Assembly: GCA_945862165.1 (NCBI GenBank)
Contig: CAMAXI010000009.1
Location: 1 to 64,000 of the forward strand
Length of the DNA: 64,000 nt
Origin: Chryseobacterium gleum
Lineage (GTDB): Bacteria > Bacteroidota > Bacteroidia > Flavobacteriales_D > Crocinitomicaceae
Direction: 5' to 3'
Shown: positions 1 to 64,000 of the stretch, one piece after another
How positions within the stretch are numbered: the first letter of the stretch is position 1
How the letters are laid out: each line of letters begins with the position of its first letter
Program-made: the position numbers and the translations under genes
Notes under the pieces: generated by a model
Seen by the model: only the letters and a program-made list of their open reading frames with translations
Databases searched by the model: none
Told to the model about the DNA's origin: nothing

Positions 1-137
1 GAATAAAAACATTAAGGTATTTAGTGATTTTAGGGGTAGTTAAATTAGGAGGACATTAAGGCGCTTTGCTTGGTTTGGTTATGTCTAACTATTTTTCTTA
101 ATTACTCAATGGTAAGTAATCCTTTCTATTTAACACG

Positions 138-163
138 AAAAAACCCGACACTGGGCCGGGTTT
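138..163 (-). terminator. Terminator of the T9SS surface protein gene
   Basis: An inverted repeat AAACCCG (141-147) / CGGGTTT (157-163) lies just after the stop codon of the gene ending at 188. On the minus strand the stem is followed by a T-tract, as in an intrinsic terminator. It is nearly the same sequence as the terminator after ahcY at 3015-3044. The rest of the stretch 1-187 shows no gene. Confidence 0.75.
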
Positions 164-187
164 AGAGGATAAATAATTAGTAATGTA

Positions 188-2620
188 TTAGTCTTTTTTG
201 ATCTCTATGACATTTGCACCTGTGCTTGTTGTTACTTTTAAAAGGTAAATACCTGCATCTTGTTTGGAAAGATCGATTTTATTCGTAAAATCATTCACGA
301 TGATTGTTTGAATACTTCTACCATGCAAATCATAAATCTCTACCGATGAAATTTGGTTTGCAGCTTTTAACGTAAATAACCCATTGTTTGGATTCGGATA
401 TGCAATGATTGATTCGTCCAAGGTGATTCCCTTGATACTTGCCAATAATTGATCTTTGTATACTGTTGTTTCTTTGTTCGTTTCAACTGGCGCATTGTAA
501 TCAAAGTAGATATTTGCTTGTTTGTTAACCGTATCTCCTTCAATTAGATTACTTAGAGCGCGTAATTTCAATAAGATGTTTCCATGTTTATGCTCCCCTA
601 AATCGATGTTTTGGAAGTAGTACTCTACTTTATTCCCTTCAATACGCAATTTCATTGGGTGAGAAGTATTTAAGATTTGTATGGAATTAATATCATACTT
701 TTTAGGATCAATTGTTTCTACCACTACAATATTTTCCGCTGGATAATTTCCTGTATTCTCAAAATCAATCGTATAATGAAGCGTTTTTCCGATTTCTTTG
801 CTTGGAAGAACGTTTCCTTGTAGGCAGGTGATTATGTTTGGGTCATACGCTCCAACTACTATCTGGTTAAATTTAGCTACGTTATCTTCTGGTTTTTCAT
901 CTCCTTGAAGTGGGTTTATCGTAGTGATAAATTTCAAAGTATCTCCAATATTTACAGCTGGAACTTCTATTGGACTATTCACTTTAAAAACAATCGTATC
1001 TGATGCACTGATTTCAAATGGTTTCAAGTCAACAAATGATTTACCTAATTTACCGGTTGAAACTGAATTTAAGGAAGAAGCTACAAGATCTAAAACATCA
1101 TCGTTGTATTCTACTTTGAAATCACCTGATAGTATTTGATTTCCTTTGTTTTTATAGGTTACTTGATATTTAGATTCAAAACCAGGACGCGCAGGACCTA
1201 TCGGAGAAAGCACAATCTCTAAATCGTTGTGGATGCCATTTGGTGTGATACAGAAATTGATAGTGGTATCTCTTTTTAAAGAGTTTAAAAATGTGATATT
1301 TGCATTGGAAGGTGAAATTGAGAATAAAGATGAATTTTCAATATTAAGTGATAAATTAAAACTACCATGATAAACAGGAATACTAAAATTACCTGTTTTA
1401 TTAGTGATGTAATTATTACCATTAATGGAGTCTTCAATATTTAATTTAATTTTTGAATTAACAATTAAATTATTAGTGTCACATTCTGAAAGATTACTAT
1501 TTAATAATATCCTCCCCGAAATTGTATTGATATCCCCCTTTGGTTCAAAAGTACAAAATGAATTAATCTCGACATTTTTTATAGCAGCATCACTCCAATT
1601 ATAATTTTTTGCAACATATTCTAACTCATCCTCATCTGTACATATATATTTTAAATTCGGTAATAATCCAAAAGTTAAAAAAGGTTTTGAAACTCCATTT
1701 TTGATATAAACTCTTTCTAAACTTTCTATCAACATTAATTTTAATTTTTTCAATTTAATGTTAGAAGACAAATCTAAACTTTTAATTTTAATGTTTTTAC
1801 CCTGCAAACTCAAGTTGATTAATTCTAAATTTTGAGATAAGTCTATCGTATTTAAACCTATATTTATATTTAAATCTAGATCAAGATTTATTTGTTTTAA
1901 TTTTGGGCATAAACTCAAATTCAAATCTTTTAATGGCAAAAAGTTTAAATCTAAATATTCTAAATTAGGGGTTGAAGAAAAATCAATCTCTTTTATGGAA
2001 TCACAAAATCCAACATATAGATATATTAATGAATTTGGAAGTGTAATTCCATTTACATTCATTGCATGTACCGCAACTGCTTCTAATTTCTTGAAAGAAT
2101 CCAGTTGTAATATGTAAGGGTAATTACTCCCATTCATCATGGTAAATGAATTCAAATTTACACAACCCTTAACATCTATCTGATTGTAAAAACTACAATA
2201 CTGAAATTCGACGCTCTCTAAAAAGAGATTATCTACTAATTTAAAACTATATATATGTTTACACCCAGATAACTTCAAAATTGATAAACTTTTATTGTTT
2301 GTAAAATCAAAATTTTGAACATTCAAGTTTCTTAAGTCTATTTCAATTAAGTTTGTGATTTTTTGTAAATCATTAATTGACTGAACATTACCTAGAGAAT
2401 CATTTAATTTAATTTTACTTACTTTATCAATTTCTAAAATAGAAATCTCACCATTATTATCATTATCTAAATTTACTTTTTGATTATTAACATCTTTAGC
2501 AATAAATTTATTTGTGTCGGTTGATAACAATACTTTTTTTAATTCAGCATCTTCAAACTGAATATTTTGTGCTTGGCTCCATCCTGTAAGCAACAAACAC
2601 ACAAGTAATAACTTTTTCAT
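188..2620 (-). CDS. T9SS-sorted leucine-rich-repeat surface protein
   Basis: 810 aa. It begins with a signal peptide (MKKLLLVCLLL..., likely cleavage after SQA near residue 17). Residues about 75-345 are irregular leucine-rich repeats of the Bacteroidota type, with recurring patterns such as LEYLDLNFLPL. Next comes a carboxypeptidase-regulatory-like beta domain (about 360-450), then two CARDB/DUF11-like or DUF7619-like beta domains (about 470-690, containing DPNIITC and YFDYNAPVET). The last 75 residues are a type A T9SS sorting domain (AYPNPNNGLF ... GIYLLKV). The inferred path is Sec export, then T9SS secretion and surface anchoring or release. The LRR half is visibly more AT-rich than the C-terminal half. 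The binding partner is unknown. It is a single gene with its own terminator. Family call firm, role inferred. Confidence 0.88.
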   Translation of the reverse strand: MKKLLLVCLLLTGWSQAQNIQFEDAELKKVLLSTDTNKFIAKDVNNQKVNLDNDNNGEISILEIDKVSKIKLNDSLGNVQSINDLQKITNLIEIDLRNLNVQNFDFTNNKSLSILKLSGCKHIYSFKLVDNLFLESVEFQYCSFYNQIDVKGCVNLNSFTMMNGSNYPYILQLDSFKKLEAVAVHAMNVNGITLPNSLIYLYVGFCDSIKEIDFSSTPNLEYLDLNFLPLKDLNLSLCPKLKQINLDLDLNINIGLNTIDLSQNLELINLSLQGKNIKIKSLDLSSNIKLKKLKLMLIESLERVYIKNGVSKPFLTFGLLPNLKYICTDEDELEYVAKNYNWSDAAIKNVEINSFCTFEPKGDINTISGRILLNSNLSECDTNNLIVNSKIKLNIEDSINGNNYITNKTGNFSIPVYHGSFNLSLNIENSSLFSISPSNANITFLNSLKRDTTINFCITPNGIHNDLEIVLSPIGPARPGFESKYQVTYKNKGNQILSGDFKVEYNDDVLDLVASSLNSVSTGKLGKSFVDLKPFEISASDTIVFKVNSPIEVPAVNIGDTLKFITTINPLQGDEKPEDNVAKFNQIVVGAYDPNIITCLQGNVLPSKEIGKTLHYTIDFENTGNYPAENIVVVETIDPKKYDINSIQILNTSHPMKLRIEGNKVEYYFQNIDLGEHKHGNILLKLRALSNLIEGDTVNKQANIYFDYNAPVETNKETTVYKDQLLASIKGITLDESIIAYPNPNNGLFTLKAANQISSVEIYDLHGRSIQTIIVNDFTNKIDLSKQDAGIYLLKVTTSTGANVIEIKKD

Positions 2621-2649
2621 ATTCTATATTAATTAATTATTTTCTGAAA

Positions 2650-2657
2650 CAAATGTA
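2650..2657 (-). promoter_or_regulatory. Candidate -7 element (TACATTTG) for the surface protein gene
   Basis: On the minus strand TACATTTG matches the Bacteroidota -7 consensus TAnnTTTG and lies about 30 bases upstream of the ATG at 2620. I see no clear -33 TTG at the usual distance. Confidence 0.45.
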
Positions 2658-2684
2658 AGTAGCAGATTTGGAAGGTGAAAGAAG

Positions 2685-2793
2685 AAATGAGAATTCGTCG
2701 GGATTAAATGAGAATTCGTCCTTCGAGAGCCTCAGGAACCGAATTAGAGAACCTCAGCAACCGTGTTCGAGAACCTTAGGAACCGAATTAGAG
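2685..2793. repeat. Degenerate intergenic repeats (CTTCGAGAGCCTCAGGAACC family)
   Basis: Units at about 2721-2746, 2747-2766 and 2767-2793 share GAGARCCTYAGSAACCG. Close relatives occur at 54380-54405, 60187-60207 and 60221-60241, always between genes. The family resembles short sequences that I recall from intergenic DNA of many unrelated bacteria. No function is apparent. Confidence 0.65.
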
Positions 2794-3014
2794 GGATGAG
2801 TTAAGAAGTGACGGGTGACGAAGAGAAGAGAAGAATAAAACCATTAAGGCATTTAGGGAGAATTGAAATAGTAAGATAAATGTGGGATGGTGGAGAAATT
2901 AAGAACATTTAGGTCGCGGTGCGACTGTGAAACCTACATGGAATATAAGGTGGGGTTTCGACTTCGCTCAACCTGACTAGCGTTGATTAGACTGGCTAGA
3001 ATTGAAATATATTA

Positions 3015-3044
3015 AACAAAAAAACCCGACGCTAGGCCGGGTTT
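3015..3044 (-). terminator. Terminator of ahcY
   Basis: The stem AAACCCG (3022-3028) / CGGGTTT (3038-3044) is followed on the minus strand by TTTTTTTG. It lies 26 bases past the ahcY stop and is almost identical to the terminator at 138-163. Confidence 0.8.
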
Positions 3045-3069
3045 AGATTTTATGGAGATTACTAATTTC

Positions 3070-4383
3070 TTAGTATCTGTATTCGTGAGGTTTATATGGT
3101 CCTTCAACCGCAACACCGATATAATAAGCTTGATCTTTTGTAAGAACATCTAATTCAACACCAATTTTTGCTAAGTGAAGACGTGCTACTTTTTCATCTA
3201 AGTGTTTTGGTAATGTATACACTTTATTTTCGTAGTTAGCAGAATTTTCCCATAACTCTAATTGCGCTAATGTTTGGTTTGTAAATGAGTTAGACATTAC
3301 AAAAGAAGGGTGACCAGTTGCACAACCTAAATTTACCAAACGTCCTTCTGCTAACAAGATAATATCATTACCATTAACATTATATAAATCCACTTGTGGT
3401 TTGATTTCTATTTTAGAATGACCATAATTTTCATTCAACCAAGCAACGCTGATTTCATTGTCAAAGTGACCAATGTTACAAACGATTGCTTTGTCTTTCA
3501 TTTTCAAGAAATGCTCACCAGTTACGATGTCTTTGTTACCAGTAGTTGTAACGATGATATCTCCTAAATGAATTACGTTATTCAATTTTTTAACTTCAAA
3601 TCCGTCCATTGCAGCTTGTAAAGCACAAATTGGATCGATTTCTGTTACGATAACACGCGCACCAGCACCTTGTAAAGAAGCAGCAGAACCTTTACCAACA
3701 TCTCCGTAACCACAAACAACAGCAACTTTACCAGCCATCATAATATCTGTAGCACGACGAATTGAATCTACTAAAGATTCTTTACATCCGTATTTATTAT
3801 CAAATTTAGATTTAGTAACTGAATCATTCACATTAATTGCAGGAACTAATAAAGTACCATTGCTAACACGTTCGTGTAAACGGTGAACACCAGTAGTAGT
3901 TTCTTCTGATAAACCTTTAATAGCAGCAGCTAATTGTGGATAACGGTCAAAAACCATATTTGTTAAATCTCCACCATCATCTAAAATCATATTCAATGGT
4001 TGGCTATCCGGGAAAGCATAAAGCGTTTGCTCAATACACCAATCAAATTCTTCTTCATTCATTCCTTTCCAAGCAAAAACTGGAATACCTACAGCAGCAA
4101 TTGCAGCAGCAGCGTGATCTTGCGTTGAAAAAATGTTACAAGAAGACCAAGATACATCTGCTCCTAGATCCACCAATGTTTCGATTAAGACTGCTGTTTG
4201 GATAGTCATGTGCAAACATCCAGCAATTCTAGCACCTGCTAATGGCTTTGAAGCACCGAATTCTTCACGCAAAGACATAAGTCCTGGCATTTCAGCTTCC
4301 GCTAATGTAATTTCTTTTCTACCCCAATCTGCAAGGGTAATGTCTTTTACTTTATACGCTAATTTTTCTGTTGTGTTTGTCAT
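3070..4383 (-). CDS. ahcY: S-adenosylhomocysteine hydrolase
   Basis: 437 aa, normal length for the family. It reversibly splits S-adenosylhomocysteine into adenosine and homocysteine in the cytoplasm, removing the inhibitory by-product of methylation, with tightly bound NAD. Visible signatures are [13 protein letters not shown] and [15 protein letters not shown] near the N-terminus (substrate site), the NAD-binding loop [10 protein letters not shown] near residue 225, and the family C-terminus KPHEYRY. The start [10 protein letters not shown] gives the usual N-terminal length. It stands alone, between the T9SS gene and the dcw cluster, and has its own terminator. I saw no S-adenosylhomocysteine riboswitch upstream. 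Confidence 0.97.
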
Positions 4384-4477
4384 ATTAGTTTTTTTAGTGG
4401 TATAAAATTACAAAAGAAGTATTGATAAAAAAAATATTTTTGGGGAAATAAAATTATAGATTATCCATCGAAAAATT

Positions 4478-4531
4478 ACAGATTGACAGATTACAGATTG
4501 ATAGATTGACAGATTGCAGATTGTTAGATTG
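4478..4531. repeat. Short tandem AGATTG-type repeat
   Basis: Seven or so units of (A)CAGATTR / TAGATTG spaced 7-8 bases apart lie between yqeY and ahcY. A similar tract occurs at 54325-54365 and 54421-54455. It is low-complexity intergenic DNA with no reading frame and no unique spacers, so it is not a CRISPR array. Confidence 0.7.
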
Positions 4532-4538
4532 TTGGCAT

Positions 4539-4566
4539 AAAAAAACCACCTGATTGGTGGTTTTTT
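4539..4566 (-). terminator. Terminator of the ftsZ-yqeY transcript
   Basis: AAAAAACCACC and GGTGGTTTTTT flank the loop TGATT. The hairpin is symmetric, so it could stop transcription in both directions. It lies about 40 bases beyond the yqeY stop. Confidence 0.85.
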
Positions 4567-4586
4567 ATAATTATTCTATATAATAG

Positions 4587-4608
4587 GAGACGCAATGCAT
4601 TGCGTCTC
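4587..4608. repeat. 22-bp perfect palindrome at the yqeY stop codon
   Basis: GAGACGCAATG is followed directly by its reverse complement CATTGCGTCTC. The right edge enters the yqeY stop codon (4608-4610). The core CGCAATGCATTGCG recurs after topB (57428-57447), and CGCAATGC recurs in a hairpin after ftsW (11455-11475). Confidence 0.85.
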
Positions 4609-5060
4609 TAGGCTAATTTTGATAATTCTTCTTTGGCGATTGTTGAAATTACTTTTCCATCTGCTTTACCTGCTAATTTACCCGATAAAACTCCCATGAT
4701 TTTTCCAATTTCTTGAGGTGATTTTGCTCCTGTTTGTGCTATTGCAGCTAAAACTTCTTGACGTACTTCCTGTTCGGACATCATTTTAGGTAAATAGACT
4801 TCCATTACTTGCGCTTCAAACAACTCATCTTTCGCTAAATCTTCTCTATTTTGAGCGACATAAACAGCATAAGTTTCCATACGTTGTTTGTGTAACTTCA
4901 TGATAATTTTAATTGCAACATCATCTGAAACGTCACCGTTACCGGAAGTAGCTTCTAACAATAGTTTAGATTTAATATCGCGTAATGCTTGTAATTTTTC
5001 TTTTTCTTTCGCTAACATCGCATTCTTGATGTCGGTAGAAATTTGTTCCATGAACCCCAT
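4608..5060 (-). CDS. yqeY: GatB/YqeY domain protein
   Basis: 150 aa, about the normal size for the family. The fold is shared with the tail of the GatB/GatE tRNA-amidotransferase subunits and is thought to bind tRNA; the cellular role of the stand-alone protein is not settled. Signatures are TDIKNAMLAKEKEKLQALRD at the start and SPQEIGKIMGVLSGKLAGKADG near the end. The start chosen is ATG at 5060 (MGFMEQI), which aligns with the usual MSLxQQI beginning; a TTG at 5066 would overlap ftsZ. The gap to the ftsZ stop is 2 bases, so it is probably cotranscribed as the last gene of the dcw cluster. Confidence 0.9.
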   Translation of the reverse strand: MGFMEQISTDIKNAMLAKEKEKLQALRDIKSKLLLEATSGNGDVSDDVAIKIIMKLHKQRMETYAVYVAQNREDLAKDELFEAQVMEVYLPKMMSEQEVRQEVLAAIAQTGAKSPQEIGKIMGVLSGKLAGKADGKVISTIAKEELSKLA

Positions 5061-5062
5061 AA

Positions 5063-6694
5063 TCAATCTACGTTATCGTGTAAAAAAGAATTGTTACTTC
5101 TTAAAGAGATATTTTCACCATTTCCAGAAACACCATAACGAGAAACAGAATTTTCTACACTTGGTTTAGAATGATCCAATTGAATATTTCTTCTTTCAAA
5201 AGCAGGTTCTTTTTCTAATTGTGTTAATCCATCTGCTTTCTTTAATTTTTGGGTATAAGCATGTAGACGCTCCATACGCTCTTGTTGAATTTTTAATTGC
5301 TCTTCTGGAGTAGTATATGCTTTAGGAGTTGCTCTTATTGTATTTTCTAACGGAATAATAGCATCATCTAATTCTAATGTATGAACTATTTTCTCTTCGG
5401 AAGGAGCTTTAACTTCAATAACTGGGATTATTTCTTCCTCCACTTTCGGAGAGGTAGATTCAACTTCCCAAACCAAACTTACAGGTTCTTGTTCTTTTTG
5501 TGGTTCAACAATTGTTTTTGGTGCTTCTTCTACCCAATTTCTAATTGTAGGTTTAGCCTCAAGTGTCGGTTCAACCGTTTTCAAAAAAAGTTCGTTGTTA
5601 TTTTCAACATTTTTAGTAGGTTCAGCCTTTGGTGCTACTTCTGTTGGTTTTCCTAATTGCGATACGATTTCATTTTTTGGCTCCTCGTGTAAAGGGCGAA
5701 CAATCTTTTCAGGAGCCTTCTCAAAACCCGTGATAGGAGATGAATTAAATCCTGTAGCGATTAATGTTACACTTAATTTTTCACCTAATGTTGGATCATA
5801 ACCATGTCCCCAGATTACGTCTGCAGAAGAACCCGCTTCGTCTTGAATAAAGTCCGTGATTTCGGTAATTTCATCCATCAATACTTCTTTATCACCGTAG
5901 GTAATATTTAGAAGTACAAATTTAGCACCAGCGATATTGTTATCATTTAACAAAGGTGAATCTAAAGCTTCTGTTACACAACGAATTGCTCTATCTTCCC
6001 CTTCTACAGCTGCAGAACCCATGATCGCAACACCTGAATCTTTCATTACAGTGTATACATCATTAAAATCAACGTTTACAGCACCAGTAACTGAGATTAA
6101 TTCAGCGATACCCTTTGCAGCAACCGTCAAAACATCATCTGCTTTAGAGAAAGCATTATTAATGGTTAAGTTACCCGTCATTTCACGCAACTTCTCATTA
6201 TTAATCACTAACAATGTATCCACTGCTTTACGCATTTCCTCTAATCCTAATTCCGCCTGTTGTCTTCTTTTACGTCCTTCAAAACCAAAAGGAACAGTAA
6301 CGATACCAACTGTAAGAATACCTAACTCGCGCGCGATACCTGCAATCACAGGAGCTGCACCAGTACCAGTACCACCACCCATTCCAGCTGTAACGAACAC
6401 CATTTTAGTGTTTTCACCTAATACGGATCTAATTTCGTCAATATTTTCGATTGCTGCATTTTTTCCAATTTCAGGAATTGCGCCTGCACCATTACCCTCT
6501 GTTAATGAGGCTCCTAACTGAATTTTGTAAGGCACTGCAGAAATATCTAATGCTTGTTTGTCTGTGTTACAAACAATAAAATCTACACCTTTAATTCCAA
6601 GGTTGTACATATGATTTACAGCGTTACTTCCGCCGCCACCTACACCGATAACTTTAATGATTGATGAAATGTTTTTTGGTAAATCGAATTCCAT
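5063..6694 (-). CDS. ftsZ: Cell division GTPase FtsZ
   Basis: 543 aa, longer than the roughly 380-400 aa of E. coli FtsZ because of a long linker. Residues about 12-320 form the tubulin-like GTPase: GVGGGGSNAVN, the signature GGGTGTGAAP near residue 110, and the T7 region NVDFNDVYTVM. Residues about 325-520 are an acidic, Pro- and Glu-rich linker. The tail ends in NNSFLHDNVD instead of the proteobacterial IPAFLRRQ-type peptide. It polymerises into the division ring at midcell. It follows ftsA after a 97-base spacer with several small hairpins, and precedes yqeY by 2 bases. Confidence 0.98.
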   Translation of the reverse strand: MEFDLPKNISSIIKVIGVGGGGSNAVNHMYNLGIKGVDFIVCNTDKQALDISAVPYKIQLGASLTEGNGAGAIPEIGKNAAIENIDEIRSVLGENTKMVFVTAGMGGGTGTGAAPVIAGIARELGILTVGIVTVPFGFEGRKRRQQAELGLEEMRKAVDTLLVINNEKLREMTGNLTINNAFSKADDVLTVAAKGIAELISVTGAVNVDFNDVYTVMKDSGVAIMGSAAVEGEDRAIRCVTEALDSPLLNDNNIAGAKFVLLNITYGDKEVLMDEITEITDFIQDEAGSSADVIWGHGYDPTLGEKLSVTLIATGFNSSPITGFEKAPEKIVRPLHEEPKNEIVSQLGKPTEVAPKAEPTKNVENNNELFLKTVEPTLEAKPTIRNWVEEAPKTIVEPQKEQEPVSLVWEVESTSPKVEEEIIPVIEVKAPSEEKIVHTLELDDAIIPLENTIRATPKAYTTPEEQLKIQQERMERLHAYTQKLKKADGLTQLEKEPAFERRNIQLDHSKPSVENSVSRYGVSGNGENISLRSNNSFLHDNVD

Positions 6695-6719
6695 TTTTTT
6701 ATTTTTTATATTTTGAATA

Positions 6720-6786
6720 TTGCTAAGCTAAGCAACATTGTTTTTTTTAATTATATGCTATAAACTAGCATGTTGAAGTACAACAT
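6720..6786 (-). promoter_or_regulatory. Three small hairpins in the ftsA-ftsZ spacer
   Basis: The spacer holds TTGCT/AGCAA (6720-6735), TGCTA/TAGCA (6756-6770) and ATGTTG/CAACAT (6770-6786). No T-tract follows on the minus strand, so this is not a normal terminator. It could be a processing or attenuation site that sets the FtsA:FtsZ ratio; that is inference. Confidence 0.35.
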
Positions 6787-6791
6787 ACCTA

Positions 6792-8099
6792 CTATTCAGG
6801 TTCTTTCAGAATTCCTTCTAATTTTTCAAAGATAGATTTAAAGAATGGACCTCTGGATTCTTTTGGAACAGGTTTTTCTTTTTCATTTTTCTGACCCTCT
6901 TTTTCTGACGTATTTTCGTTTGTCTGTAATTTTTGTTTTACATCCAATGATTGAAATCCTTTTAGAACTAAACCAATACCTGTTGAATACATTGGGCTAG
7001 TCAAATTTTCAATCGTATTGGAACTACCTAAATGTTCTGTAGGATATCCTATACGCGTATCAATTCCAGTGATGAATTCAAAAAGTTGTGTAATATGTTT
7101 TAATTGAGAACCTCCTCCTGTTACTACAATACCACCACTCAATTTTTTTTCAAAACCAGAATTTCTGATTTCATAGTGAACATGCTCAATAATTTCTTCC
7201 ATACGTGCTTGTATGATACTTGCTAAATTGCGTAAAGAAATTTCTTTTGCTTCTTTTCCACGAACACCTGGAATACAAACAACTTCATTCGTTTGACATT
7301 CGCTTGCTAATGCAGAACCATATATCACTTTTAAAGCTTCTGCATGTTTTTTCATGATTGAACAGCCTTCTTTGATATCTTCGGAAATTATATTACCCCC
7401 AAAAGGAATTACAGCAGTATGGCGAATTATTCCTTCATGGAAAATAGCAATATCTGTAGTACCACCTCCGATATCTACTAAAACAACTCCAGATTCTTTT
7501 TCATCATCTGATAATACTGCTTCAGCAGAAGCAAGAGGTTCAAGGATTGTATCTTTAATTACCAAACCTGCTTTTTCAACACAACGATTGATGTTTTTAA
7601 CGGCAGAAACATGACCTGTAATAATATGGAAATTTGCCTCTAAACGAGAACCTGCCATACCGATCGGGTCTTTAATACCGTATTCACTATCCACGATATA
7701 TTCTTGTGGAAGTGCATCAATAATTTCCTCTCCTGGTTCCATCGATAAACGGTACATATCGTCTCTTAATGCATTTATATCCGTAATCGTAATTAAATCA
7801 TCCGTTTTTCTGCGGGTAAGAATACCTCTATGTTGGTAACTTTTAATATGTTGACCAGCAATACCTACATTTACAACACGAATAATTAAATCGCCTTGCA
7901 CTAATGATTGTGCTTCTTTTACAGCTAATTCAATTGAGTCAATTGTTTTTTCAATGTTAGAAACAACACCACGTGAAACACCAAGGGAATCACTTTTTCC
8001 CATCGATAAAATTTCAATTTTACCATGTTCGTTCATTCTACCAACGAAACATGCAATTTTCGTTGTCCCAATATCTAATCCTACAATTACTTGACTCAT
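6792..8099 (-). CDS. ftsA: Cell division protein FtsA
   Basis: 435 aa actin-like ATPase that tethers FtsZ to the membrane and recruits later division proteins. ATP-site motifs are GLDIGTTKIACFVG (phosphate 1, residues 7-20), VLVDIGGGTTDIAIF (phosphate 2, about 205) and GIVVTGGGSQLKHI (adenosine, about 325). The 1C domain lies between them. The C-terminus carries a charged stretch (about 395-420) and ends FKSIFEKLEGILKEPE, a plausible amphipathic membrane-binding helix. It starts 2 bases after the ftsQ stop, so the two are cotranscribed. Confidence 0.97.
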   Translation of the reverse strand: MSQVIVGLDIGTTKIACFVGRMNEHGKIEILSMGKSDSLGVSRGVVSNIEKTIDSIELAVKEAQSLVQGDLIIRVVNVGIAGQHIKSYQHRGILTRRKTDDLITITDINALRDDMYRLSMEPGEEIIDALPQEYIVDSEYGIKDPIGMAGSRLEANFHIITGHVSAVKNINRCVEKAGLVIKDTILEPLASAEAVLSDDEKESGVVLVDIGGGTTDIAIFHEGIIRHTAVIPFGGNIISEDIKEGCSIMKKHAEALKVIYGSALASECQTNEVVCIPGVRGKEAKEISLRNLASIIQARMEEIIEHVHYEIRNSGFEKKLSGGIVVTGGGSQLKHITQLFEFITGIDTRIGYPTEHLGSSNTIENLTSPMYSTGIGLVLKGFQSLDVKQKLQTNENTSEKEGQKNEKEKPVPKESRGPFFKSIFEKLEGILKEPE

Positions 8100-8101
8100 A
8101 T

Positions 8102-8923
8102 TTAATCTGCTTTCAGGTCTGACCCTAATTGTTTTTTACTACAAACTACTTGATTTTCATACTTCAGATTAAAACAATCATACGTACTCCAACCTTCATA
8201 GGGAATGCCTTCCTTGTAAAAGTCTGCTAATTTACGGAATTTTACTTTAACTTCCTCATTAGAAAGGGCACTTCCGAAAATAATTTTTTGCTCTCCAACA
8301 CGCGGTACAAGCACAAAATCACCATTTTTTTCTTTATGAATTTGACCTATTTGTAAAGAAAAAAATGGATCATTACAAACATAGCGAGAAATTCTGTAGA
8401 TATCGTCTAAGGAATATTTAGTTATTAAATTTTTATTGTTAATAATTTTATTCACCATAAATCCATTATTCCTATCCGGAATATCCCCTGTAACCACCAC
8501 AACTCTAGCTGTATAAAGATACGATGGTGAAATTGTATATCCAAGTTCATCTAAATAAAAACTCTCCCCGTAATTATTAAAAATACGTGCAATTGGTCTT
8601 CTAATTTTAACATTAATCGCCCAGTCCCCTCCTAATTTTGTATACACATTGCAATCGAGTACTTCTGTCATACCATTTACAAATTTTTCAATTCGATTTA
8701 GTTGTAACTGCTGATTTTTTTGACTGTTCAGAATTAAGCCTTTTCTTTTTAATCGAACGAACAATTCTTTTTCTGTTAAAAACGCGTTTTCGTCTTGTAT
8801 ATCAATATGAATTTTAGGCGTTTTTAAAACTATTGATTTTTGCTCCCGATTAGTTACTGCTAATAATATGACAATCAATGCAAAGAAGAGAGTCCAAATC
8901 GTAATTTTTAGCCAAGGTTTCAT
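8102..8923 (-). CDS. ftsQ: Cell division protein FtsQ
   Basis: 273 aa. There is one N-terminal membrane helix (about residues 8-25, ITIWTLFFALIVILLAV), followed by a POTRA-like domain (about 35-110) and the FtsQ beta domain (about 115-265). The sequence is weakly conserved, as is usual for FtsQ. The identification rests on topology plus its place between murC and ftsA, the standard dcw order. It bridges FtsL and other septal proteins in the periplasm. The MurC stop is 29 bases upstream. Confidence 0.85.
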   Translation of the reverse strand: MKPWLKITIWTLFFALIVILLAVTNREQKSIVLKTPKIHIDIQDENAFLTEKELFVRLKRKGLILNSQKNQQLQLNRIEKFVNGMTEVLDCNVYTKLGGDWAINVKIRRPIARIFNNYGESFYLDELGYTISPSYLYTARVVVVTGDIPDRNNGFMVNKIINNKNLITKYSLDDIYRISRYVCNDPFFSLQIGQIHKEKNGDFVLVPRVGEQKIIFGSALSNEEVKVKFRKLADFYKEGIPYEGWSTYDCFNLKYENQVVCSKKQLGSDLKAD

Positions 8924-8952
8924 AGTTACTATTTTGTCAAATTACCGTAGAA

Positions 8953-10341
8953 TTAAAATCCAGCGGAGCTTTCATTAATAATTTTTTCTTTCAATGGTTT
9001 AACCAAGCGATCAATATCCCCTGCTCCAACTGTTAAAACAACTTGATTAGAAGTTAGTTCAATCGCCTCAATAAGTTCCTCTTTTTCAATCAAGCGCTTG
9101 GATTTAGCCGTTATTTTAGACAAAAGAACATCGCTTGTAACACCAGGCATTGGCTTTTCTCTCGCAGGATAAATAGGCAATAAATACAAATCATCCACCT
9201 GTGATAATTGCTCTGCAAAGCCTTCCATAAAATCATTCGTTCGGGAGAATAAATGTGGTTGAAAAACCAAGGAAATTTGTTTTGTAGGATATAATAAGCG
9301 AACAGAATCTATTAATGCTTTTAACTCCGTTGGATGGTGTGCATAATCGTCAATATAGACTATATCTTCTGTTTTGACGTGGTATTCAAAGCGACGTTTA
9401 ACCCCTAAAAATGTATTTAATCCATGGCGAATTTCTTCTTCTGACAAACCAAGAAAAACACACAATGCAATACATGCTAGTGCGTTTTCGGCATTATGAA
9501 TTCCTGGTAATCCTAGGGTAATATTATTCCAAACATTTCCTTCGATAACTACATCCATCACCTGCATTCCATTTTCAGAACGTAAATTTCGTCCTTTAAA
9601 ATCAGCCTCTTCCGTTAAAGAATATGTAATTACATTCGCATGACTTGTTAACGGTAACCCTTTTTTAATTACTAAAAGTCCGGCATGGTTAATCAAATTC
9701 GCATATTCTTGGAATCCTTTTAGGAATGTTTCTTCATCGCCATAAATATCTAAATGATCTGGATCACACGCTGTGATAATAGAAGCAAATGGATTTAATT
9801 GTAAAAATGACCGATCAAACTCATCCGCTTCAATCACCGTGAAGTCAGAGGAAGTTGATGCAATAAAATTGGTGTTATAATTGGTTGAAATCCCTCCTAA
9901 AAACGCATTACATTTGAGCGAAGAAGTAAACAATATATGTGCCAACATGGAACTTGTTGTCGTTTTTCCATGCGTACCTGCAACGCACAACCCTTTGGAA
10001 TTATGCGTGATTAAACCCAGAATTTGCGCGCGTTTTAAAATAGTAAATTCTTGCTCTAAAATAAATACATATTCTAGCATCTCTTTTGGAATGGCCGGGG
10101 TAAAAATTACCAATGTATTTACTTTCTCAATTTGTTTCCCAACTACTTCTCCTAAATCTTCAAAATGAATTGAAATCCCTTCTTCTACTAGCGCATCCGT
10201 CAAGGCAGATGGTGTTTTATCATAGCCGCTCACTTCAAAACCTTTTAACTTGAAGTAACGTGCAAGCGCAGACATTCCAATTCCTCCTATACCAAGAAAA
10301 TATATTTTTTTGAATGCATTTAAATCTACATTGTTTATCAT
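8953..10341 (-). CDS. murC: UDP-N-acetylmuramate--L-alanine ligase
   Basis: 462 aa. It adds L-alanine to UDP-MurNAc with ATP, the first step of stem peptide assembly in the cytoplasm. It has the Mur ligase layout: Rossmann motif FLGIGGIGMSALARYF near the start, ATP loop GTHGKTTTSSML near residue 125, central EADEFDRSFL, and YIDDYAHHPTE near 315. The start is the ATG at 10341, in a 4-base ATGA overlap with the murG stop; reading from 10350 would only add three residues inside murG. Confidence 0.97.
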   Translation of the reverse strand: MINNVDLNAFKKIYFLGIGGIGMSALARYFKLKGFEVSGYDKTPSALTDALVEEGISIHFEDLGEVVGKQIEKVNTLVIFTPAIPKEMLEYVFILEQEFTILKRAQILGLITHNSKGLCVAGTHGKTTTSSMLAHILFTSSLKCNAFLGGISTNYNTNFIASTSSDFTVIEADEFDRSFLQLNPFASIITACDPDHLDIYGDEETFLKGFQEYANLINHAGLLVIKKGLPLTSHANVITYSLTEEADFKGRNLRSENGMQVMDVVIEGNVWNNITLGLPGIHNAENALACIALCVFLGLSEEEIRHGLNTFLGVKRRFEYHVKTEDIVYIDDYAHHPTELKALIDSVRLLYPTKQISLVFQPHLFSRTNDFMEGFAEQLSQVDDLYLLPIYPAREKPMPGVTSDVLLSKITAKSKRLIEKEELIEAIELTSNQVVLTVGAGDIDRLVKPLKEKIINESSAGF

Positions 10342-11432
10342 ACCATGCATTTTTCAATTTCATTTACTATCAATTCAGCAGCATTTGGAATTGCAAAATT
10401 TCGCAATTTTACAGCCATTTGCTTACCTGCATTTTCATTTGTCAACAACTCAATACTTGCTTGAATTAATTTTTCTTTTGCTTCTTTATCGGTAATTACA
10501 AGCACTGCATCTGCCAACGAATTCGCATTGTGTGTCTGGTGATCATCCGATACATTAGGAGAAGGAACCAATATCGTTGGTTTTTCAATAATCGTTAATT
10601 CTGAAACCGACATTGCTCCAGCTCTTGAAATAATTACATCTGCTGCAGCATAGGCTAAATCCATTTCCCTAATGAATTCAAACAAATGAACTCCATGCGC
10701 TACCAAATACTCTTGTTTATTTGCGTAATTTGGGAAATAAAATTTTCCGCATTGCCAGATCACCTGTACATTCGCATCAACAATTTTATCTATACTACCT
10801 ATTAAACTTTCATTCAATGTTCTTGCTCCTAAACTACCACCAATGATTAAAATGGTTTTTTTGGAGTTATCTAACTTAAAATGTTCTATCGCTTTCGCTT
10901 TTTTTCCATCAATTAAGACCATTTCGTTTCGGACTGGATTTCCGGTTAATACGATTTTTTCGTTTGGAAAAAATTTATCTAAATTAGGATAGGCAACACA
11001 AATTTTAGAAACCACTTTTGAAAGTATACGGTTTGTTTTTCCTGGAAATGAATTTTGTTCTTGTACTACCGTCGGAATATTAAGCACCGATGCAATTCTC
11101 AAAATTGGTCCCGAAGCATACCCTCCAACACCAATCACAACTTGGGGTTTGAATTTCTTTAAAATAAAAAATGCCTTAAACAGGCTATATACTAACTTAA
11201 AAGGAAGTACAAAGTTTGAAAATGTTATTCTGCGTTGAAAACCAGTAATAGGCAACCCGATAATCGAATAACCCGCTTGCGGAACTTTTTCCATTTCCAT
11301 TTTACCAGATGCACCAACAAACAATATTTCAGCGACTGGATTACGACGTTTCAATTCATTCGCAATAGCAATCGCAGGGAAAATATGTCCGCCAGTTCCA
11401 CCTCCAGATATGATTATTTTTTGTGAGCTCAT
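10338..11432 (-). CDS. murG: UDP-GlcNAc:lipid I transferase MurG
   Basis: 364 aa. It transfers GlcNAc to lipid I on the inner face of the membrane, giving lipid II. It is a GT-B fold, family GT28. The N-terminal glycine loop ISGGGTGGHIFPA is at about residues 8-20, GVGGYASGP near 100, and the C-terminal UDP-GlcNAc site includes IIGGSLGARTLN (about 195) and ISRAGAMSVSEL (about 270). It overlaps murC by 4 bases and follows ftsW after a 63-base spacer holding a CGCAATGC hairpin. Confidence 0.97.
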   Translation of the reverse strand: MSSQKIIISGGGTGGHIFPAIAIANELKRRNPVAEILFVGASGKMEMEKVPQAGYSIIGLPITGFQRRITFSNFVLPFKLVYSLFKAFFILKKFKPQVVIGVGGYASGPILRIASVLNIPTVVQEQNSFPGKTNRILSKVVSKICVAYPNLDKFFPNEKIVLTGNPVRNEMVLIDGKKAKAIEHFKLDNSKKTILIIGGSLGARTLNESLIGSIDKIVDANVQVIWQCGKFYFPNYANKQEYLVAHGVHLFEFIREMDLAYAAADVIISRAGAMSVSELTIIEKPTILVPSPNVSDDHQTHNANSLADAVLVITDKEAKEKLIQASIELLTNENAGKQMAVKLRNFAIPNAAELIVNEIEKCMV

Positions 11433-11454
11433 TACATTTTATTTTATGAAATGG

Positions 11455-11475
11455 GGATGTCGCAATGCAACATCC
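11455..11475. repeat. Hairpin with CGCAATGC core between ftsW and murG
   Basis: GGATGT (11455-11460) and ACATCC (11470-11475) flank CGCAATGCA. Next to it is a partial direct repeat, GCAACATCCTTACAT / GCTGCATCCTTACAT. The core matches the palindromes at 4587-4608 and 57428-57447, and it sits just past the end of ftsW in the direction of transcription. Confidence 0.55.
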
Positions 11476-11495
11476 TTACATACAGTGCTGCATCC

Positions 11496-12662
11496 TTACA
11501 TATCTTCCGATATTTCTTCTGATTTAGCAATTTTTGTTTGTTTATAAGCAATCGATTGTACCATCCCAATTGCGAGGCAAGTCATAATTAATGCTGAACC
11601 TCCCATTGCGAGTAAAGGCATGTTTTGGCCTGTTACTGGAAAGATTCCAGTACAAACCATCATATTCACTGTTGCTTGTGTCAATAATAATATCCCTATC
11701 CCGATACATAGATAGGTTTCAAAAAGTTTATCCGACTTCAAACCGATACGAATTATTCTAAAAAGCAGAACGCAATATAAGAAAACCAAGATAATTGCTG
11801 AAAAGGATCCGAACTCTTCCACAAAACTTGAGAAATAAAAATCTGCATATGCTTCCGGTAAATATTCTTTTAGTTTTCCATCCCCTACTCCTTGTCCTAT
11901 GAAACCACCATTAAAAATTGCTAATTCAGCATTCAAAGACTGGGCATTTGCCTGAACATCTTTATCTGTTTCTAAACGATTGGTAATTCTATTTTTCCAA
12001 GTTTCATAACGCGGTAAAACATTTAGTGAAGGTGCAGAAATGTGAATTAAAACTAAAAGTCCAGCAAGCGCAATTCCACCTCCAATTGCAGCCAAAATTT
12101 TAGTAAAAGGAAATTTGCCGATAATTAGAATTAAAAAAGAGATACAAAAAAGTAAAAAAGCAGTAGAGAAGTTATCTTTAAAAATCAAGATACAGATTAC
12201 GATAATCGGAAACATGATTGGCCAAAATCCGCTTTTCCAGGAATTGAAAGAATCTTTCTTTTTGACTAATAAACGAGATAGATATACAATCAAACCTAAT
12301 TTTGCGAAATCAGATGATTGAAATGTCAATCCTACAAACGGAATTTTCACCCATCTTCCAGCCCCATTTACCTTGGTACCAAAGAAAAATGTAAACAAAA
12401 GTAATAGGATAGATGCATAAAACATCAATCGAGCAAACTTTGAAAAATACGCAGGATCTTTTCGATGTACCCAGAACATGGTAATAAAACCAAGTATCAC
12501 ATAAATCAAATGTTTAAATAGATATTTAAACGGTGTTCCTCCTTCTATTTTTACTAAAATTGGGACAAAACTATAGACACTTACTAGCGAAAAAGCTAGT
12601 AAAATCAGTGTGATCACCCAAATTCCGCGATCTCCTTTTAAGTATGAAAAAAACTTATTCAA
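11496..12662 (-). CDS. ftsW: Septal peptidoglycan glycosyltransferase FtsW (SEDS)
   Basis: 388 aa with about ten membrane helices. SEDS proteins polymerise lipid II into glycan strands and work with a class B penicillin-binding protein, here FtsI at 16725. Signatures are TFQSSDFAKLGLIVYLS (about 120) and the extracellular loop FIGQGVGDGKLKEYLPEAYA followed by DFYFSSFVEEFG (about 255-285), plus the late helix GIFPVTGQNMPLLAMGGSAL. RodA is the paralogue, but the dcw position between murD and murG supports FtsW. It lies 7 bases after murD. Confidence 0.95.
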   Translation of the reverse strand: MNKFFSYLKGDRGIWVITLILLAFSLVSVYSFVPILVKIEGGTPFKYLFKHLIYVILGFITMFWVHRKDPAYFSKFARLMFYASILLLLFTFFFGTKVNGAGRWVKIPFVGLTFQSSDFAKLGLIVYLSRLLVKKKDSFNSWKSGFWPIMFPIIVICILIFKDNFSTAFLLFCISFLILIIGKFPFTKILAAIGGGIALAGLLVLIHISAPSLNVLPRYETWKNRITNRLETDKDVQANAQSLNAELAIFNGGFIGQGVGDGKLKEYLPEAYADFYFSSFVEEFGSFSAIILVFLYCVLLFRIIRIGLKSDKLFETYLCIGIGILLLTQATVNMMVCTGIFPVTGQNMPLLAMGGSALIMTCLAIGMVQSIAYKQTKIAKSEEISEDM

Positions 12663-12669
12663 GAAATAA

Positions 12670-14016
12670 TTATAATGCTCTTACAGCAGATTTAAACTGA
12701 TTTCCTCTATCTTCATAGTTTTCAAAAAGGTCGAAACTAGCACACGCTGGGGATAACAAAACTGTTTCCTCTTTTTTAGCCAAGCGGTAACCATAACTAA
12801 CTGCTTCCATTGCCGATCCTGCTTCTACAATGGTTTCTACAACACCATTGAACGTATCTTTGATCTTTTGATTGTCCGTACCTAAACAGATAATAGCTTT
12901 CACTTTATCTTTCACTAATTCTAATAATTCAGAATAGTCGTTTCCTTTATCCACACCACCAACAATCCAAACTGTTGGAGCTTCCATACTTTCTAATGCA
13001 AACCATGTTGAATTTACATTTGTTGCTTTAGAATCATTGATAAATGAGATACCGTGAACTTTAGCTACAAACTCCAAACGGTGTTCTACGTTTTGGAAAT
13101 CGGAGAAGCTATCTCTCACCACCTCTTTACGGATTTCTACTAATCGTGAAGCGATACCTGACGCTAACGAATTTTGCACATTGTGCTTGCCTTTTAAGGC
13201 TAAATCATGAATAGACATAATAAACGGATCTTTATTTATATTTAAGGTTAATTGTTTTTCATCTGCATAACCACCATTTTCAATTACTTTACGAATTGAG
13301 AAAGGAAGAGAATTTACATTTGTTTTTATTTTGTCAAAATTTGCAGTAATCACCTCATCATCTGTGTTATAGATAAAGAAATCATTTTCTCCTTGATTTT
13401 GAATAATTCTAAATTTTGAGTTGACATAGTTTTGCATGTTGTACGCATAACGATCTAAATGGTCTGGCGTAATATTTAGGAGAATTGCGATATCCGCTTT
13501 AAAATCAAACATTCCATCCAATTGGAAGGAGCTTAATTCTAAAATGTACCAATCGAAATTTTCTTCCGCAACTTGTTTTGCAAAACTTTTACCAACATTA
13601 CCAGCTAATCCGACATTTATACCAGCCTTTTGAAATGTGTGATACGTTAGCATCGTAGTAGTCGTTTTACCATTACTGCCTGTGATGCAAACTGTTTTAG
13701 CCGTATTGTAATACCCAGCAAATTCTATTTCAGAAATTACAGAGATATTTCTTTCTGTAAATTGTTTAACCACCGCTACTGCATCTGGAATACCTGGAGA
13801 TTTAACAACTATATCTGCACCTTTAAGAACTTCTATTGTATGTTTACCTTCTTCCCAAGCAATTTCATATTGGTTCAATTCTTCTTTGTATTCTGGAGAA
13901 ATCATACCAAAATCAGATACAAACACGTTCCATCCGTGTTTTTTTCCGAGAATTGCGGTCCCAACACCGCTTTCTCCAGCACCTAAAATCACTAAATATT
14001 TCCCTTCGCCTTTCAT
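12670..14016 (-). CDS. murD: UDP-MurNAc-L-alanine--D-glutamate ligase
   Basis: 448 aa, typical length. It adds D-glutamate to UDP-MurNAc-L-Ala with ATP. Motifs are VILGAGESGVGTAILGK (N-terminal Rossmann), ITGSNGKTTTTMLTYH (ATP loop, about 110), LNITPDHLDRY (about 180), FINDSKATNVNST (about 310) and LLSPACASFDLFENYEDRG near the end. It starts 1 base after the mraY stop and ends 7 bases before ftsW, inside the dcw operon. Confidence 0.97.
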   Translation of the reverse strand: MKGEGKYLVILGAGESGVGTAILGKKHGWNVFVSDFGMISPEYKEELNQYEIAWEEGKHTIEVLKGADIVVKSPGIPDAVAVVKQFTERNISVISEIEFAGYYNTAKTVCITGSNGKTTTTMLTYHTFQKAGINVGLAGNVGKSFAKQVAEENFDWYILELSSFQLDGMFDFKADIAILLNITPDHLDRYAYNMQNYVNSKFRIIQNQGENDFFIYNTDDEVITANFDKIKTNVNSLPFSIRKVIENGGYADEKQLTLNINKDPFIMSIHDLALKGKHNVQNSLASGIASRLVEIRKEVVRDSFSDFQNVEHRLEFVAKVHGISFINDSKATNVNSTWFALESMEAPTVWIVGGVDKGNDYSELLELVKDKVKAIICLGTDNQKIKDTFNGVVETIVEAGSAMEAVSYGYRLAKKEETVLLSPACASFDLFENYEDRGNQFKSAVRAL

Positions 14017-14017
14017 C

Positions 14018-15265
14018 TTATCTTACTTTAAGTGTTACGATAGTAATCACGGCTAACAAAACTGCAACAATCCAAAAACGGGAAACAATTTTTGCTTCAT
14101 GCATTCCTTTTTTCTGGTAATGATGATGTAATGGAGCCATAAGAAAAACTCTACGACCTTCTCCAAACCGTTTTTTGGTCAGTTTGAAATAGCCAACTTG
14201 AATCATAACGGATAAATTTTCAATTAAGAACACACCACATAAAACTGGAATCAATAATTCTTTACGCACAGAAATTGCGAATACTGCAATTATTCCTCCT
14301 AATGCCAAACTCCCTGTATCTCCCATAAAAACTTGGGCAGGATAAGAGTTATACCATAGGAAACCAATACAAGCACCAACAAATGCTGAAATAAAGACTA
14401 CCAATTCTTCTGCCGCTGGTATATACATCACATCCAAATAATCTGCAAAACGAACATTCGAGCTTACATATGCGAAAATAGCAAGTGCAATACCAATAAT
14501 AGCGGATGTTCCTGTCGCTAAACCATCTAGCCCGTCCGTAATATTTGCACCATTGGAAACAGCAATCACTATAAAAATCACTATTGGAATAAAAATTAAC
14601 CATCCCCAAGATTTGTGAACGTCATTCACCATCCAGTTGTAATTAAATTCATTTCCTTTGATAAACGGAATAGTTGTTGTCATATCACGTGTTTCAATCC
14701 AAACAGAATTGGAATCTTTTGCAAACTCAGCATGGTGACTATTTACAACACGTTCATCTTGGGTTAGTACATGTGTTTTAGGCACCAACTTATGCACTTT
14801 GACATTGTCATTAAAATACAAAATGGAACCAACGATAATTCCTACACCAATTTGTCCAACTACTTTAAATTTTCCAGCAAGTCCTTTTTTATTTCTCTTG
14901 AAAACCTTGATGTAATCATCTAAAAATCCTATTAAACCTAACCAAACTGTGGAAATCAACATCGTGATAACGTATACGTTATGTAGTTTCGCAAATAATA
15001 AGGTTGGAATAATTATAGCGCTTAAGATGATGATTCCACCCATCGTTGGCGTACCGGATTTTTCAACTTGACCCGCAAGACCTAAATCACGTACTGTTTC
15101 TCCAATTTGTTGACGACGTAATAGATTAATCAATTTTTTTCCAAAAACGATAGAAATAATCAAGGAAACGATCAAAGCCAGCGCAGCTCTGAAAGAAATA
15201 AAATGAAACAATCCAGCTCCAGGAACATTCCATTTGTCTAGTAAGTCGAATAAATAGTATAGCAT
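14018..15265 (-). CDS. mraY: Phospho-MurNAc-pentapeptide transferase MraY
   Basis: 415 aa, against about 360 in E. coli. It moves phospho-MurNAc-pentapeptide to undecaprenyl phosphate, giving lipid I. Conserved cytoplasmic loops are [47 protein letters not shown] and [11 protein letters not shown]. The extra length is a hydrophilic segment at about residues 155-220 (contains NDNVKVHKL ... [12 protein letters not shown]), probably periplasmic and of a type seen in other Bacteroidota. The ATG shares one base with the murE stop (TAATG). Confidence 0.97.
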
Positions 15266-16725
15266 TATTTCTCTAGTTTTTCAAAAAGGTTAGTTACAAT
15301 TTTTAGGTCATCAAAAGGGTATTTAACACCTTTAATTTCTTGATACGTTTCGTGGCCCTTACCAGCAATTAAGATGATATCGTTTGGTTCAGCCATCGCA
15401 CAAGCTGTTTTTATTGCTTGTTCTCTATCCGTAATCGACAATGTTTTTTTATAGTATTGTCCTTCTACCCCTTCCATCATTTGTGCAATGATATCTTCTG
15501 GATTTTCGGAACGAGGATTATCGGAAGTAATGATTACTTTGTCGCTCAAAGCACAAGCAACTGCAGCCATTTTTGGTCTTTTAGTAGTGTCTCTATCGCC
15601 ACCACAACCTAATATGGTATAAACTGTTTCATTTTTTGTACGAATAGATGCAACTGTTTGTAATACATTTTCTAGTGCATCTGGTGTATGTGCATAATCT
15701 ACGATCGCAGTTATTCCACCTTTACTTCTAACTTGCTGAAAACGACCTACAACCGAATCCAGTTTACTTATAACCGTTAATGTTTCAATTTTATCTTGCT
15801 CTAACAAAACAGCAACTGCATAAACTGCTAATAAGTTATATGCATTAAATGAACCTAATAACTTTGTCCAAACTTCTTGGCTGTCGATTGTTAAAACCAA
15901 TCCTGAAAATTGATTTTCGATGATTTTCACTTTGAAGTCTGCTGGTGTTTTCATTGCATACGATGCTTTATGTGCATTCGTATTTTGAAGCATCACCATT
16001 CCATTTTTATCATCGGTATTTGTCAATGCAAATGCATCTTTATTCAAAGCGTCAAAAAAGCCTTTTTTAGCTTTAATATATTCTTTAAATGAACCATGGT
16101 AATCTAAGTGATCATGTGTAATATTAGTAAATACACCTCCAGTAAAACTTAAACCACTAATTCTATGTTGCACAACAGCATGCGAACTCACTTCCATAAA
16201 GCAAAATTCACAGCCTTCATTAACCATTTGCGCTAATAATGCGTTTAAAGAAACTTGATCTGGAGTGGTATGTGTGGAAGGGATTTCAACTGCACCTATT
16301 TTGTTTACAACCGTAGAAAGTAAACCAACTTTATACCCTAAATCTAAAAAAACTTTATGTAATAAGGATACGATAGTCGTTTTCCCATTTGTACCAGTAA
16401 CTCCAACCAATTTCAAGGCGGAAGATGGATTATCATAAAAATTGGAAGAAGCTATGCCTAGCGCAAAAGAAGAATCTTTTACAATAACTAAAGTCACCCC
16501 TGTAGGAACATCAAGTTGTACTTCAGATAAAATAGCTTTACATCCTTGTTGAATGACATTTGAAATAAATGAATGACCATCCACTTGCGTTCCTTTTATC
16601 GCAACAAATAAAGAACCATTAACTGCTTTTCTTGAATCAAAAACGATTTGATCAACAGCCAATGACATTTCTCCTTTAACAGAAAGAATATCGCAATTAA
16701 TTAATATGTCGTTAAGTGTTTTCAT
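15265..16725 (-). CDS. murE: UDP-MurNAc-tripeptide ligase (meso-DAP adding) MurE
   Basis: 486 aa. It adds the third residue of the stem peptide. The ATP loop [17 protein letters not shown] is near residue 110 and [10 protein letters not shown] near 205. The specificity motif [13 protein letters not shown] (about 405) is the DNPR form that binds meso-diaminopimelate, so a DAP-type wall is predicted. The start is ATG 16725, which shares one base with the ftsI stop; a TTG codon one position earlier is less likely. The stop overlaps the mraY start. Confidence 0.97.
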
Positions 16726-18851
16726 CAATTTAAAGTCAATTCTATTAAACCACCTCTATATATTTGTTTTCCTGGAAAAACGGATTGTTTTGTAACTTTA
16801 CCATATCCTTTCAAACTCACATGCATTCCTGCGTTTTCAATTAAATAAACAGCATCTTTAGCATTCATACCAAGCACATCCGGAACTAAATTTTTCGTAA
16901 TCAAACGCTTATGGAATTCTATTGTATTTTGTTGTTTTTCCGTAGATATCCATTCGTCTTGAGAACTTTGTTTGAATGGTATTTTCAGTTTACGTAATAT
17001 TTTTTTCAAATCATATTGATTGCCATCTTTCGTTACCGGTATTTCCCATACACGTTTCCCTTTTTCGTTGATTGCTTTGTGGTATTTTAAACTAGAAGCA
17101 TAAACTTTATTTGCAATTGCAGAGAAAACTGTTCCAGACATTACAGAACCATATACATTTTCACCGATTGCTTCCACAGAAACGATACAAGAATAGCGTG
17201 GATTTTTCACTGGAAAGTAACCAACAAAAGATGCCAAGAAAATACGTTCTCCTTTACCTGCTTTTGCAGAACGATCATTCATTACTTGTGCCGTACCGGT
17301 TTTACCAGCGATTTCAAAATAAGAAGATGTTAATTTTTTACCTGTACCATTCGTCATTACGCCTTCTAAACAACCTTTCAAAATTTCAAGTGTGCTTTTG
17401 GAACATATTTTTTGTCTTAAAACAACTGGTTGAAACGTCTTAATAACCTGTGTACCCCGACGAATCTCTTGCACAAACTGCGGTCTTACTAGTTTGCCTT
17501 CATTTGCAATTGAATTATAAAAAGCTAAAGTTTGTAAAGGAGTTTGCTGAAATTCATACCCAACAGCCATCCAAGGTAAAGATATACCAGACCATTTTTT
17601 TGTTCCAGGACGATGTACTGTTGGATTTGGTTCACCCGCTAAATCAATTCCTAAAGGTTCTGTTAATCCAAATTCATCTAAATGTCTCAAAAACTCTTGT
17701 GGTTCATCTTTGTATGCTTTGTATATGATTCTAGAAATTACGTTGGATGATTTCTCAAATGCTTGTTGAATAGAGATTCGACCATAATTATGTCCTTTCG
17801 CTTCATTCAGAGTTCTTCGACTATAAGTATAACTACTTGCTGCCTGAACCGTATCCGTAATTTTAAATTTATCATCTTCTAATCCAGCCATTAACGAAGC
17901 TAATTTAAATGTTGATCCAGGTACTTCCTTTCCTCCAATAGCTTGGTTAAATAATTCGTAATACTTTCCATCTTCTTCAGACAAAGTTAGGTTTGCAATC
18001 GCCTTCACAAATCCAGTTTTCACATCCATCACAATTACGCAACCGTTATTTGCTTTCTTATCTTTTAATTGTTTGTGTAATTCATTTTGTGCTACCTCTT
18101 GAATTTCTTTATCAATCGAAGTAATTACGTCTGCTCCTTCTATTGCTTCTTTCGTAATCTGTCCTCTTTTTTTCCAACCAGTAGCTAATTTTTGCTCTAC
18201 CTCTTCCCCTGTTTCTCCTGCTAAGTAGTTATGAAAAGCCCCTTCAATACCAACGCGATATTCCTTTTTTCCTCGTGTGTGCTGGTAGTATCCTAATGTT
18301 CTTTTTAACAAATCTCCAAAGGGCCTTTTACGAATAATAATCTCATCATTGTCAATTAATCCCCCTTTATTCCTTCCTTCTTTATAAATTGGGAAGGTTT
18401 TGATATAACGTCTTTGCTCATTGGTAACCTTCTTTTTTATTAATAAGTATTTGTTACCTTGTTTTCGTTGAACCCTTACGTACATTTCAAACTCTCTTGG
18501 TGTCGCATATGATTTTGGAAACATTTTACTCATCTTAATAGACAAATCTGTTATTTGACTATCAAACAATTCTTTTGAAGGAACTGTTGGATCCATGTAT
18601 AAATTGTAATAGGAAATTGAAGTGACCAAAGAAACTCCATTACAATCTAGTACCTCTCCCATTCTCGGATAACGTTTCACATAACGTATTGGCATTTTAC
18701 CTGCTGAATCACCGTTAGAAAGTTCTGATTTTTGCTTATCTGTTTTATCTAATTGAATTCTAAAAACTTGGACTATAACAAGAACCATCCCTATCACAAA
18801 TAGCGAATAAACCAAATAGGCTCTTAATAATAATCCTTGTCTTTCCGTCAT
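16725..18851 (-). CDS. ftsI: Septal penicillin-binding protein 3 (FtsI) with PASTA domain
   Basis: 708 aa class B transpeptidase that cross-links septal peptidoglycan. There is one membrane helix at about residues 10-28, a dimerisation/pedestal region at 50-240, and a transpeptidase domain with the catalytic serine in GSTFKLAS (SxxK, about 310), KSSN (SxN, about 365) and AGKTGTAQV (KTG, about 515). A single C-terminal PASTA domain follows (about 650-708, LVPDVLGMNAKDAVYLIENA). Proteobacterial FtsI lacks PASTA; it is common in Bacteroidota. It overlaps ftsL by 4 bases. Confidence 0.95.
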   Translation of the reverse strand: MTERQGLLLRAYLVYSLFVIGMVLVIVQVFRIQLDKTDKQKSELSNGDSAGKMPIRYVKRYPRMGEVLDCNGVSLVTSISYYNLYMDPTVPSKELFDSQITDLSIKMSKMFPKSYATPREFEMYVRVQRKQGNKYLLIKKKVTNEQRRYIKTFPIYKEGRNKGGLIDNDEIIIRKRPFGDLLKRTLGYYQHTRGKKEYRVGIEGAFHNYLAGETGEEVEQKLATGWKKRGQITKEAIEGADVITSIDKEIQEVAQNELHKQLKDKKANNGCVIVMDVKTGFVKAIANLTLSEEDGKYYELFNQAIGGKEVPGSTFKLASLMAGLEDDKFKITDTVQAASSYTYSRRTLNEAKGHNYGRISIQQAFEKSSNVISRIIYKAYKDEPQEFLRHLDEFGLTEPLGIDLAGEPNPTVHRPGTKKWSGISLPWMAVGYEFQQTPLQTLAFYNSIANEGKLVRPQFVQEIRRGTQVIKTFQPVVLRQKICSKSTLEILKGCLEGVMTNGTGKKLTSSYFEIAGKTGTAQVMNDRSAKAGKGERIFLASFVGYFPVKNPRYSCIVSVEAIGENVYGSVMSGTVFSAIANKVYASSLKYHKAINEKGKRVWEIPVTKDGNQYDLKKILRKLKIPFKQSSQDEWISTEKQQNTIEFHKRLITKNLVPDVLGMNAKDAVYLIENAGMHVSLKGYGKVTKQSVFPGKQIYRGGLIELTLN

Positions 18852-19261
18852 TTCGATTCTCTCTTAATTCGAATTACTTTCGCAGGTTTCGTTGTTTCAT
18901 ACAAACCTCTAGCTTCCAATTTTTTTATTAATATTTCTCTTTTCGTTGCTTCTTCTAATTTTGCTCTTGTTTCCACAAATTCAGCTGTTTTAGCGTCTAA
19001 TTCCACCTGTGTAGTTTCCATATTCTTTACCAAACTTTTACCGTAATATCCCTTGGAAATAACGATAATAAATATCGCGAATAAGAAAAAAACATAAGTT
19101 AAGTTGTTGATTACAAAATCCTGCACCAAAAACTCTCCGTTTAAAATTTGAAGAAAAATATTGCTGTTTTTACCTGCTTTCTTTTTCTTTGCTTTTTTCT
19201 TCACAGGAGATTGAGATACTTCCTCAATTACATCCTCTTTCTTGATGTATTCGTTATCCAT
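18848..19261 (-). CDS. ftsL: FtsL-like division protein
   Basis: 137 aa small bitopic protein. A Lys-rich cytoplasmic part (KKKAKKKKAGK, about 18-30) precedes one membrane helix (about 50-70, YVFFLFAIFIIVIS) and a short coiled coil rich in Glu, Ala and Lys (about 78-115). The sequence alone is not diagnostic. The call rests on topology and its place between rsmH and ftsI, overlapping both. FtsL with FtsB and FtsQ activates the FtsW-FtsI synthase in the periplasm. Confidence 0.75.
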   Translation of the reverse strand: MDNEYIKKEDVIEEVSQSPVKKKAKKKKAGKNSNIFLQILNGEFLVQDFVINNLTYVFFLFAIFIIVISKGYYGKSLVKNMETTQVELDAKTAEFVETRAKLEEATKREILIKKLEARGLYETTKPAKVIRIKRESK

Positions 19262-20174
19262 TGTCTCTTTCTGCTATTCGTAATTTTGCACTTCTTGCTC
19301 TTGAATTCACTGCAATCTCTTCTTCTGATGGAGAAATCGGCTTTCTTGTAATGTCACTAAACGGTTTTAAGATATTTCCAAAAAAATCTTTTTCAATGTG
19401 TCCATCTAAATTTCCACGTTTTAAGTAATTTTTCACCAATCGATCTTCTAAAGAATGATAAGACATTACTACTAAACGTCCACCTGGCTTCAATACCTCA
19501 TCGGTTTGCATCAAGAATTTCTCCAACACATCCAACTCGTTATTCACTTCCATACGGATTGCTTGAAACACTTGCGCAAAAAATTTATGATCTTTAAATT
19601 TTGGGGCAATTGGTGCTAATGCCTCCATCAACTCCCCGGTAGTGTGTATTGGTTTTGCTTGACGTGCTCTACAAATAGTCCCAGCAATTTTTCCAGGAGA
19701 AGTTAACTCACCATACTTACGTAAAATCTTAATTAATTGATCTTCTTCATATTCATTCACCACTACAAATGCAGACAACGCCCCGTTTTGGTTCATACGC
19801 ATATCTAAAGGATCATTAGAACGAATCGAAAATCCACGCTTCCCTTCATCAAACTGGTGGGAAGAAACACCTAAATCCGCTAAAATCCCATCCACTTTTT
19901 CAATTCCAATGGCACGTAAGTGGTTTTTAAGAAATGAAAAATTAGAGGGTATCAACTGAAAATTTGGCGCATCCCAAGCGTTTGCTAATGCATCAGGATC
20001 TTGATCAAAGGCAATTAACTGTCCTTTTTCTGAAAGTTTTGAAAAAATCGCTTTCGAATGTCCGCCACCACCAAAGGTAACGTCTACATACAACCCGTCT
20101 GGATGGATATTTAACCCTTCTAAACAAGCCTCCAGCATTACTGGTATGTGGTATAATTCGTTATTCTGTGTCAT
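19254..20174 (-). CDS. rsmH: 16S rRNA (cytosine-1402-N4)-methyltransferase RsmH
   Basis: 306 aa. It methylates N4 of C1402 in the ribosomal P site with S-adenosylmethionine. Signatures are YHIPVMLEACLEGL at the start, the SAM loop DVTFGGGGHSKAI (about 35), DLGVSSHQFDEGKRGFS (about 105), DPLDMRMNQ and the C-terminal SYHSLEDRLVKNYLK. The start is ATG 20174, inside the 3' end of mraZ (14-base overlap); a GTG at 20183 would add three residues. The second gene of the dcw operon, as in most bacteria. Confidence 0.97.
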   Translation of the reverse strand: MTQNNELYHIPVMLEACLEGLNIHPDGLYVDVTFGGGGHSKAIFSKLSEKGQLIAFDQDPDALANAWDAPNFQLIPSNFSFLKNHLRAIGIEKVDGILADLGVSSHQFDEGKRGFSIRSNDPLDMRMNQNGALSAFVVVNEYEEDQLIKILRKYGELTSPGKIAGTICRARQAKPIHTTGELMEALAPIAPKFKDHKFFAQVFQAIRMEVNNELDVLEKFLMQTDEVLKPGGRLVVMSYHSLEDRLVKNYLKRGNLDGHIEKDFFGNILKPFSDITRKPISPSEEEIAVNSRARSAKLRIAERDNG

Positions 20175-20619
20175 CGATATCACCCATTACTTCCTCTGCC
20201 AAATCAGCAAAGTCTGCCATGTTTCCTTCGATAACATCGAAGTACTTGGTTTTATCCCAGATTTCAATTCTGTCGTTGTATGCAATAAGCATCACATCCT
20301 TATCTAAACCTACTCGCTCCATCAACATGGATGGAATTAAAATTCTACCAACACCATCCAAGGCAATTGCTTTCGCACCTTGATGAAATAAACGGTAGAA
20401 CATTCGATTTTTAGGCTTAAATAAGTTCATTTTAGAAAGTTTATCACTTAATCGGTCCCACTCATTCATTGGGTAAAGTGTTAAACAATCCTCAAATCCT
20501 TTATTCAACATGAATTTCTCTTGGGCAGCAGGAGACAATTGCTTACGCAATGACGCAGGAAATAAGAAACGCCCTTTCGCGTCTAATCTTACTTCATATT
20601 CTCCTACTAAACCAGCCAT
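20161..20619 (-). CDS. mraZ: Transcriptional regulator MraZ
   Basis: 152 aa with two tandem SpoVT/AbrB-like DNA-binding halves: GEYEVRLDAKGRFLFPASLR (residues 5-24) and GAKAIALDGVGRILIPSML (about 86-104). MraZ forms a ring-shaped oligomer and in other bacteria represses its own dcw operon by binding tandem GTGG-type boxes about 10 bases apart. Such boxes are present directly upstream (20657-20680). It is the first gene of the dcw operon. Confidence 0.96.
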   Translation of the reverse strand: MAGLVGEYEVRLDAKGRFLFPASLRKQLSPAAQEKFMLNKGFEDCLTLYPMNEWDRLSDKLSKMNLFKPKNRMFYRLFHQGAKAIALDGVGRILIPSMLMERVGLDKDVMLIAYNDRIEIWDKTKYFDVIEGNMADFADLAEEVMGDIDDTE

Positions 20620-20656
20620 AACAAATTAATAATGGGTAAAATTAGTGAAGATTTCT

Positions 20657-20680
20657 CCACTTTTTACCACCAATTTACAC
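20657..20680 (-). promoter_or_regulatory. Tandem MraZ boxes upstream of mraZ
   Basis: Read on the minus strand, GTGT, GTGG and GTGG start at 20680, 20670 and 20660, exactly 10 bases apart; the full strings are TTGGTGG-TAA-AAAGTGG. This fits the AAAGTGG-N3 tandem box described for MraZ in other bacteria. The array lies between the candidate promoter and the mraZ start, where a bound repressor would block initiation. Confidence 0.65.
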
Positions 20681-20694
20681 TATGTTAATAACTT

Positions 20695-20725
20695 GTAACG
20701 TATAAAGCGATAAAAATGTTTCAAA
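20695..20725 (-). promoter_or_regulatory. Candidate mraZ/dcw promoter
   Basis: On the minus strand TTTG (20725-20722) is followed after 19 bases by TACGTTAC (20702-20695), an imperfect match to TAnnTTTG with correct Bacteroidota spacing. The MraZ boxes begin 15 bases downstream. Confidence 0.45.
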
Positions 20726-20770
20726 TATTTTTAAAATAACTGAAAATCAATATTTTATATATTAATAATT

Positions 20771-20806
20771 GAGTGGTAAAAAGTGGTAGTTAATGTAAAA
20801 ATGTGG
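20771..20806 (+). promoter_or_regulatory. Second MraZ-box array, opposite orientation
   Basis: On the plus strand GTGG occurs at 20773, 20783 and 20803, so boxes 1, 2 and 4 of a 10-base register are filled: GAGTGG-TAA-AAAGTGG ... AATGTGG. It mirrors the array at 20657-20680 and faces engB. It may extend MraZ binding by DNA looping or serve as a separate operator. Confidence 0.5.
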
Positions 20807-20945
20807 AAAAGTTAATTTAATTAATCAATGAATTAACGTGGCAATTCAACAATGAGATTTCATTGAGAAACCCTTCGACAAGCTCAGGATAAAATTTGAG
20901 GATTTGAAGATGTGGGAAATTGAAGATTATTGATTTGAAAATGAC

Positions 20946-20953
20946 TAAATTTG
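20946..20953 (+). promoter_or_regulatory. -7 element (TAAATTTG) of engB
   Basis: TAAATTTG is a perfect TAnnTTTG match about 18 bases before the ATG at 20971. It shows that the upstream in-frame ATG at 20920 cannot be the real start. Confidence 0.6.
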
Positions 20954-20970
20954 CACAAAAACATCCCATT

Positions 20971-21567
20971 ATGATTATCAAAACAGCAACATTCACAGTA
21001 AGTAACTCCGACCATAAACTTTGTCCAGACGACACTAAACCAGAATTCGCATTTATCGGAAGGTCAAACGTTGGTAAGTCGTCTTTAATCAACATGTTGA
21101 CTAACCAAAAAAGCTTAGCGAAAACTTCAGGAACACCTGGAAAAACACAGTTGATTAATCATTTTGAAATTAACAACGAATGGTATTTGGTCGATTTACC
21201 TGGGTATGGTTTTGCGAAAGCTTCTAAAAAAGCACGTCATGGGTGGGAAGAATTTATTGCAGCGTATTTAACGCAACGCAAAACATTATTAAACACGTTT
21301 GTATTGTTAGATGCAAGATTACCACCACAAAATATCGACTTAGAATTTATGGGTTGGTGTGGTGAAAAAGAAATTCCTTTCTCCATGGTTTTCACGAAGT
21401 TAGACAAATTATCTTCTTCCGAAAAACAAAAAAATATTTTGAGTTATAAAAAGGAAATGTTGAAACAGTGGGAAGAATTACCACCAGTATTTGCAACCTC
21501 TAGTGAATCTAAATTCGGTAAAGAACCTTTGTTGAATTATATCGATGAGATTTTGAAGACGTGTTAA
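20971..21567 (+). CDS. engB: Ribosome biogenesis GTPase EngB (YihA/YsxC)
   Basis: 198 aa, typical length. It is a TRAFAC-class GTPase needed for large ribosomal subunit assembly. G motifs are GRSNVGKSSLIN (G1, about residues 33-44), TSGTPGKT (G2), DLPGYGFAKAS (G3) and FTKLDKLSS (G4). The start MIIKTATFTVSN matches the family N-terminus. A frame open from 20920 would add 17 unrelated residues and begin upstream of the -7 element. It is a single gene, convergent with the dehydrogenase at 21647. Confidence 0.96.
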   Translation: MIIKTATFTVSNSDHKLCPDDTKPEFAFIGRSNVGKSSLINMLTNQKSLAKTSGTPGKTQLINHFEINNEWYLVDLPGYGFAKASKKARHGWEEFIAAYLTQRKTLLNTFVLLDARLPPQNIDLEFMGWCGEKEIPFSMVFTKLDKLSSSEKQKNILSYKKEMLKQWEELPPVFATSSESKFGKEPLLNYIDEILKTC

Positions 21568-21646
21568 TTTCTTTTTAGACTAAAAGACGATAGACATAAG
21601 ACTTGTATTTCAAGAAAATTTTCACATTTTCTGTATTGAAAAATTG

Positions 21647-22657
21647 CTACATTAACCTCCCTTCAACCGCATGTTTTACTGTGTCTTCGAGACTCCTAAA
21701 TTCAAAACCTAACACTTTTTTCAATTTAGAACTATCGTATGTGACTTTTGCTTGCGCACTACTTGCAGATTCTTTCGTAACCGTTTGATGTCCTGTAATT
21801 AAACTTAACACCCACGAAACTCTCCAAGCTAAACCACTCAAAAAAGACTTAGCAACTAAGAACGGTGCTTTTTTATTCATTTGATTAGCTGTAACGTCAA
21901 AAAGTTGTTTAAACGTAACATTTGTTCCTGTACACAAATAACGTTGTTTAAACGCTTCAGGCAACCCCATAAGTTTTGTCATAGCAAACACGACATCACG
22001 AACGTCCACAAATGCATTTGCACCGAGAGTATAGAATTTTAAGCCATTGGAAAGCGTACGAAAAATGGACAGAGAACTTTCATTCCAATCACCTGGACCG
22101 ATAATCACACTTGGATTGATTATAACCGCATTTAAGCCTTCTTCTATCCCTCTCCACACTTCATTCTCCGAAAGGTATTTTGAAATCGCATAACCAGAAT
22201 GATTATCGTCAGCTATCCATTTATTAGGCTCTACGACCGAACGATATCCTGTTGGATCCAACGGAGTTTTACCAACAGCTGCAGTCGATGAAACATGTAC
22301 AAATCTTTTCATCCCTAAACCCATCGCTACATTTACTACATTTGCAGTTCCATATTTGTTGATACGCAACATCTTTTGATAGTCCTTTTTTTGAAAAGAA
22401 ACCATTGCTGCACAATGATATACTTCTTCACAACCTGTCATCACTTCTTCTAAAGTCACAACATCCAAAACATCGCATTCTACCCATTCAATAGTTTCAA
22501 AAACAGACAACGGAGTATTGTAAAAAGAAAATAAAGCTTGAACTTTCTGAATACGCTTCTTATCGCGATAAGTAGCACGAACTTTATTTCCTGCTAATGC
22601 AAGTGAATGAATTAAATGACTTCCTAAAAGTCCCGTGCCACCGGTTACAAGTATCAT
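21647..22657 (-). CDS. NAD-dependent epimerase/dehydratase (extended SDR)
   Basis: 336 aa. The N-terminal Rossmann motif is ILVTGGTGLLGSHL (residues 2-15). The active-site pair YxxxK is in SGYAISKYLSE (about 155), with the partner Ser in HVSSTAAVG (about 125). Overall it resembles dihydroflavonol-4-reductase-like or nucleoside-diphosphate-sugar epimerases; the substrate cannot be read from the sequence. It is the last gene of a tight minus-strand group with the alkyltransferase-like protein (16-base gap) and the WecA-like transferase. Confidence 0.82.
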   Translation of the reverse strand: MILVTGGTGLLGSHLIHSLALAGNKVRATYRDKKRIQKVQALFSFYNTPLSVFETIEWVECDVLDVVTLEEVMTGCEEVYHCAAMVSFQKKDYQKMLRINKYGTANVVNVAMGLGMKRFVHVSSTAAVGKTPLDPTGYRSVVEPNKWIADDNHSGYAISKYLSENEVWRGIEEGLNAVIINPSVIIGPGDWNESSLSIFRTLSNGLKFYTLGANAFVDVRDVVFAMTKLMGLPEAFKQRYLCTGTNVTFKQLFDVTANQMNKKAPFLVAKSFLSGLAWRVSWVLSLITGHQTVTKESASSAQAKVTYDSSKLKKVLGFEFRSLEDTVKHAVEGRLM

Positions 22658-22673
22658 ACAACGAATTTAATGA

Positions 22674-23009
22674 TTACAATTCTAATTCGATGGAGGGATC
22701 CCAAAACAATTGCTTAAAATTCACAACACAATCCGCTTTCACAACAACTCCTTCTACCCGAAGCAAGCGCTCCATTTCTTCCGGATTTGAAAAATGCATT
22801 TTACCAGTTAAGCAACCTATCCGATTTACAACACGATGGGCAGGTATACCAGGTATAGCATGGGAAGCGTTCATAGCATAAACAACAACGCGACTGGATT
22901 TTTTAGCGCCTAAATACGCGGCAATAGCTCCATACGATGTAACTCTACCTTTTGGAATTAATTTTACCACTTGAAAAACAGACGCAAAGAAATCAGTAGT
23001 CGATACCAT
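22674..23009 (-). CDS. Alkyltransferase-like protein (MGMT fold, no catalytic Cys)
   Basis: 111 aa, matching only the DNA-binding domain of O6-alkylguanine-DNA alkyltransferase. The N-terminus FFASVFQVVKLIPKGRVTSYGAIA is the winged-helix part. The active-site motif of repair enzymes, PCHRV, is PAHRVVNRIG here, so the alkyl-accepting cysteine is replaced by alanine. In the ATL family such proteins bind O6-alkylguanine and flag it for nucleotide excision repair; that is family knowledge. It sits 1 base after the WecA-like gene. Confidence 0.88.
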   Translation of the reverse strand: MVSTTDFFASVFQVVKLIPKGRVTSYGAIAAYLGAKKSSRVVVYAMNASHAIPGIPAHRVVNRIGCLTGKMHFSNPEEMERLLRVEGVVVKADCVVNFKQLFWDPSIELEL

Positions 23010-23010
23010 G

Positions 23011-23988
23011 TTAAAATGCTTTCTTTTTATTTACAAAAAAGACAACTAGAAATAATACAAAAATCGAAAGTAAAAATCCGGTAAAATCCGAAATAATTTT
23101 TTCCTTTGATAAAAATATGAAAAGAAAAAAAGAAAGATTAATTACCATTCCAAATACTACCGTTTTTTGATGACTAAATCCAGCTTGAACAACTCGTTGG
23201 TAGGCATGTTTACGATGCGCTTGTCCTATATTCTCTTTATTGATAAAACGTCGAATCAAAGTATATGTAGCATCAAACCAAAATAGGGAGGTAAGAATTA
23301 AACCCTCAAACAAACTCACTAAATGCGTATTATGAAAATAAAAAAGTAAAATAATAATGGTATATCCAAGTAATGTACTTCCGACATCTCCCATGAAAAT
23401 TTTTGCTTTATCCCAGTTCCATGGTAAAAAACCCACTAAAGCCATTAGTAAAAACAACAAGAAACTTTCTCCTGTAAAAAAATACAATATCGCAATTACA
23501 AATATCGATTCAGAACTTGCGTAACCATCGATCCCATCGATGAAATTGAATAGATTTATAAACCAAATAATTATCAAGAAAGCAACAACATTTAAAATAT
23601 AAGGGTTTGAAAAGACAATAAATCCTAAATCGATTGAATTTAATCCACCCATAAAATATAAACCTAAACCAGAAACAAAAGCCTGCACCAACAATCTTGG
23701 TTTATTTTTTAAGGTATAAATATCATCCAACAAACTAATTATAGACAATAAGAGCCCTGAAAACAATGCTAAAAAAAGCGATTTATCAATTTGATTGTAG
23801 TAATACAAAATACTAATACTCAAAAACCAAGTCAAAGCAATAGCGATTCCACCTCCTCGCGGTGTAGGTATCGTATGTGAACTTCTTTCGTTTGGCAAAT
23901 CAAACATCAATTTCTTAATTGCTATCTTACGTACAATATAAGTTAAGAAAAAAGAAAAAATACCAGCAAGTACTAAATAAAATACCAT
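23011..23988 (-). CDS. WecA/MraY-family sugar-1-phosphate transferase
   Basis: 325 aa with about ten membrane helices. The family attaches a sugar-1-phosphate (usually GlcNAc or another N-acetylhexosamine) to undecaprenyl phosphate to start O-antigen or other glycan synthesis. Motifs are LPNERSSHTIPTPRGGG (residues 34-50), LLDDIYTLKNKPRLL (about 87), NFIDGIDGYA (about 147), FMGDVGSTLLGY (about 197) and the C-terminal HRKHAYQRVVQAG. It is closer to WecA/WbpL than to MraY, which has its own gene at 14018. It is divergent from the polysaccharide genes starting at 24112. Confidence 0.88.
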   Translation of the reverse strand: MVFYLVLAGIFSFFLTYIVRKIAIKKLMFDLPNERSSHTIPTPRGGGIAIALTWFLSISILYYYNQIDKSLFLALFSGLLLSIISLLDDIYTLKNKPRLLVQAFVSGLGLYFMGGLNSIDLGFIVFSNPYILNVVAFLIIIWFINLFNFIDGIDGYASSESIFVIAILYFFTGESFLLFLLMALVGFLPWNWDKAKIFMGDVGSTLLGYTIIILLFYFHNTHLVSLFEGLILTSLFWFDATYTLIRRFINKENIGQAHRKHAYQRVVQAGFSHQKTVVFGMVINLSFFLFIFLSKEKIISDFTGFLLSIFVLFLVVFFVNKKKAF

Positions 23989-24067
23989 TGTTTGTAATCG
24001 TGTAACTTAGATTTTGAATCTACATAAGTAATGTCAAAGTAAAATTAATAGAAATAAATAGAATTAG

Positions 24068-24075
24068 TAACTTTG
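24068..24075 (+). promoter_or_regulatory. Candidate -7 element (TAACTTTG) of the polysaccharide genes
   Basis: TAACTTTG fits TAnnTTTG and lies 36 bases before the ATG at 24112. No clear -33 element was seen at the usual spacing. Confidence 0.5.
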
Positions 24076-24111
24076 CATTTTATTATACACTTTTATTGAG
24101 AAATAAAAACG

Positions 24112-25365
24112 ATGAAATTTAGTGCACCATTTCAAAACAGAACACAGGTATATTTGAATTTATTAGCACTTTCGCTTCTCTTTCTTCCATTTCGAAATAA
24201 TATTTCTTCTGTTTTTGGAATAATTCTATTCTTATTCTTTTTTATAGATAAACAAAATACGTTAAAAGAAAAATTTAGAAGACTAATAGAAAATAAAGTA
24301 GCAGTTCTAACACTTTCCATTTATCTAATTCACCTCATAGGATTACTATACACGGAGAATTTTAAATACGCATCCTTAGATTTAGAAATCAAGCTACCTC
24401 TTTTCATTATTCCTTTTGTAATTTTTGCGGAAAAAAAATTATCGTTTGAAAATCTAAATTATGTATTTAAATTTTATACGATTGGTAATCTATTAGCACT
24501 TCTCTTTTGTGTCGTATTTGCTATTATCCGTCTCTATTTAACGAAAAGTCCAACGGTGCTTTTTTATAATGAATTATCCAGATTCATGCATCCTAGTTAT
24601 TTTTCATTGTACATAGGATTTAACTGCGTATTAATTTTCAATAAGATAGCAAATTTAAATAAAGAGGAACAAAAATATAAATCGCAATTATTACAAAATC
24701 TAGCAATCGCTACCTTTTTTATTGTTGGAATCTTAATCTTATCCTCTAAAGCGGGAATCTTATTAAGCGGGATAACTTTAGTTTTCTTTGCTATCAAAGA
24801 ATTATTCTACAAAAAAGTAATTTTAACCATTTTCCTCTCCTGTGTAATTCTAATTTTATTTGAAATTATATCCATTTTCAAAAACGATATTGTAGCATTA
24901 TCGAGGTTTGAAGATGCTCAAAAGGAATTATCCTCCAAAACAAATACAGCTTCTGGAACAAATGGATCGTCAGGTTCTAGGCTAATGATTTGGAAGTCTG
25001 GAAAAACGGTTCTAGTAAAGAATTTAGCCTTTGGTGTTGGGACCGGAGATATTAAAGATGAATTAATTAAAGAATATAAAAAAGTAAATTTTCTACATGG
25101 TGTAGAAAATGAAAATAATTGCCACAATCAATACTTACAATTTTTTATTATTTTTGGGATTGGTGGTGGTTTACTATTTTTAGTATCGCTTGTATATCCA
25201 ACGTATATTTCCTTTAAGCATAGTAATACTATCTACCTATACTTTATATTTTTAATTGCTACGAACATGCTCGTAGAATCCATGTTAGAATCTAAAGCTG
25301 GTGTAGAATTTTTCGCTTTATTTAATGCGATATTATTGAATTACATACCTAGAACTCAAAAATAA
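24112..25365 (+). CDS. O-antigen ligase family membrane protein
   Basis: 417 aa with 10-12 predicted membrane helices. Residues about 280-345 form the large periplasmic loop of the Wzy_C/WaaL family, with SRLMIWKSG, GVGTGDIKDELIKEY and HNQYLQFFIIFGIGG (about 340). Ligases join lipid-linked glycans to lipid A core or proteins, and polymerases of the same family lengthen them; the sequence does not separate these. It is the first of four closely spaced plus-strand genes, very AT-rich compared with the dcw genes. The next gene starts 1 base after its stop. Confidence 0.8.
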   Translation: MKFSAPFQNRTQVYLNLLALSLLFLPFRNNISSVFGIILFLFFFIDKQNTLKEKFRRLIENKVAVLTLSIYLIHLIGLLYTENFKYASLDLEIKLPLFIIPFVIFAEKKLSFENLNYVFKFYTIGNLLALLFCVVFAIIRLYLTKSPTVLFYNELSRFMHPSYFSLYIGFNCVLIFNKIANLNKEEQKYKSQLLQNLAIATFFIVGILILSSKAGILLSGITLVFFAIKELFYKKVILTIFLSCVILILFEIISIFKNDIVALSRFEDAQKELSSKTNTASGTNGSSGSRLMIWKSGKTVLVKNLAFGVGTGDIKDELIKEYKKVNFLHGVENENNCHNQYLQFFIIFGIGGGLLFLVSLVYPTYISFKHSNTIYLYFIFLIATNMLVESMLESKAGVEFFALFNAILLNYIPRTQK

Positions 25366-25366
25366 T

Positions 25367-26203
25367 ATGTATTCATTAACTGAAAATACGCTCATCACAT
25401 TAGTTTTATATCATTGTAATTTAGAAAATTCTGACGCGTATAAAACACTAATTGAGGCGAATAAAGAAAAAAAACTACATGTTTTAATTTATAATAATTC
25501 ACCCGAGGTTAAAATTGAACAACCAATTAATACAAATCACCAAATTGAAATCATTCAAGATAATTCTAATGCTGGTGTCAGTAAAGCCTATAATTGCGGA
25601 GCAAATAAAGCAAAAGAATTAAATCTTCCATGGATACTAATCGCTGATCAAGACACTATATTTCCACCGGACTTTTTTGAAGAAACACAACTAAATATTA
25701 AACAACATCCAACTGAAAAACTTTTTGCCCCAATTCTAACTTCAAAAAATCAATATCTTTCACCTTGTCGTTTCAAATTTAACAGAGGGAAAATAGCAAA
25801 CGATGTATCTATTGGTTTAAATGATTTTAAAAACAAATCCTTATTAAACAGTGGATTATTAATCGATGTGAGTACCTATTTAGAAATTGGAGGGTACAAC
25901 GAAAAAATAAAACTTGATTTTTCTGATTTCTATTTTATTTTAAAATTTCAAAAAAAACATACACATTTTGTATTAACAAATGTAATATGTGAGCATGATT
26001 TATCGGCTTCTGAAACAAATCTAGAAAAGCAACTCATTCGATTTGAATACTATTGTAGAGGAGCATTAGAATATGGAAAATCTACAAATCAATCATTTCA
26101 AATTTTTATTCTAATTTTATTTAGAACTTTATTGCTTTCATTTAGGCAACAAACTAGTAAATATATTGTAGTACTACAAAACCAGCTATTCAGCAAAAAT
26201 TAA
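25367..26203 (+). CDS. Family 2-like glycosyltransferase
   Basis: 278 aa. The N-terminal half has a GT-A nucleotide-sugar fold: TLVLYHCNLEN near the start, DNSNAGVSKAYNCGAN (about 66) and the metal-binding DQD in ILIADQDTIF (about 92). It most resembles rhamnosyltransferase-type GT2 enzymes. The C-terminal part is less conserved and ends in a short hydrophobic segment. The sugar and acceptor are unknown. It lies between the ligase and a polymerase-like gene, so it probably builds the same surface glycan. Confidence 0.8.
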   Translation: MYSLTENTLITLVLYHCNLENSDAYKTLIEANKEKKLHVLIYNNSPEVKIEQPINTNHQIEIIQDNSNAGVSKAYNCGANKAKELNLPWILIADQDTIFPPDFFEETQLNIKQHPTEKLFAPILTSKNQYLSPCRFKFNRGKIANDVSIGLNDFKNKSLLNSGLLIDVSTYLEIGGYNEKIKLDFSDFYFILKFQKKHTHFVLTNVICEHDLSASETNLEKQLIRFEYYCRGALEYGKSTNQSFQIFILILFRTLLLSFRQQTSKYIVVLQNQLFSKN

Positions 26204-26220
26204 TCTGTACAAAAACTTTT

Positions 26221-27513
26221 ATGAATACTATATTAAATACGGAACGAACAAAAAGAATAGAATCCTATTTTTTTACTTTTTTATTGTATGAATTGTTTCT
26301 TGGTGGAAGTGGAAGAGTATTTAGTTTCGGATCAATTACATTACGCATGATTTTATTTTCCATAGCATTACTATGGTTTAGTATTCGAATTTTTCAGAAT
26401 CCAAATAAAAAATTCATCATTCGAATGGTACTATTTTTTGGGATTACGGTTTCCGCTGGGACTTTGGTAGGTATATTAAATAATGCTCCTAAAGGTTTAA
26501 TTTTTACAGATATCAAACAATTACTATTCTTTCTTTCTATTATTAGTTTTTCTTTTTTTCTAAACACTAAAGAGCAAGTAAACAAGTGTGTTAAAATCCT
26601 TAAAAACGCAACATTAATTCTTTCTTTAGCTTACCTAATTTGTTATTCTTTCATAAAATTGAACATACTTAAAATGGAACCTTTTTACAATACTTTGAGT
26701 GTAGAATGGCTTCATGATGAATTTATGTTTAGAGGCACGGGTGGTAATTTTTTTTATAAAGGGTTTTTCTACCTTGGAATCGGAATATTCTTTTATTTAT
26801 TCTCAAAACCAACTATTAAAAATGGTTTTATCGTCTTAATAATATATGTTGCTCTATTTCTAACACTATTACGCTGGTTGTTAGCAATAACACTTGTAAT
26901 ATTTACTTGTACTATATTTTTTAATTGGGCTATTCATAAATTCAAAATATCATTTTTAAAATCAAAACAAATGGTTTTTCATTTAGTGATACTTGGTGTA
27001 ATGATTTTAATACCAATAACTTTTAAAAATTTTTATACTACAACGCTGGGAAACAAGCAAGAGAGTGTAGATATTAGAAAGCAACAATTTGATCAAGTTA
27101 GCGCACAAATTTTTAACACAAAAAAATCTACAAAAATTCCGAAAATAAACAAGAATCAAGAAGTAGTTAATACAACAAAAAAATTCAATTTTATCCTCGG
27201 AAAAGGCTTTGGAATAGGTGTGCCTATCAGACCAGTTCATATGGAATTAACTTACCTAGAAATCTTTTTTAAACAAGGAATATTAGGTTTGAGTTTCTGG
27301 TTTTTTATTTTCTTTTATTGTATTTACAATTTTAAGAGAGCTTGGTATAATCATGTTGATTTAAACACAATATTACCTTGGATTACTGGTGTCCTAGTGA
27401 TTTATTTTCAATCTATTACAAATCCATTATTAGTAAATTCAATCGGTATGAGTTTTGTCATACTTGCTATGTTATTTTTACGGGACCAAACAAAAATAAC
27501 ACAAAAAAATTAA
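26221..27513 (+). CDS. Polytopic membrane protein, probable O-antigen polymerase (Wzy-like)
   Basis: 430 aa with ten or more hydrophobic helices and a hydrophilic periplasmic loop at about residues 270-335 (rich in Lys and Gln), followed by ILGKGFGIGVP. Wzy proteins share little sequence, so the call rests on topology, the G-x-G loop motif and the location between a glycosyltransferase and a Wzx-like flippase. The stop overlaps the next start (TAATG at 27511-27515), which indicates translational coupling. Confidence 0.62.
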   Translation: MNTILNTERTKRIESYFFTFLLYELFLGGSGRVFSFGSITLRMILFSIALLWFSIRIFQNPNKKFIIRMVLFFGITVSAGTLVGILNNAPKGLIFTDIKQLLFFLSIISFSFFLNTKEQVNKCVKILKNATLILSLAYLICYSFIKLNILKMEPFYNTLSVEWLHDEFMFRGTGGNFFYKGFFYLGIGIFFYLFSKPTIKNGFIVLIIYVALFLTLLRWLLAITLVIFTCTIFFNWAIHKFKISFLKSKQMVFHLVILGVMILIPITFKNFYTTTLGNKQESVDIRKQQFDQVSAQIFNTKKSTKIPKINKNQEVVNTTKKFNFILGKGFGIGVPIRPVHMELTYLEIFFKQGILGLSFWFFIFFYCIYNFKRAWYNHVDLNTILPWITGVLVIYFQSITNPLLVNSIGMSFVILAMLFLRDQTKITQKN

Positions 27514-28805
27514 TGTCGATAAAAAGTAAAATAATCACATTATTTAAAAATAAATTAGTTTCTAATTTTATATATCTATATGGATTACAGGCATTTAATT
27601 TTATTTTACCAATACTAACTTTTCCATACTTAATTAAAACATTACAACCAGAATTGTTTGGAGCTACCTTGTACTCACAAACCATAATGCTGTATTTTAT
27701 CATCATTATTGAATATAGTTACAATATCACAGCGATCCGAAAAGTCTCCCTAAATAAAAACAACAAAAAAAAACTTGGAATAATTTTTAATCGAACTATT
27801 ACAACAAAAATATATTTGCTTGTAATTTCAATGCTTTTATTGGCAATATTAGTTGTGCTAATACCCAAATTCTCTAATTATTGGTTATTATATATTTTTA
27901 GTTCTGGCTTACTGATTGGACAAGTAATTTTTCCAATTTGGTTATTTCAAGGTTTACAAGAAATGAAATATTTAATGTATTTCAATGTTATAAGTAAAAC
28001 AATATTTACCATATTGATTTTCATTGTAATAAAGGAAAAAACAGACTATATGTACGTAAATCTATTCTATTCTATAGCTGCAATCATTACAGGAATATTT
28101 AGTATACGTTTTATAACAAAAAAATACAATTTAAAATTCAAACTTCTTAATATACAAATTGTTATAAATGAAATAAAAGCTGGTCTATTAATCTTTATTT
28201 CCAATTTCTTAAATCAAGCATACGTAATCTCTAACTTTATTGTATTAGGTTTTACTACCACGGCATTAGAACTTGGTAATTACAGTATTGCCGAAAAAAT
28301 AATGCTGGTTATAAGACAATTACTTATTGTTTTTACACAAGTAATATATCCACATATTTGTGAAATATCTAAAAACAATGTGGCATTAAAAAAATTCTTC
28401 AAGAAAATATTAATCCCTTTTTCACTATTAATTTTTGTGATTTGTTTAGGGGTTTTTATATTCTCAGGTAATATCGTTTTTCTACTTCTAAATAAACAGG
28501 ACCAAGATATAAGTTTACTTATGAAAATTTTAAGTACAGTTCCAATTATTGTCGTACTTAACATTGCTCCTTATCAAACTTTGTTAGCTTATAATCAGAA
28601 AAAAACATACTCTAAAATAATTATTTATGGCGCAATTCTTAACATTACGTCTAATATTATTTTATCTAATTTATACGGAGCAATTGGAACTGCAATAAGT
28701 ATAATTATCACCGAATTATTTATAACAATTGCTTTTTATTACTCGTTAAAGAAGTTCGATCGACTAAATCTTAATTCTTCTAGTATACATACAAGTAAGT
28801 ATTAA
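27513..28805 (+). CDS. Polysaccharide flippase (Wzx/PST family)
   Basis: 430 aa from the ATG at 27513; a longer frame from 27378 overlaps the upstream gene out of frame and is not credible. About 12-14 membrane helices and the typical start KLVSNFIYLYGLQAFNFILPILTFPYLIKTL-like region (first helix and loop) match the MATE-like PST family. It would flip undecaprenyl-linked oligosaccharide to the periplasm for polymerisation and ligation by its neighbours. It ends 6 bases from the convergent glycosyltransferase gene at 28812. Confidence 0.85.
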   Translation: MSIKSKIITLFKNKLVSNFIYLYGLQAFNFILPILTFPYLIKTLQPELFGATLYSQTIMLYFIIIIEYSYNITAIRKVSLNKNNKKKLGIIFNRTITTKIYLLVISMLLLAILVVLIPKFSNYWLLYIFSSGLLIGQVIFPIWLFQGLQEMKYLMYFNVISKTIFTILIFIVIKEKTDYMYVNLFYSIAAIITGIFSIRFITKKYNLKFKLLNIQIVINEIKAGLLIFISNFLNQAYVISNFIVLGFTTTALELGNYSIAEKIMLVIRQLLIVFTQVIYPHICEISKNNVALKKFFKKILIPFSLLIFVICLGVFIFSGNIVFLLLNKQDQDISLLMKILSTVPIIVVLNIAPYQTLLAYNQKKTYSKIIIYGAILNITSNIILSNLYGAIGTAISIIITELFITIAFYYSLKKFDRLNLNSSSIHTSKY

Positions 28806-28811
28806 AATAGA

Positions 28812-29570
28812 TTAAGCAATTTTTCGTTTAATCACTTGAAGAATCTTAGGCGCTAAACGTATAATAGGATAGAAAATAGACACCTTTAATCCATTTATCT
28901 TAAAAGATTTAACACACTCTATATTCTGTTTAACAAGATTACTTAAACCTTTAGTGGATGCACCACCCATACGCATTTTTACAATTGGTTTAGCATAATA
29001 AAAGGTTTTAGCATGATGTTTTACGATGAAACGCAACATCAATTCAAAATCTGCTGCCAATTTTAATGTACAATTAAATAACCCGAAATTTTGATAAAAT
29101 TCATTTTTCACAAAAAAAGTGGGATGCGAAGGATGCCACCCTTGCTTAAATGAACCTGAAATATATGGTTTAGATTTCCAATATCGAACTTGCTTATCCG
29201 TATTATTACGATCAACAAAAATCAAATCCGCAAATAAAGCATCACAAGCATTCGTGTTAAATTGTGCTACAATTTCTGAAATAATAGTATTTGAAATATA
29301 AAAATCATCCGAATTTAAAATACCAACAATATCTCCAGTAACATAGGATAATCCTTTATTCATCGCATCGTAAATTCCTTTATCTTTTTCAGAAACGAAC
29401 TTGGAAATCTTATCTCCATAGGAATTAACAATATCCACCGTGCCATCCGTAGAATTACCATCAATAATAATATACTCAATATTTGAATACGTTTGATTTA
29501 GAACAGAATCTATTGCATGCTGAATAAATTCTTTACTATTATAACAAACAGTAATTATACTAACTTTCAT
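28812..29570 (-). CDS. GT2 family glycosyltransferase
   Basis: 252 aa GT-A enzyme. Motifs: VSIITVCYNSKEFIQHAI (residues 3-20), YIIIDGNSTDGTVDIV (about 33-48), DKGIYDAMNKGL (about 62) and the metal site LNSDDFY (about 86). This pattern is common in colanic-acid and O-antigen GT2 enzymes. The C-terminus is basic. The ATG overlaps the stop of the next upstream GT2 gene by 4 bases, so the two form a pair downstream of rny. Confidence 0.88.
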   Translation of the reverse strand: MKVSIITVCYNSKEFIQHAIDSVLNQTYSNIEYIIIDGNSTDGTVDIVNSYGDKISKFVSEKDKGIYDAMNKGLSYVTGDIVGILNSDDFYISNTIISEIVAQFNTNACDALFADLIFVDRNNTDKQVRYWKSKPYISGSFKQGWHPSHPTFFVKNEFYQNFGLFNCTLKLAADFELMLRFIVKHHAKTFYYAKPIVKMRMGGASTKGLSNLVKQNIECVKSFKINGLKVSIFYPIIRLAPKILQVIKRKIA

Positions 29571-30286
29571 TTAATACTTTTTAATAAAATCAAGCGCTTA
29601 AATGTATGATACAGAAAATAAATTCTATAGGACAATTTATATGTAACGGAGAACTTACTTTTTGCTGAAGTAAAAGAAAAATTATCTCCATGCCTTCTGT
29701 ACCTAATTAATTTATCCTCAATAAAATCAACTTTCCCGACTAAAGATGCAGTGAGTCCGATCCAAATATCATGCATAGCAATCTTTTTTGGGAATGGTAA
29801 TACAGATTTCTTAATTTTAGAATTAAATGCTATACAACATCCCAAAAACCCATTTTTGATTAGGTTATTTAGATAACCTGACTTCGTTTTATTCAATGCA
29901 TAAAATGATGGGTCAACCAAATTTCCTGAAGCATCGATTAAAGAACAATCACTAACTACTAAATCAGAATTTTGTAACTTGTTTAATGTAATTTTCACTT
30001 TTTCAGGTTCCCAAATATCATCTTGATCTGCAAGAAAAATAACATCCCCACTAGCATGCTTTAAGGCATTTTCCAAATTGAAAATAGGACTTTTAAACGT
30101 ATTATTTTCAAATAATTTAATACGAGAATCTTGTAATGATTTAATAATTTCTAAAGTAGCATCTGTTGAACTATCATCAGAAATTATTATCTCATCTTCT
30201 GCTGACAGTTGTACCAATATAGAAACTAATTGTTCCTGTATATATTTTTCACCATTATATGTTGGTATACAGACAGATATAAACAT
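29567..30286 (-). CDS. GT2 family glycosyltransferase
   Basis: 239 aa. Motifs: ISVCIPTYNGEKYIQEQL (residues 3-20), IIISDDSSTDATLEII (about 34) and FLADQDDIWEPEKV (about 83, metal-binding DQDD). The layout resembles rhamnosyltransferase-like GT2 proteins. It begins 6 bases after the RNase Y stop and overlaps the following GT2 gene by 4 bases. The pair is thus cotranscribed with rny, although functionally it fits the polysaccharide genes on the other strand. Confidence 0.88.
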   Translation of the reverse strand: MFISVCIPTYNGEKYIQEQLVSILVQLSAEDEIIISDDSSTDATLEIIKSLQDSRIKLFENNTFKSPIFNLENALKHASGDVIFLADQDDIWEPEKVKITLNKLQNSDLVVSDCSLIDASGNLVDPSFYALNKTKSGYLNNLIKNGFLGCCIAFNSKIKKSVLPFPKKIAMHDIWIGLTASLVGKVDFIEDKLIRYRRHGDNFSFTSAKSKFSVTYKLSYRIYFLYHTFKRLILLKSIK

Positions 30287-30292
30287 TTTTTA

Positions 30293-31834
30293 TTACTTCG
30301 CGTAATTTACAGAACGTTTTTCTCTAATCACAGTAACTTTAACTTGACCTGGATAAGTCATTTCTGTTTGAATTCGTTGTGAAATCGTAAAAGATAATTC
30401 GTCTGATTTTAAATCAGTTACTTTTTCAGCCTCAACTAATACACGTAATTCTCTACCTGCTTGAATTGCATATGCACTTGTAACTCCATCATATGATAAA
30501 GCAAGACTTTCTAGTTCTTTAATACGCTTGATGTAAGACTCTACAATTTCTCTACGAGCGCCTGGACGAGCACCTGAAACAGCATCACACACTTGAACGA
30601 TAGGGGCTATTAATGTAGTCATTTCTACTTCGTCGTGGTGAGCACCAATTGCATTACAAACATCCGGTTTTTCACCATATTTTTCTGCTAATTTCATCCC
30701 TAAAATTGCATGTGGCAATTCTGGCTCCTCATCTGGAACTTTACCAATATCATGTAATAATCCTGCTCTTTTTGCAACTTTTACGTTTAGTCCTAATTCT
30801 GCCGCCATAATAGCACACATATTAGCAACCTCACGCGAGTGTTGTAGTAAGTTTTGCCCATAAGAAGAACGATACTTCATACGACCTACCATACGTGTTA
30901 ATTCAGGATGTAAACCATGTATTCCTAAATCAATACATGTTCGCTTTCCAGTCTCCGCAATTTCTTCCTCTAAAGATTTTTTAGTTTTAGCTACTACCTC
31001 CTCAATTCTTGCAGGATGAATACGACCATCTGAAACTAATTGGTGTAAAGACAAACGAGCAATCTCACGACGTACAGGATCAAAACAAGAAAGAATAATT
31101 GCTTCAGGTGTATCATCTACAACAATTTCAACCCCAGTAGCCGCTTCTAACGCACGGATATTTCGTCCTTCACGACCAATAATTCTACCTTTAACTTCAT
31201 CTGATTCAATATTGAATACTGAAACAGCATTTTCAACCGCTTGTTCTGTAGCAACGCGCTGAATCGTTTGAATGACAATTTTCTTCGCTTCTTTATTTGC
31301 GTTTAATTTTGCTTCTTCTGTTATGTCTTTGATATGAACCATCGCTTGGGTACGTGCCTCATCAATCAATGCTTCCATCATGTGCGTCTTCGCTTCTTCC
31401 ACGGTCATTCCACTGATTCTAGACAGCTCTGCAACACGTTTCTGTTGTGTTTTATCTAATTCTTGATGCTTAACTTCGACTGCGGATAATTTAGTTTCTA
31501 ATTCTGCCTTCAACTTTTCACTTTCTTTTTCAGAACGTGCTAATTCCTCCGTTTTTTGAGAAACAACTTTCTCTTTTGCTTTGAATCGGTCTTCATTCGA
31601 TTGCATTTTGCGTTCACGATCCTTAATCACTTCTTCATGCTCTTCTTTTAATTTTAAGAATCGCTCTTTTGCTTGAAGAATTTTATCTTTTTTCAACGCT
31701 TCACCATCATGCTCCGCGTCTGCTATAATTTTAGCCGTTCTCTTTTTAAGTACAATATTTTGAATAACAAAAGCAACTGCTCCTCCTGTTATCAATCCAA
31801 TCAAACTCCCTAATAAAATATCCTCTACACTCAT
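30293..31834 (-). CDS. rny: Ribonuclease Y
   Basis: 513 aa membrane-anchored endoribonuclease that starts mRNA decay. An N-terminal membrane helix (about residues 5-27) is followed by a long charged coiled coil (30-190), a KH RNA-binding domain (about 205-265, with [15 protein letters not shown]) and an HD nuclease domain with HSREVA and [12 protein letters not shown] (about 355-365). Length and order fit the family. Upstream, 39 bases away, is zapA; downstream are two glycosyltransferases. The zapA-rny pairing is frequent in Bacteroidota. Confidence 0.97.
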
Positions 31835-31873
31835 TTTTTAAATAATAAACCAACTTATTTTTGGCGATTAATA

Positions 31874-32161
31874 CTATAATTTGTTTAGATCCTCTAATAA
31901 CATTTCCAAAGAAAGTTCTACATTCTCTAATTCATTTTGTTGATTTGTCTGAACAGGTACATTGGCGCCTTTTGTAGCTAATTGTAAAGCAGTCATAGCT
32001 AATAAATCCTGCATATCTTTCACCGCATAATTTTCTTGCAACAATTTAATTGCACGATTGATATCTTCAGCAGCCTTCAAAATTTTTTCATCCTCCCCTT
32101 CATTTACGGTTAAAGGATATGTTCTACCTGCAAGCGTTATTTTTAACGATAATTTACTCAT
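31874..32161 (-). CDS. zapA: Cell division protein ZapA
   Basis: 95 aa, normal size. ZapA forms tetramers that bundle FtsZ filaments. The N-terminal beta part contains LKITLAGRTYPLTVNEGEDEKILKAAEDIN, with the typical helix LLAMTALQLA in the middle and a coiled-coil tail (about 65-95). It begins 2 bases after the coiled-coil gene at 32164 and precedes rny, so it is in one transcript with both. Confidence 0.9.
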   Translation of the reverse strand: MSKLSLKITLAGRTYPLTVNEGEDEKILKAAEDINRAIKLLQENYAVKDMQDLLAMTALQLATKGANVPVQTNQQNELENVELSLEMLLEDLNKL

Positions 32162-32163
32162 GA

Positions 32164-32502
32164 CTATTTTTTTAATTGACTGATACAGGTATCTATCTCT
32201 TTCACTAAATCATTAATCAAATCATCATGATTAACAACTGGAACGACCAAAGAAGTCTGTCTTTCTAACAATAAAATATTGTCTTCATTTTGTTTTTTCA
32301 GTTCAAGATTTTCTATATGCAATGTGTCAATTATATCCTGATTAGCAACAACTAAGGATGTAATCTCTGATTGCTTTGTTTGTAATGACGCTAATTCATT
32401 TTCTAATAAAGCATTTTTATCTTTCTCTTGCTTTAATTCGTTTTTAACGTGATAAAATTTATCGCGAATTTCTGTTATAATATGCGCTATACGATCAGAC
32501 AT
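32164..32502 (-). CDS. Small coiled-coil protein (ZapB-like)
   Basis: 112 aa. Almost the whole chain is heptad-patterned coiled coil (KNELKQEKDKNALLENELASL, then IENLELKKQNEDNILLLERQ). There is no membrane segment or enzymatic motif. The start is ATG 32502; a TTG three codons earlier is less likely. Its position 2 bases upstream of zapA suggests a partner of ZapA at the division ring, comparable to ZapB in E. coli. That role is inferred from context, since coiled coils give little sequence evidence. Confidence 0.7.
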   Translation of the reverse strand: MSDRIAHIITEIRDKFYHVKNELKQEKDKNALLENELASLQTKQSEITSLVVANQDIIDTLHIENLELKKQNEDNILLLERQTSLVVPVVNHDDLINDLVKEIDTCISQLKK

Positions 32503-32519
32503 GTAAACCAACTTTTTTA

Positions 32520-32527
32520 CAAAAATA
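32520..32527 (-). promoter_or_regulatory. Candidate -7 element of the zapB-like/zapA/rny operon
   Basis: TATTTTTG on the minus strand fits TAnnTTTG and is 17 bases upstream of the ATG at 32502. No convincing -33 element was found. Confidence 0.35.
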
Positions 32528-32623
32528 ATATTGTAATCTTAATTATTTAACCATTTAAATAAATACTTCTTAACAATACATTCTTTGCGAAGGAATTCAG
32601 TCAATTAAATACGCCTTTAAAAC

Positions 32624-32656
32624 AAAAAAGAGGCGAAACAATTATGTTCAACCTCT
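32624..32656 (-). terminator. Terminator-like hairpin in the DUF3467-zapB spacer
   Basis: On the minus strand the stem AGAGGTTGAAC (32656-32646) pairs with GTTTCGCCTCT (32639-32629) with one mismatch and two G-U pairs around loop ATAATT, then TTTTTTG. It could end the DUF3467 transcript or a separate small RNA. Confidence 0.6.
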
Positions 32657-32760
32657 CAATAAATTCAATATTTGTCTGAATATAGTAATACTTTTAAGAT
32701 AAAAGTATATGTCCAATAATAATTGGTATTATACTATTAACAGGCTTTTATTTTAGTAGT
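32624..32760 (-). ncRNA. Possible structured small RNA upstream of zapB/zapA
   Basis: The stretch contains two perfect short hairpins, ATACTTTTA/TAAAAGTAT (32688-32708, loop of 3) and CCAAT/ATTGG (32713-32726), and ends in the terminator at 32624-32656. No reading frame occupies it. In E. coli the 6S RNA gene adjoins zapA, so a 6S-like RNA is one idea. I could not match a 6S consensus by eye, so this is a weak call. Confidence 0.25.
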
Positions 32761-32790
32761 AATTTGTATATGAATCAACTAAAAATCAAT

Positions 32791-33099
32791 TTAGGCTTGT
32801 GTAGTTGGAGTCCCGAAATTCATAGGTGGAGTTCCCGGAATTTCTTCCTCGCTTATAACCCCCATAACTTGTTCGTATTTTTGAATATTATCTATTAATG
32901 CTCTCATTAATTTTTTAGCATTATTTGGAGTCATAATAATACGTGATTTTACTTGAGCTTTTGGCATTCCTGGTAACATCTGCACGAAATCACATACAAA
33001 TTCTGCATTTGAATGCGTAATGATCGCTAAATTGGAATAAATTCCAGCAGCAGTCTCTTCATTCAATTCAATTGTAATTTGGTTTTCTGTATTTTCCAT
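32791..33099 (-). CDS. DUF3467 family protein
   Basis: 102 aa. The central IELNEETAAGIYSNLAIITHS and FVQMLPGMPKAQVKSRIIMTPNNAKKLM regions match the DUF3467 family, small proteins found widely in Bacteroidota and some other phyla. Function is not known. The C-terminus is Pro- and Thr-rich (GTPPMNFGTPTTQA). It lies directly downstream of rpoC beyond a terminator (33116-33143), in the same orientation, so it may receive read-through from the rpoBC transcript. Confidence 0.85.
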   Translation of the reverse strand: MENTENQITIELNEETAAGIYSNLAIITHSNAEFVCDFVQMLPGMPKAQVKSRIIMTPNNAKKLMRALIDNIQKYEQVMGVISEEEIPGTPPMNFGTPTTQA

Positions 33100-33115
33100 A
33101 CTTTTTTAAAATAAA

Positions 33116-33143
33116 AAAAGGGCTTACTTTCATAAGCCCTTTT
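33116..33143 (-). terminator. Terminator of the rpoBC operon
   Basis: AAAAGGGCTTA (33116-33126) and TAAGCCCTTTT (33133-33143) form an 11-bp stem; on the minus strand it is followed by more T residues. It begins 14 bases past the rpoC stop. Confidence 0.9.
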
Positions 33144-33157
33144 AGCGTGTTGTACTA

Positions 33158-36100
33158 TTAATTTTCTTGTAACTCTTCTAAAGTTTCTTTAGAAGAAACA
33201 ATCATTTTTTGAAATTTACGAGTACCTGTTCCTGCTGGAATTAAGTGTCCAACGATTACATTCTCTTTCAATCCTAATAAATGATCTTCTTTTCCAGAAA
33301 TAGCAGCCTCATTTAATACTTTCGTCGTTTCTTGGAAAGAAGCTGCCGAAATAAAGGACTGAGTCTGTAAAGATGCTCTTGTAATACCTTGTAACATTGG
33401 TGTTGATGTTGAAGGTATCGCTTCTCTTGCTACAGCTATTTTTTTGTCAGCACGTTTCAATTGTGAATTCTCATCACGTAATTTACGCGCAGAAATAATC
33501 TGTCCTGAACGTAACTCTTCAGAATCACCTGCATCTGTTACTACCATCATACCATACAAAGCATCGTTTTCTTCCATGAAGTCCGCTTTATGAACGGATT
33601 GACCTTCTAAGAATTTAGTGTCACCACCATCAACGATTTCAACTTTAAGCATCATCTGACGTACAATAACCTCGAAGTGTTTGTCATTAATTTTCACACC
33701 TTGTAAACGATAAACCTCTTGAATTTCATTCACGATATACTCTTGTACTTTCGTTGGACCTTCAATGTTTAAGATATCGTTTGGAGTGATAGCACCATCT
33801 GATAATGGTTGACCAGCACGTACGAAATCATTTTCTTGTACTAAGATATGTTTAGAAAGTGGAACTAAATAGCGACGTTCTTCACCAGTTTTAGAAGTGA
33901 TAACAATCTCTCTGTTTCCACGTTTGATTTTACCAAATGCAGCAATACCATCAATTTCAGAAACTACAGCAGGATTAGAAGGGTTTCTAGCCTCGAATAA
34001 CTCCGTTACACGTGGTAAACCTCCTGTGATATCTCCAGTTTTACCGGAAACACGTGGGATTTTTACTAAGGTAACACCCGCTTCAACTTTATCACCTTGA
34101 TTCACAGAAACGTGCGCATCAACAGGTAAACTATATTCTCTTAATACCTCTTTTGTTTTAGGATCAATGATGTGAATTGCAGGATTTTTCTTCTTATCAC
34201 GAGATTCGATAATCACGATTTCTGTAAATCCTGTTTGCTCATCGACTTCTTCACGGTAAGTAATTCCTTCAATAACATTATCATAAACAACTTTACCTGA
34301 AACTTCAGAAACGATTACAGCATTGTAAGGGTCCCATTTACAGATAATATCACCTTTTTTAATTTTTTTATTGTTTTCAATCAACAACTCAGAACCGTAA
34401 GGTACATTCGTAGACATTAATACAATTCCTGTATTATCATCCGTGATTTTTAATTCAGCAGAACGTCCAACAACAATTTTCTTAACACCATCTGCAGTTT
34501 TCAAGTCAATTGTACGTAATTCATCAATTTCTAATGAACCAGTAGCTTTTGCTTTCATATCTGAGATATCTGTAGAGTTAGAAGCAGTACCCCCAACGTG
34601 GAAAGTACGTAATGTTAACTGAGTACCAGGCTCACCAATCGATTGCGCAGCAACAACTCCAACTGTATCTCCCTCTTGCGCTAAACGGTGAGTAGATAAA
34701 CTTATTCCATAACATTTAGAACAAACTCCTCTACGCATCTCACACGTAAGTACAGAACGAATCTCTACTTCTTCAATACCAGCAGCAGAAATCGCTTCAC
34801 CAGCATTTTGTGTAATTAAATCTCCTGAACGAACGATTAACTCCGTAGTATCAGGATTAAAAATATCATGAACAGAAGTTCTACCAACAATACGATCTAA
34901 TAATGGCTCAACAATCTCATCATTTTTCTTTAAAGCAGTCGCAACCAATCCTCTTAAAGTACCACAATCATTTTGATTAATGATAACATCTTGAGATACA
35001 TCTACTAAACGTCGCGTTAGGTAACCTGCATCGGCAGTTTTAAGTGCGGTATCCGCAAGACCCTTACGTGCACCGTGTGTAGAGATAAAGTACTCAAGAA
35101 TTGATAATCCTTCTTTAAAGTTAGATAAAATAGGATTCTCGATAATCTCTTGTGCAGAAGCACCAGATTTTTGTGGTTTCGCCATTAATCCCCTCATACC
35201 TGACAACTGACGAATTTGTTCTCTTGATCCACGAGCACCAGAGTCAAACATCATATAGATAGAATTGAATCCTTGGTTATCATTTTTCAATTGATCCATC
35301 AACGTCTCCGTTAATCGAGAGTTTGTATGTGTCCAAATATCAATAATCTGGTTATAACGCTCATTATTAGTGATAAGACCCATGTTATAGTTATTCATAA
35401 CTTCTAACACATCCGTTTCAGCTTTACCAACTAAAACCGCTTTTTCACTAGGAATGATAATATCATCTAAGTTGAAAGACAAACCACCTTTGAATGCCAT
35501 GTGGTAACCTAATTCTTTGATATCATCCAAGAATTGAGCAGTACGAGCAGTACCAGAAACTTTTAATACGTTACCGATAATATCTCTTAATGCTTTTTTA
35601 GTTAATACATCATTTACGAAACCAACTTCTCTAGGAACGTGTTGGTTAAATAAAGTACGACCACAAGTAGTATCAATCATCATTAAAGTTGGAACTCCGT
35701 TTTCATCTAAATCGTATGTTTTCACTTTAATAGGTGCATGCAATTCTAATTTACCCTCGTTATTAGCAATGATAACTTCTTCCGGTGAATAGAAAATTCC
35801 ACCTTCACCTATTACCTTACGCTCTGGTGTTGAAACACGTGCTTTTGTAATATAATACAAACCTAACACCATGTCTTGAGAAGGCACTGCAATTGGAGCA
35901 CCATTCGCAGGGTTCAAAATGTTGTGAGAAGCAAGCATCAATAATTGAGCTTCCAAAATTGCAGCATTACCTAATGGTAAGTGAACTGCCATCTGGTCAC
36001 CATCGAAATCGGCGTTGAATGCCGTAGTTACCAATGGGTGTAAACGTATTGCTTTTCCTTCAATTAATTTAGGTTGGAAAGCTTGAATACCCAAACGGTG

Positions 36101-37447
36101 CAAAGTAGGAGCACGGTTTAATAATACTGGGTGACCTTTCAATATACTTTCCAAAATATCCCAAACTACAGGATCTTTTTTGTCAACGATTTTCTTTGCT
36201 GATTTAACTGTTTTTACAATACCACGTTCAATCATCTTGCGAATAATAAACGGTTTGTAAAGTTCTGCAGCCATATCCTTAGGAAGACCACATTCGTGTA
36301 ATTTTAAATCTGGTCCTACAACAATTACCGAACGAGCAGAATAATCCACACGCTTACCAAGTAAGTTTTGACGGAAACGTCCTTGTTTACCTTTTAATGA
36401 ATCTGATAACGATTTCAATGGTCTGTTTGATTCCGTTTTAACAGCACTTGATTTACGAGAGTTGTCAAATAATGAATCTACAGATTCTTGAAGCATACGT
36501 TTTTCATTACGTAAGATAACTTCAGGAGCTTTAATTTCGATCAAACGTTTCAAACGATTGTTACGAATAATCACACGACGGTATAAGTCATTTAAGTCAG
36601 ACGTAGCAAAACGACCTCCATCTAGTGGAACTAAAGGACGTAATTCTGGTGGAATAACAGGAACAACTTTTACAATCATCCATTCAGGTCTGTTTTCAAT
36701 ACGTGTTTGAGATTCACGCATAGACTCAACAACTTGAAGTCTTTTTAACGCTTCATTTTTACGTTGTACTGAAGTTTCAGTATTTGCACTATGACGAAGA
36801 TCGTAAGACAATGAATCTAAATCCAATCTTTTTAATAAATCGTGAAGTGCTTCAGCACCCATTTTCGCGATAAATTTATTAGGATCATTATCATCTAGAT
36901 GATGATTATCTTTAGAAACAACATCCGATTCTAAAATATCTAAATACTCTTCTTCAGTTAAGAAATCTAAATATTTAATAGCGGAACCATCTAAATGCGT
37001 TGCAGTACCCGTTTGAATAACTACATAACGCTCATAATAAATAATTTGATCCAATTTTTTTGTAGGTAAACCTAATAAGTAACCAATTTTGTTTGGTAAC
37101 GAACGGAAATACCAAATGTGAGCAACAGGAACAACTAATGAAATGTGCCCCATACGCTCTCTACGTACTTTTTTCTCAGTTACTTCAACACCACAACGGT
37201 CACATACGATTCCTTTATAACGAATTCGTTTGTATTTACCACAGTGACATTCATAATCCTTAACAGGTCCAAAAATACGCTCACAAAACAAACCATCTCT
37301 TTCAGGTTTGTATGTTCTATAATTGATAGTTTCAGGTTTTAATACTTCACCACTTGACTGCTCCAGAATGATTTCTGGAGAAGCAAGTGAAATAGTGATT
37401 TTATTAAAACTACTTTGTTTTTTTGGTGTTTCTTTTCTAAAAGCCAT
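33158..37447 (-). CDS. rpoC: RNA polymerase subunit beta-prime
   Basis: 1429 aa. It carries the catalytic Mg-binding loop [12 protein letters not shown] (about 470), the N-terminal zinc site ([14 protein letters not shown] and CDRCGVEV, about 65-90) and the second zinc site ([13 protein letters not shown], about 895-907). The bridge and trigger-loop regions are recognisable ([31 protein letters not shown]). No frameshift or gap is visible. It starts 37 bases after the rpoB stop and ends at a strong terminator. Confidence 0.99.
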
Positions 37448-37484
37448 TATATATTGCTTGTTTTCAAATTCAACAACTAGAGAA

Positions 37485-40400
37485 TTAATCCATTGAGATA
37501 TTTAATCCTAAACCTCTCAACTCATGTAATAATACATTGAAAGATTCTGGAATACCAGGTTCTGGAATATTGTCTCCTTTAACTATCGCTTCATAAGCTT
37601 TAGCACGACCCATTACATCATCCGATTTTACAGTCAAGATTTCTTGAAGGATATTAGCAGCACCAAATGCTTCTAATGCCCAAACCTCCATCTCACCAAA
37701 ACGTTGACCTCCAAATTGCGCTTTACCACCTAATGGTTGTTGCGTAATTAAAGAGTATGGACCTATGGAACGAGCATGCATTTTATCATCAACCATGTGT
37801 GATAATTTAAGCATATAAATCACACCTACTGTAGCAGTTTGGTGGAATCTATCTCCAGTACCTCCATCATATAAGTATGTCTTACCTGATCTAGGTACAC
37901 CAGCTTTATCCGTCCAATCATTGATTTCATCCGGTGTAGCACCATCGAAAATTGGAGTAGCAAACTTAACACCTAATTTTTCTCCAGCCCAACCAAGAAC
38001 TGTTTCATAAATTTGACCTAAGTTCATACGAGAAGGTACCCCAAGTGGATTCAATACGATATCAACTGGTGTTCCGTCTGCTAAGAAAGGCATGTCTTCC
38101 TGACGAACGATGTTTGCAACAATACCTTTGTTACCGTGACGTCCAGCCATTTTATCACCCACTTTTAACTTACGTTTTTTAGCGATGTAAACCTTAGCCA
38201 TTTTAACAATTCCAGCTGGAAGTTCATCTCCAACAGAAATATGGAATTTTTTACGTTTATAAGCACCCAATAAATCGTTTGCTTTAATTGTAAAATTATG
38301 AATTACACGACCAATTAAAGTATTAACATTTGTATCACCCGTCCAGTTTGAAGGATTTACAATAGAGTAATCAATAGAAAGTAATGCTTTTTGCGAGAAT
38401 TTACTTCCTTTCTTAATAATTTCTTCTTTGAAATTATTGAAAACTCCATTTGATTTCGTTTCACCTAAAATACTTACTAATTTATCAACAAGTTTTTCTT
38501 TAAGTGTATGGAAATCTTTTTCATAATCTGAATCTAAAGATTCAAGGATTGGTTTGTCTTGTGCCTTAGATTTTCTATCCTTAACAGAACGAGAGAACAA
38601 TTTTTTACCGATAACAACACCTCTTAAAGATGGACCAGCTTTCAAAGAAGCATCTTTTACATCGCCCGCTTTGTCACCAAAGATAGCACGTAATAATTTT
38701 TCCTCTGGAGATGGATCTGTCTCACCTTTTGGAGTGATTTTACCAATTAAAATATCCCCTTCTTTAATTTCAGCACCAATACGAATTAAACCATTTTCAT
38801 CTAAATCTTTTGTTGCTTCTTCACTTACGTTTGGAATATCAGAAGTTAATTCTTCCATACCACGTTTAGTATCTCTTACTTCTAATGTATACTCATCGAT
38901 ATGAATAGAAGTAAAAATATCATCCCGTACAACTTTTTCAGAAATTACGATCGCATCTTCAAAGTTATACCCTTTCCAAGGCATAAAAGCTACTTTAAGA
39001 TTTTGTCCTAAAGCTAGTTCTCCTTGTTGTGTTGCATAACCCTCACAAAGTACTTGACCTTTCTCAACTTTATCGCCTTTTTTAACAATTGGTTTCAAGT
39101 TAATCGTTGTACTTTGGTTTGTTTTTTGGAACTTAGTTAAAGCATAGTGTTTCGTTTCACTATCAAAACTTACCAATTTATCATCTGCATTCCAATCATA
39201 ACGAATTACGATTTCATTTGCATCTACATATTCAACAGTACCATTACCTTCTGCGTTAATTAATACACGAGAATCACGCGCAACTAAACGCTCGATACCA
39301 GTACCAACAATTGGAGAATTAGGTTTTAATAAAGGAACTGCTTGACGTTGCATGTTAGATCCCATCAATGCACGATTGGCATCATCATGCTCCAAGAAAG
39401 GAATTGAAGAAGCCGCAATAGATGCAATTTGGTTTGCACCAACATCCATTAAGTGAAGATTTTTAGGATTAACAACTGGGAAATCTCCTTCAAAACGAGC
39501 TTTAACAACGTCATTTAAGAATTTACCAGAATCATCAATGTTTGCATTCGCTTGCGCAATCATTTTTGCATCTTCCTCTTCAGCAGTTAAATAAACTGGT
39601 TCATCTAACTTCACTTTACCATCCACAACTGCACGGTAAGGAGTTTCAATAAATCCTAATTTATTCACTTTCGCATAAACACACAAAGAAGAAATCAAAC
39701 CAATATTTGGTCCCTCTGGAGTTTCGATAGTACACAAACGACCATAGTGCGTATAGTGAACATCACGAACCTCAAAACCAGCTCTTTCTCTTGATAAACC
39801 ACCAGGTCCTAGAGCCGATAAACGGCGTTTGTGCGTAACCTCAGATAATGGATTCGTTTGATCCATAAATTGAGATAACTGGTTAGTTCCAAAGAAAGAA
39901 TTAATTACAGAAGATAATGTTTTAGCATTAATCAAATCGATAGGGGTGAATACCTCATTATCACGTACATTCATACGCTCACGAATTGTTCTAGCCATAC
40001 GTGCTAAACCAACTCCAAATTGAGCATATAATTGTTCGCCAACTGTTCTAACACGACGATTTGACAAGTGATCAATATCATCCACATCTGCTTTTGAGTT
40101 GATTAACTCAATCAAATATTTAATGATACAAATTATATCATTTTTAGTTAATACACGAGATGTCTCAGTATCTTCTAATTTTAGTTTTTTATTTAATCTG
40201 AAACGACCTACTTCCCCTAAATCGTAACGAGTATCGGAGAAGAATAATTTCTCAAATACACCTTTAGCAGTTTCATAATCTGGTGGTTCAGCGTTACGTA
40301 ATTGTCTATAGATATGCTCTACAGCTTCTTTTTCAGAATTAGATGTATCTTTCTGTAAGGTATTATAAATAATCGTAAAATCTGCAGAGTTTACATCTTC

Positions 40401-41294
40401 TTTATGTAAGATAACCGTTTTAACTCCTGCATCGATAATTAAATCAATGTGTTCATCAGCAATGATTGTTTCACGATCTAAGATTACTTCATTACGTTCG
40501 ATAGAAACAACTTCTCCTGTATCCTCATCAACGAAATCTTCGATCCATGTTTTTAAAACACGTGCAGCAAGTTTTCTTCCGGTTAATTTTTTCAAATTAA
40601 CTTTTGTAACTTTTACTTCATCCGCTAATCCAAATATTTCAAGGATATCTTTATCCGTTTCATATCCGATAGCACGGAATAATGTTGTTACTGGTAATTT
40701 CTTTTTACGATCAATATATGCGTACATAACATTATTAATGTCTGTAGCAAATTCGATCCAAGAACCTTTAAAAGGAATAACACGAGCAGAGTATAACTTA
40801 GTCCCGTTCGCATGGCGACTTTGACCAAAGAAAACCCCTGGAGAACGGTGTAATTGAGAAACAATAACACGTTCCGCTCCGTTAACTACAAATGATCCTT
40901 TCGGAGTCATATAAGGAATTGTACCTAAATAAACATCTTGAACAATCGTTTCAAAATCTTCGTGTTCAGGATCTGTACAATATAACTTCAATTTAGCTTT
41001 CAGTGGAACACTGTAAGTTAAACCTCTATCGATACATTCTTCAATCGTATATCTTGGTGGATCAATGAAATAATCCAAGAATTCTAATACAAATTGATTT
41101 CTTGTATCCGTAATAGGAAAGTTTTCAGAAAATACTTTAAAAAGACCTTCACTATTTCTGTTTTCTGGAGTAGTTTCCAATTGGAAAAACTCTTGGAAGG
41201 ATTTTAATTGAATATCCAAAAAATCAGGATACTCAATTGGGTTTTTGCTTGAAGCAAAATTTATTCTTGTCGATTTGTTGGTTGGTGTTGCCAA
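37485..41294 (-). CDS. rpoB: RNA polymerase subunit beta
   Basis: 1269 aa. The rifampicin-site region reads [21 protein letters not shown] followed by [13 protein letters not shown], so the residues equivalent to E. coli D516, H526 and S531 are wild type. The C-terminal active-centre segment [17 protein letters not shown] (about 1030) is intact. It follows rplL after a 107-base spacer with a terminator-like hairpin and forms one operon with rpoC. Confidence 0.99.
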
Positions 41295-41348
41295 GGCTAA
41301 AAGAATTAATTGAAAATTGGACTCTTATTTGCACTCATTTTAAAAAAT

Positions 41349-41378
41349 AGGAATAGGCACTACTCAAGAGTAGTGCCT
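41349..41378 (-). terminator. Attenuator hairpin between rplL and rpoB
   Basis: AGGCACTACT (41355-41364) pairs with AGTAGTGCCT (41369-41378). On the minus strand the stem is followed by TATTCCTATTTTTT. It lies 24 bases past the rplL stop and 60 bases before rpoB, the position where other bacteria have a partial terminator that lowers rpoBC expression relative to ribosomal proteins. Confidence 0.75.
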
Positions 41379-41401
41379 TTCCTATATATTTTAAGTCGAA
41401 A

Positions 41402-41779
41402 TTATTTAACCTCAACTTCAGCACCTGCTTCAATAAGAGCAGCTTTAAGTGCTTCTGCTTCGTCTTTAGAGATACCTTCTTTCAAAGTTGAAGGAGCAGC
41501 ATCTACTAAATCTTTAGATTCTTTCAAACCGTTACCAGTTAATTCTTTCACTAATTTCACTACAGCAAGTTTGTTAGGTCCACCAGCTTTTAAGATAACA
41601 TCAAATTCTGTTTTCTCTTCAGCAGCTTCACCAGCTCCAGCACCACCACCAGCAACCATTACTGCAGCAGCAGCAGCAGGCTCGATTCCGTACTCATCTT
41701 TTAAAATAGTAGCAAGTTCATTAACTTCTTTTACTGTAAGGTTTACTAGCGTTTCCGCGATTTGTTTTAAATCAGCCAT
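41402..41779 (-). CDS. rplL: Ribosomal protein bL12 (L7/L12)
   Basis: 125 aa, normal length. The N-terminal dimer domain (1-35) is followed by an Ala/Gly-rich hinge ([21 protein letters not shown], about 36-56) and the C-terminal factor-binding domain ([39 protein letters not shown]). It forms the ribosomal stalk with L10 and recruits elongation factors. It is 41 bases after rplJ and upstream of the attenuator before rpoB. Confidence 0.98.
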
Positions 41780-41820
41780 TTTATTTTAGTTTAAAAATTT
41801 TTAACAATTTATTTAATTAA

Positions 41821-42342
41821 TTACGCTCTTTCTTCAAGCGTTTTCAAGATACCTGCAATTTTACCACCTTGACCTTTAAGCGCCGAGATAACATTTTTAG
41901 CAGGACTTTGAAGTAATCCAACGATTTCACCAAGAAGTTCATCTTTAGACTTAATATTTGCAAGTGTTTCAAGTTGATTATCTCCAATAAAGATAGCTTC
42001 ACCAACAAATGCACCTTTAAGAACAGGTTTTGAATTTTTCTTACGAAACTCTTGAATAATTTTAGCAGGAATATTACCTACTTCTGCAAACATAATTGAT
42101 GTAGGTCCAGCAAGTACTTCAGACAATTGTCCGTAGTCAATACCTTCCACACGCTGCATTGCTTTTTCAAGAAGTGTATTTTTTACCACTTTTAAAGTAA
42201 CACCAGATTGGAAACATTTTCTACGTAAGTTATTGATAACTTCAACTGTTAATTCAGAAGTATCTGCCAAATAGAATACACCAGCTTGTGTTAATTCTGC
42301 AGTCAGATCGTCTATGTATTTAGCTTTGTCTTCTTTTGTCAT
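41821..42342 (-). CDS. rplJ: Ribosomal protein uL10
   Basis: 173 aa. N-terminal 23S rRNA-binding domain (VINNLRRKCFQSGVTLKVVK, VLAGPTSIMF) and a C-terminal helix for L12 dimers (VISALKGQGGKIAGILKTLEE). It anchors the stalk. Only 13 bases separate it from rplA, so there is no room for a separate L10 leader like that of E. coli; autoregulation, if present, must act inside the 3' end of rplA or at the rplK leader. Confidence 0.97.
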   Translation of the reverse strand: MTKEDKAKYIDDLTAELTQAGVFYLADTSELTVEVINNLRRKCFQSGVTLKVVKNTLLEKAMQRVEGIDYGQLSEVLAGPTSIMFAEVGNIPAKIIQEFRKKNSKPVLKGAFVGEAIFIGDNQLETLANIKSKDELLGEIVGLLQSPAKNVISALKGQGGKIAGILKTLEERA

Positions 42343-42355
42343 AATTACTAAGTTT

Positions 42356-43051
42356 TTAAGCTAACACAGATTTAGCATCAATTTGAACACTAGGACTCAT
42401 AGTTGAAGATATGTACAAACTTTTAATGTAAGTACCTTTCGCTGCAGATGGTTTCAATTTGTTTAACGCGGAAACTAGTTCAGCAGCATTATCACGCAAT
42501 TTGTCAACGTCAAAGCTAGCTTTTCCGATACCTGCGTGTATGTTACCATACTTATCCACTTTAAAATCAATTTTACCAGCTTTCACCTCTTCAACTGCTT
42601 TACCAACTTCCATCGTTACAGTTCCTGTTTTTGGATTAGGCATTAAAGATCTAGGACCTAAAATTCTACCTAAAGCACCAACTTTACCCATAACTGAAGG
42701 CATAGTGATAATAACGTCAATGTCCGTCCATCCACCTTTGATTTTTTCAATGTAGTCATCTAATCCAACGTGATCAGCACCTGCAGCTTTAGCTTCAGCT
42801 TCTTTGTCAGGAGTACAAAGTACAAGTACTTTAACATCCTTACCAGTTCCGTGAGGCAAAGCAACAGTTCCACGAACCATTTGATTAGCTTTTCTAGGAT
42901 CTACTCCTAATCGTACACTAATATCTACAGAAGCATCGAACTTTGTAGTAGTAATTACCTTAACTAAATCACATGCTTCAACTAAGGTATACGCTTTAGC
43001 CAAGTCTACTTTAGCCAAAACTTCTTTTCTTTTTTTAGAAATTCTTCCCAT
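42356..43051 (-). CDS. rplA: Ribosomal protein uL1
   Basis: 231 aa from ATG 43051 ([14 protein letters not shown]), the usual N-terminus; a GTG at 43060 would overlap the rplK stop. It binds 23S rRNA at the L1 stalk and in many bacteria represses the rplKA mRNA. Signatures: [37 protein letters not shown] and [11 protein letters not shown]. It is 8 bases after rplK. Confidence 0.98.
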
Positions 43052-43059
43052 GTTTAACA

Positions 43060-43506
43060 CTATTTAGTTTTAGGTGCATCACCACCTTTAACAGTTACAC
43101 CCATACTTCTTGCCGTCCCAGCAACCATCGACATTGCTGCATCCACTGTAAAACAGTTTAAGTCAGGCATTTTGTCTTCTGCGATTGTTTTAACTTGATC
43201 CCAAGTCATAGAACCAACTTTCGTCTTGTTAGGCATAGCCGAACCTTTCTTAAGTTTAACAGTTTCCATGATTTGAATCGCTGTTGGAGGCGTTTTGATA
43301 ACAAAATCAAAAGATTTATCACTATAAACAGTGATAACACATGGTAAAACCTTTCCTGGCTTATCCTGCGTTCTAGCATTGTATTGCTTGCAGAATTCCA
43401 TAATGTTAACCCCTTTTGCACCTAGTGCGGGACCAACTGGAGGAGCTGGATTGGCTGCACCACCTTTGATCTGTAATTTGATCAATGCTGCTACTTCTTT
43501 AGCCAT
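43060..43506 (-). CDS. rplK: Ribosomal protein uL11
   Basis: 148 aa. Signatures: [20 protein letters not shown] (residues 8-27), [15 protein letters not shown], and the C-terminal [14 protein letters not shown]. It binds the GTPase-associated centre of 23S rRNA and is needed for stringent response signalling. It follows nusG after an 81-base spacer that may hold the L1 regulatory leader. Confidence 0.98.
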
Positions 43507-43587
43507 TATATTTAAATTATGTAGTCAACGTGAACGTCAAAAGGGAAGCTTTAGACAATTGGTTCACTCCTACGGGTTAATACAAAA
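43507..43587 (-). promoter_or_regulatory. Candidate L1-binding leader upstream of rplK
   Basis: The nusG-rplK spacer on the minus strand contains CCCGTAGGAGTGAACC and later GACGTTCACGTTGAC. The pair GTGAAC/GTTCAC can form a stem around a loop of about 28 bases. A CCGTGGGAG-like string in this spacer is common in other bacteria, where L1 binds the leader and represses rplKA. Position and dyad support the call; the L1 site was not verified. Confidence 0.4.
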
Positions 43588-44139
43588 TTATATTTCTTTT
43601 TCTACTTGCATGTAGCTCAACTCGAGTAGGTTTTTACGACCAAAGATCTTCACCATTACTTTAAGTTTTTTCTTGTCTTCATTTATTTCATCGATTGTAC
43701 CTGAGAAATTATTAAATGGACCATCAATTACTTTTACTGGTTCACCAATAACGAAAGGAATCTTCATTTCTTCTTCCGATTCTAATAACTCATCTACTTT
43801 ACCAAGAATACGATTCACTTCTGAAAGTCTCATTGGAACAGGATCACCTCCTTTTTCAGTTCCTAAGAAACCTATAACGTTAGGTATACCTTTAATAACG
43901 TGTTCAACTTCACCAACAAGAGAAGCTTCAATTAACACATATCCAGGAAGATAATTTTTTTCTTTACTAATTTTTTTTCCGTTTCTGATTTGGAAAACTT
44001 TTTCAGTAGGAATTAATACTTGTTCTACGAAGTCAGTTAATTTAAGTCTAGAGATTTCAAGTTCTAGGTATTCTTTCACTTTTTTCTCTTTCCCACTCAC
44101 AGCACGAACAACATACCATTTCTTCTTAATCTCACTCAT
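43588..44139 (-). CDS. nusG: Transcription termination/antitermination factor NusG
   Basis: 183 aa. NGN domain at residues 5-115 (WYVVRAVSGKEKKVKEYL, YLPGYVLIEA) and KOW domain at about 128-160 (IGEPVKVIDGPFNNFSGTIDEI). It binds the RNA polymerase clamp and links it to Rho or the ribosome. It lies 5 bases after secE, as in most bacteria. Confidence 0.97.
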   Translation of the reverse strand: MSEIKKKWYVVRAVSGKEKKVKEYLELEISRLKLTDFVEQVLIPTEKVFQIRNGKKISKEKNYLPGYVLIEASLVGEVEHVIKGIPNVIGFLGTEKGGDPVPMRLSEVNRILGKVDELLESEEEMKIPFVIGEPVKVIDGPFNNFSGTIDEINEDKKKLKVMVKIFGRKNLLELSYMQVEKEI

Positions 44140-44144
44140 AGCGA

Positions 44145-44369
44145 TTAATTAAACATTTGATAAATGAAACCTAATAATCCTTTCCAAGCAGATTTTTCTT
44201 CTCCTGAAATTCCGAAAACGAAATCCATTACAAAGATTAATACAGCGAAGATTAGTGTTGCAATAACAACGATAATTGTATTGTTTTGCAATTCTTTCCA
44301 AGTTGGCCAAGAAACGTTATGAACCATTTCATTGACTGTTTCGTCGATGTATGTTTTAAATTTTGACAC
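44145..44369 (-). CDS. secE: Preprotein translocase subunit SecE
   Basis: 74 aa from a GTG start at 44369 (reads MSKFKTYIDETVNEM). The open frame runs upstream to 44492, but that part is antisense-free tRNA-Trp sequence, so the long version is wrong. The conserved amphipathic segment EMVHNVSWPTWKELQNNT precedes the single membrane helix (about 31-53). SecE clamps SecY in the export channel. It lies between tRNA-Trp (20 bases upstream) and nusG. Confidence 0.95.
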   Translation of the reverse strand: MSKFKTYIDETVNEMVHNVSWPTWKELQNNTIIVVIATLIFAVLIFVMDFVFGISGEEKSAWKGLLGFIYQMFN

Positions 44370-44388
44370 TTTACTAAGTATTAATTTG

Positions 44389-44461
44389 CACGGGCGGTAG
44401 GGTTCGAACCCACGACCAATGGTTTTGGAGACCACTACTCTACCAGCTGAGCTACGCCCGT
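44389..44461 (-). tRNA. trnW: tRNA-Trp (CCA)
   Basis: 73 bases. Acceptor ACGGGCG/CGCCCGT with discriminator G, D-arm GCTCAGCTGGTAGAGT, anticodon loop CTCCAAA with anticodon CCA, T-loop GGTTCGAACCC. The 3' CCA is not encoded. It lies between the tuf terminator and secE. Confidence 0.97.
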
Positions 44462-44465
44462 GTGT

Positions 44466-44487
44466 AAAAAGGGGGAACAAGTCCCCC
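44466..44487 (-). terminator. Terminator after tuf
   Basis: On the minus strand GGGGGACTTGTTCCCCC is followed by TTTTT. It lies between the tuf stop and tRNA-Trp, so tRNA-Trp-secE-nusG either depends on read-through or has a promoter that I could not see in the remaining few bases. Confidence 0.8.
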
Positions 44488-44519
44488 TTCACAATTTATT
44501 ATTTTATTTAATCTAGTGA

Positions 44520-45707
44520 TTAAGCGATAATCTCAGTAACTTGACCAGCACCTACAGTTCTACCACCCTCACGGATAGCGAAACGTAAACCTTTGTCCAT
44601 AGCTACAGGAACGATTAATTTCACATTGATTGATACGTTATCACCTGGCATAACCATGTCACGTCCGTCAGTTAAGAAAATCTCACCTGTTACATCCGTA
44701 GTACGGAAGTAGAATTGAGGACGGTATTTATCATGGAATGGAGTGTGACGTCCACCTTCTTCTTTTTTCAATACATAGATCTCAGCTTTGAAATCTGTGT
44801 GAGGCTTAACTGTACCTGGTTTAGCGATAACCATACCACGTTTGATTTGAGATTTCTCAATACCACGTAATAAAAGACCAACGTTGTCACCAGCTTCACC
44901 TCTATCTAAGATTTTACGGAACATTTCAACCCCAGTACAAGTAGAAGATAATTTAACATCACCCATACCTAAGATATCAACTGCATCACCTGTATTGATA
45001 ACACCTGCTTCAATTCTTCCTGTTGCTACAGTACCACGACCTGTAATCGTAAATACATCTTCAACTGGCATCAAAAATGGTTTATCAACGTCACGTGGAG
45101 GAAGTTCGATGTAAGTATCAACTGCATCCATTAATTCGTCAACTTTAGCAACCCAAGAAGCTTCACCGTTCAATGCACCTAATGCTGAACCTTGAATAAC
45201 TGGAGTGTTATCGCCATCGTATTTGTAGAAAGATAATAACTCACGGATTTCCATTTCAACTAACTCAAGTAATTCAGCATCATCAACCATATCCACTTTA
45301 TTCATGAAAACAACCATTCTTGGAACACCTACTTGGCGACCTAAAAGGATGTGCTCACGTGTTTGTGGCATTGGTCCATCAGTTGCAGCAACTACAAGGA
45401 TAGCACCATCCATTTGAGCAGCACCTGTAACCATGTTTTTTACGTAATCCGCGTGACCTGGACAGTCAACGTGTGCGTAGTGACGGTTTAAAGTTTCGTA
45501 CTCAATGTGAGAAGTGTTGATAGTAATACCACGTTCTTTTTCTTCTGGAGCGTTGTCGATAGAAGAGAAATCACGTACTGCAGCAAGACCTTTAGACGCT
45601 AATACGCTAGAGATAGCAGCAGTTAATGTTGTTTTACCGTGGTCAACGTGACCAATAGTCCCGATGTTAACGTGTGGTTTCGAACGGTTAAAATTTTCTT
45701 TAGCCAT
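44520..45707 (-). CDS. tuf: Elongation factor Tu
   Basis: 395 aa GTPase that carries aminoacyl-tRNA to the ribosome. G motifs: [10 protein letters not shown] (residues 19-28), DCPGHADYV (about 81), NKVDMVDD (about 136), and the switch region [16 protein letters not shown]. The C-terminal barrels end [21 protein letters not shown]. It follows a four-tRNA cluster, as tufB does in E. coli. A -7 element of its own is at 45749-45756. Confidence 0.99.
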
Positions 45708-45748
45708 TGTTTTTGTTACTTTTTAGTTATTAATTAATTGCCATTTTA

Positions 45749-45756
45749 CAAATATA
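45749..45756 (-). promoter_or_regulatory. Candidate -7 element (TATATTTG) in front of tuf
   Basis: TATATTTG on the minus strand, 42 bases upstream of the tuf ATG and downstream of the last tRNA. It would let tuf be made independently of the tRNA transcript. No clear -33 partner. Confidence 0.5.
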
Positions 45757-45793
45757 CAAAATTTCACCCAATAATTGGATGAATCTTTGCATG

Positions 45794-45865
45794 AGCCAAT
45801 GACGAGAATTGAACTCGTGACCTCTTCCTTACCAAGGAAGCGCTCTACCCCTGAGCTACACCGGC
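45794..45865 (-). tRNA. trnT: tRNA-Thr (GGU)
   Basis: 72 bases. Acceptor GCCGGTG/CATTGGC (two G-U pairs), discriminator T, anticodon stem CTTCC/GGAAG with loop TTGGTAA (anticodon GGT), T-loop GTTCAATTC. CCA is not encoded. Confidence 0.96.
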
Positions 45866-45881
45866 AATCTTTTAAAAAATG

Positions 45882-45954
45882 AGCGGGAGACGAGATTCGA
45901 ACTCGCGACCCTCAGCTTGGAAGGCTGACGCTCTACCAACTGAGCTACTCCCGC
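45882..45954 (-). tRNA. trnG: tRNA-Gly (UCC)
   Basis: 73 bases. Acceptor GCGGGAG/CTCCCGC, discriminator T, anticodon stem TCAGC/GCTGA with loop CTTCCAA (anticodon TCC), T-loop GTTCGAATC. CCA is not encoded. Confidence 0.97.
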
Positions 45955-45978
45955 TTATACTAAATTCTTCAATGTGTG

Positions 45979-46060
45979 TGGGGGTAGATGGACTCGAACC
46001 AACGATACCGTGAGGTGACAGATTTACAGTCTGCTGCAATAGCCACTATGCGATACCCCC
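45979..46060 (-). tRNA. trnY: tRNA-Tyr (GUA)
   Basis: 82 bases with the long variable arm of a class II tRNA (CACCTCACGGTATC region). Acceptor GGGGGTA/TACCCCC, discriminator A, anticodon loop CTGTAAA (anticodon GTA). CCA is not encoded. Confidence 0.97.
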
Positions 46061-46068
46061 AAAAATGG

Positions 46069-46142
46069 AGCCGGTGGAGGGACTCGAACCTCCGACCTGC
46101 TGATTACAAATCAGCTGCTCTAGCCAACTGAGCTACACCGGC
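46069..46142 (-). tRNA. trnT: tRNA-Thr (UGU)
   Basis: 74 bases. Acceptor GCCGGTG/CACCGGC, discriminator T, anticodon stem CTGAT/ATCAG with loop TTGTA core (anticodon TGT), T-loop GTTCGAGTC. First tRNA of the cluster Thr-Tyr-Gly-Thr-tuf, the same order as thrU-tyrU-glyT-thrT-tufB in E. coli. Confidence 0.97.
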
Positions 46143-46200
46143 GCATTGAATATGGTAATTAAATTTTAAAAGAACGATTTAAATTTCCCGTTTGGGTTTG

Positions 46201-46231
46201 CAAATATACAAATGATTTTTATGTCTACAAA
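46201..46231 (-). promoter_or_regulatory. Promoter of the tRNA-tuf transcript
   Basis: On the minus strand TTTG (46231-46228), a 19-base spacer, and TATATTTG (46208-46201) match both Bacteroidota promoter elements exactly. The first tRNA begins about 59 bases downstream. Confidence 0.75.
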
Positions 46232-46256
46232 CATTTTGAAGGTTTTTTTTAAAAAA

Positions 46257-46287
46257 TTTACAGGAGGATTAATTGCCCTCCTGTAAA
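46257..46287 (-). terminator. Terminator of xerC-hpf
   Basis: TTTACAGGAGG (46257-46267) and CCTCCTGTAAA (46277-46287) form an 11-bp stem, followed on the minus strand by TTTTTT. It begins 19 bases past the hpf stop and insulates the tRNA promoter. Confidence 0.88.
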
Positions 46288-46305
46288 TCTATTGTTTTCA
46301 ATTAT

Positions 46306-46599
46306 TTAAAATGCTTTTTCCTTCTCCTTTAGAACTTGTTTTCTTACTGCCTCTACTGCTAAATCTACCGCTTCCTCAAATGACTTAGCTTGTTTTTTAG
46401 CAAAAAGTTCTTTCCCTGGAAGATGAACTTTAACCTCCCCTATCTTATTATCTACATCTGTTGTGTTTTCTAAACGAAGAAAAACCTCGCCAGATACGAT
46501 GTGATCATTAAATAAATTTAGTTTTCCCACTTTTTCTTCAATGTAATCAACCAATTTTTTGTCAACTGAAAAGTGAACTGAATGTACTTTGATATCCAT
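46306..46599 (-). CDS. hpf: Ribosome hibernation promoting factor (short HPF/RaiA)
   Basis: 97 aa from ATG 46599 (MDIKVHSVHFSVDKKLVDYI); a GTG at 46620 lies within the recombinase gene and is unlikely. It binds the 30S decoding region and inactivates or dimerises ribosomes in stationary phase. The beta-alpha-beta-beta-beta-alpha pattern, FLRLENTTDVDNKIGEVKVHLPG and the helix FEEAVDLAVEAVRKQV are typical. It lacks the C-terminal dimerisation domain of long HPF. It is 4 bases after xerC and so cotranscribed with it. Confidence 0.9.
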   Translation of the reverse strand: MDIKVHSVHFSVDKKLVDYIEEKVGKLNLFNDHIVSGEVFLRLENTTDVDNKIGEVKVHLPGKELFAKKQAKSFEEAVDLAVEAVRKQVLKEKEKAF

Positions 46600-46603
46600 G
46601 ACT

Positions 46604-47494
46604 TTACTTTTTGTGCCCACGCGGGTGTGCTTGTGAATAAATACTATTTAATTGTGTAAACGAACTATGAGTATACACTTGAGTTGCTGAAAGACTAGCA
46701 TGGCCCAAAATATTTTTCAATGTTTCTAGACCAGTACCATTATTCAACATATGTGTAGCGAAAGTATGCCTCAATACATGCGGACTCTTTTTATTTAAGT
46801 TCGTTACGAGACCAAGGTAATAATTTATTTTTCTGTAAACAAGTTTTGGATACAGATTTTTTCCATTCAATAAGGTTAAAAGATTAAAAGAATGAATCCC
46901 ATTATTTAATTTATATTTTTGATAATCAGATATTTGATTTGACAACTCATTCGATATGGGGATTATTCGTTCTTTATTCCTTTTACCCAATACTTTAATT
47001 GCGTTTTTATTCACGTCTTCTTCTTTTAACGCAATCAATTCGCTTAATCGAATTCCAGTTTGGTAGAAGAGTTCTATCATCAAACGATCTCGCACTCCGT
47101 CAAAATCATCGGAAAATAACGGTGTTAACTTTTCTATATCTAATTCAGATTGCTTTAAAAAAACCGGAAGTCTTTTTTCTGGTTTTGGACCTTTTATTTT
47201 TAACATGGGATTATTCAATCCAACCCCTTGCTTTAGACACCAACGATAAAATGTTCTTAAAGTTGAAAGTTTTCTATTTACGGTTCGGTGGCTACTTCCT
47301 AAATCCATCAAATGAACAATCCAGGATCGGATCATTTGATAATTAATTTCATTTAACTCATCCTGATTAGTCAATTCAGCAAATTCAATAAATTGATTCA
47401 GGTCATTTTTATAAGCTACGCAAGTATTATCTGAAAATCTTTTTTCAGTTTTGAGGTAGTTTTCAAATTGAATTAAAATAAAAAAGGGAGCCAT
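46604..47494 (-). CDS. xerC: Tyrosine recombinase XerC/XerD family
   Basis: 296 aa, the normal size for Xer proteins. N-terminal SAM-like domain (FENYLKTEKRFSDNTCVAYKNDL), then the catalytic domain with Arg in QTGIRLSELIAL (about 150), Lys near VLGKRNKER (about 172), HVLRHTFATHML (His and Arg, about 243-246), LGHASLSATQVYTH (His and the nucleophilic Tyr, about 267-277). It resolves chromosome dimers at dif. No phage or element genes surround it and its place between rpsU and hpf fits a housekeeping Xer protein. The ATG sits in the loop of the rpsU terminator. Confidence 0.88.
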   Translation of the reverse strand: MAPFFILIQFENYLKTEKRFSDNTCVAYKNDLNQFIEFAELTNQDELNEINYQMIRSWIVHLMDLGSSHRTVNRKLSTLRTFYRWCLKQGVGLNNPMLKIKGPKPEKRLPVFLKQSELDIEKLTPLFSDDFDGVRDRLMIELFYQTGIRLSELIALKEEDVNKNAIKVLGKRNKERIIPISNELSNQISDYQKYKLNNGIHSFNLLTLLNGKNLYPKLVYRKINYYLGLVTNLNKKSPHVLRHTFATHMLNNGTGLETLKNILGHASLSATQVYTHSSFTQLNSIYSQAHPRGHKK

Positions 47495-47505
47495 AGACTC
47501 CCTTT
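47483..47505 (-). terminator. Terminator of rpsU overlapping the xerC start codon
   Basis: AAAGGGAG (47483-47490) pairs with CTCCCTTT (47498-47505), with T residues following on the minus strand. The loop contains the xerC ATG (47494-47492). Any xerC message that reads through carries its start codon inside this hairpin. Confidence 0.85.
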
Positions 47506-47527
47506 ACGTAAACTTTATAAAAAAGTT

Positions 47528-47719
47528 TTATAATTCTTGTGATTGCATTTTAGTTTTATATGCAGCCTTAATATTGCTTTGTCTGTTAATCACAGAAGGT
47601 TTAACGAACTCCTTACGTGTTCTCAACTCAAGCATTACTTTTGTTTTGTCGAATTTCTTCTTGTACTTTTTAAGCGCTCTCTCGATGTTTTCGCCTTCTT
47701 TAACTGGGATTATTAACAT
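47528..47719 (-). CDS. rpsU: Ribosomal protein bS21
   Basis: 63 aa basic protein. MLIIPVKEGENIERALKKYK is the standard start and RTRKEFVKPSV the middle motif. In Bacteroidota S21 is linked to how the anti-Shine-Dalgarno end of 16S rRNA is held, which fits the rarity of Shine-Dalgarno sequences seen here. It has its own promoter (47751-47780) and a terminator. Confidence 0.97.
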   Translation of the reverse strand: MLIIPVKEGENIERALKKYKKKFDKTKVMLELRTRKEFVKPSVINRQSNIKAAYKTKMQSQEL

Positions 47720-47750
47720 ATCTTTGTTTATTAAATTCTCAAATAGGGTA

Positions 47751-47780
47751 CAAATTTAGCATTAAATATTGAACCTGCAA
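47751..47780 (-). promoter_or_regulatory. Promoter of rpsU
   Basis: On the minus strand TTG (47780-47778), a 19-base spacer and TAAATTTG (47758-47751) match the Bacteroidota -33/-7 consensus. The rpsU ATG is 31 bases downstream of the -7 element. Confidence 0.7.
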
Positions 47781-47783
47781 GTA

Positions 47784-48923
47784 TTATTTTAAAATTTCTC
47801 TTGAAATTACTAATTTTTGTATTTCTGAAGTGCCTTCTCCAATTGTACATAGTTTCGCATCCCTGTAAAACTTCTCAACTGGGAAGTCTTTTGTGTAACC
47901 ATACCCACCAAAAATTTGCACCGCTTCGTTTGCTGTTCTCACCGCAACTTCGGAAGCGTAATACTTAGCAATAGCAGACTCTTTGGTCATTTTTTTCTTG
48001 TTATTTTTCAAGTAAGCTGCTTGGTATAAAAGTAATTCAGCTGCTTCAATTTCTGTTGCCATATCTGCTAATTTAAAAGCAATAGACTGGAATTTAGAGA
48101 TTGGTTGACCAAATTGTTCTCTTTCTTTGGAATATTTAAGCGCTGCTTCGTACGCGCCTTTTGCGATTCCTAATGAAAGTGCACCTATAGAGATTCTACC
48201 GCCATCCAATATTTGCATTGCTTGTTTAAACCCTTCTCCAACAACTCCAATTAAATTTTCTTTAGGGATTCTGCAATCATTAAAAATTAGCTCACATGTT
48301 TCTGAGGCACGCATACCCATTTTATTTTCTTTTTTCCCAGCGCTAAAACCAGGAGTGCCTTTTTCTATGATGAAAGCAGAAGTTCCATCCGAAGCACCTT
48401 TTTCACCGGTACGAGCAATTACAACAGCTACATCTCCAGATTTACCATGTGTAATAAAGTTTTTGGAACCATTTAAAACCCAAAAATCACCTTCTAAAAC
48501 AGCGGTTGTATTCATTCCACCTGCATCCGAACCGGTACCTGTTTCTGTTAATCCCCAAGCACCTATCCATTCAGCAGAAGCTAATTTTGGTAAATATTTT
48601 TTCTTTTGTTCTTCAGAACCATGGTAATAAATATGGCCAGTGCACAAAGAATTATGGGCAGCAACAGATAAACCTATTGAACCACATACTTTTGCTATTT
48701 CAGCTACAACTGTGATATATTCAAAATAACTAAATCCAGAACCGCCATATTCTTCTGGAATAAAAACACCCATTAAACCAAGTTCACCTAATTTTTTAAA
48801 AATGTGAACCGGAAATTCTTGCGATTCATCCCACTCCATAAAATGAGGTCGGATTTCCTTTTCAGCAAAGTCGCGCACCATTTGGGCGATCATTAATTGG
48901 TTTTCGTTTTGTTCAAAATTCAT
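47784..48923 (-). CDS. Acyl-CoA dehydrogenase
   Basis: 379 aa FAD enzyme that makes the trans-2 double bond in fatty or branched-chain acyl-CoA. It has the family order: N-terminal helices ([14 protein letters not shown]), middle beta domain with [15 protein letters not shown] (about 125) and [13 protein letters not shown], and C-terminal helices with the catalytic-loop signature [17 protein letters not shown] at the end. The chain-length preference is not visible. It hands electrons to electron-transfer flavoprotein, whose genes lie at 61.7-63.4 kb. Gene stands alone. Confidence 0.93.
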
Positions 48924-48961
48924 ATATAAAAGATTATGATTTATACATTAGGAGTTATGGA

Positions 48962-49489
48962 TTAATATGATGCTAATTTACTAATATTATTTGTGTATTT
49001 TTTCAATTTATCAGTCCCATTTAAAAAATCTAGGGATACTAAAAAATTAAAGGCTTCCACTTTTCCACCACATTGTTGAATTAGTTCAGCTGCTGCTGAA
49101 GCGGAACCACCTGTAGCGAGTAAATCATCATGAATCAATACTTTATCATTCATTTCGATTGCATCCGTGTGTATTTCGATTGTAGCACTACCATATTCTA
49201 AATCGTAACTATACGATAATTTTTCATATGGCAATTTTCCTTTCTTACGAATAAGGACAAATGGTAAACCTAAACGAATTGCTAAGGGATATCCGAACAA
49301 GAAACCTCTACTTTCAATTCCAGCGATTTTAGTCAGCCCTTTATCTTTGTACAATTCAACAAGATGGTCTAAAATTTCAGTAGAAAGTATCGGATTCATC
49401 ATAATTGTACTGATGTCTTTAAAAATAATTCCTTCTTTTGGAAAATTGGGAACATCTCGTATTACGGATTTAATTTTTTGTTCAATCAT
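48962..49489 (-). CDS. apt: Adenine phosphoribosyltransferase
   Basis: 175 aa. It converts adenine and PRPP to AMP (purine salvage). The start region IRDVPNFPKEGIIFKDIST and the substrate segment GIESRGFLFGYPLA are typical. The PRPP loop is VLIHDDLLATGGSASAAAEL (about 115-134), with family-usual HDDLLATGG. It overlaps the upstream helix-hairpin-helix gene by 4 bases. Confidence 0.96.
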   Translation of the reverse strand: MIEQKIKSVIRDVPNFPKEGIIFKDISTIMMNPILSTEILDHLVELYKDKGLTKIAGIESRGFLFGYPLAIRLGLPFVLIRKKGKLPYEKLSYSYDLEYGSATIEIHTDAIEMNDKVLIHDDLLATGGSASAAAELIQQCGGKVEAFNFLVSLDFLNGTDKLKKYTNNISKLASY

Positions 49490-50337
49490 AACGTTAGGTA
49501 TGGTTTTATTTTCAAAAATAATTCTTCTGTTAATACAACCGACATTTTAAGATCGTTTATTGACTTAAAAGGTCCATGTTGGTTTCGTAATTTCACAATA
49601 GCGTTTGCCATATTCCAGGTAAAATATGGATGTTTTTTAAATTCTTCTGCTGTTGTAGTATTGATATTCAGTTTTTTAACTTTTTGCTGGTCAATGTTAA
49701 TATAAGGATTTATTTCTTCCATTTTTTCTGGAGTCATTTTCCATACCTCAAGCAATTGCTCATCATTGATATAACCACCTAACTGCTCTCTTCGTTTTAG
49801 TATGTTTTTAGCAAAAAACGGTCCTATTCCTTTGATTGATAGTAACTCTTCTTCCGAAGCAGAATTTAAGTCTACTACTATGCTAGTATTTTCTTTTTTG
49901 AATTCGGAAATTGAAATATTGGTTTTATTTTTTTCGGGATAAAACGTAGAATCAATAATTTTAAGCATCAATTCTTGCGGAATAACAAAAACTCGTTTTA
50001 GATCTTCTTTTGACTTAAATCCATATTTACCAAATTTTAGAACTGCTTGCGCTTGTTTCTGCGAAAGACCTAACTTCATCCAATCATTCTTTGAATAAAC
50101 ATTTGGGTCAAATTTTTCGGAAGGAGTAAGATACTTTTTCTTGGAATATTTATCTTTCTTTTTTTCTTTAATTGGTTTAAAATTTCGGATTATTTGTTGC
50201 TCTTTCCAATTGAATTTTATTGGTTTTTCAGGAGTATAATAAAGAATTACACGAGGAATAATAGCTAAAATCACGAATAGTGCAAGAAATACTAAAATAG
50301 CTCTTCTAGATCGTTTGGAAAATTCAAGGCTATTCAT
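49486..50337 (-). CDS. Helix-hairpin-helix (ComEA-like) protein
   Basis: 283 aa from ATG 50337 (MNSLEFSKRSRR); the frame is open further upstream but that part overlaps the permease gene. One N-terminal membrane helix (about residues 13-32) is followed by a Lys-rich linker, then three HhH-type units: MKLGLSQKQAQAVLKFGKYG (about 80), VDLNSASEEELLSIKGIGPF (about 145) and LNINTTTAEEFKKHP (about 225). ComEA proteins bind incoming DNA in the periplasm during natural transformation; the multi-HhH form is usual in Bacteroidota. Whether it acts in competence is inferred. Confidence 0.82.
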   Translation of the reverse strand: MNSLEFSKRSRRAILVFLALFVILAIIPRVILYYTPEKPIKFNWKEQQIIRNFKPIKEKKKDKYSKKKYLTPSEKFDPNVYSKNDWMKLGLSQKQAQAVLKFGKYGFKSKEDLKRVFVIPQELMLKIIDSTFYPEKNKTNISISEFKKENTSIVVDLNSASEEELLSIKGIGPFFAKNILKRREQLGGYINDEQLLEVWKMTPEKMEEINPYINIDQQKVKKLNINTTTAEEFKKHPYFTWNMANAIVKLRNQHGPFKSINDLKMSVVLTEELFLKIKPYLTL

Positions 50338-50344
50338 ATGCTTG

Positions 50345-51802
50345 TCATTCTGGGATAGAATGTTTTTGTTTTGAATGAAAGATGTAATATATTGGAAGTC
50401 CCAAGACCACAATTAATAAACCCATCCCAGCGTTTGTAAAATCATAAATTAGTAAATCGATACAAATAAAAAGCGTAACAAGTATGTAAATTATTGGCAC
50501 CACTGGGTAACCCCAAGCTTTGTATGGACGTTCCGTATCTGGTTCTTTTTTCCTTAAAATAAATATCCCATAAATTGTAAGTATGTAAAATAACAGGGAG
50601 GCAAAAGTACTATATACCAATAAATCCCCATATTTACCAGAAAGACATAATACGGAAGCCCAAATACATTGAATCCATAATGCATAACTTGGGACATCGT
50701 GTTTGTTGATTTTTTTGGCTTTTTTAAAGAAGAGACCATCTTTTGCCATTGCATAGAAAAGTCGAGATCCTGCTAAAATCAATCCATTATTACACCCAAA
50801 TGTGGAAACTAATATTAAAACAGCCATGATCGAAACTCCTACAGGTCCAACGATCATTTCTGCTGCTGCTGCTCCCACCCGATCATTTGGGACAAATTGG
50901 AGTCCTTGAGACATAACGTCCACGCCCATAGCTGAACCTTTTAAAGGAATCAATGCGAGGTATGCAAGATTTGCGAGTAAGTAAACAATTGTTACTATTA
51001 GAGTTCCTAAAAATAAACTTCTTGGGATGTTTTTTTTAGGGTTTTTAATTTCACTTGCGATGAATGTAACATTATTCCATGCATCTGACGAGAATAACGA
51101 ATTAATGATTGTTGCTCCTAGTGCTCCCATTAAAGCAAAACCGGTCAACTGTGTAATATGCATTTTTCCCGAATCGTTTACAACAGTTTTCGTTGCATCC
51201 CAAGCGTTATGAAAATTATTACTCAAGGTATCGGTTTTTAATCCTACCCATAAGCCTAAAATAATCAGTGTAAAGAGTGCTATCAATTTCGCAAAGGTAA
51301 AAATGAGTTGAATGTACTTTCCGTTTTTCACACCTCCTACATTCAAAAATGTAAGGAAAATTAAGGAAGCAATTGCGAGTAATTGTCCATAATTGATATG
51401 TAGTAGATTAAATACATTTATTGCTTCATTCGCTAGACTGGGGAAAAACACCGTCGCATATTTAGCAAAGGCAACTGCAACAGCAGCAATAACACCTGTC
51501 TGAATTACGGCAAAAACAGTCCACCCGTAAAGAAAAGAAATTGTTTTACCGTATGCTCTTTGGATATACACATATTGACCACCTGCATTTGGCATCATAC
51601 CTGCGAGTTCACCATAACTTAATGCAGCAAAAACAGTTATAAGTCCTGTCAAGAACCATAGCATCATCATCCAACCAGCAGAGCCGATATCTCTTGCCAT
51701 CGGTGCGGTTACAATAAAAATACCTGAACCAATCATAGATCCAGCTACAATGGTTGTAGCATCTAATAGACCAAGTGATTTTTTAAGATGGTGAGTTGAC
51801 AT
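50345..51802 (-). CDS. Amino acid permease (APC superfamily)
   Basis: 485 aa with 12-13 membrane helices. The first helix contains GSMIGSGIFIV, the APC substrate-binding GSGIF loop, and YGELAGMMPNAGGQYVYI follows (about 65). The C-terminal half has GILRKKEPDTERPYKAWGYP-like loop residues (RKKEPDTERPYKAWGYPVVP). It is closest in feel to LAT/YhdG-like antiporters; the substrate is not readable. The helix-hairpin-helix gene starts 7 bases downstream. Confidence 0.87.
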   Translation of the reverse strand: MSTHHLKKSLGLLDATTIVAGSMIGSGIFIVTAPMARDIGSAGWMMMLWFLTGLITVFAALSYGELAGMMPNAGGQYVYIQRAYGKTISFLYGWTVFAVIQTGVIAAVAVAFAKYATVFFPSLANEAINVFNLLHINYGQLLAIASLIFLTFLNVGGVKNGKYIQLIFTFAKLIALFTLIILGLWVGLKTDTLSNNFHNAWDATKTVVNDSGKMHITQLTGFALMGALGATIINSLFSSDAWNNVTFIASEIKNPKKNIPRSLFLGTLIVTIVYLLANLAYLALIPLKGSAMGVDVMSQGLQFVPNDRVGAAAAEMIVGPVGVSIMAVLILVSTFGCNNGLILAGSRLFYAMAKDGLFFKKAKKINKHDVPSYALWIQCIWASVLCLSGKYGDLLVYSTFASLLFYILTIYGIFILRKKEPDTERPYKAWGYPVVPIIYILVTLFICIDLLIYDFTNAGMGLLIVVLGLPIYYIFHSKQKHSIPE

Positions 51803-51827
51803 TTTTATTTTTGAAGTTAGATTAAAA

Positions 51828-51859
51828 TAGAATGGTCAATAAAATTATTTACCATTCTA
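51828..51859 (-). terminator. Terminator of the second permease gene
   Basis: TAGAATGGT (51828-51836) and ACCATTCTA (51851-51859) flank a 14-base AT-rich loop, with TTTTAATC after the stem on the minus strand. It lies 22 bases past the permease stop at 51881. Confidence 0.75.
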
Positions 51860-51880
51860 CTTTTATTTTATATAAAAAAA

Positions 51881-53383
51881 TTAATCTTCAGAACCTGATT
51901 GTTTTAAAAGTTCTTGTTCTTGCTCTCTTTCCCAATCATTTAATTTACTATTTTTTCTTGAATACAGAAAATAAACAATAACTCCTATAGATGTCCAAAT
52001 TAAAAAAGCAATCCATGTTTCTTTTCTAACGAAGCACATCAAAAAAACATTGAATCCAACTCCTAAAACAGCAACCACGGGTAAAAAAGGAACTTTAAAT
52101 GGACGCTCTAAATGTGGTTGTTTAACTCTTAAAACCCAAACTGCCAATGCTATCATCGCGAACGCTAAAAGTGTACCCATTGAACACATTTCAGAAACCT
52201 TGTCTATTGGAGTTAAAGAAGCGACAATTGAAATAATCAAACCTACTAAAACTGTGCTTTTAAATGGTGTTTTAAATTTTGTATGTATTTCACAAAACAT
52301 AGCTGGTAATAATCCATCTTTTGCCATCCCTAAAAAAACTCTAGTTTGACCAAGCATCATTACCATCATAACTGAAATTAATCCTGCAACTGCAGCAATA
52401 GTTATAAGTATCGTTGCCCATGGCATATTCACTCCCTCAAAAGCAGAAGCAACAGGAGCTTTTACATCTAATTGATCATACCTTACCATTCCTGTTAACA
52501 CCAATGAAACTAAAATATAAAGTACTGTACATATTATAAGTGACATAATAATTGCAAAAGGAACATCTTTCTTAGGATTTATAGCTTCTCCCGCCTGAGT
52601 AGAAACAGCATCAAAACCTATATAAGCAAAGAAAACAATAGAAGCCGCAGTCATAACACCACTCCATCCAAAATGAGAAGTTCCATCTGGATCAATAATT
52701 TGTTTAGGAATAAATGGGTGATAATTATTTGTATCAATAAAGAAAAAACCTACAAAAATCACAAAAAGAACAACAGCAATTTTAAGTATAACAATAATAT
52801 TATTTGTCTTCGCAGCTTCTTTTATCCCCCTAACTAAAATAGAAGTAACAACCCAAGTAATTAAAAATGCAGGTAAATTAAAGCATAAACTTGGAGCTGT
52901 CTCTCCAATAGCAGCATATTTTGTTGCTGCTGTAATCGGATCATTCATTAACCAAAGAGGTGGATCTATTCCACATTGATGTAATAATTTTTCAAAATAT
53001 CCACTCCAAGCTACCGCTACAGTAGTAGCTCCCATCATATATTCTAAAATTAAATTCCACCCTATAATCCAAGCGAAAATCTCCCCCATTGTTCCATAAG
53101 AATAAGCATAAGCAGAACCTTCTACAGGTAAAACTGAAGAAAATTCAGCATAACATAGTGCTGCAAACAAACACCCCATTCCTGCTATTACAAAAGCTAA
53201 TGCTAATGCTGGACCAGCATTGTTATGAGCTGCAACACCTGTTAAGGTAAAAATTCCTCCACCTATAATTGCTCCAATTCCTAATGAAGTTAATCCCCAT
53301 CGACCTAAAACTCGGTTAAGATTACTTTTTTTCATTTCAGCTTCAAAAAGACTGATTGGTTTTTTTCTCCAAATTTTAGACAT
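51881..53383 (-). CDS. Amino acid permease (APC superfamily, CAT-like)
   Basis: 500 aa with 12-14 membrane helices. GLTSLGIGAIIGGGIFTLTGVAA near residue 30 (given here in part) is the GxGIF substrate loop; YAEFSSVLPVEGSAYAYSYG is the second conserved stretch. The long form with FFAYIGFDAVSTQAGEAINPKKDVP (central helix 6 region) fits the cationic amino-acid transporter/YfnA-type group. The C-terminus is charged and cytoplasmic. It starts 3 bases after the reductase-like gene at 53387, so both are probably in one transcript. Confidence 0.87.
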   Translation of the reverse strand: MSKIWRKKPISLFEAEMKKSNLNRVLGRWGLTSLGIGAIIGGGIFTLTGVAAHNNAGPALALAFVIAGMGCLFAALCYAEFSSVLPVEGSAYAYSYGTMGEIFAWIIGWNLILEYMMGATTVAVAWSGYFEKLLHQCGIDPPLWLMNDPITAATKYAAIGETAPSLCFNLPAFLITWVVTSILVRGIKEAAKTNNIIVILKIAVVLFVIFVGFFFIDTNNYHPFIPKQIIDPDGTSHFGWSGVMTAASIVFFAYIGFDAVSTQAGEAINPKKDVPFAIIMSLIICTVLYILVSLVLTGMVRYDQLDVKAPVASAFEGVNMPWATILITIAAVAGLISVMMVMMLGQTRVFLGMAKDGLLPAMFCEIHTKFKTPFKSTVLVGLIISIVASLTPIDKVSEMCSMGTLLAFAMIALAVWVLRVKQPHLERPFKVPFLPVVAVLGVGFNVFLMCFVRKETWIAFLIWTSIGVIVYFLYSRKNSKLNDWEREQEQELLKQSGSED

Positions 53384-53386
53384 AAT

Positions 53387-54280
53387 TTAAATTTCAGTTA
53401 ATAAAATTTCAACAGTTTCTTCGATTGTTTTAGGGTTATAACCCAATTCAGTTCTTGATTTCGTAAGATCAAACCCCGTTCTTGGTGGACGTTTTGCAGG
53501 TTGATTTAAGGTAGATGATGAAATGATTTCTACATTTTCTGTTGATTTACCAAGATGTTTTGCTATTCTGAAAACGATTTCATTCACAGCCATCAATTCA
53601 GGTCCGCATAAATGAAAAATGCCAGTTTTGTTTCTACGACAGATTTCGATGCATCCCCATGCTAGATCGTCAGCCCATGTTGGCATACGGAATTGATCAT
53701 TGATAATTTTCATTGGATCGCCTTTTGTTAAAGCGTCTATGGACCAAAGTACAATATTTGTTCGGGATAAATTGTTCGCTGTTCCGTAAACAATAATTGT
53801 ACGCGCAATCGACCAATTTTTATTTTGGCTATTTATCAAAACATGTTCAGCATCCACTTTTGATTGTCCATATATACTTACTGCGGAAGGTTCGTCTGTT
53901 TCTTTATAGTTTCCTTTCAATCCATCAAAGATGAAATCTGTGGAGAGTAATTGAAAATGTGCATTTATTTTTTGTGCTTCGTTCCACAACTTTTGCGTAG
54001 CCAAGACATTTACTTCTTGACATTCTTCCGGATTCAATTCACAATAATCTACATTTGTTAAAGCAGCAGTGTGAATGATATGTGTAGGTTTATAATTTGT
54101 AAAAATTTCTGCTATTTTAGGTTGATTCGTAATATCCATTTCGAGATATCTTTCGGATGGACATTCTTGATTTCGATTAGCTCCATTCGAAGTCGCTAAA
54201 AATTCCACCCCACGTTTTAAGCAAATTTTGACAATTTTTTGTCCAAGTAGTCCATTTGAACCTGTAATAAGGAGTCGCAT
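53387..54280 (-). CDS. dTDP-4-dehydrorhamnose reductase-like SDR (RmlD family)
   Basis: 297 aa. The Rossmann motif LLITGSNGLLGQKIV is at residues 3-17, THIIHTAALTNVDYCE near 66, the active-site pair in IYGQSKVDAEHV (about 130), and AKRPPRTGFDLTKSRTELGY near the C-terminus. The family reduces dTDP-4-dehydrorhamnose to dTDP-rhamnose. No rmlABC genes are nearby, so it may act on another sugar nucleotide. It is upstream of a permease, 3 bases apart. Confidence 0.82.
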   Translation of the reverse strand: MRLLITGSNGLLGQKIVKICLKRGVEFLATSNGANRNQECPSERYLEMDITNQPKIAEIFTNYKPTHIIHTAALTNVDYCELNPEECQEVNVLATQKLWNEAQKINAHFQLLSTDFIFDGLKGNYKETDEPSAVSIYGQSKVDAEHVLINSQNKNWSIARTIIVYGTANNLSRTNIVLWSIDALTKGDPMKIINDQFRMPTWADDLAWGCIEICRRNKTGIFHLCGPELMAVNEIVFRIAKHLGKSTENVEIISSSTLNQPAKRPPRTGFDLTKSRTELGYNPKTIEETVEILLTEI

Positions 54281-54324
54281 AGTTAATTACTTATTTATAA
54301 ATGAGGTATAAAGATACAAATAAA

Positions 54325-54455
54325 ATAATTATGGATTATAAGATTGCAGATTAACAGATTGCGGATTGCGGATTGAAGCCCTTCGCTTCGAGAGCCTCAG
54401 CGACTGGGCTTGTGTTTTAAAGATTATAGAATTGCAGGTTGCAGATTGGTAGATT
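54325..54455. repeat. AGATTG-type tandem tract with one CTTCGAGAGCCTCAG copy
   Basis: Two tracts of AGATTGCAGATT-like units (54336-54376 and 54421-54455) flank a CTTCGCTTCGAGAGCCTCAGCGAC copy (54380-54405, shown in part). Both are relatives of the repeats at 4478-4531 and 2722-2793. It fills most of the 173-base spacer between the K+ channel and reductase-like genes. Confidence 0.65.
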
Positions 54456-55500
54456 ACTTTAATCCAAGGAGATCGTTTAAGTGTTTGATTTGAGAAGGAG
54501 TTCCAAGAACAAAAAGTTTAGAATGTGGAACTATTTCTTCTTCTCCTGTAGGATTGATAATGTAATTACCACCTGCTGTTTTGTACCCAATAATAGTAAC
54601 AGAGGTTATTGTTCTAATTTTTAATACTTTAAGATCTCTTAATTTTTTAAATTGGTACTCGGTAGGTAATTCGTTAAAAGCGATGGACTCAATATTCACT
54701 CCTTCATTTCCTTGGGAACGAATTGAATCCAAAAATTCTACAACATCGGGATTTGCGACTAAAGAGGCCATGTGTGTTCCTCCGATTGAATCAGGCATAA
54801 TTACATTATCGGCACCCGCTAATTTTAGTTTTGCTACAGATGTTACATGGGTAGCGCGTGAAATTATTTTCAAAGATTTATTTAATTCACGGGCGGACAG
54901 AACCACGTATAAATTGTCTGCATCTTTTGGTAAGCAGGAAATTACTGCTGTTGCTTTATCTAATTTAGCACTCGCAAGTACTTCATCATCTGTAGAATCT
55001 CCTTTAATAAAAACATAATTTTCCAACAGATGACTTTTTTCAAATTCTTCTGCATTGATATCAATAATTATCAACCGTGTTTTCTTACTATTCAAATCTT
55101 CCGCAACTTGCTTTCCTACGCGACCAAAACCGCAAATGACTACATGATTTTCCATGGTATTTAAAATTTTGTTTGTTCTATATTGTTTGAGATTTATCTT
55201 ATAATCTCCTCCCATAATGTATTTTGTGATGGAAGAAATCGCTAATGCGAAGGTGCCAAAACTAATAATTATAAGAAAAATAGTAAATAATTTCCCCAAT
55301 GGAGACAGCTGGTGTGTTTCTTCAAATCCAACTGTAGCCGTGGTTATTACAGTCATGTAAAACGCATCTAAAAAAGACCATTTTTCAATAAACATAAAAC
55401 CGATTGTTCCAATCGTAATTATAGCAATGATAATACCTAAAAAGATATAAACTCTTTTGAAGAGTTTCAGATTCGCTATAATGTTTTTCAAAGTTCCCAA
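54454..55500 (-). CDS. K+ channel with TrkA/RCK domains
   Basis: 348 aa. Two membrane helices (about residues 16-35 and 72-92) flank a pore loop TVITTATVGFEETHQLSP. The cytoplasmic part has an RCK N domain starting VVICGFGRVGKQVAEDLN (about 118) and an RCK C domain from about 265. The architecture is that of MthK-like ligand-gated K+ channels. The selectivity filter reads TVGFE, where the usual form is TVGYG or TVGFG, so the last glycine is glutamate. The start overlaps the PspC gene by 13 bases. Confidence 0.85.
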   Translation of the reverse strand: MGTLKNIIANLKLFKRVYIFLGIIIAIITIGTIGFMFIEKWSFLDAFYMTVITTATVGFEETHQLSPLGKLFTIFLIIISFGTFALAISSITKYIMGGDYKINLKQYRTNKILNTMENHVVICGFGRVGKQVAEDLNSKKTRLIIIDINAEEFEKSHLLENYVFIKGDSTDDEVLASAKLDKATAVISCLPKDADNLYVVLSARELNKSLKIISRATHVTSVAKLKLAGADNVIMPDSIGGTHMASLVANPDVVEFLDSIRSQGNEGVNIESIAFNELPTEYQFKKLRDLKVLKIRTITSVTIIGYKTAGGNYIINPTGEEEIVPHSKLFVLGTPSQIKHLNDLLGLK

Positions 55501-55724
55501 ACGCTAGGTCTTTTTAATCTTTTAAATCCGAAAAAATGCTTATGCTCTAATATCCAAGACATTGCAAAATAGATTAACAATGGTGATCCTAACGTAATAA
55601 AAGAAGCATAAATAAATCCTACACGTACTTTGGATGAACTTATTCCTGATTTGCGCGCAATCCAAGAACATACTCCATACGAACGCATTTCAAAAAAGAA
55701 AGCAATTTTTTGTATCCATTTCAT
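55488..55724 (-). CDS. PspC domain protein
   Basis: 78 aa. An N-terminal basic segment and RSYGVCSWIARKSGISSSKVRV resemble the PspC start, followed by one or two hydrophobic helices (about 31-58, VGFIYASFITLGSPLLIYFAMSWI). PspC proteins sit in the inner membrane; in enterobacteria PspC activates the phage-shock response, but in Bacteroidota the role is not established. It overlaps its neighbours on both sides (4 and 13 bases), so it is part of a three-gene transcript DUF2851-pspC-channel. Confidence 0.85.
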   Translation of the reverse strand: MKWIQKIAFFFEMRSYGVCSWIARKSGISSSKVRVGFIYASFITLGSPLLIYFAMSWILEHKHFFGFKRLKRPSVWEL

Positions 55725-56983
55725 TGTTTCAGTACTTGATGTCCAATTTTACAAGACAAACATTTTTTCTTCGCACAAAATTCGTTTTTTAATTCCAATA
55801 AACCTTGTGAATCTTTTGCTGAATTTACGGATAATCCTACTTCTTTCCAATTTTTGATAATGCTATTCTCTTCCCTAGGGATGTTTTCTAATAATTCCAA
55901 TGCTTTTTCAGTAAAAGTCTCTTGGTTCTGATATATCCCCCAAAAATAAAGCATAGGGGCAACCACATTTATTAAAATTAAAGATTTGCTATTCTTGGAT
56001 AAATTTAGATTATGCCTTTTTGTTTCCTTTTTAAAATGATAATGTGTCTCCCAAAACGCATCTATACTAAACTTCTCATGTTCAAACCAATGCAGCCATT
56101 CTTCTAAGGGCATCATTAAAAAATCAAAAAACTTTTGCTGCGAACAGATGGAAGAGAATTGTGCTATTCGAAACGTAGGAAAGCCTGCCGTACGCATTCC
56201 GAAAAATTTCCAAGAGGCAACATTCATTTGATTCAAGTTATATTTATTTCGATAAAACACGCCGGTTTCTTTTAATTTTCGGATATAATTTTCTTCCGAA
56301 TGCTCCGGAAGCAGATTGGCAACATCTAACAATATTGCTTCCACCGCTGTTTTTGATTCTTTGAAAAAAGTATTAATTGGAACTTTCCGAACAAGTTCTA
56401 GCATCGGAATTCTATTGACATTGGTGCCAATAATTGCAGCTAATTGTTCGGAAATAAGTTGATTCAAATCGAAATTTACTACTTTAAATCTTTCAAATAG
56501 CGCTTGACTTTTGCGTTCTAACCTTTGAAAAAGTGCAGTATCTATTTGACTTTGAACATGTAGTTGATCTATCGTTTTAATCGCGTCGTAACATGGTATC
56601 CATTTCCTATTAGTCAATATTTTAGCAAGCTGATCGACTAGGTCATTAGATATGTATTTTTTCAATTCTAGCGTGGGAATCTCTTCCTCGTTTATATATA
56701 CTGATTTATCATAATTATAAACGACATGTAAGACTACATTTTCATATGCTTTATCCAAATGGTGTTTATGAATATACCAATCTGAAGCATTAATATGCAT
56801 TTCAATATTTCCTATCCACGTGATACCATCGATGGTAATTTTGCCGTTTGAAAAGTCTGGTCCGCTATCGTGGTTATGGATTCCAAAAGCAGTTATGGTA
56901 ATTGGTCGACCGTCAGTAAGTGTTAAATTTTGATGTGGAATATTTTTTGTTTTCCAAAGATAATGCAGGTATTCTTCTTTCAT
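55721..56983 (-). CDS. DUF2851 family protein
   Basis: 420 aa soluble protein. The N-terminus YLHYLWKTKNIPHQNLTLTD, the DSGPDFSNGKITIDG region (about 40) and WIGNIEMHINASDWYIHKH (about 55-75) are the hallmarks of DUF2851, a family found mainly in Bacteroidota. The C-terminus has three cysteines in CAKKKCLSCKIGHQVL, perhaps metal-binding. The N-terminal part recalls nuclease folds, but that is not established. First gene of a transcript with PspC and the K+ channel. Confidence 0.85.
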   Translation of the reverse strand: MKEEYLHYLWKTKNIPHQNLTLTDGRPITITAFGIHNHDSGPDFSNGKITIDGITWIGNIEMHINASDWYIHKHHLDKAYENVVLHVVYNYDKSVYINEEEIPTLELKKYISNDLVDQLAKILTNRKWIPCYDAIKTIDQLHVQSQIDTALFQRLERKSQALFERFKVVNFDLNQLISEQLAAIIGTNVNRIPMLELVRKVPINTFFKESKTAVEAILLDVANLLPEHSEENYIRKLKETGVFYRNKYNLNQMNVASWKFFGMRTAGFPTFRIAQFSSICSQQKFFDFLMMPLEEWLHWFEHEKFSIDAFWETHYHFKKETKRHNLNLSKNSKSLILINVVAPMLYFWGIYQNQETFTEKALELLENIPREENSIIKNWKEVGLSVNSAKDSQGLLELKNEFCAKKKCLSCKIGHQVLKQ

Positions 56984-57102
56984 AGAGTGTTGATTTTTAG
57001 TTGTTTTTAAAAATTGACTCTATTTAAGTTAGTGAAAATTATGATTAATGTACCAATTTTTCAATGTGAAAATGTAGCAATTTGTTGTAGGAAGATTCGC
57101 GG

Positions 57103-57383
57103 TGCGAAATGGAGGGTATTCTCTTACTTTTTTTTGGCCAAAAAAGTAAGCAAAAAGGCCTTCGTCGCTGGAAAAGCATCGGCTTTTATTGCGAAACGTT
57201 CGCTACAAAAACAAAACTCCTCCTTCGTCGTCAAACAGTTGTTTTTGATACGCTACCTTATTCGATAAAAACACGATTTACTTTTCTGAGGCGACAGAGG
57301 TTCCAATCGCTAATTGGGTGTTTCGGATGTAGTTTCAACCGTATATGGTGGAGGATAGAGTATTTAGCTTTGCGAAATGGAGG
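57103..57383. repeat. Composite element: 13-bp direct repeats around a 132-bp imperfect inverted repeat
   Basis: TGCGAAATGGAGG occurs exactly at 57103-57115 and 57371-57383. Between them, 57164-57295 is an imperfect dyad: the left arm blocks GTCGC, GAAAAG, TCG, TTTTAT, CGAA, AAAAACAA recur in the same order in the reverse complement of the right arm, centred near 57229. To the left lies a palindrome around GGCC (ACTTTTTTTT-GGCC-AAAAAAGT, about 57126-57147) and to the right a small CCAAT/ATTGG hairpin (57303-57317). No transposase is present. It may be a MITE-like or other non-autonomous element. Confidence 0.5.
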
Positions 57384-57396
57384 ATTAATCCATAAA

Positions 57397-57447
57397 AATT
57401 GAGTCGCAATGCATTGATAATTGCGATAATTGAGTCGCAATGCATTG
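57397..57447. repeat. Tandem AATTGAGTCGCAATGCATTG copies
   Basis: Two copies of AATTGAGTCGCAATGCATTG start at 57397 and 57428, 31 bases apart. The second continues into the palindrome CGCAATGCATTGCG. They lie just past the topB stop codon. The same core is at 4587-4608. Confidence 0.75.
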
Positions 57448-57452
57448 CGGAT

Positions 57453-59579
57453 TTACCGCTCGATTTCGATGCTGAAATCTTGGGTAAGGATGAAGCGTGC
57501 ATCGATGGATTTTTCGGTGCCAGGCATTTCGAGGCCTTTGATTTTGGCTGTTTTACCGGTAGTGATTAGATCTACGACTTGTTTGTCTGTAAGTTTTTTA
57601 TTTAATAGGCCAAATGGTATTTTAAATCCGCAAGAAGCGAAATTAGCGCAACCGTATGCTGTGTTTCCTTTGCGTAGGTTGACCTGTTTGCATTTAGGAC
57701 AAAGTAAGTCTTCCGGATTTTCGGTTTTCTTTTCTTTTTTCTCTCGTGGTTTAGAAACTTTCTCTTTGACAACTTCCACTGGTTTTTCAGGTGCGATAGC
57801 AATCACGCGTTTCGTATTGAATATCACTTCTTCGGTCAACTCAGACACCATTTGAACTAATTCCTGTTTGAAGGTATCTAATTCGTATTCTCCTTTTTCG
57901 ATCAAGCGAATTTTACGTTCCCAATTACCAGTTAGTTCAGGACTTTTCAATAATTCGTTTTGAATTGTGTCTATAAGATCTACTCCTGTTTGGGTTGGGA
58001 CAATGTTTTTCTTTTTACGCTCGATGTATTTACGACGAAATAGCGTTTCAATGATGTTAGCACGTGTAGATGGTCGACCGATACCATTGTCTTTTAACAA
58101 CTCTCGCATTTCTTCATCTTCCACTTGTTTCCCTGCTGTTTCCATCGCACGTAACAAGGTCGCTTCCGTATAATATTTTGGAGGAGAAGTTTTACCTTGG
58201 TGCACTTTTGGTTCGTGCGGTCCAGATTCTCCTTCTTCGAAATGCGGCATCACTGTTTCCTCTTCTCCTTTTTTATCCGATTCCCCTTGCTTATCATTAC
58301 TATATACCTCTCGCCAGCCTGGTTCAATAATCTGTTTACCTGTTGCTTTGAATTCAACCATTCCTACTTTACCAAGTACTGTTGTGTTCGATACTTTACA
58401 TTCTGGGTAAAAAACAGCAATAAAACGTTTAGCGATTAGATCATAAATTTGTTTTTCATTCAGTGGTAATCCTTGCGGGAATTCACCTGTCGGAATAATT
58501 GCGTGGTGATCTGTCACTTTTTTATCGTCAAAAACTACTTTCGACTTTGGAATTGGTTTTTGCAATAAGGGAGCAATTAATCGTTCGTAGGGTTTCATTG
58601 CTTGGAGAATTCCTGGAATTTTAGGATGAATATCTTCCGAAAGGTAGGTTGTATCCACACGTGGATAAGTCACTAATTTCTTTTCGTATAAGTTTTGGAT
58701 TCCTCTTAATGTTTCATCCGCAGTAAACGCATATTTACGGTTGGCTTCAACCTGAAGCGCTGTCAAATCAAACAATCTTGGGTTTCCTTCTTTTCCTTCT
58801 TTTTGTTCGAAGGAAGTAATTTCAAAATTATGTTGTTTTAAATATTCTAACCCTTTTTCGGCTTTTTCTTTAGATCGAATTCGGTCTATTGTTGCCGTAA
58901 ATTCTGTTTCACGATAGGTTGTTTTTAATTCCCAGTATTCATCTGTTATAAATGCTTCAATTTCTTTATGCCGTTGCACGATCATGGATAAGGTAGGAGT
59001 TTGTACACGACCAATTGAGAATGTTGCTTTTCCACGACCAAATTTTACGGTAAACAAACGCGTAGCATTCATTCCTAACATCCAATCGCCAATCGCGCGT
59101 GCACTTCCTGCTTTATATAGATTATCGTATTTGGTAGAATCTACTAATTTTGAAAAACCTTCTTTGATTGCTTCTTCGGTTAGCGATGAAATCCATAAAC
59201 GTTTAACCGGAACATTGCATTTTGCTTTCAACAATACCCAACGTTGAATTAATTCTCCCTCTTGCCCGGCATCTCCACAGTTTATGACCTCTGTACAGTT
59301 TTGCACCAAACGTTCGATGGTATGAAATTGTTTTTTGGAGGATTGCTGGTCGATTAATTTGATTCCAAAACTCGAAGGTACCATCGGTAAATCTTCCAAG
59401 CGCCAGAATTTCCATTTTTCGGTATAATCTTGTGGTTCTTTTAGGGTACATAAATGTCCGAATGTCCATGTGACTTGGTACCCATTTCCTTCCATATAGC
59501 CGTCTTTTGCCTGTGTAGCGCCTATAATTTTGGCGATATCACGTGCGACACTTGGTTTCTCTGCTATACAAACAATCAT
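57453..59579 (-). CDS. topB: DNA topoisomerase III (type IA)
   Basis: 708 aa. TOPRIM domain with VCIAEKPSVARDIAKIIG (residues 3-20) and NCGDAGQEGELIQRWV (about 100). The central domain has IGDWMLGMNATRLF and SIGRVQTPTLSMIV (about 187), and the active-site tyrosine lies in TYPRVDTTYLS (about 308). The C-terminal tail (about 630-690) has a zinc ribbon (CPKCKQVNLRKG, CANFASCGF) and a short Topo C-terminal repeat. It relaxes negative supercoils and decatenates. It has no operon partner. Confidence 0.96.
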   Translation of the reverse strand: MIVCIAEKPSVARDIAKIIGATQAKDGYMEGNGYQVTWTFGHLCTLKEPQDYTEKWKFWRLEDLPMVPSSFGIKLIDQQSSKKQFHTIERLVQNCTEVINCGDAGQEGELIQRWVLLKAKCNVPVKRLWISSLTEEAIKEGFSKLVDSTKYDNLYKAGSARAIGDWMLGMNATRLFTVKFGRGKATFSIGRVQTPTLSMIVQRHKEIEAFITDEYWELKTTYRETEFTATIDRIRSKEKAEKGLEYLKQHNFEITSFEQKEGKEGNPRLFDLTALQVEANRKYAFTADETLRGIQNLYEKKLVTYPRVDTTYLSEDIHPKIPGILQAMKPYERLIAPLLQKPIPKSKVVFDDKKVTDHHAIIPTGEFPQGLPLNEKQIYDLIAKRFIAVFYPECKVSNTTVLGKVGMVEFKATGKQIIEPGWREVYSNDKQGESDKKGEEETVMPHFEEGESGPHEPKVHQGKTSPPKYYTEATLLRAMETAGKQVEDEEMRELLKDNGIGRPSTRANIIETLFRRKYIERKKKNIVPTQTGVDLIDTIQNELLKSPELTGNWERKIRLIEKGEYELDTFKQELVQMVSELTEEVIFNTKRVIAIAPEKPVEVVKEKVSKPREKKEKKTENPEDLLCPKCKQVNLRKGNTAYGCANFASCGFKIPFGLLNKKLTDKQVVDLITTGKTAKIKGLEMPGTEKSIDARFILTQDFSIEIER

Positions 59580-59656
59580 AGGAAATTATTGGGAGAGCGA
59601 AGATACAGAAAATGAAAGGGAAGATAAAGTGATGTTGATAAGTCGTGAGAAATAGC

Positions 59657-60160
59657 TTATTTCCAATAACGATAAACTACAAACCCATGCGGATTTTTTT
59701 CATCTGCTTGGTAATGCAATACTTCTTCTTTGTTCCATGCTGTTTCATCGAATTCAGGAAAGAAAGTATCTGGTTCAAAAGCGTGATCGATGTGGGTAAT
59801 AAACATTTCGTTTAAATTATTATTCTCCAAGGCTTCCCGGTAGATTTGTCCTCCACCTATAACAAATAATTTGCGTTCAGATTCATCTTTAAAATATTCG
59901 ATACATTCATTTAAAGAGGTAAACACTTTACAAGTCCCAGCGTCAAAATTAGTGTTACGACTAAGTACTACGTTTTCTCTGTTTGGAAGTGGTCGGTATT
60001 TCTCTGGAATCGAATCGTAATTTTTTCGTCCCATTACAACAATTTGTTCTTTTGTGGTTGCTGTGAAAAAACGCATTTCTGCAGGTAAATGCCACATTAG
60101 GTCATTGTCTTTACCGATTCCTCGGTTGCTGTCCATGGCTACGATAAGGGAGAAGTTCAT
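59657..60160 (-). CDS. folA: Dihydrofolate reductase
   Basis: 167 aa. NADPH-dependent reduction of dihydrofolate to tetrahydrofolate. Visible motifs are FSLIVAMDSNRGIGKDNDLM (residues 3-22), WHLPAEMRFF (substrate loop, about 23), VVMGRKNYDSIP (cofactor, about 42) and FVIGGGQIYREAL (about 98). It lies downstream of thymidylate synthase, with which it forms the folate cycle: ThyA makes the dihydrofolate that this enzyme recycles. The 118-base spacer holds dispersed repeats. Confidence 0.96.
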   Translation of the reverse strand: MNFSLIVAMDSNRGIGKDNDLMWHLPAEMRFFTATTKEQIVVMGRKNYDSIPEKYRPLPNRENVVLSRNTNFDAGTCKVFTSLNECIEYFKDESERKLFVIGGGQIYREALENNNLNEMFITHIDHAFEPDTFFPEFDETAWNKEEVLHYQADEKNPHGFVVYRYWK

Positions 60161-60186
60161 TTGAGTGACGAGATTTGAGTGACGGT

Positions 60187-60241
60187 CCTTCGAGAGCCTC
60201 AGGAACCTTTAAAGTAATGATTCTTGAGAGCCTCAGGAACC
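60187..60241. repeat. Two copies of the CTTCGAGAGCCTCAGGAACC repeat
   Basis: Near-identical units lie at 60187-60207 and 60221-60241 in the thyA-folA spacer, with GTGACGAGTGACGG strings on either side. They belong to the family seen at 2722-2793 and 54380-54405. Confidence 0.75.
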
Positions 60242-60278
60242 TTTTATAGTGACGAGTGACGGGAAACGAGTGATAGAA

Positions 60279-61073
60279 TTAAACTGCGACTGCGCCTTTG
60301 ATGTGTGGATGTGGGTCGTAGTTTGTTAATTCAAAATCTTCCAATTTGAAATCAAAGATGTTTTTCACCTCTGGATTGATTTTCATGGTTGGAAGTGGTC
60401 TGAAATCACGGGTTAATTGTAATTTCACTTGTTCTAAATGATTGTTGTACAAATGCGCATCGCCAAACGTATGGATGAAATCTCCTATTTGCAGGTCGCA
60501 AACTTGTGCTACCATCATCGTTAATAAAGCGTATGAAGCTATATTGAAAGGTACACCTAAAAATGTATCTGCACTACGTTGGTATAATTGGCAACTTAAT
60601 TTACCATCTGCTACGTAGAATTGAAATAATGAATGACAAGGTGGTAAGGCCATGTTATCTACATCTGCGACATTCCATGCAGAAACCATTAATCTACGTG
60701 AATTTGGATTCTTTTTAATTTGGTCAATAAGGTTGGTAATTTGATCAATTGTTCCACCTTTACCATCTGGCCAGGACCTCCATTGATATCCATAAACTGG
60801 TCCTAAATTTCCTTGTGCATCTGCCCATTCATCCCAGATAGATACATTATTATCTTTTAGGTATTTAATATTTGTATCTCCACGTAAGAACCACAATAAT
60901 TCAACAATAATAGAGCGTAAATGCAATTTTTTTGTCGTAAGTAATGGAAAACCTTGACTTAAATCAAAACGCATTTGATAACCAAAGGTAGAAATTGTAC
61001 CTGTACCTGTTCTATCTCCTTTTTGCGTCCCGTTTTCAAGAATATGGTTTAGTAAATCGTGGTATTGTTTCAT
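60279..61073 (-). CDS. thyA: Thymidylate synthase
   Basis: 264 aa, the standard length of ThyA. It methylates dUMP to dTMP using methylenetetrahydrofolate. Motifs: [20 protein letters not shown] (residues 19-38), the catalytic cysteine in [12 protein letters not shown] (about 147), the phosphate-binding [10 protein letters not shown] (about 126) and [11 protein letters not shown] (about 205). It starts 6 bases after the bifunctional nuclease gene, with which it is probably cotranscribed. Confidence 0.98.
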
Positions 61074-61079
61074 GTGTTT

Positions 61080-61670
61080 TTAGGATTCAGAACGTTTATT
61101 AATTTCATCTCGTAAACGAGAAGCTAATTCATAATCTTCATTTTCAATTGCATCCAGTAATTGTTGCTCTAATTCTTCGACATTATAGGTAGTAACCAGT
61201 TTTTCACTTGGTGTGGTACTCACTTCTGAAGAAGGAGAATCTTGTTGTAGTTCTGCATTTTCATCTAACAAAATACCTGCACTCGCTAGAATATTTTCAT
61301 AGGTATAAATTGGGCATTTAAAACGAACTCCTAAAGCAATAGCATCCGAAGTACGCGCGTCAATTTCACTAATTTTTTCATCTTTAGAACAGATCAATTT
61401 AGCATAAAAAACACCTTCCACAAGATTATAAATAATTACTTCAACAACTTCAATTTGAAAAGATTGCGCAAAACTTTTGAATAAGTCATGGGTTAATGGT
61501 CTTGTAGGCGTCATTTTTTCCAATTCAATGGCAATTGCTTGCGCTTCAAAGCCACCGATGATAATTGGCAAACTTCTTTTCCCTCCAGTTTCGGCAAGAA
61601 CAAGCGCGTATGCTCCTGACTGTGTTTGGCTGTAGGAAAGTCCTACAATTTCCAATTTTACCTTTTCCAT
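61080..61670 (-). CDS. Bifunctional nuclease (DUF151) with UVR motif
   Basis: 196 aa. Residues 1-130 form the DUF151/BFN domain (LPIIIGGFEAQAIAIELE near 32, RPLTHDLFKSF near 57, and SDAIALGVRFKCPIYT near 109). Residues about 160-196 are a UvrB/UvrC-type UVR motif (EELEQQLLDAIENEDYELAS, RLRDEI). Homologues cut RNA and DNA in vitro; the role in bacteria is unclear. The domain pair is common in Bacteroidota. It precedes thyA. Confidence 0.88.
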   Translation of the reverse strand: MEKVKLEIVGLSYSQTQSGAYALVLAETGGKRSLPIIIGGFEAQAIAIELEKMTPTRPLTHDLFKSFAQSFQIEVVEVIIYNLVEGVFYAKLICSKDEKISEIDARTSDAIALGVRFKCPIYTYENILASAGILLDENAELQQDSPSSEVSTTPSEKLVTTYNVEELEQQLLDAIENEDYELASRLRDEINKRSES

Positions 61671-61689
61671 GTATTATTACTCAAGATAT

Positions 61690-61733
61690 GAAAAAACAAA
61701 AACCAGTAGTGTTTCAACTACCAGTTTTTATTA
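61690..61733 (-). terminator. Terminator of etfBA
   Basis: On the minus strand AAAAACTGGTAGT is followed by TGAAAC and ACTACTGGTTTTT; the stem includes two G-U pairs and is followed by GTTTTTTC. It lies about 20 bases past the etfA stop, between it and the nuclease gene. Confidence 0.75.
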
Positions 61734-61751
61734 TAAATTTATTTGCTATTA

Positions 61752-62693
61752 TTAGTTTGCATTTTTGAAATTCTTCAATGCTTCTGTCAATTTAGGCAAT
61801 ACCTCAAATGCATCTCCAACGATTCCATAATCTGCTGCTTTAAAGAAAGGAGCTTCCGAATCCGAGTTAATAACCACGATTACTTTAGAACCATTTACAC
61901 CAGCTAAATGTTGAATAGCACCAGAAATACCTGCAGCGATGTATAAGTTTGGACGAATTGCTACGCCTGTTTGTCCTACGTGCTCATGGTGAGGTCTCCA
62001 ACCGATATCTGCAACTGGACGAGAACAAGCTGTAGCAGCACCCAATACATTTGCAAGATCTTCTACAATTCCCCAGTTTTCAGGACCTTTCAATCCACGT
62101 CCTGCAGATACCACTAAGTCCGCTTCTGGTAATGGAATACTTCCTTCTGGTTTTTTCGTGTCAATCACTTTTATTGCAGCAACTCCTACATTACCATTGA
62201 AAGCTTCAACGGTAGCAGTTCCTTCAATATTTTCTGGTTTTATGGAATTTGGCAACAAAGAAATGATTTTAACAGCCGTTTTCACAGCAACTTTTCCAAA
62301 TGCTTTTCCGGAGAACACGTTTACTTTACATGTAAAACCATTTCCAGTTTCAGGTAATGCAATCGCTCCAGAGATTAAACCAGCTTTCAAACGAACAGAT
62401 AAACGAGGAGCAACCGCTTTCGCTACAAGGTCGTGTGAGAAAATTACCGCTTCCGCACCAGTTGCTTCCACAGCACTTGCTACTAAACGTGTAATTTGTT
62501 GATTATCTGCCTCATTGATAGAAGAATCAACCAATACTTTGTTTGCTCCATAAGCTCCTAATGCTTCCGCACCAGCAGCATTACCGTAAGCAACAACTGT
62601 AACTTCTCCTCCTAATTTTTTTGCATATGTAACTGCTTCAAAAGAAGCTTTAGCAGCAAAATGGTTTGTATTAATATATACTAATGCTTTCAT
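61752..62693 (-). CDS. etfA: Electron-transfer flavoprotein alpha subunit
   Basis: 313 aa from ATG 62693 (MKALVYINTNHFAAKASF); the frame open to 62729 overlaps etfB and is not used. The N-terminal domain is followed by the FAD-binding domain: LVVSAGRGLKGPENWGIV (about 196), the signature ATACSRPVADIGWRPHHEHVG (about 224, given in part) and the C-terminal GISGAIQHLAGVNGSKVIVV. It pairs with EtfB to pass electrons from acyl-CoA dehydrogenases (one is at 47784) to the quinone pool. One base after etfB. Confidence 0.97.
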   Translation of the reverse strand: MKALVYINTNHFAAKASFEAVTYAKKLGGEVTVVAYGNAAGAEALGAYGANKVLVDSSINEADNQQITRLVASAVEATGAEAVIFSHDLVAKAVAPRLSVRLKAGLISGAIALPETGNGFTCKVNVFSGKAFGKVAVKTAVKIISLLPNSIKPENIEGTATVEAFNGNVGVAAIKVIDTKKPEGSIPLPEADLVVSAGRGLKGPENWGIVEDLANVLGAATACSRPVADIGWRPHHEHVGQTGVAIRPNLYIAAGISGAIQHLAGVNGSKVIVVINSDSEAPFFKAADYGIVGDAFEVLPKLTEALKNFKNAN

Positions 62694-62694
62694 C

Positions 62695-63435
62695 TTAAAT
62701 AACTTTTGCTTCGTTGTGTAACAAATCAACTAATTCTGCCATGTTTGAAGGATCAATCATTCTGCATGCTTTTTTCGCATCTGGTAATGAATAAGACTCA
62801 AAACTTGTGTAAACTTCCACAGTAGATGGAGCAATCACTTCTAAAGGTTTTGTTCTAGCTGCCATGATACCACGCATGTTTGGAATTCGTTGTTCCGCCA
62901 TACCTTTCGCACAACTTACAACTGCAGGAGTTGAAACTTCTACAATTTGAAGTCCACCAACTATTTCCTGTTCCAATGTCAACGTTGTACCGTTTACATC
63001 TAATTTAGAAGCTTGCGAAGCAAAAGGAACATCTAAGAATTCAGCTACCATACCAGCAACTTGCGAACCGTTATAATTGATTGTTTCTTTACCTGTCAAC
63101 ACTAAATCAAAGTTATTTTTCTTTGCATACTCTGCGATTTGAGAAGCAACAAAAAACGCATCTGTAGGTTCAGCATCGATACGCACTGCATTGTCAGCAC
63201 CAATTGCTAATGCCTTACGAATGATAGATTCATCTGCAGCATTCCCAACGGTAATGATCGTTACATTTCCTCCGATAGTTTCCTTTAACTCCAATGCTCG
63301 AACAAGTGCATACCACTCGTCGTACGGGTTAACAATATATTGCACGCCGTTCTCATCAAATTTTGTATTACCATCGGTAAACGCAATTTTAGAAGTTGTG
63401 TCTGGTGATTTACTGATACAAACTAAAATATTCAT
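62695..63435 (-). CDS. etfB: Electron-transfer flavoprotein beta subunit
   Basis: 246 aa. It carries the AMP-binding site and, with EtfA, the shuttle domain. Signatures: NPYDEWYALVRALELKE (about 37), LVLTGKETINYNGSQVAGMVAE (about 112, in part) and NMRGIMAARTKPLEV (about 183). The start MNILVCISKSPDTTSKIAF is family-typical. It has a candidate -7 element at 63459-63466 and is followed by etfA after one base. Confidence 0.97.
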   Translation of the reverse strand: MNILVCISKSPDTTSKIAFTDGNTKFDENGVQYIVNPYDEWYALVRALELKETIGGNVTIITVGNAADESIIRKALAIGADNAVRIDAEPTDAFFVASQIAEYAKKNNFDLVLTGKETINYNGSQVAGMVAEFLDVPFASQASKLDVNGTTLTLEQEIVGGLQIVEVSTPAVVSCAKGMAEQRIPNMRGIMAARTKPLEVIAPSTVEVYTSFESYSLPDAKKACRMIDPSNMAELVDLLHNEAKVI

Positions 63436-63458
63436 GCTAAAATTTTAAACTTAACAGA

Positions 63459-63466
63459 CAAATTTA
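63459..63466 (-). promoter_or_regulatory. Candidate -7 element (TAAATTTG) of etfBA
   Basis: TAAATTTG on the minus strand lies 24 bases upstream of the etfB ATG. No clear -33 TTG at the usual spacing. Confidence 0.5.
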
Positions 63467-63568
63467 AGAAATAATAGTCAGTTAGCGGTGGTTTGAAGGA
63501 AATTTTGAGAAAGGAAAGTTGAGGGGTGGAATTGAAGGGGTGGAAATTAGAATTGGTGGAGGGTGTGA

Positions 63569-63590
63569 CTTCGACTTCGCTCAGTCTGAC
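63569..63590. repeat. Copy of the TTCGACTTCGCTCA repeat
   Basis: CTTCGACTTCGCTCAGTCTG plus AC matches the copy at 2956-2977 (TTTCGACTTCGCTCAACCTG) and is related to CTTCGACAAGCTCAGG at 20873. It lies in the 182-base spacer 63436-63617, which has no gene. Confidence 0.65.
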
Positions 63591-63617
63591 GAAACTAAAA
63601 GATGATAAATAAGAGGA

Positions 63618-64000
63618 TTATTCGCGTAGAAAATTCAAAATGATTTCTTCTAATTTTCGGGTTTCTGTGAGTGGCAGGAGGTGTCCGCCGTTGGGTATAG
63701 GAACTGCGTTTTTAATGTTGGAATAATATAAGATACGGTCGTTGGTTCCGTGGATGTGGATTATTTTTTTTGGAGCAGGAATACAATTCCAACTCATCCC
63801 TTCATTTTGCCAAGTACATACCGCATTTAATGCCCAACGTAAGTAGGTTGGTGAGGTGTCGTTATAAATATCATCCAGTATTTTTCGGTCTTCTTGGGTG
63901 GAAACACTAAATACAAAATAGGACAAGCGGTTTGACTTTTTGAGCCATTGCATGGGGAAAAATAGCGGAACTCTCAATTTCCCGAGCATTCGATAAAGAA
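63618..64000 (-). CDS. Alpha/beta hydrolase, C-terminal part (runs off the right edge)
   Basis: The frame stays open to the end of the window, so the ATG at 63989 need not be the true start; at least 123 residues are visible. They match the end of an alpha/beta hydrolase: IPAPKKIIHIHGTNDRILYY carries the acidic residue of the triad (Asp in GTNDRI) and PIPNGGHLLPLTE the catalytic His. The nucleophile and oxyanion hole lie beyond the edge. Substrate unknown. Confidence 0.7.
   Translation of the reverse strand, partial: LYRMLGKLRVPLFFPMQWLKKSNRLSYFVFSVSTQEDRKILDDIYNDTSPTYLRWALNAVCTWQNEGMSWNCIPAPKKIIHIHGTNDRILYYSNIKNAVPIPNGGHLLPLTETRKLEEIILNFLRE

Follow-up and report, generated by a model that had tools for sequence, protein, structure and literature searches.

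Facing MraZ-type box arrays upstream of mraZ in Crocinitomicaceae suggest a split operator

In the stretch of DNA analysed here (the window, 64,000 nucleotides), two arrays of MraZ-type boxes face each other upstream of mraZ, and comparison with related genomes places the upstream array with mraZ and not with engB, the divergent gene that it faces. The explanation we consider best, and rather probable, is that the two arrays are halves of one MraZ operator, which MraZ would bridge into a loop of ~105 bp at the mraZ promoter. We favour a loop formed by MraZ because the arrangement is strictly kept, because the arrays face each other and because the spacing between them changes by approximately whole helical turns. 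The boxes themselves are attributed to MraZ because they match the Mollicutes MraZ site in their core and in their 10-bp period. Few bacterial regulators are as widespread as MraZ, whose gene heads the division cluster. To our knowledge, neither the way in which the MraZ ring recognises DNA in vivo nor the strength of its control over the cluster has been settled.

Results

The mraZ gene of the window (20161..20619, minus strand) heads the division and cell-wall cluster. Its product matches the Pfam family MraZ (PF02381, E 1.2e-33), scoring 115.4 bits against a cut-off of 23 in two stretches, that is, two MraZ domains, and is related to the solved MraZ 1n0e (E 2.6e-18). As is characteristic of the MraZ family, the gene stands first in the dcw cluster, ahead of rsmH (the MraW methylase, 19254-20183), which follows it directly; the genes beyond rsmH we take to be ftsL, ftsI, murE and mraY. 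Divergent from mraZ, on the plus strand, lies a GTPase gene (20971..21567; Pfam MMR_HSR1, E 8.7e-19), which we presume from its sequence to be engB.

The proximal array (20657..20680, minus strand) consists of GTGG boxes at 20660-20657 and 20670-20667 and a weaker GTGT at 20680-20677, with a period of 10 bp. The distal array faces it from the plus strand (20773..20806), with GTGG at 20773-20776, 20783-20786 and 20803-20806 in one 10-bp register, whose skipped position at 20793 reads ATGT. When the sequence was re-read, the boxes were found on exactly the coordinates and strands listed in the initial annotation, which had also noticed that the two arrays share a string: both pairs, proximal and distal, read GTGGTAAAAAGTGG.

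Taken alone, these pairs are weak evidence, because shuffled windows contain GTGGN6GTGG at least twice in 8 of 100 cases (mean 0.58), and the window itself contains it twice, both times in these arrays. Across the 2.89-Mb genome the pattern occurs 20 times (11 + 9), against 25 times (10 + 15) for the reversed control, with two of the 20 at this locus. The opposed double pattern CCACN6CCAC-N85-115-GTGGN6GTGG is found once in the window and in none of 100 shuffles, which bears out the initial description of two opposed MraZ-type arrays in 10-bp register. The exact string GTGGTAAAAAGTGG is present in the genome at these two places only. Direct GTG-core repeats with a 10-bp period upstream of mraZ are what is expected of a MraZ operator, but a single array of at least three boxes, all on the mraZ strand, is not what we see. 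Instead, there are two strict proximal GTGG boxes (plus GTGT in the window) and a facing array, and we therefore regard the locus as a variant and not as a single-array MraZ operator.

Conservation was followed in the family Crocinitomicaceae, to which the genome of the window belongs, with the named members Brumimicrobium, Lishizhenia, Taishania and Fluviicola. From 116 family genomes with a mraZ match, 110 loci were read (G039, G055, G076, G097, G101 and G114 were left out), and 105 of the 110 carry both exact GTGG-N6-GTGG pairs, one near -50 on the mraZ strand and the other near -155 on the opposite strand. The boxes are thus conserved in related genomes, a comparison that the initial annotation had proposed. 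Two of the exceptions are cut by contig ends (L011, L063), and three have one weak, degenerate box (L101, L106, L126). Counted from the mraZ start codon, the proximal pair lies at -43 to -64 and the distal pair at -144 to -171. Third boxes are optional, a proximal GTGT being present in 25 and a distal GTGG in 23 of the 105 loci. With a weight matrix, the distal site exceeds 15 bits in each of the 108 distinct family loci whose upstream DNA is long enough (109 rows, G022 having been entered twice, as L097 and L161), a result that is partly circular, as the matrix was trained on 105 of the same loci. The distal search with this matrix covered 60-160 bp from the proximal array, and L302, L175 and L186, in which the facing match is further off, were counted as absent.

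In the order as a whole, the double pattern is found in 165 of 299 genomes (113 of the 117 family genomes and 52 of the 182 others), and its reversed control in 7 of 299. Because 113 of 117 family genomes carry the double pattern, conservation lifts the paired arrays far beyond chance. The four family misses comprise a degenerate box (G031, the genome of L126) and three assemblies in which mraZ is missing or truncated (G274, G304, G106). The hits outside the family in G182, G247 and G289 look like chance, that in G182 not being at mraZ. Facing pairs with a gap of 103-104 bp also occur in 6 of 8 genomes of f33/g116, from another class (L380 and L381 are without them), and f39, outside the family, has one facing pair with a gap of 91 bp. 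However, a distal array is lacking within 60-160 bp of the proximal array in many relatives, which counts against a loop.

Two further observations concern box placement in other families. Candidate facing GTGG pairs, 130-215 bp from the proximal array, were seen in 7 of 60 loci (L373, L374, L375, L377, L379, L386, L417). In f17 (L163-L185), 11 of 16 loci carry an additional GTGG on the same strand, 21 bp upstream of the array's first box and often lying across TTATTAACAA from it.

Within the family, GTGGTAAAAAGTGG is present in 87 of 100 genomes, and the sites listed are at known mraZ places save one clear off-locus site, those in G194 and G537 not being tied to mraZ. The sole clear off-mraZ copy in these 100 genomes is at G015:C7:34038-34051. 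A control string gave 21 matches in the same 100 genomes, and for this reason off-locus GTGGTAAAAAGTGG sites may be selected against. A wider MraZ regulon was considered and rejected, exact sites away from mraZ being no more frequent than the control.

Two opposed arrays also form an inverted repeat, in the window one of 21 nt with arms that are 86% complementary, and such a repeat could fold into a hairpin, as DNA or RNA, or be bound by a protein other than MraZ. We judge this improbable. The arms vary independently, with unequal 6-bp spacers in 58 of the 105 loci, and equal spacers were observed in 47 loci against 46.4 expected from random re-pairing. Because the match of the spacers equals random re-pairing, the arms appear to be kept as separate sites and not as a stem, and a hairpin or cruciform was set aside for this lack of co-variation. 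A different protein is disfavoured, as the motif corresponds to the established MraZ site and hardly occurs away from mraZ.

The proximal array keeps a fixed offset from a promoter-like element. In Bacteroidota the -7 consensus is TAnnTTTG, and the predicted -7 element of the window's mraZ promoter, TAATTTTA, lies at 20637..20644 on the minus strand. TAnnTTT follows the last GTGG of the proximal array by 14-16 bp in 102 of 105 family loci, only 4 of which have the final G, and the full TAnnTTTG stands at the same offset from the proximal array in all 16 f17 loci. Because the element follows the last box by 14-16 bp, the proximal array would cover the -33 region of the mraZ promoter; its overlap with the mraZ transcription start, as initially proposed, is probably wrong. 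A second mraZ promoter at the central element described below (TTG, 18-19 bp, TACGTTA) was dropped as a candidate, as the TA of the supposed -7 element is not conserved.

Orientation alone would also suit a divergent promoter, driven by the facing arrays and serving a small RNA or a short gene, an idea to which we give hardly any credence. Promoter-like TAnnTTT occurs at the equivalent offset after the distal array in 1 of 105 family loci, against 102 of 105 for the proximal array, conservation beyond the distal array is weak (at most 0.6 bits per position), and 20100-21200 has no Rfam match. Between the distal array and engB, at 20871-20888, lies CCCTTCGACAAGCTCAGG, a type of string that is presumably a common dispersed repeat in this phylum. 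A similar string is found upstream of the distal array in L003 and L006.

The distal array does face engB in the window, as the initial annotation had pointed out, but the joint control of engB suggested on that basis is not supported. The upstream neighbours of mraZ fall into 44 clusters among 103 family loci (built from crude reading frames), with engB in 10 of 103 and genes pointing towards mraZ in 29 of 103, and the distal array holds its place whatever gene lies upstream. It stays with mraZ where engB is elsewhere: in G041, from the window's own genus, engB is 2.1 kb off, yet the distal array stands at -155 (L003) and there is no site near engB (L423). Co-regulation would place a MraZ site wherever engB lies, but none was found in the 600 bp before engB in any of the 24 family loci in which over 600 bp separate the engB start from mraZ. 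Of the 30 family engB loci, the six with mraZ within 600 bp score 24.4-27.5 bits and the other 24 at best 6.0, on either strand; one of these 24, in G030, still has engB as the nearest mraZ neighbour, across a 789-bp spacer. Where engB adjoins mraZ, it keeps a TAnnTTTG of its own, 21-33 bp ahead of its start, in 9 of 10 family loci (predicted in the window at 20946..20953, plus strand, TAAATTTG), and the rarity of a promoter-like element after the distal array (1 of 105) speaks against control of engB as well.

In the order and class, nevertheless, mraZ often has engB as a divergent neighbour, which was found upstream in 48 loci (L163-L328), mostly ~1 kb off, and the neighbourhood is therefore old. 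The ~1-kb interval often has room for one gene. Within this larger set, the distal array is absent from all 16 f17 loci, where engB is ~1 kb upstream, and is also absent at 60-160 bp from L301, L302, L313 and L317, where engB is divergent and less than 500 bp from mraZ; L302 has a facing site beyond that range. L298 and L299 have engB within 500 bp of mraZ and a distal array. One detail favours engB: in genus g1, a third distal box is present in 6 of 6 engB-adjacent loci, against 2 of 4 with another neighbour. Because engB is a common, mostly more distant, neighbour of mraZ in the order, we rate its control slightly higher, and the loop slightly lower, than the family data would suggest. Even so, regulation by the distal array of engB, or of whichever gene lies upstream, jointly with mraZ is in our view very unlikely. 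In short, engB is probably not a target of the MraZ array, with an effect in the window's own genus possible.

The inner gap separating the arrays clusters around 92, 104 and 115 bp, in steps of about one helical turn, and also takes some intermediate values; such spacing is compatible with looping, as initially suggested. Among the 105 family loci this gap is 94-95 bp in 5, 102-108 bp in 94 and 110 bp in 6, and in f3 it is 91-94, 103-105 or 114-115 bp, the ends of the distribution being cut by pattern searches that covered gaps of 85-115 bp. Two classes are found within a single genus in g18 (95 and 104-106 bp) and in g54 (93-94 and 103-104 bp). Against a loop stand genera g17 and g22, with gaps of 107-110 bp that lie between the main classes, and one f9 genome with a gap of 131 bp.

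At the level of genera, the gaps cluster in helical phase (R 0.73 at 10.5 bp, 36 genera), a value reached in none of 20000 uniform or Gaussian draws. A jitter null was beaten in 3000 of 3000 trials, with or without family f1, and without f1 the R of 0.73 compares with 0.507 for the 99.9% quantile of that null. For this test, gaps outside the family were taken from coordinates, with f10 set at 93 (83 if counted from the outer box); the test omitted L324 (score 14.4) and the 130-215-bp pairs and included G582 and G563, not tied to mraZ, as well as the values of f33/g116 and G424, which are tied to it. Phase clustering of this kind is expected of the second operator of a looping autoregulator, although the best-fitting period is broad and nearer 11.5-12 than 10.5 bp, which counts against it. 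DNA loops in vivo have a period somewhat above 10.5 bp, a value that the gap data do not fix.

Near the middle of the inter-array DNA lies a central element, which in the window reads TGAAAC (20718..20723, minus strand). Of the 105 family loci, 99 contain T[GT][TAC]AAC, and in 85 of these it is separated from the proximal array by 51-53 bp; a looser central motif stands at 51 bp from the proximal array in 22 of 29 f3 loci. In loci with the element at this position, the gap varies distal of it (~41, 52 or 63 bp), and the distance from the centre to the proximal array is mostly constant at 51-53 bp. As boxes repeat every 10 bp, the choice of box in arrays of three or four can by itself move the gap by about one turn. 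Because the central element is fixed and the change falls on its distal side, we read the steps in g18 and most of f3 as real shifts and not as box choice; in g54 they may be either. The element, TGAAAC or TGTAAC, is perhaps a site for a bending protein or a second regulator.

The spacing also bears on whether the distal array needs a loop at all. It could be an auxiliary MraZ operator for mraZ that works without one, for instance as a storage or nucleation site, as a block to upstream read-through, or by way of a second ring touching RNA polymerase. The attachment to mraZ, the number of arrays and their conservation fit such an operator equally well, and the classes of spacing might arise if the arrays have to share one face of the DNA with no loop being closed. 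We find it doubtful in that it leaves unexplained both the facing orientation in 105 of 110 loci and the changes in spacing by approximately whole turns.

The number of proximal boxes differs with the presence of the distal array. Of 153 loci with a distal array (G022 counted twice), 145 contain no more than two strict proximal GTGG; of the 63 loci without one within 60-160 bp, 48 contain three or four. This trade-off is not significant on independent pairs of the MraZ tree (4 on supported branches). The distal-array trait needs 8 changes on this weakly resolved tree, which was built by a quick method from the 109 distinct sequences among 117 full-length proteins and in which support is weak at many forks.

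Adjoining the proximal array is TTATTAACA (20683..20691, minus strand), which we liken to a DnaA box. A DnaA-box-like element of the type TTATNMACA adjoins the proximal array in the family, with TTATNAACA found within 32 bp upstream of it in 88 of 105 loci, compared with 3 of 105 for the reversed string and 0 of 104 far upstream. In f3, the DnaA-box-like TTATNCACA lies at -120..-45 upstream of mraZ in 27 of 29 loci (reversed, 0 of 29); beyond f3, 10 of 50 order loci and 1 of 28 class loci contain it, and a looser form, TTATNNACA, is found in 16 of these 50 and in 15 of these 28. A link of DnaA, or replication initiation, to the division cluster is conceivable. In an unrelated setting, the accessible text of one report describes a LexA site before a mraZ homologue from gut metagenomes, bound in vitro (PMC3998124).

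Discussion

The looped operator that we favour would work as follows. MraZ, the ring-forming product of the adjacent gene, would bind both the proximal array, at the -33 region of the mraZ promoter, and the facing distal array about ten helical turns upstream. Both arrays would be held on the same face of the DNA, with the DNA between them forming a small loop, and the division and cell-wall cluster would thereby come under cooperative autoregulation, most probably as repression. We infer MraZ binding, looping and repression from the placement and conservation of the sites.

A more specific form of this model, which we put forward tentatively as a possibility, is that a single MraZ ring clamps the split operator. 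Here the usual series of three or four boxes would be divided into two facing halves of two boxes each, with one ring gripping both and a loop of whole turns between them; one ring could do so because there are two boxes on each side. The loop would enclose the central and DnaA-box-like elements and could integrate the level of MraZ with replication initiation, and the arrangement may have arisen or been lost several times in Bacteroidota.

Natural variants whose spacing differs by approximately whole turns, in many genomes, make MraZ looping directly testable and provide a ready variant set. The comparison also corrects a tempting inference, namely that an array facing engB means control of engB.

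A literature search of titles and abstract openings, with most subscription journals outside its coverage, returned no facing MraZ arrays among the matches listed. In E. coli, Eraso and colleagues are said to have described in 2014 MraZ boxes at the mraZ promoter that form a single direct-repeat array. The likeness to our locus would be autoregulation of the dcw cluster via MraZ on upstream boxes; unlike that single array, there are two facing arrays here. The loop repressors of lac, gal and ara use two operators roughly 90-200 bp apart, with whole-turn spacing and an oligomeric regulator. The locus described here differs from them in its ring-forming protein and opposed direct-repeat arrays, and in that looping is deduced from sequence. 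It resembles them in having two spaced operators, whole-turn spacing, an oligomeric regulator and a promoter within or beside the putative loop.

In Mollicutes, an experimentally defined MraZ operator, (AAAGTGKN3)3, lies upstream of the dcw operon (Fisunov et al. 2016; PMC5282649, PMC8475190). According to the accessible text of these sources, a single MraZ octamer occupies the site (PMC5282649), and in Mycoplasma genitalium the cluster is repressed by its own MraZ (PMC8475190). As described there, the Mollicutes operator is one direct-repeat run, with no mention in that text of a facing second array, and in M. genitalium it is likewise the sole occurrence in the chromosome. The likeness extends to the boxes themselves, in the GTG core, the AAA before it, the 10-bp period and the direct repeats upstream of mraZ.
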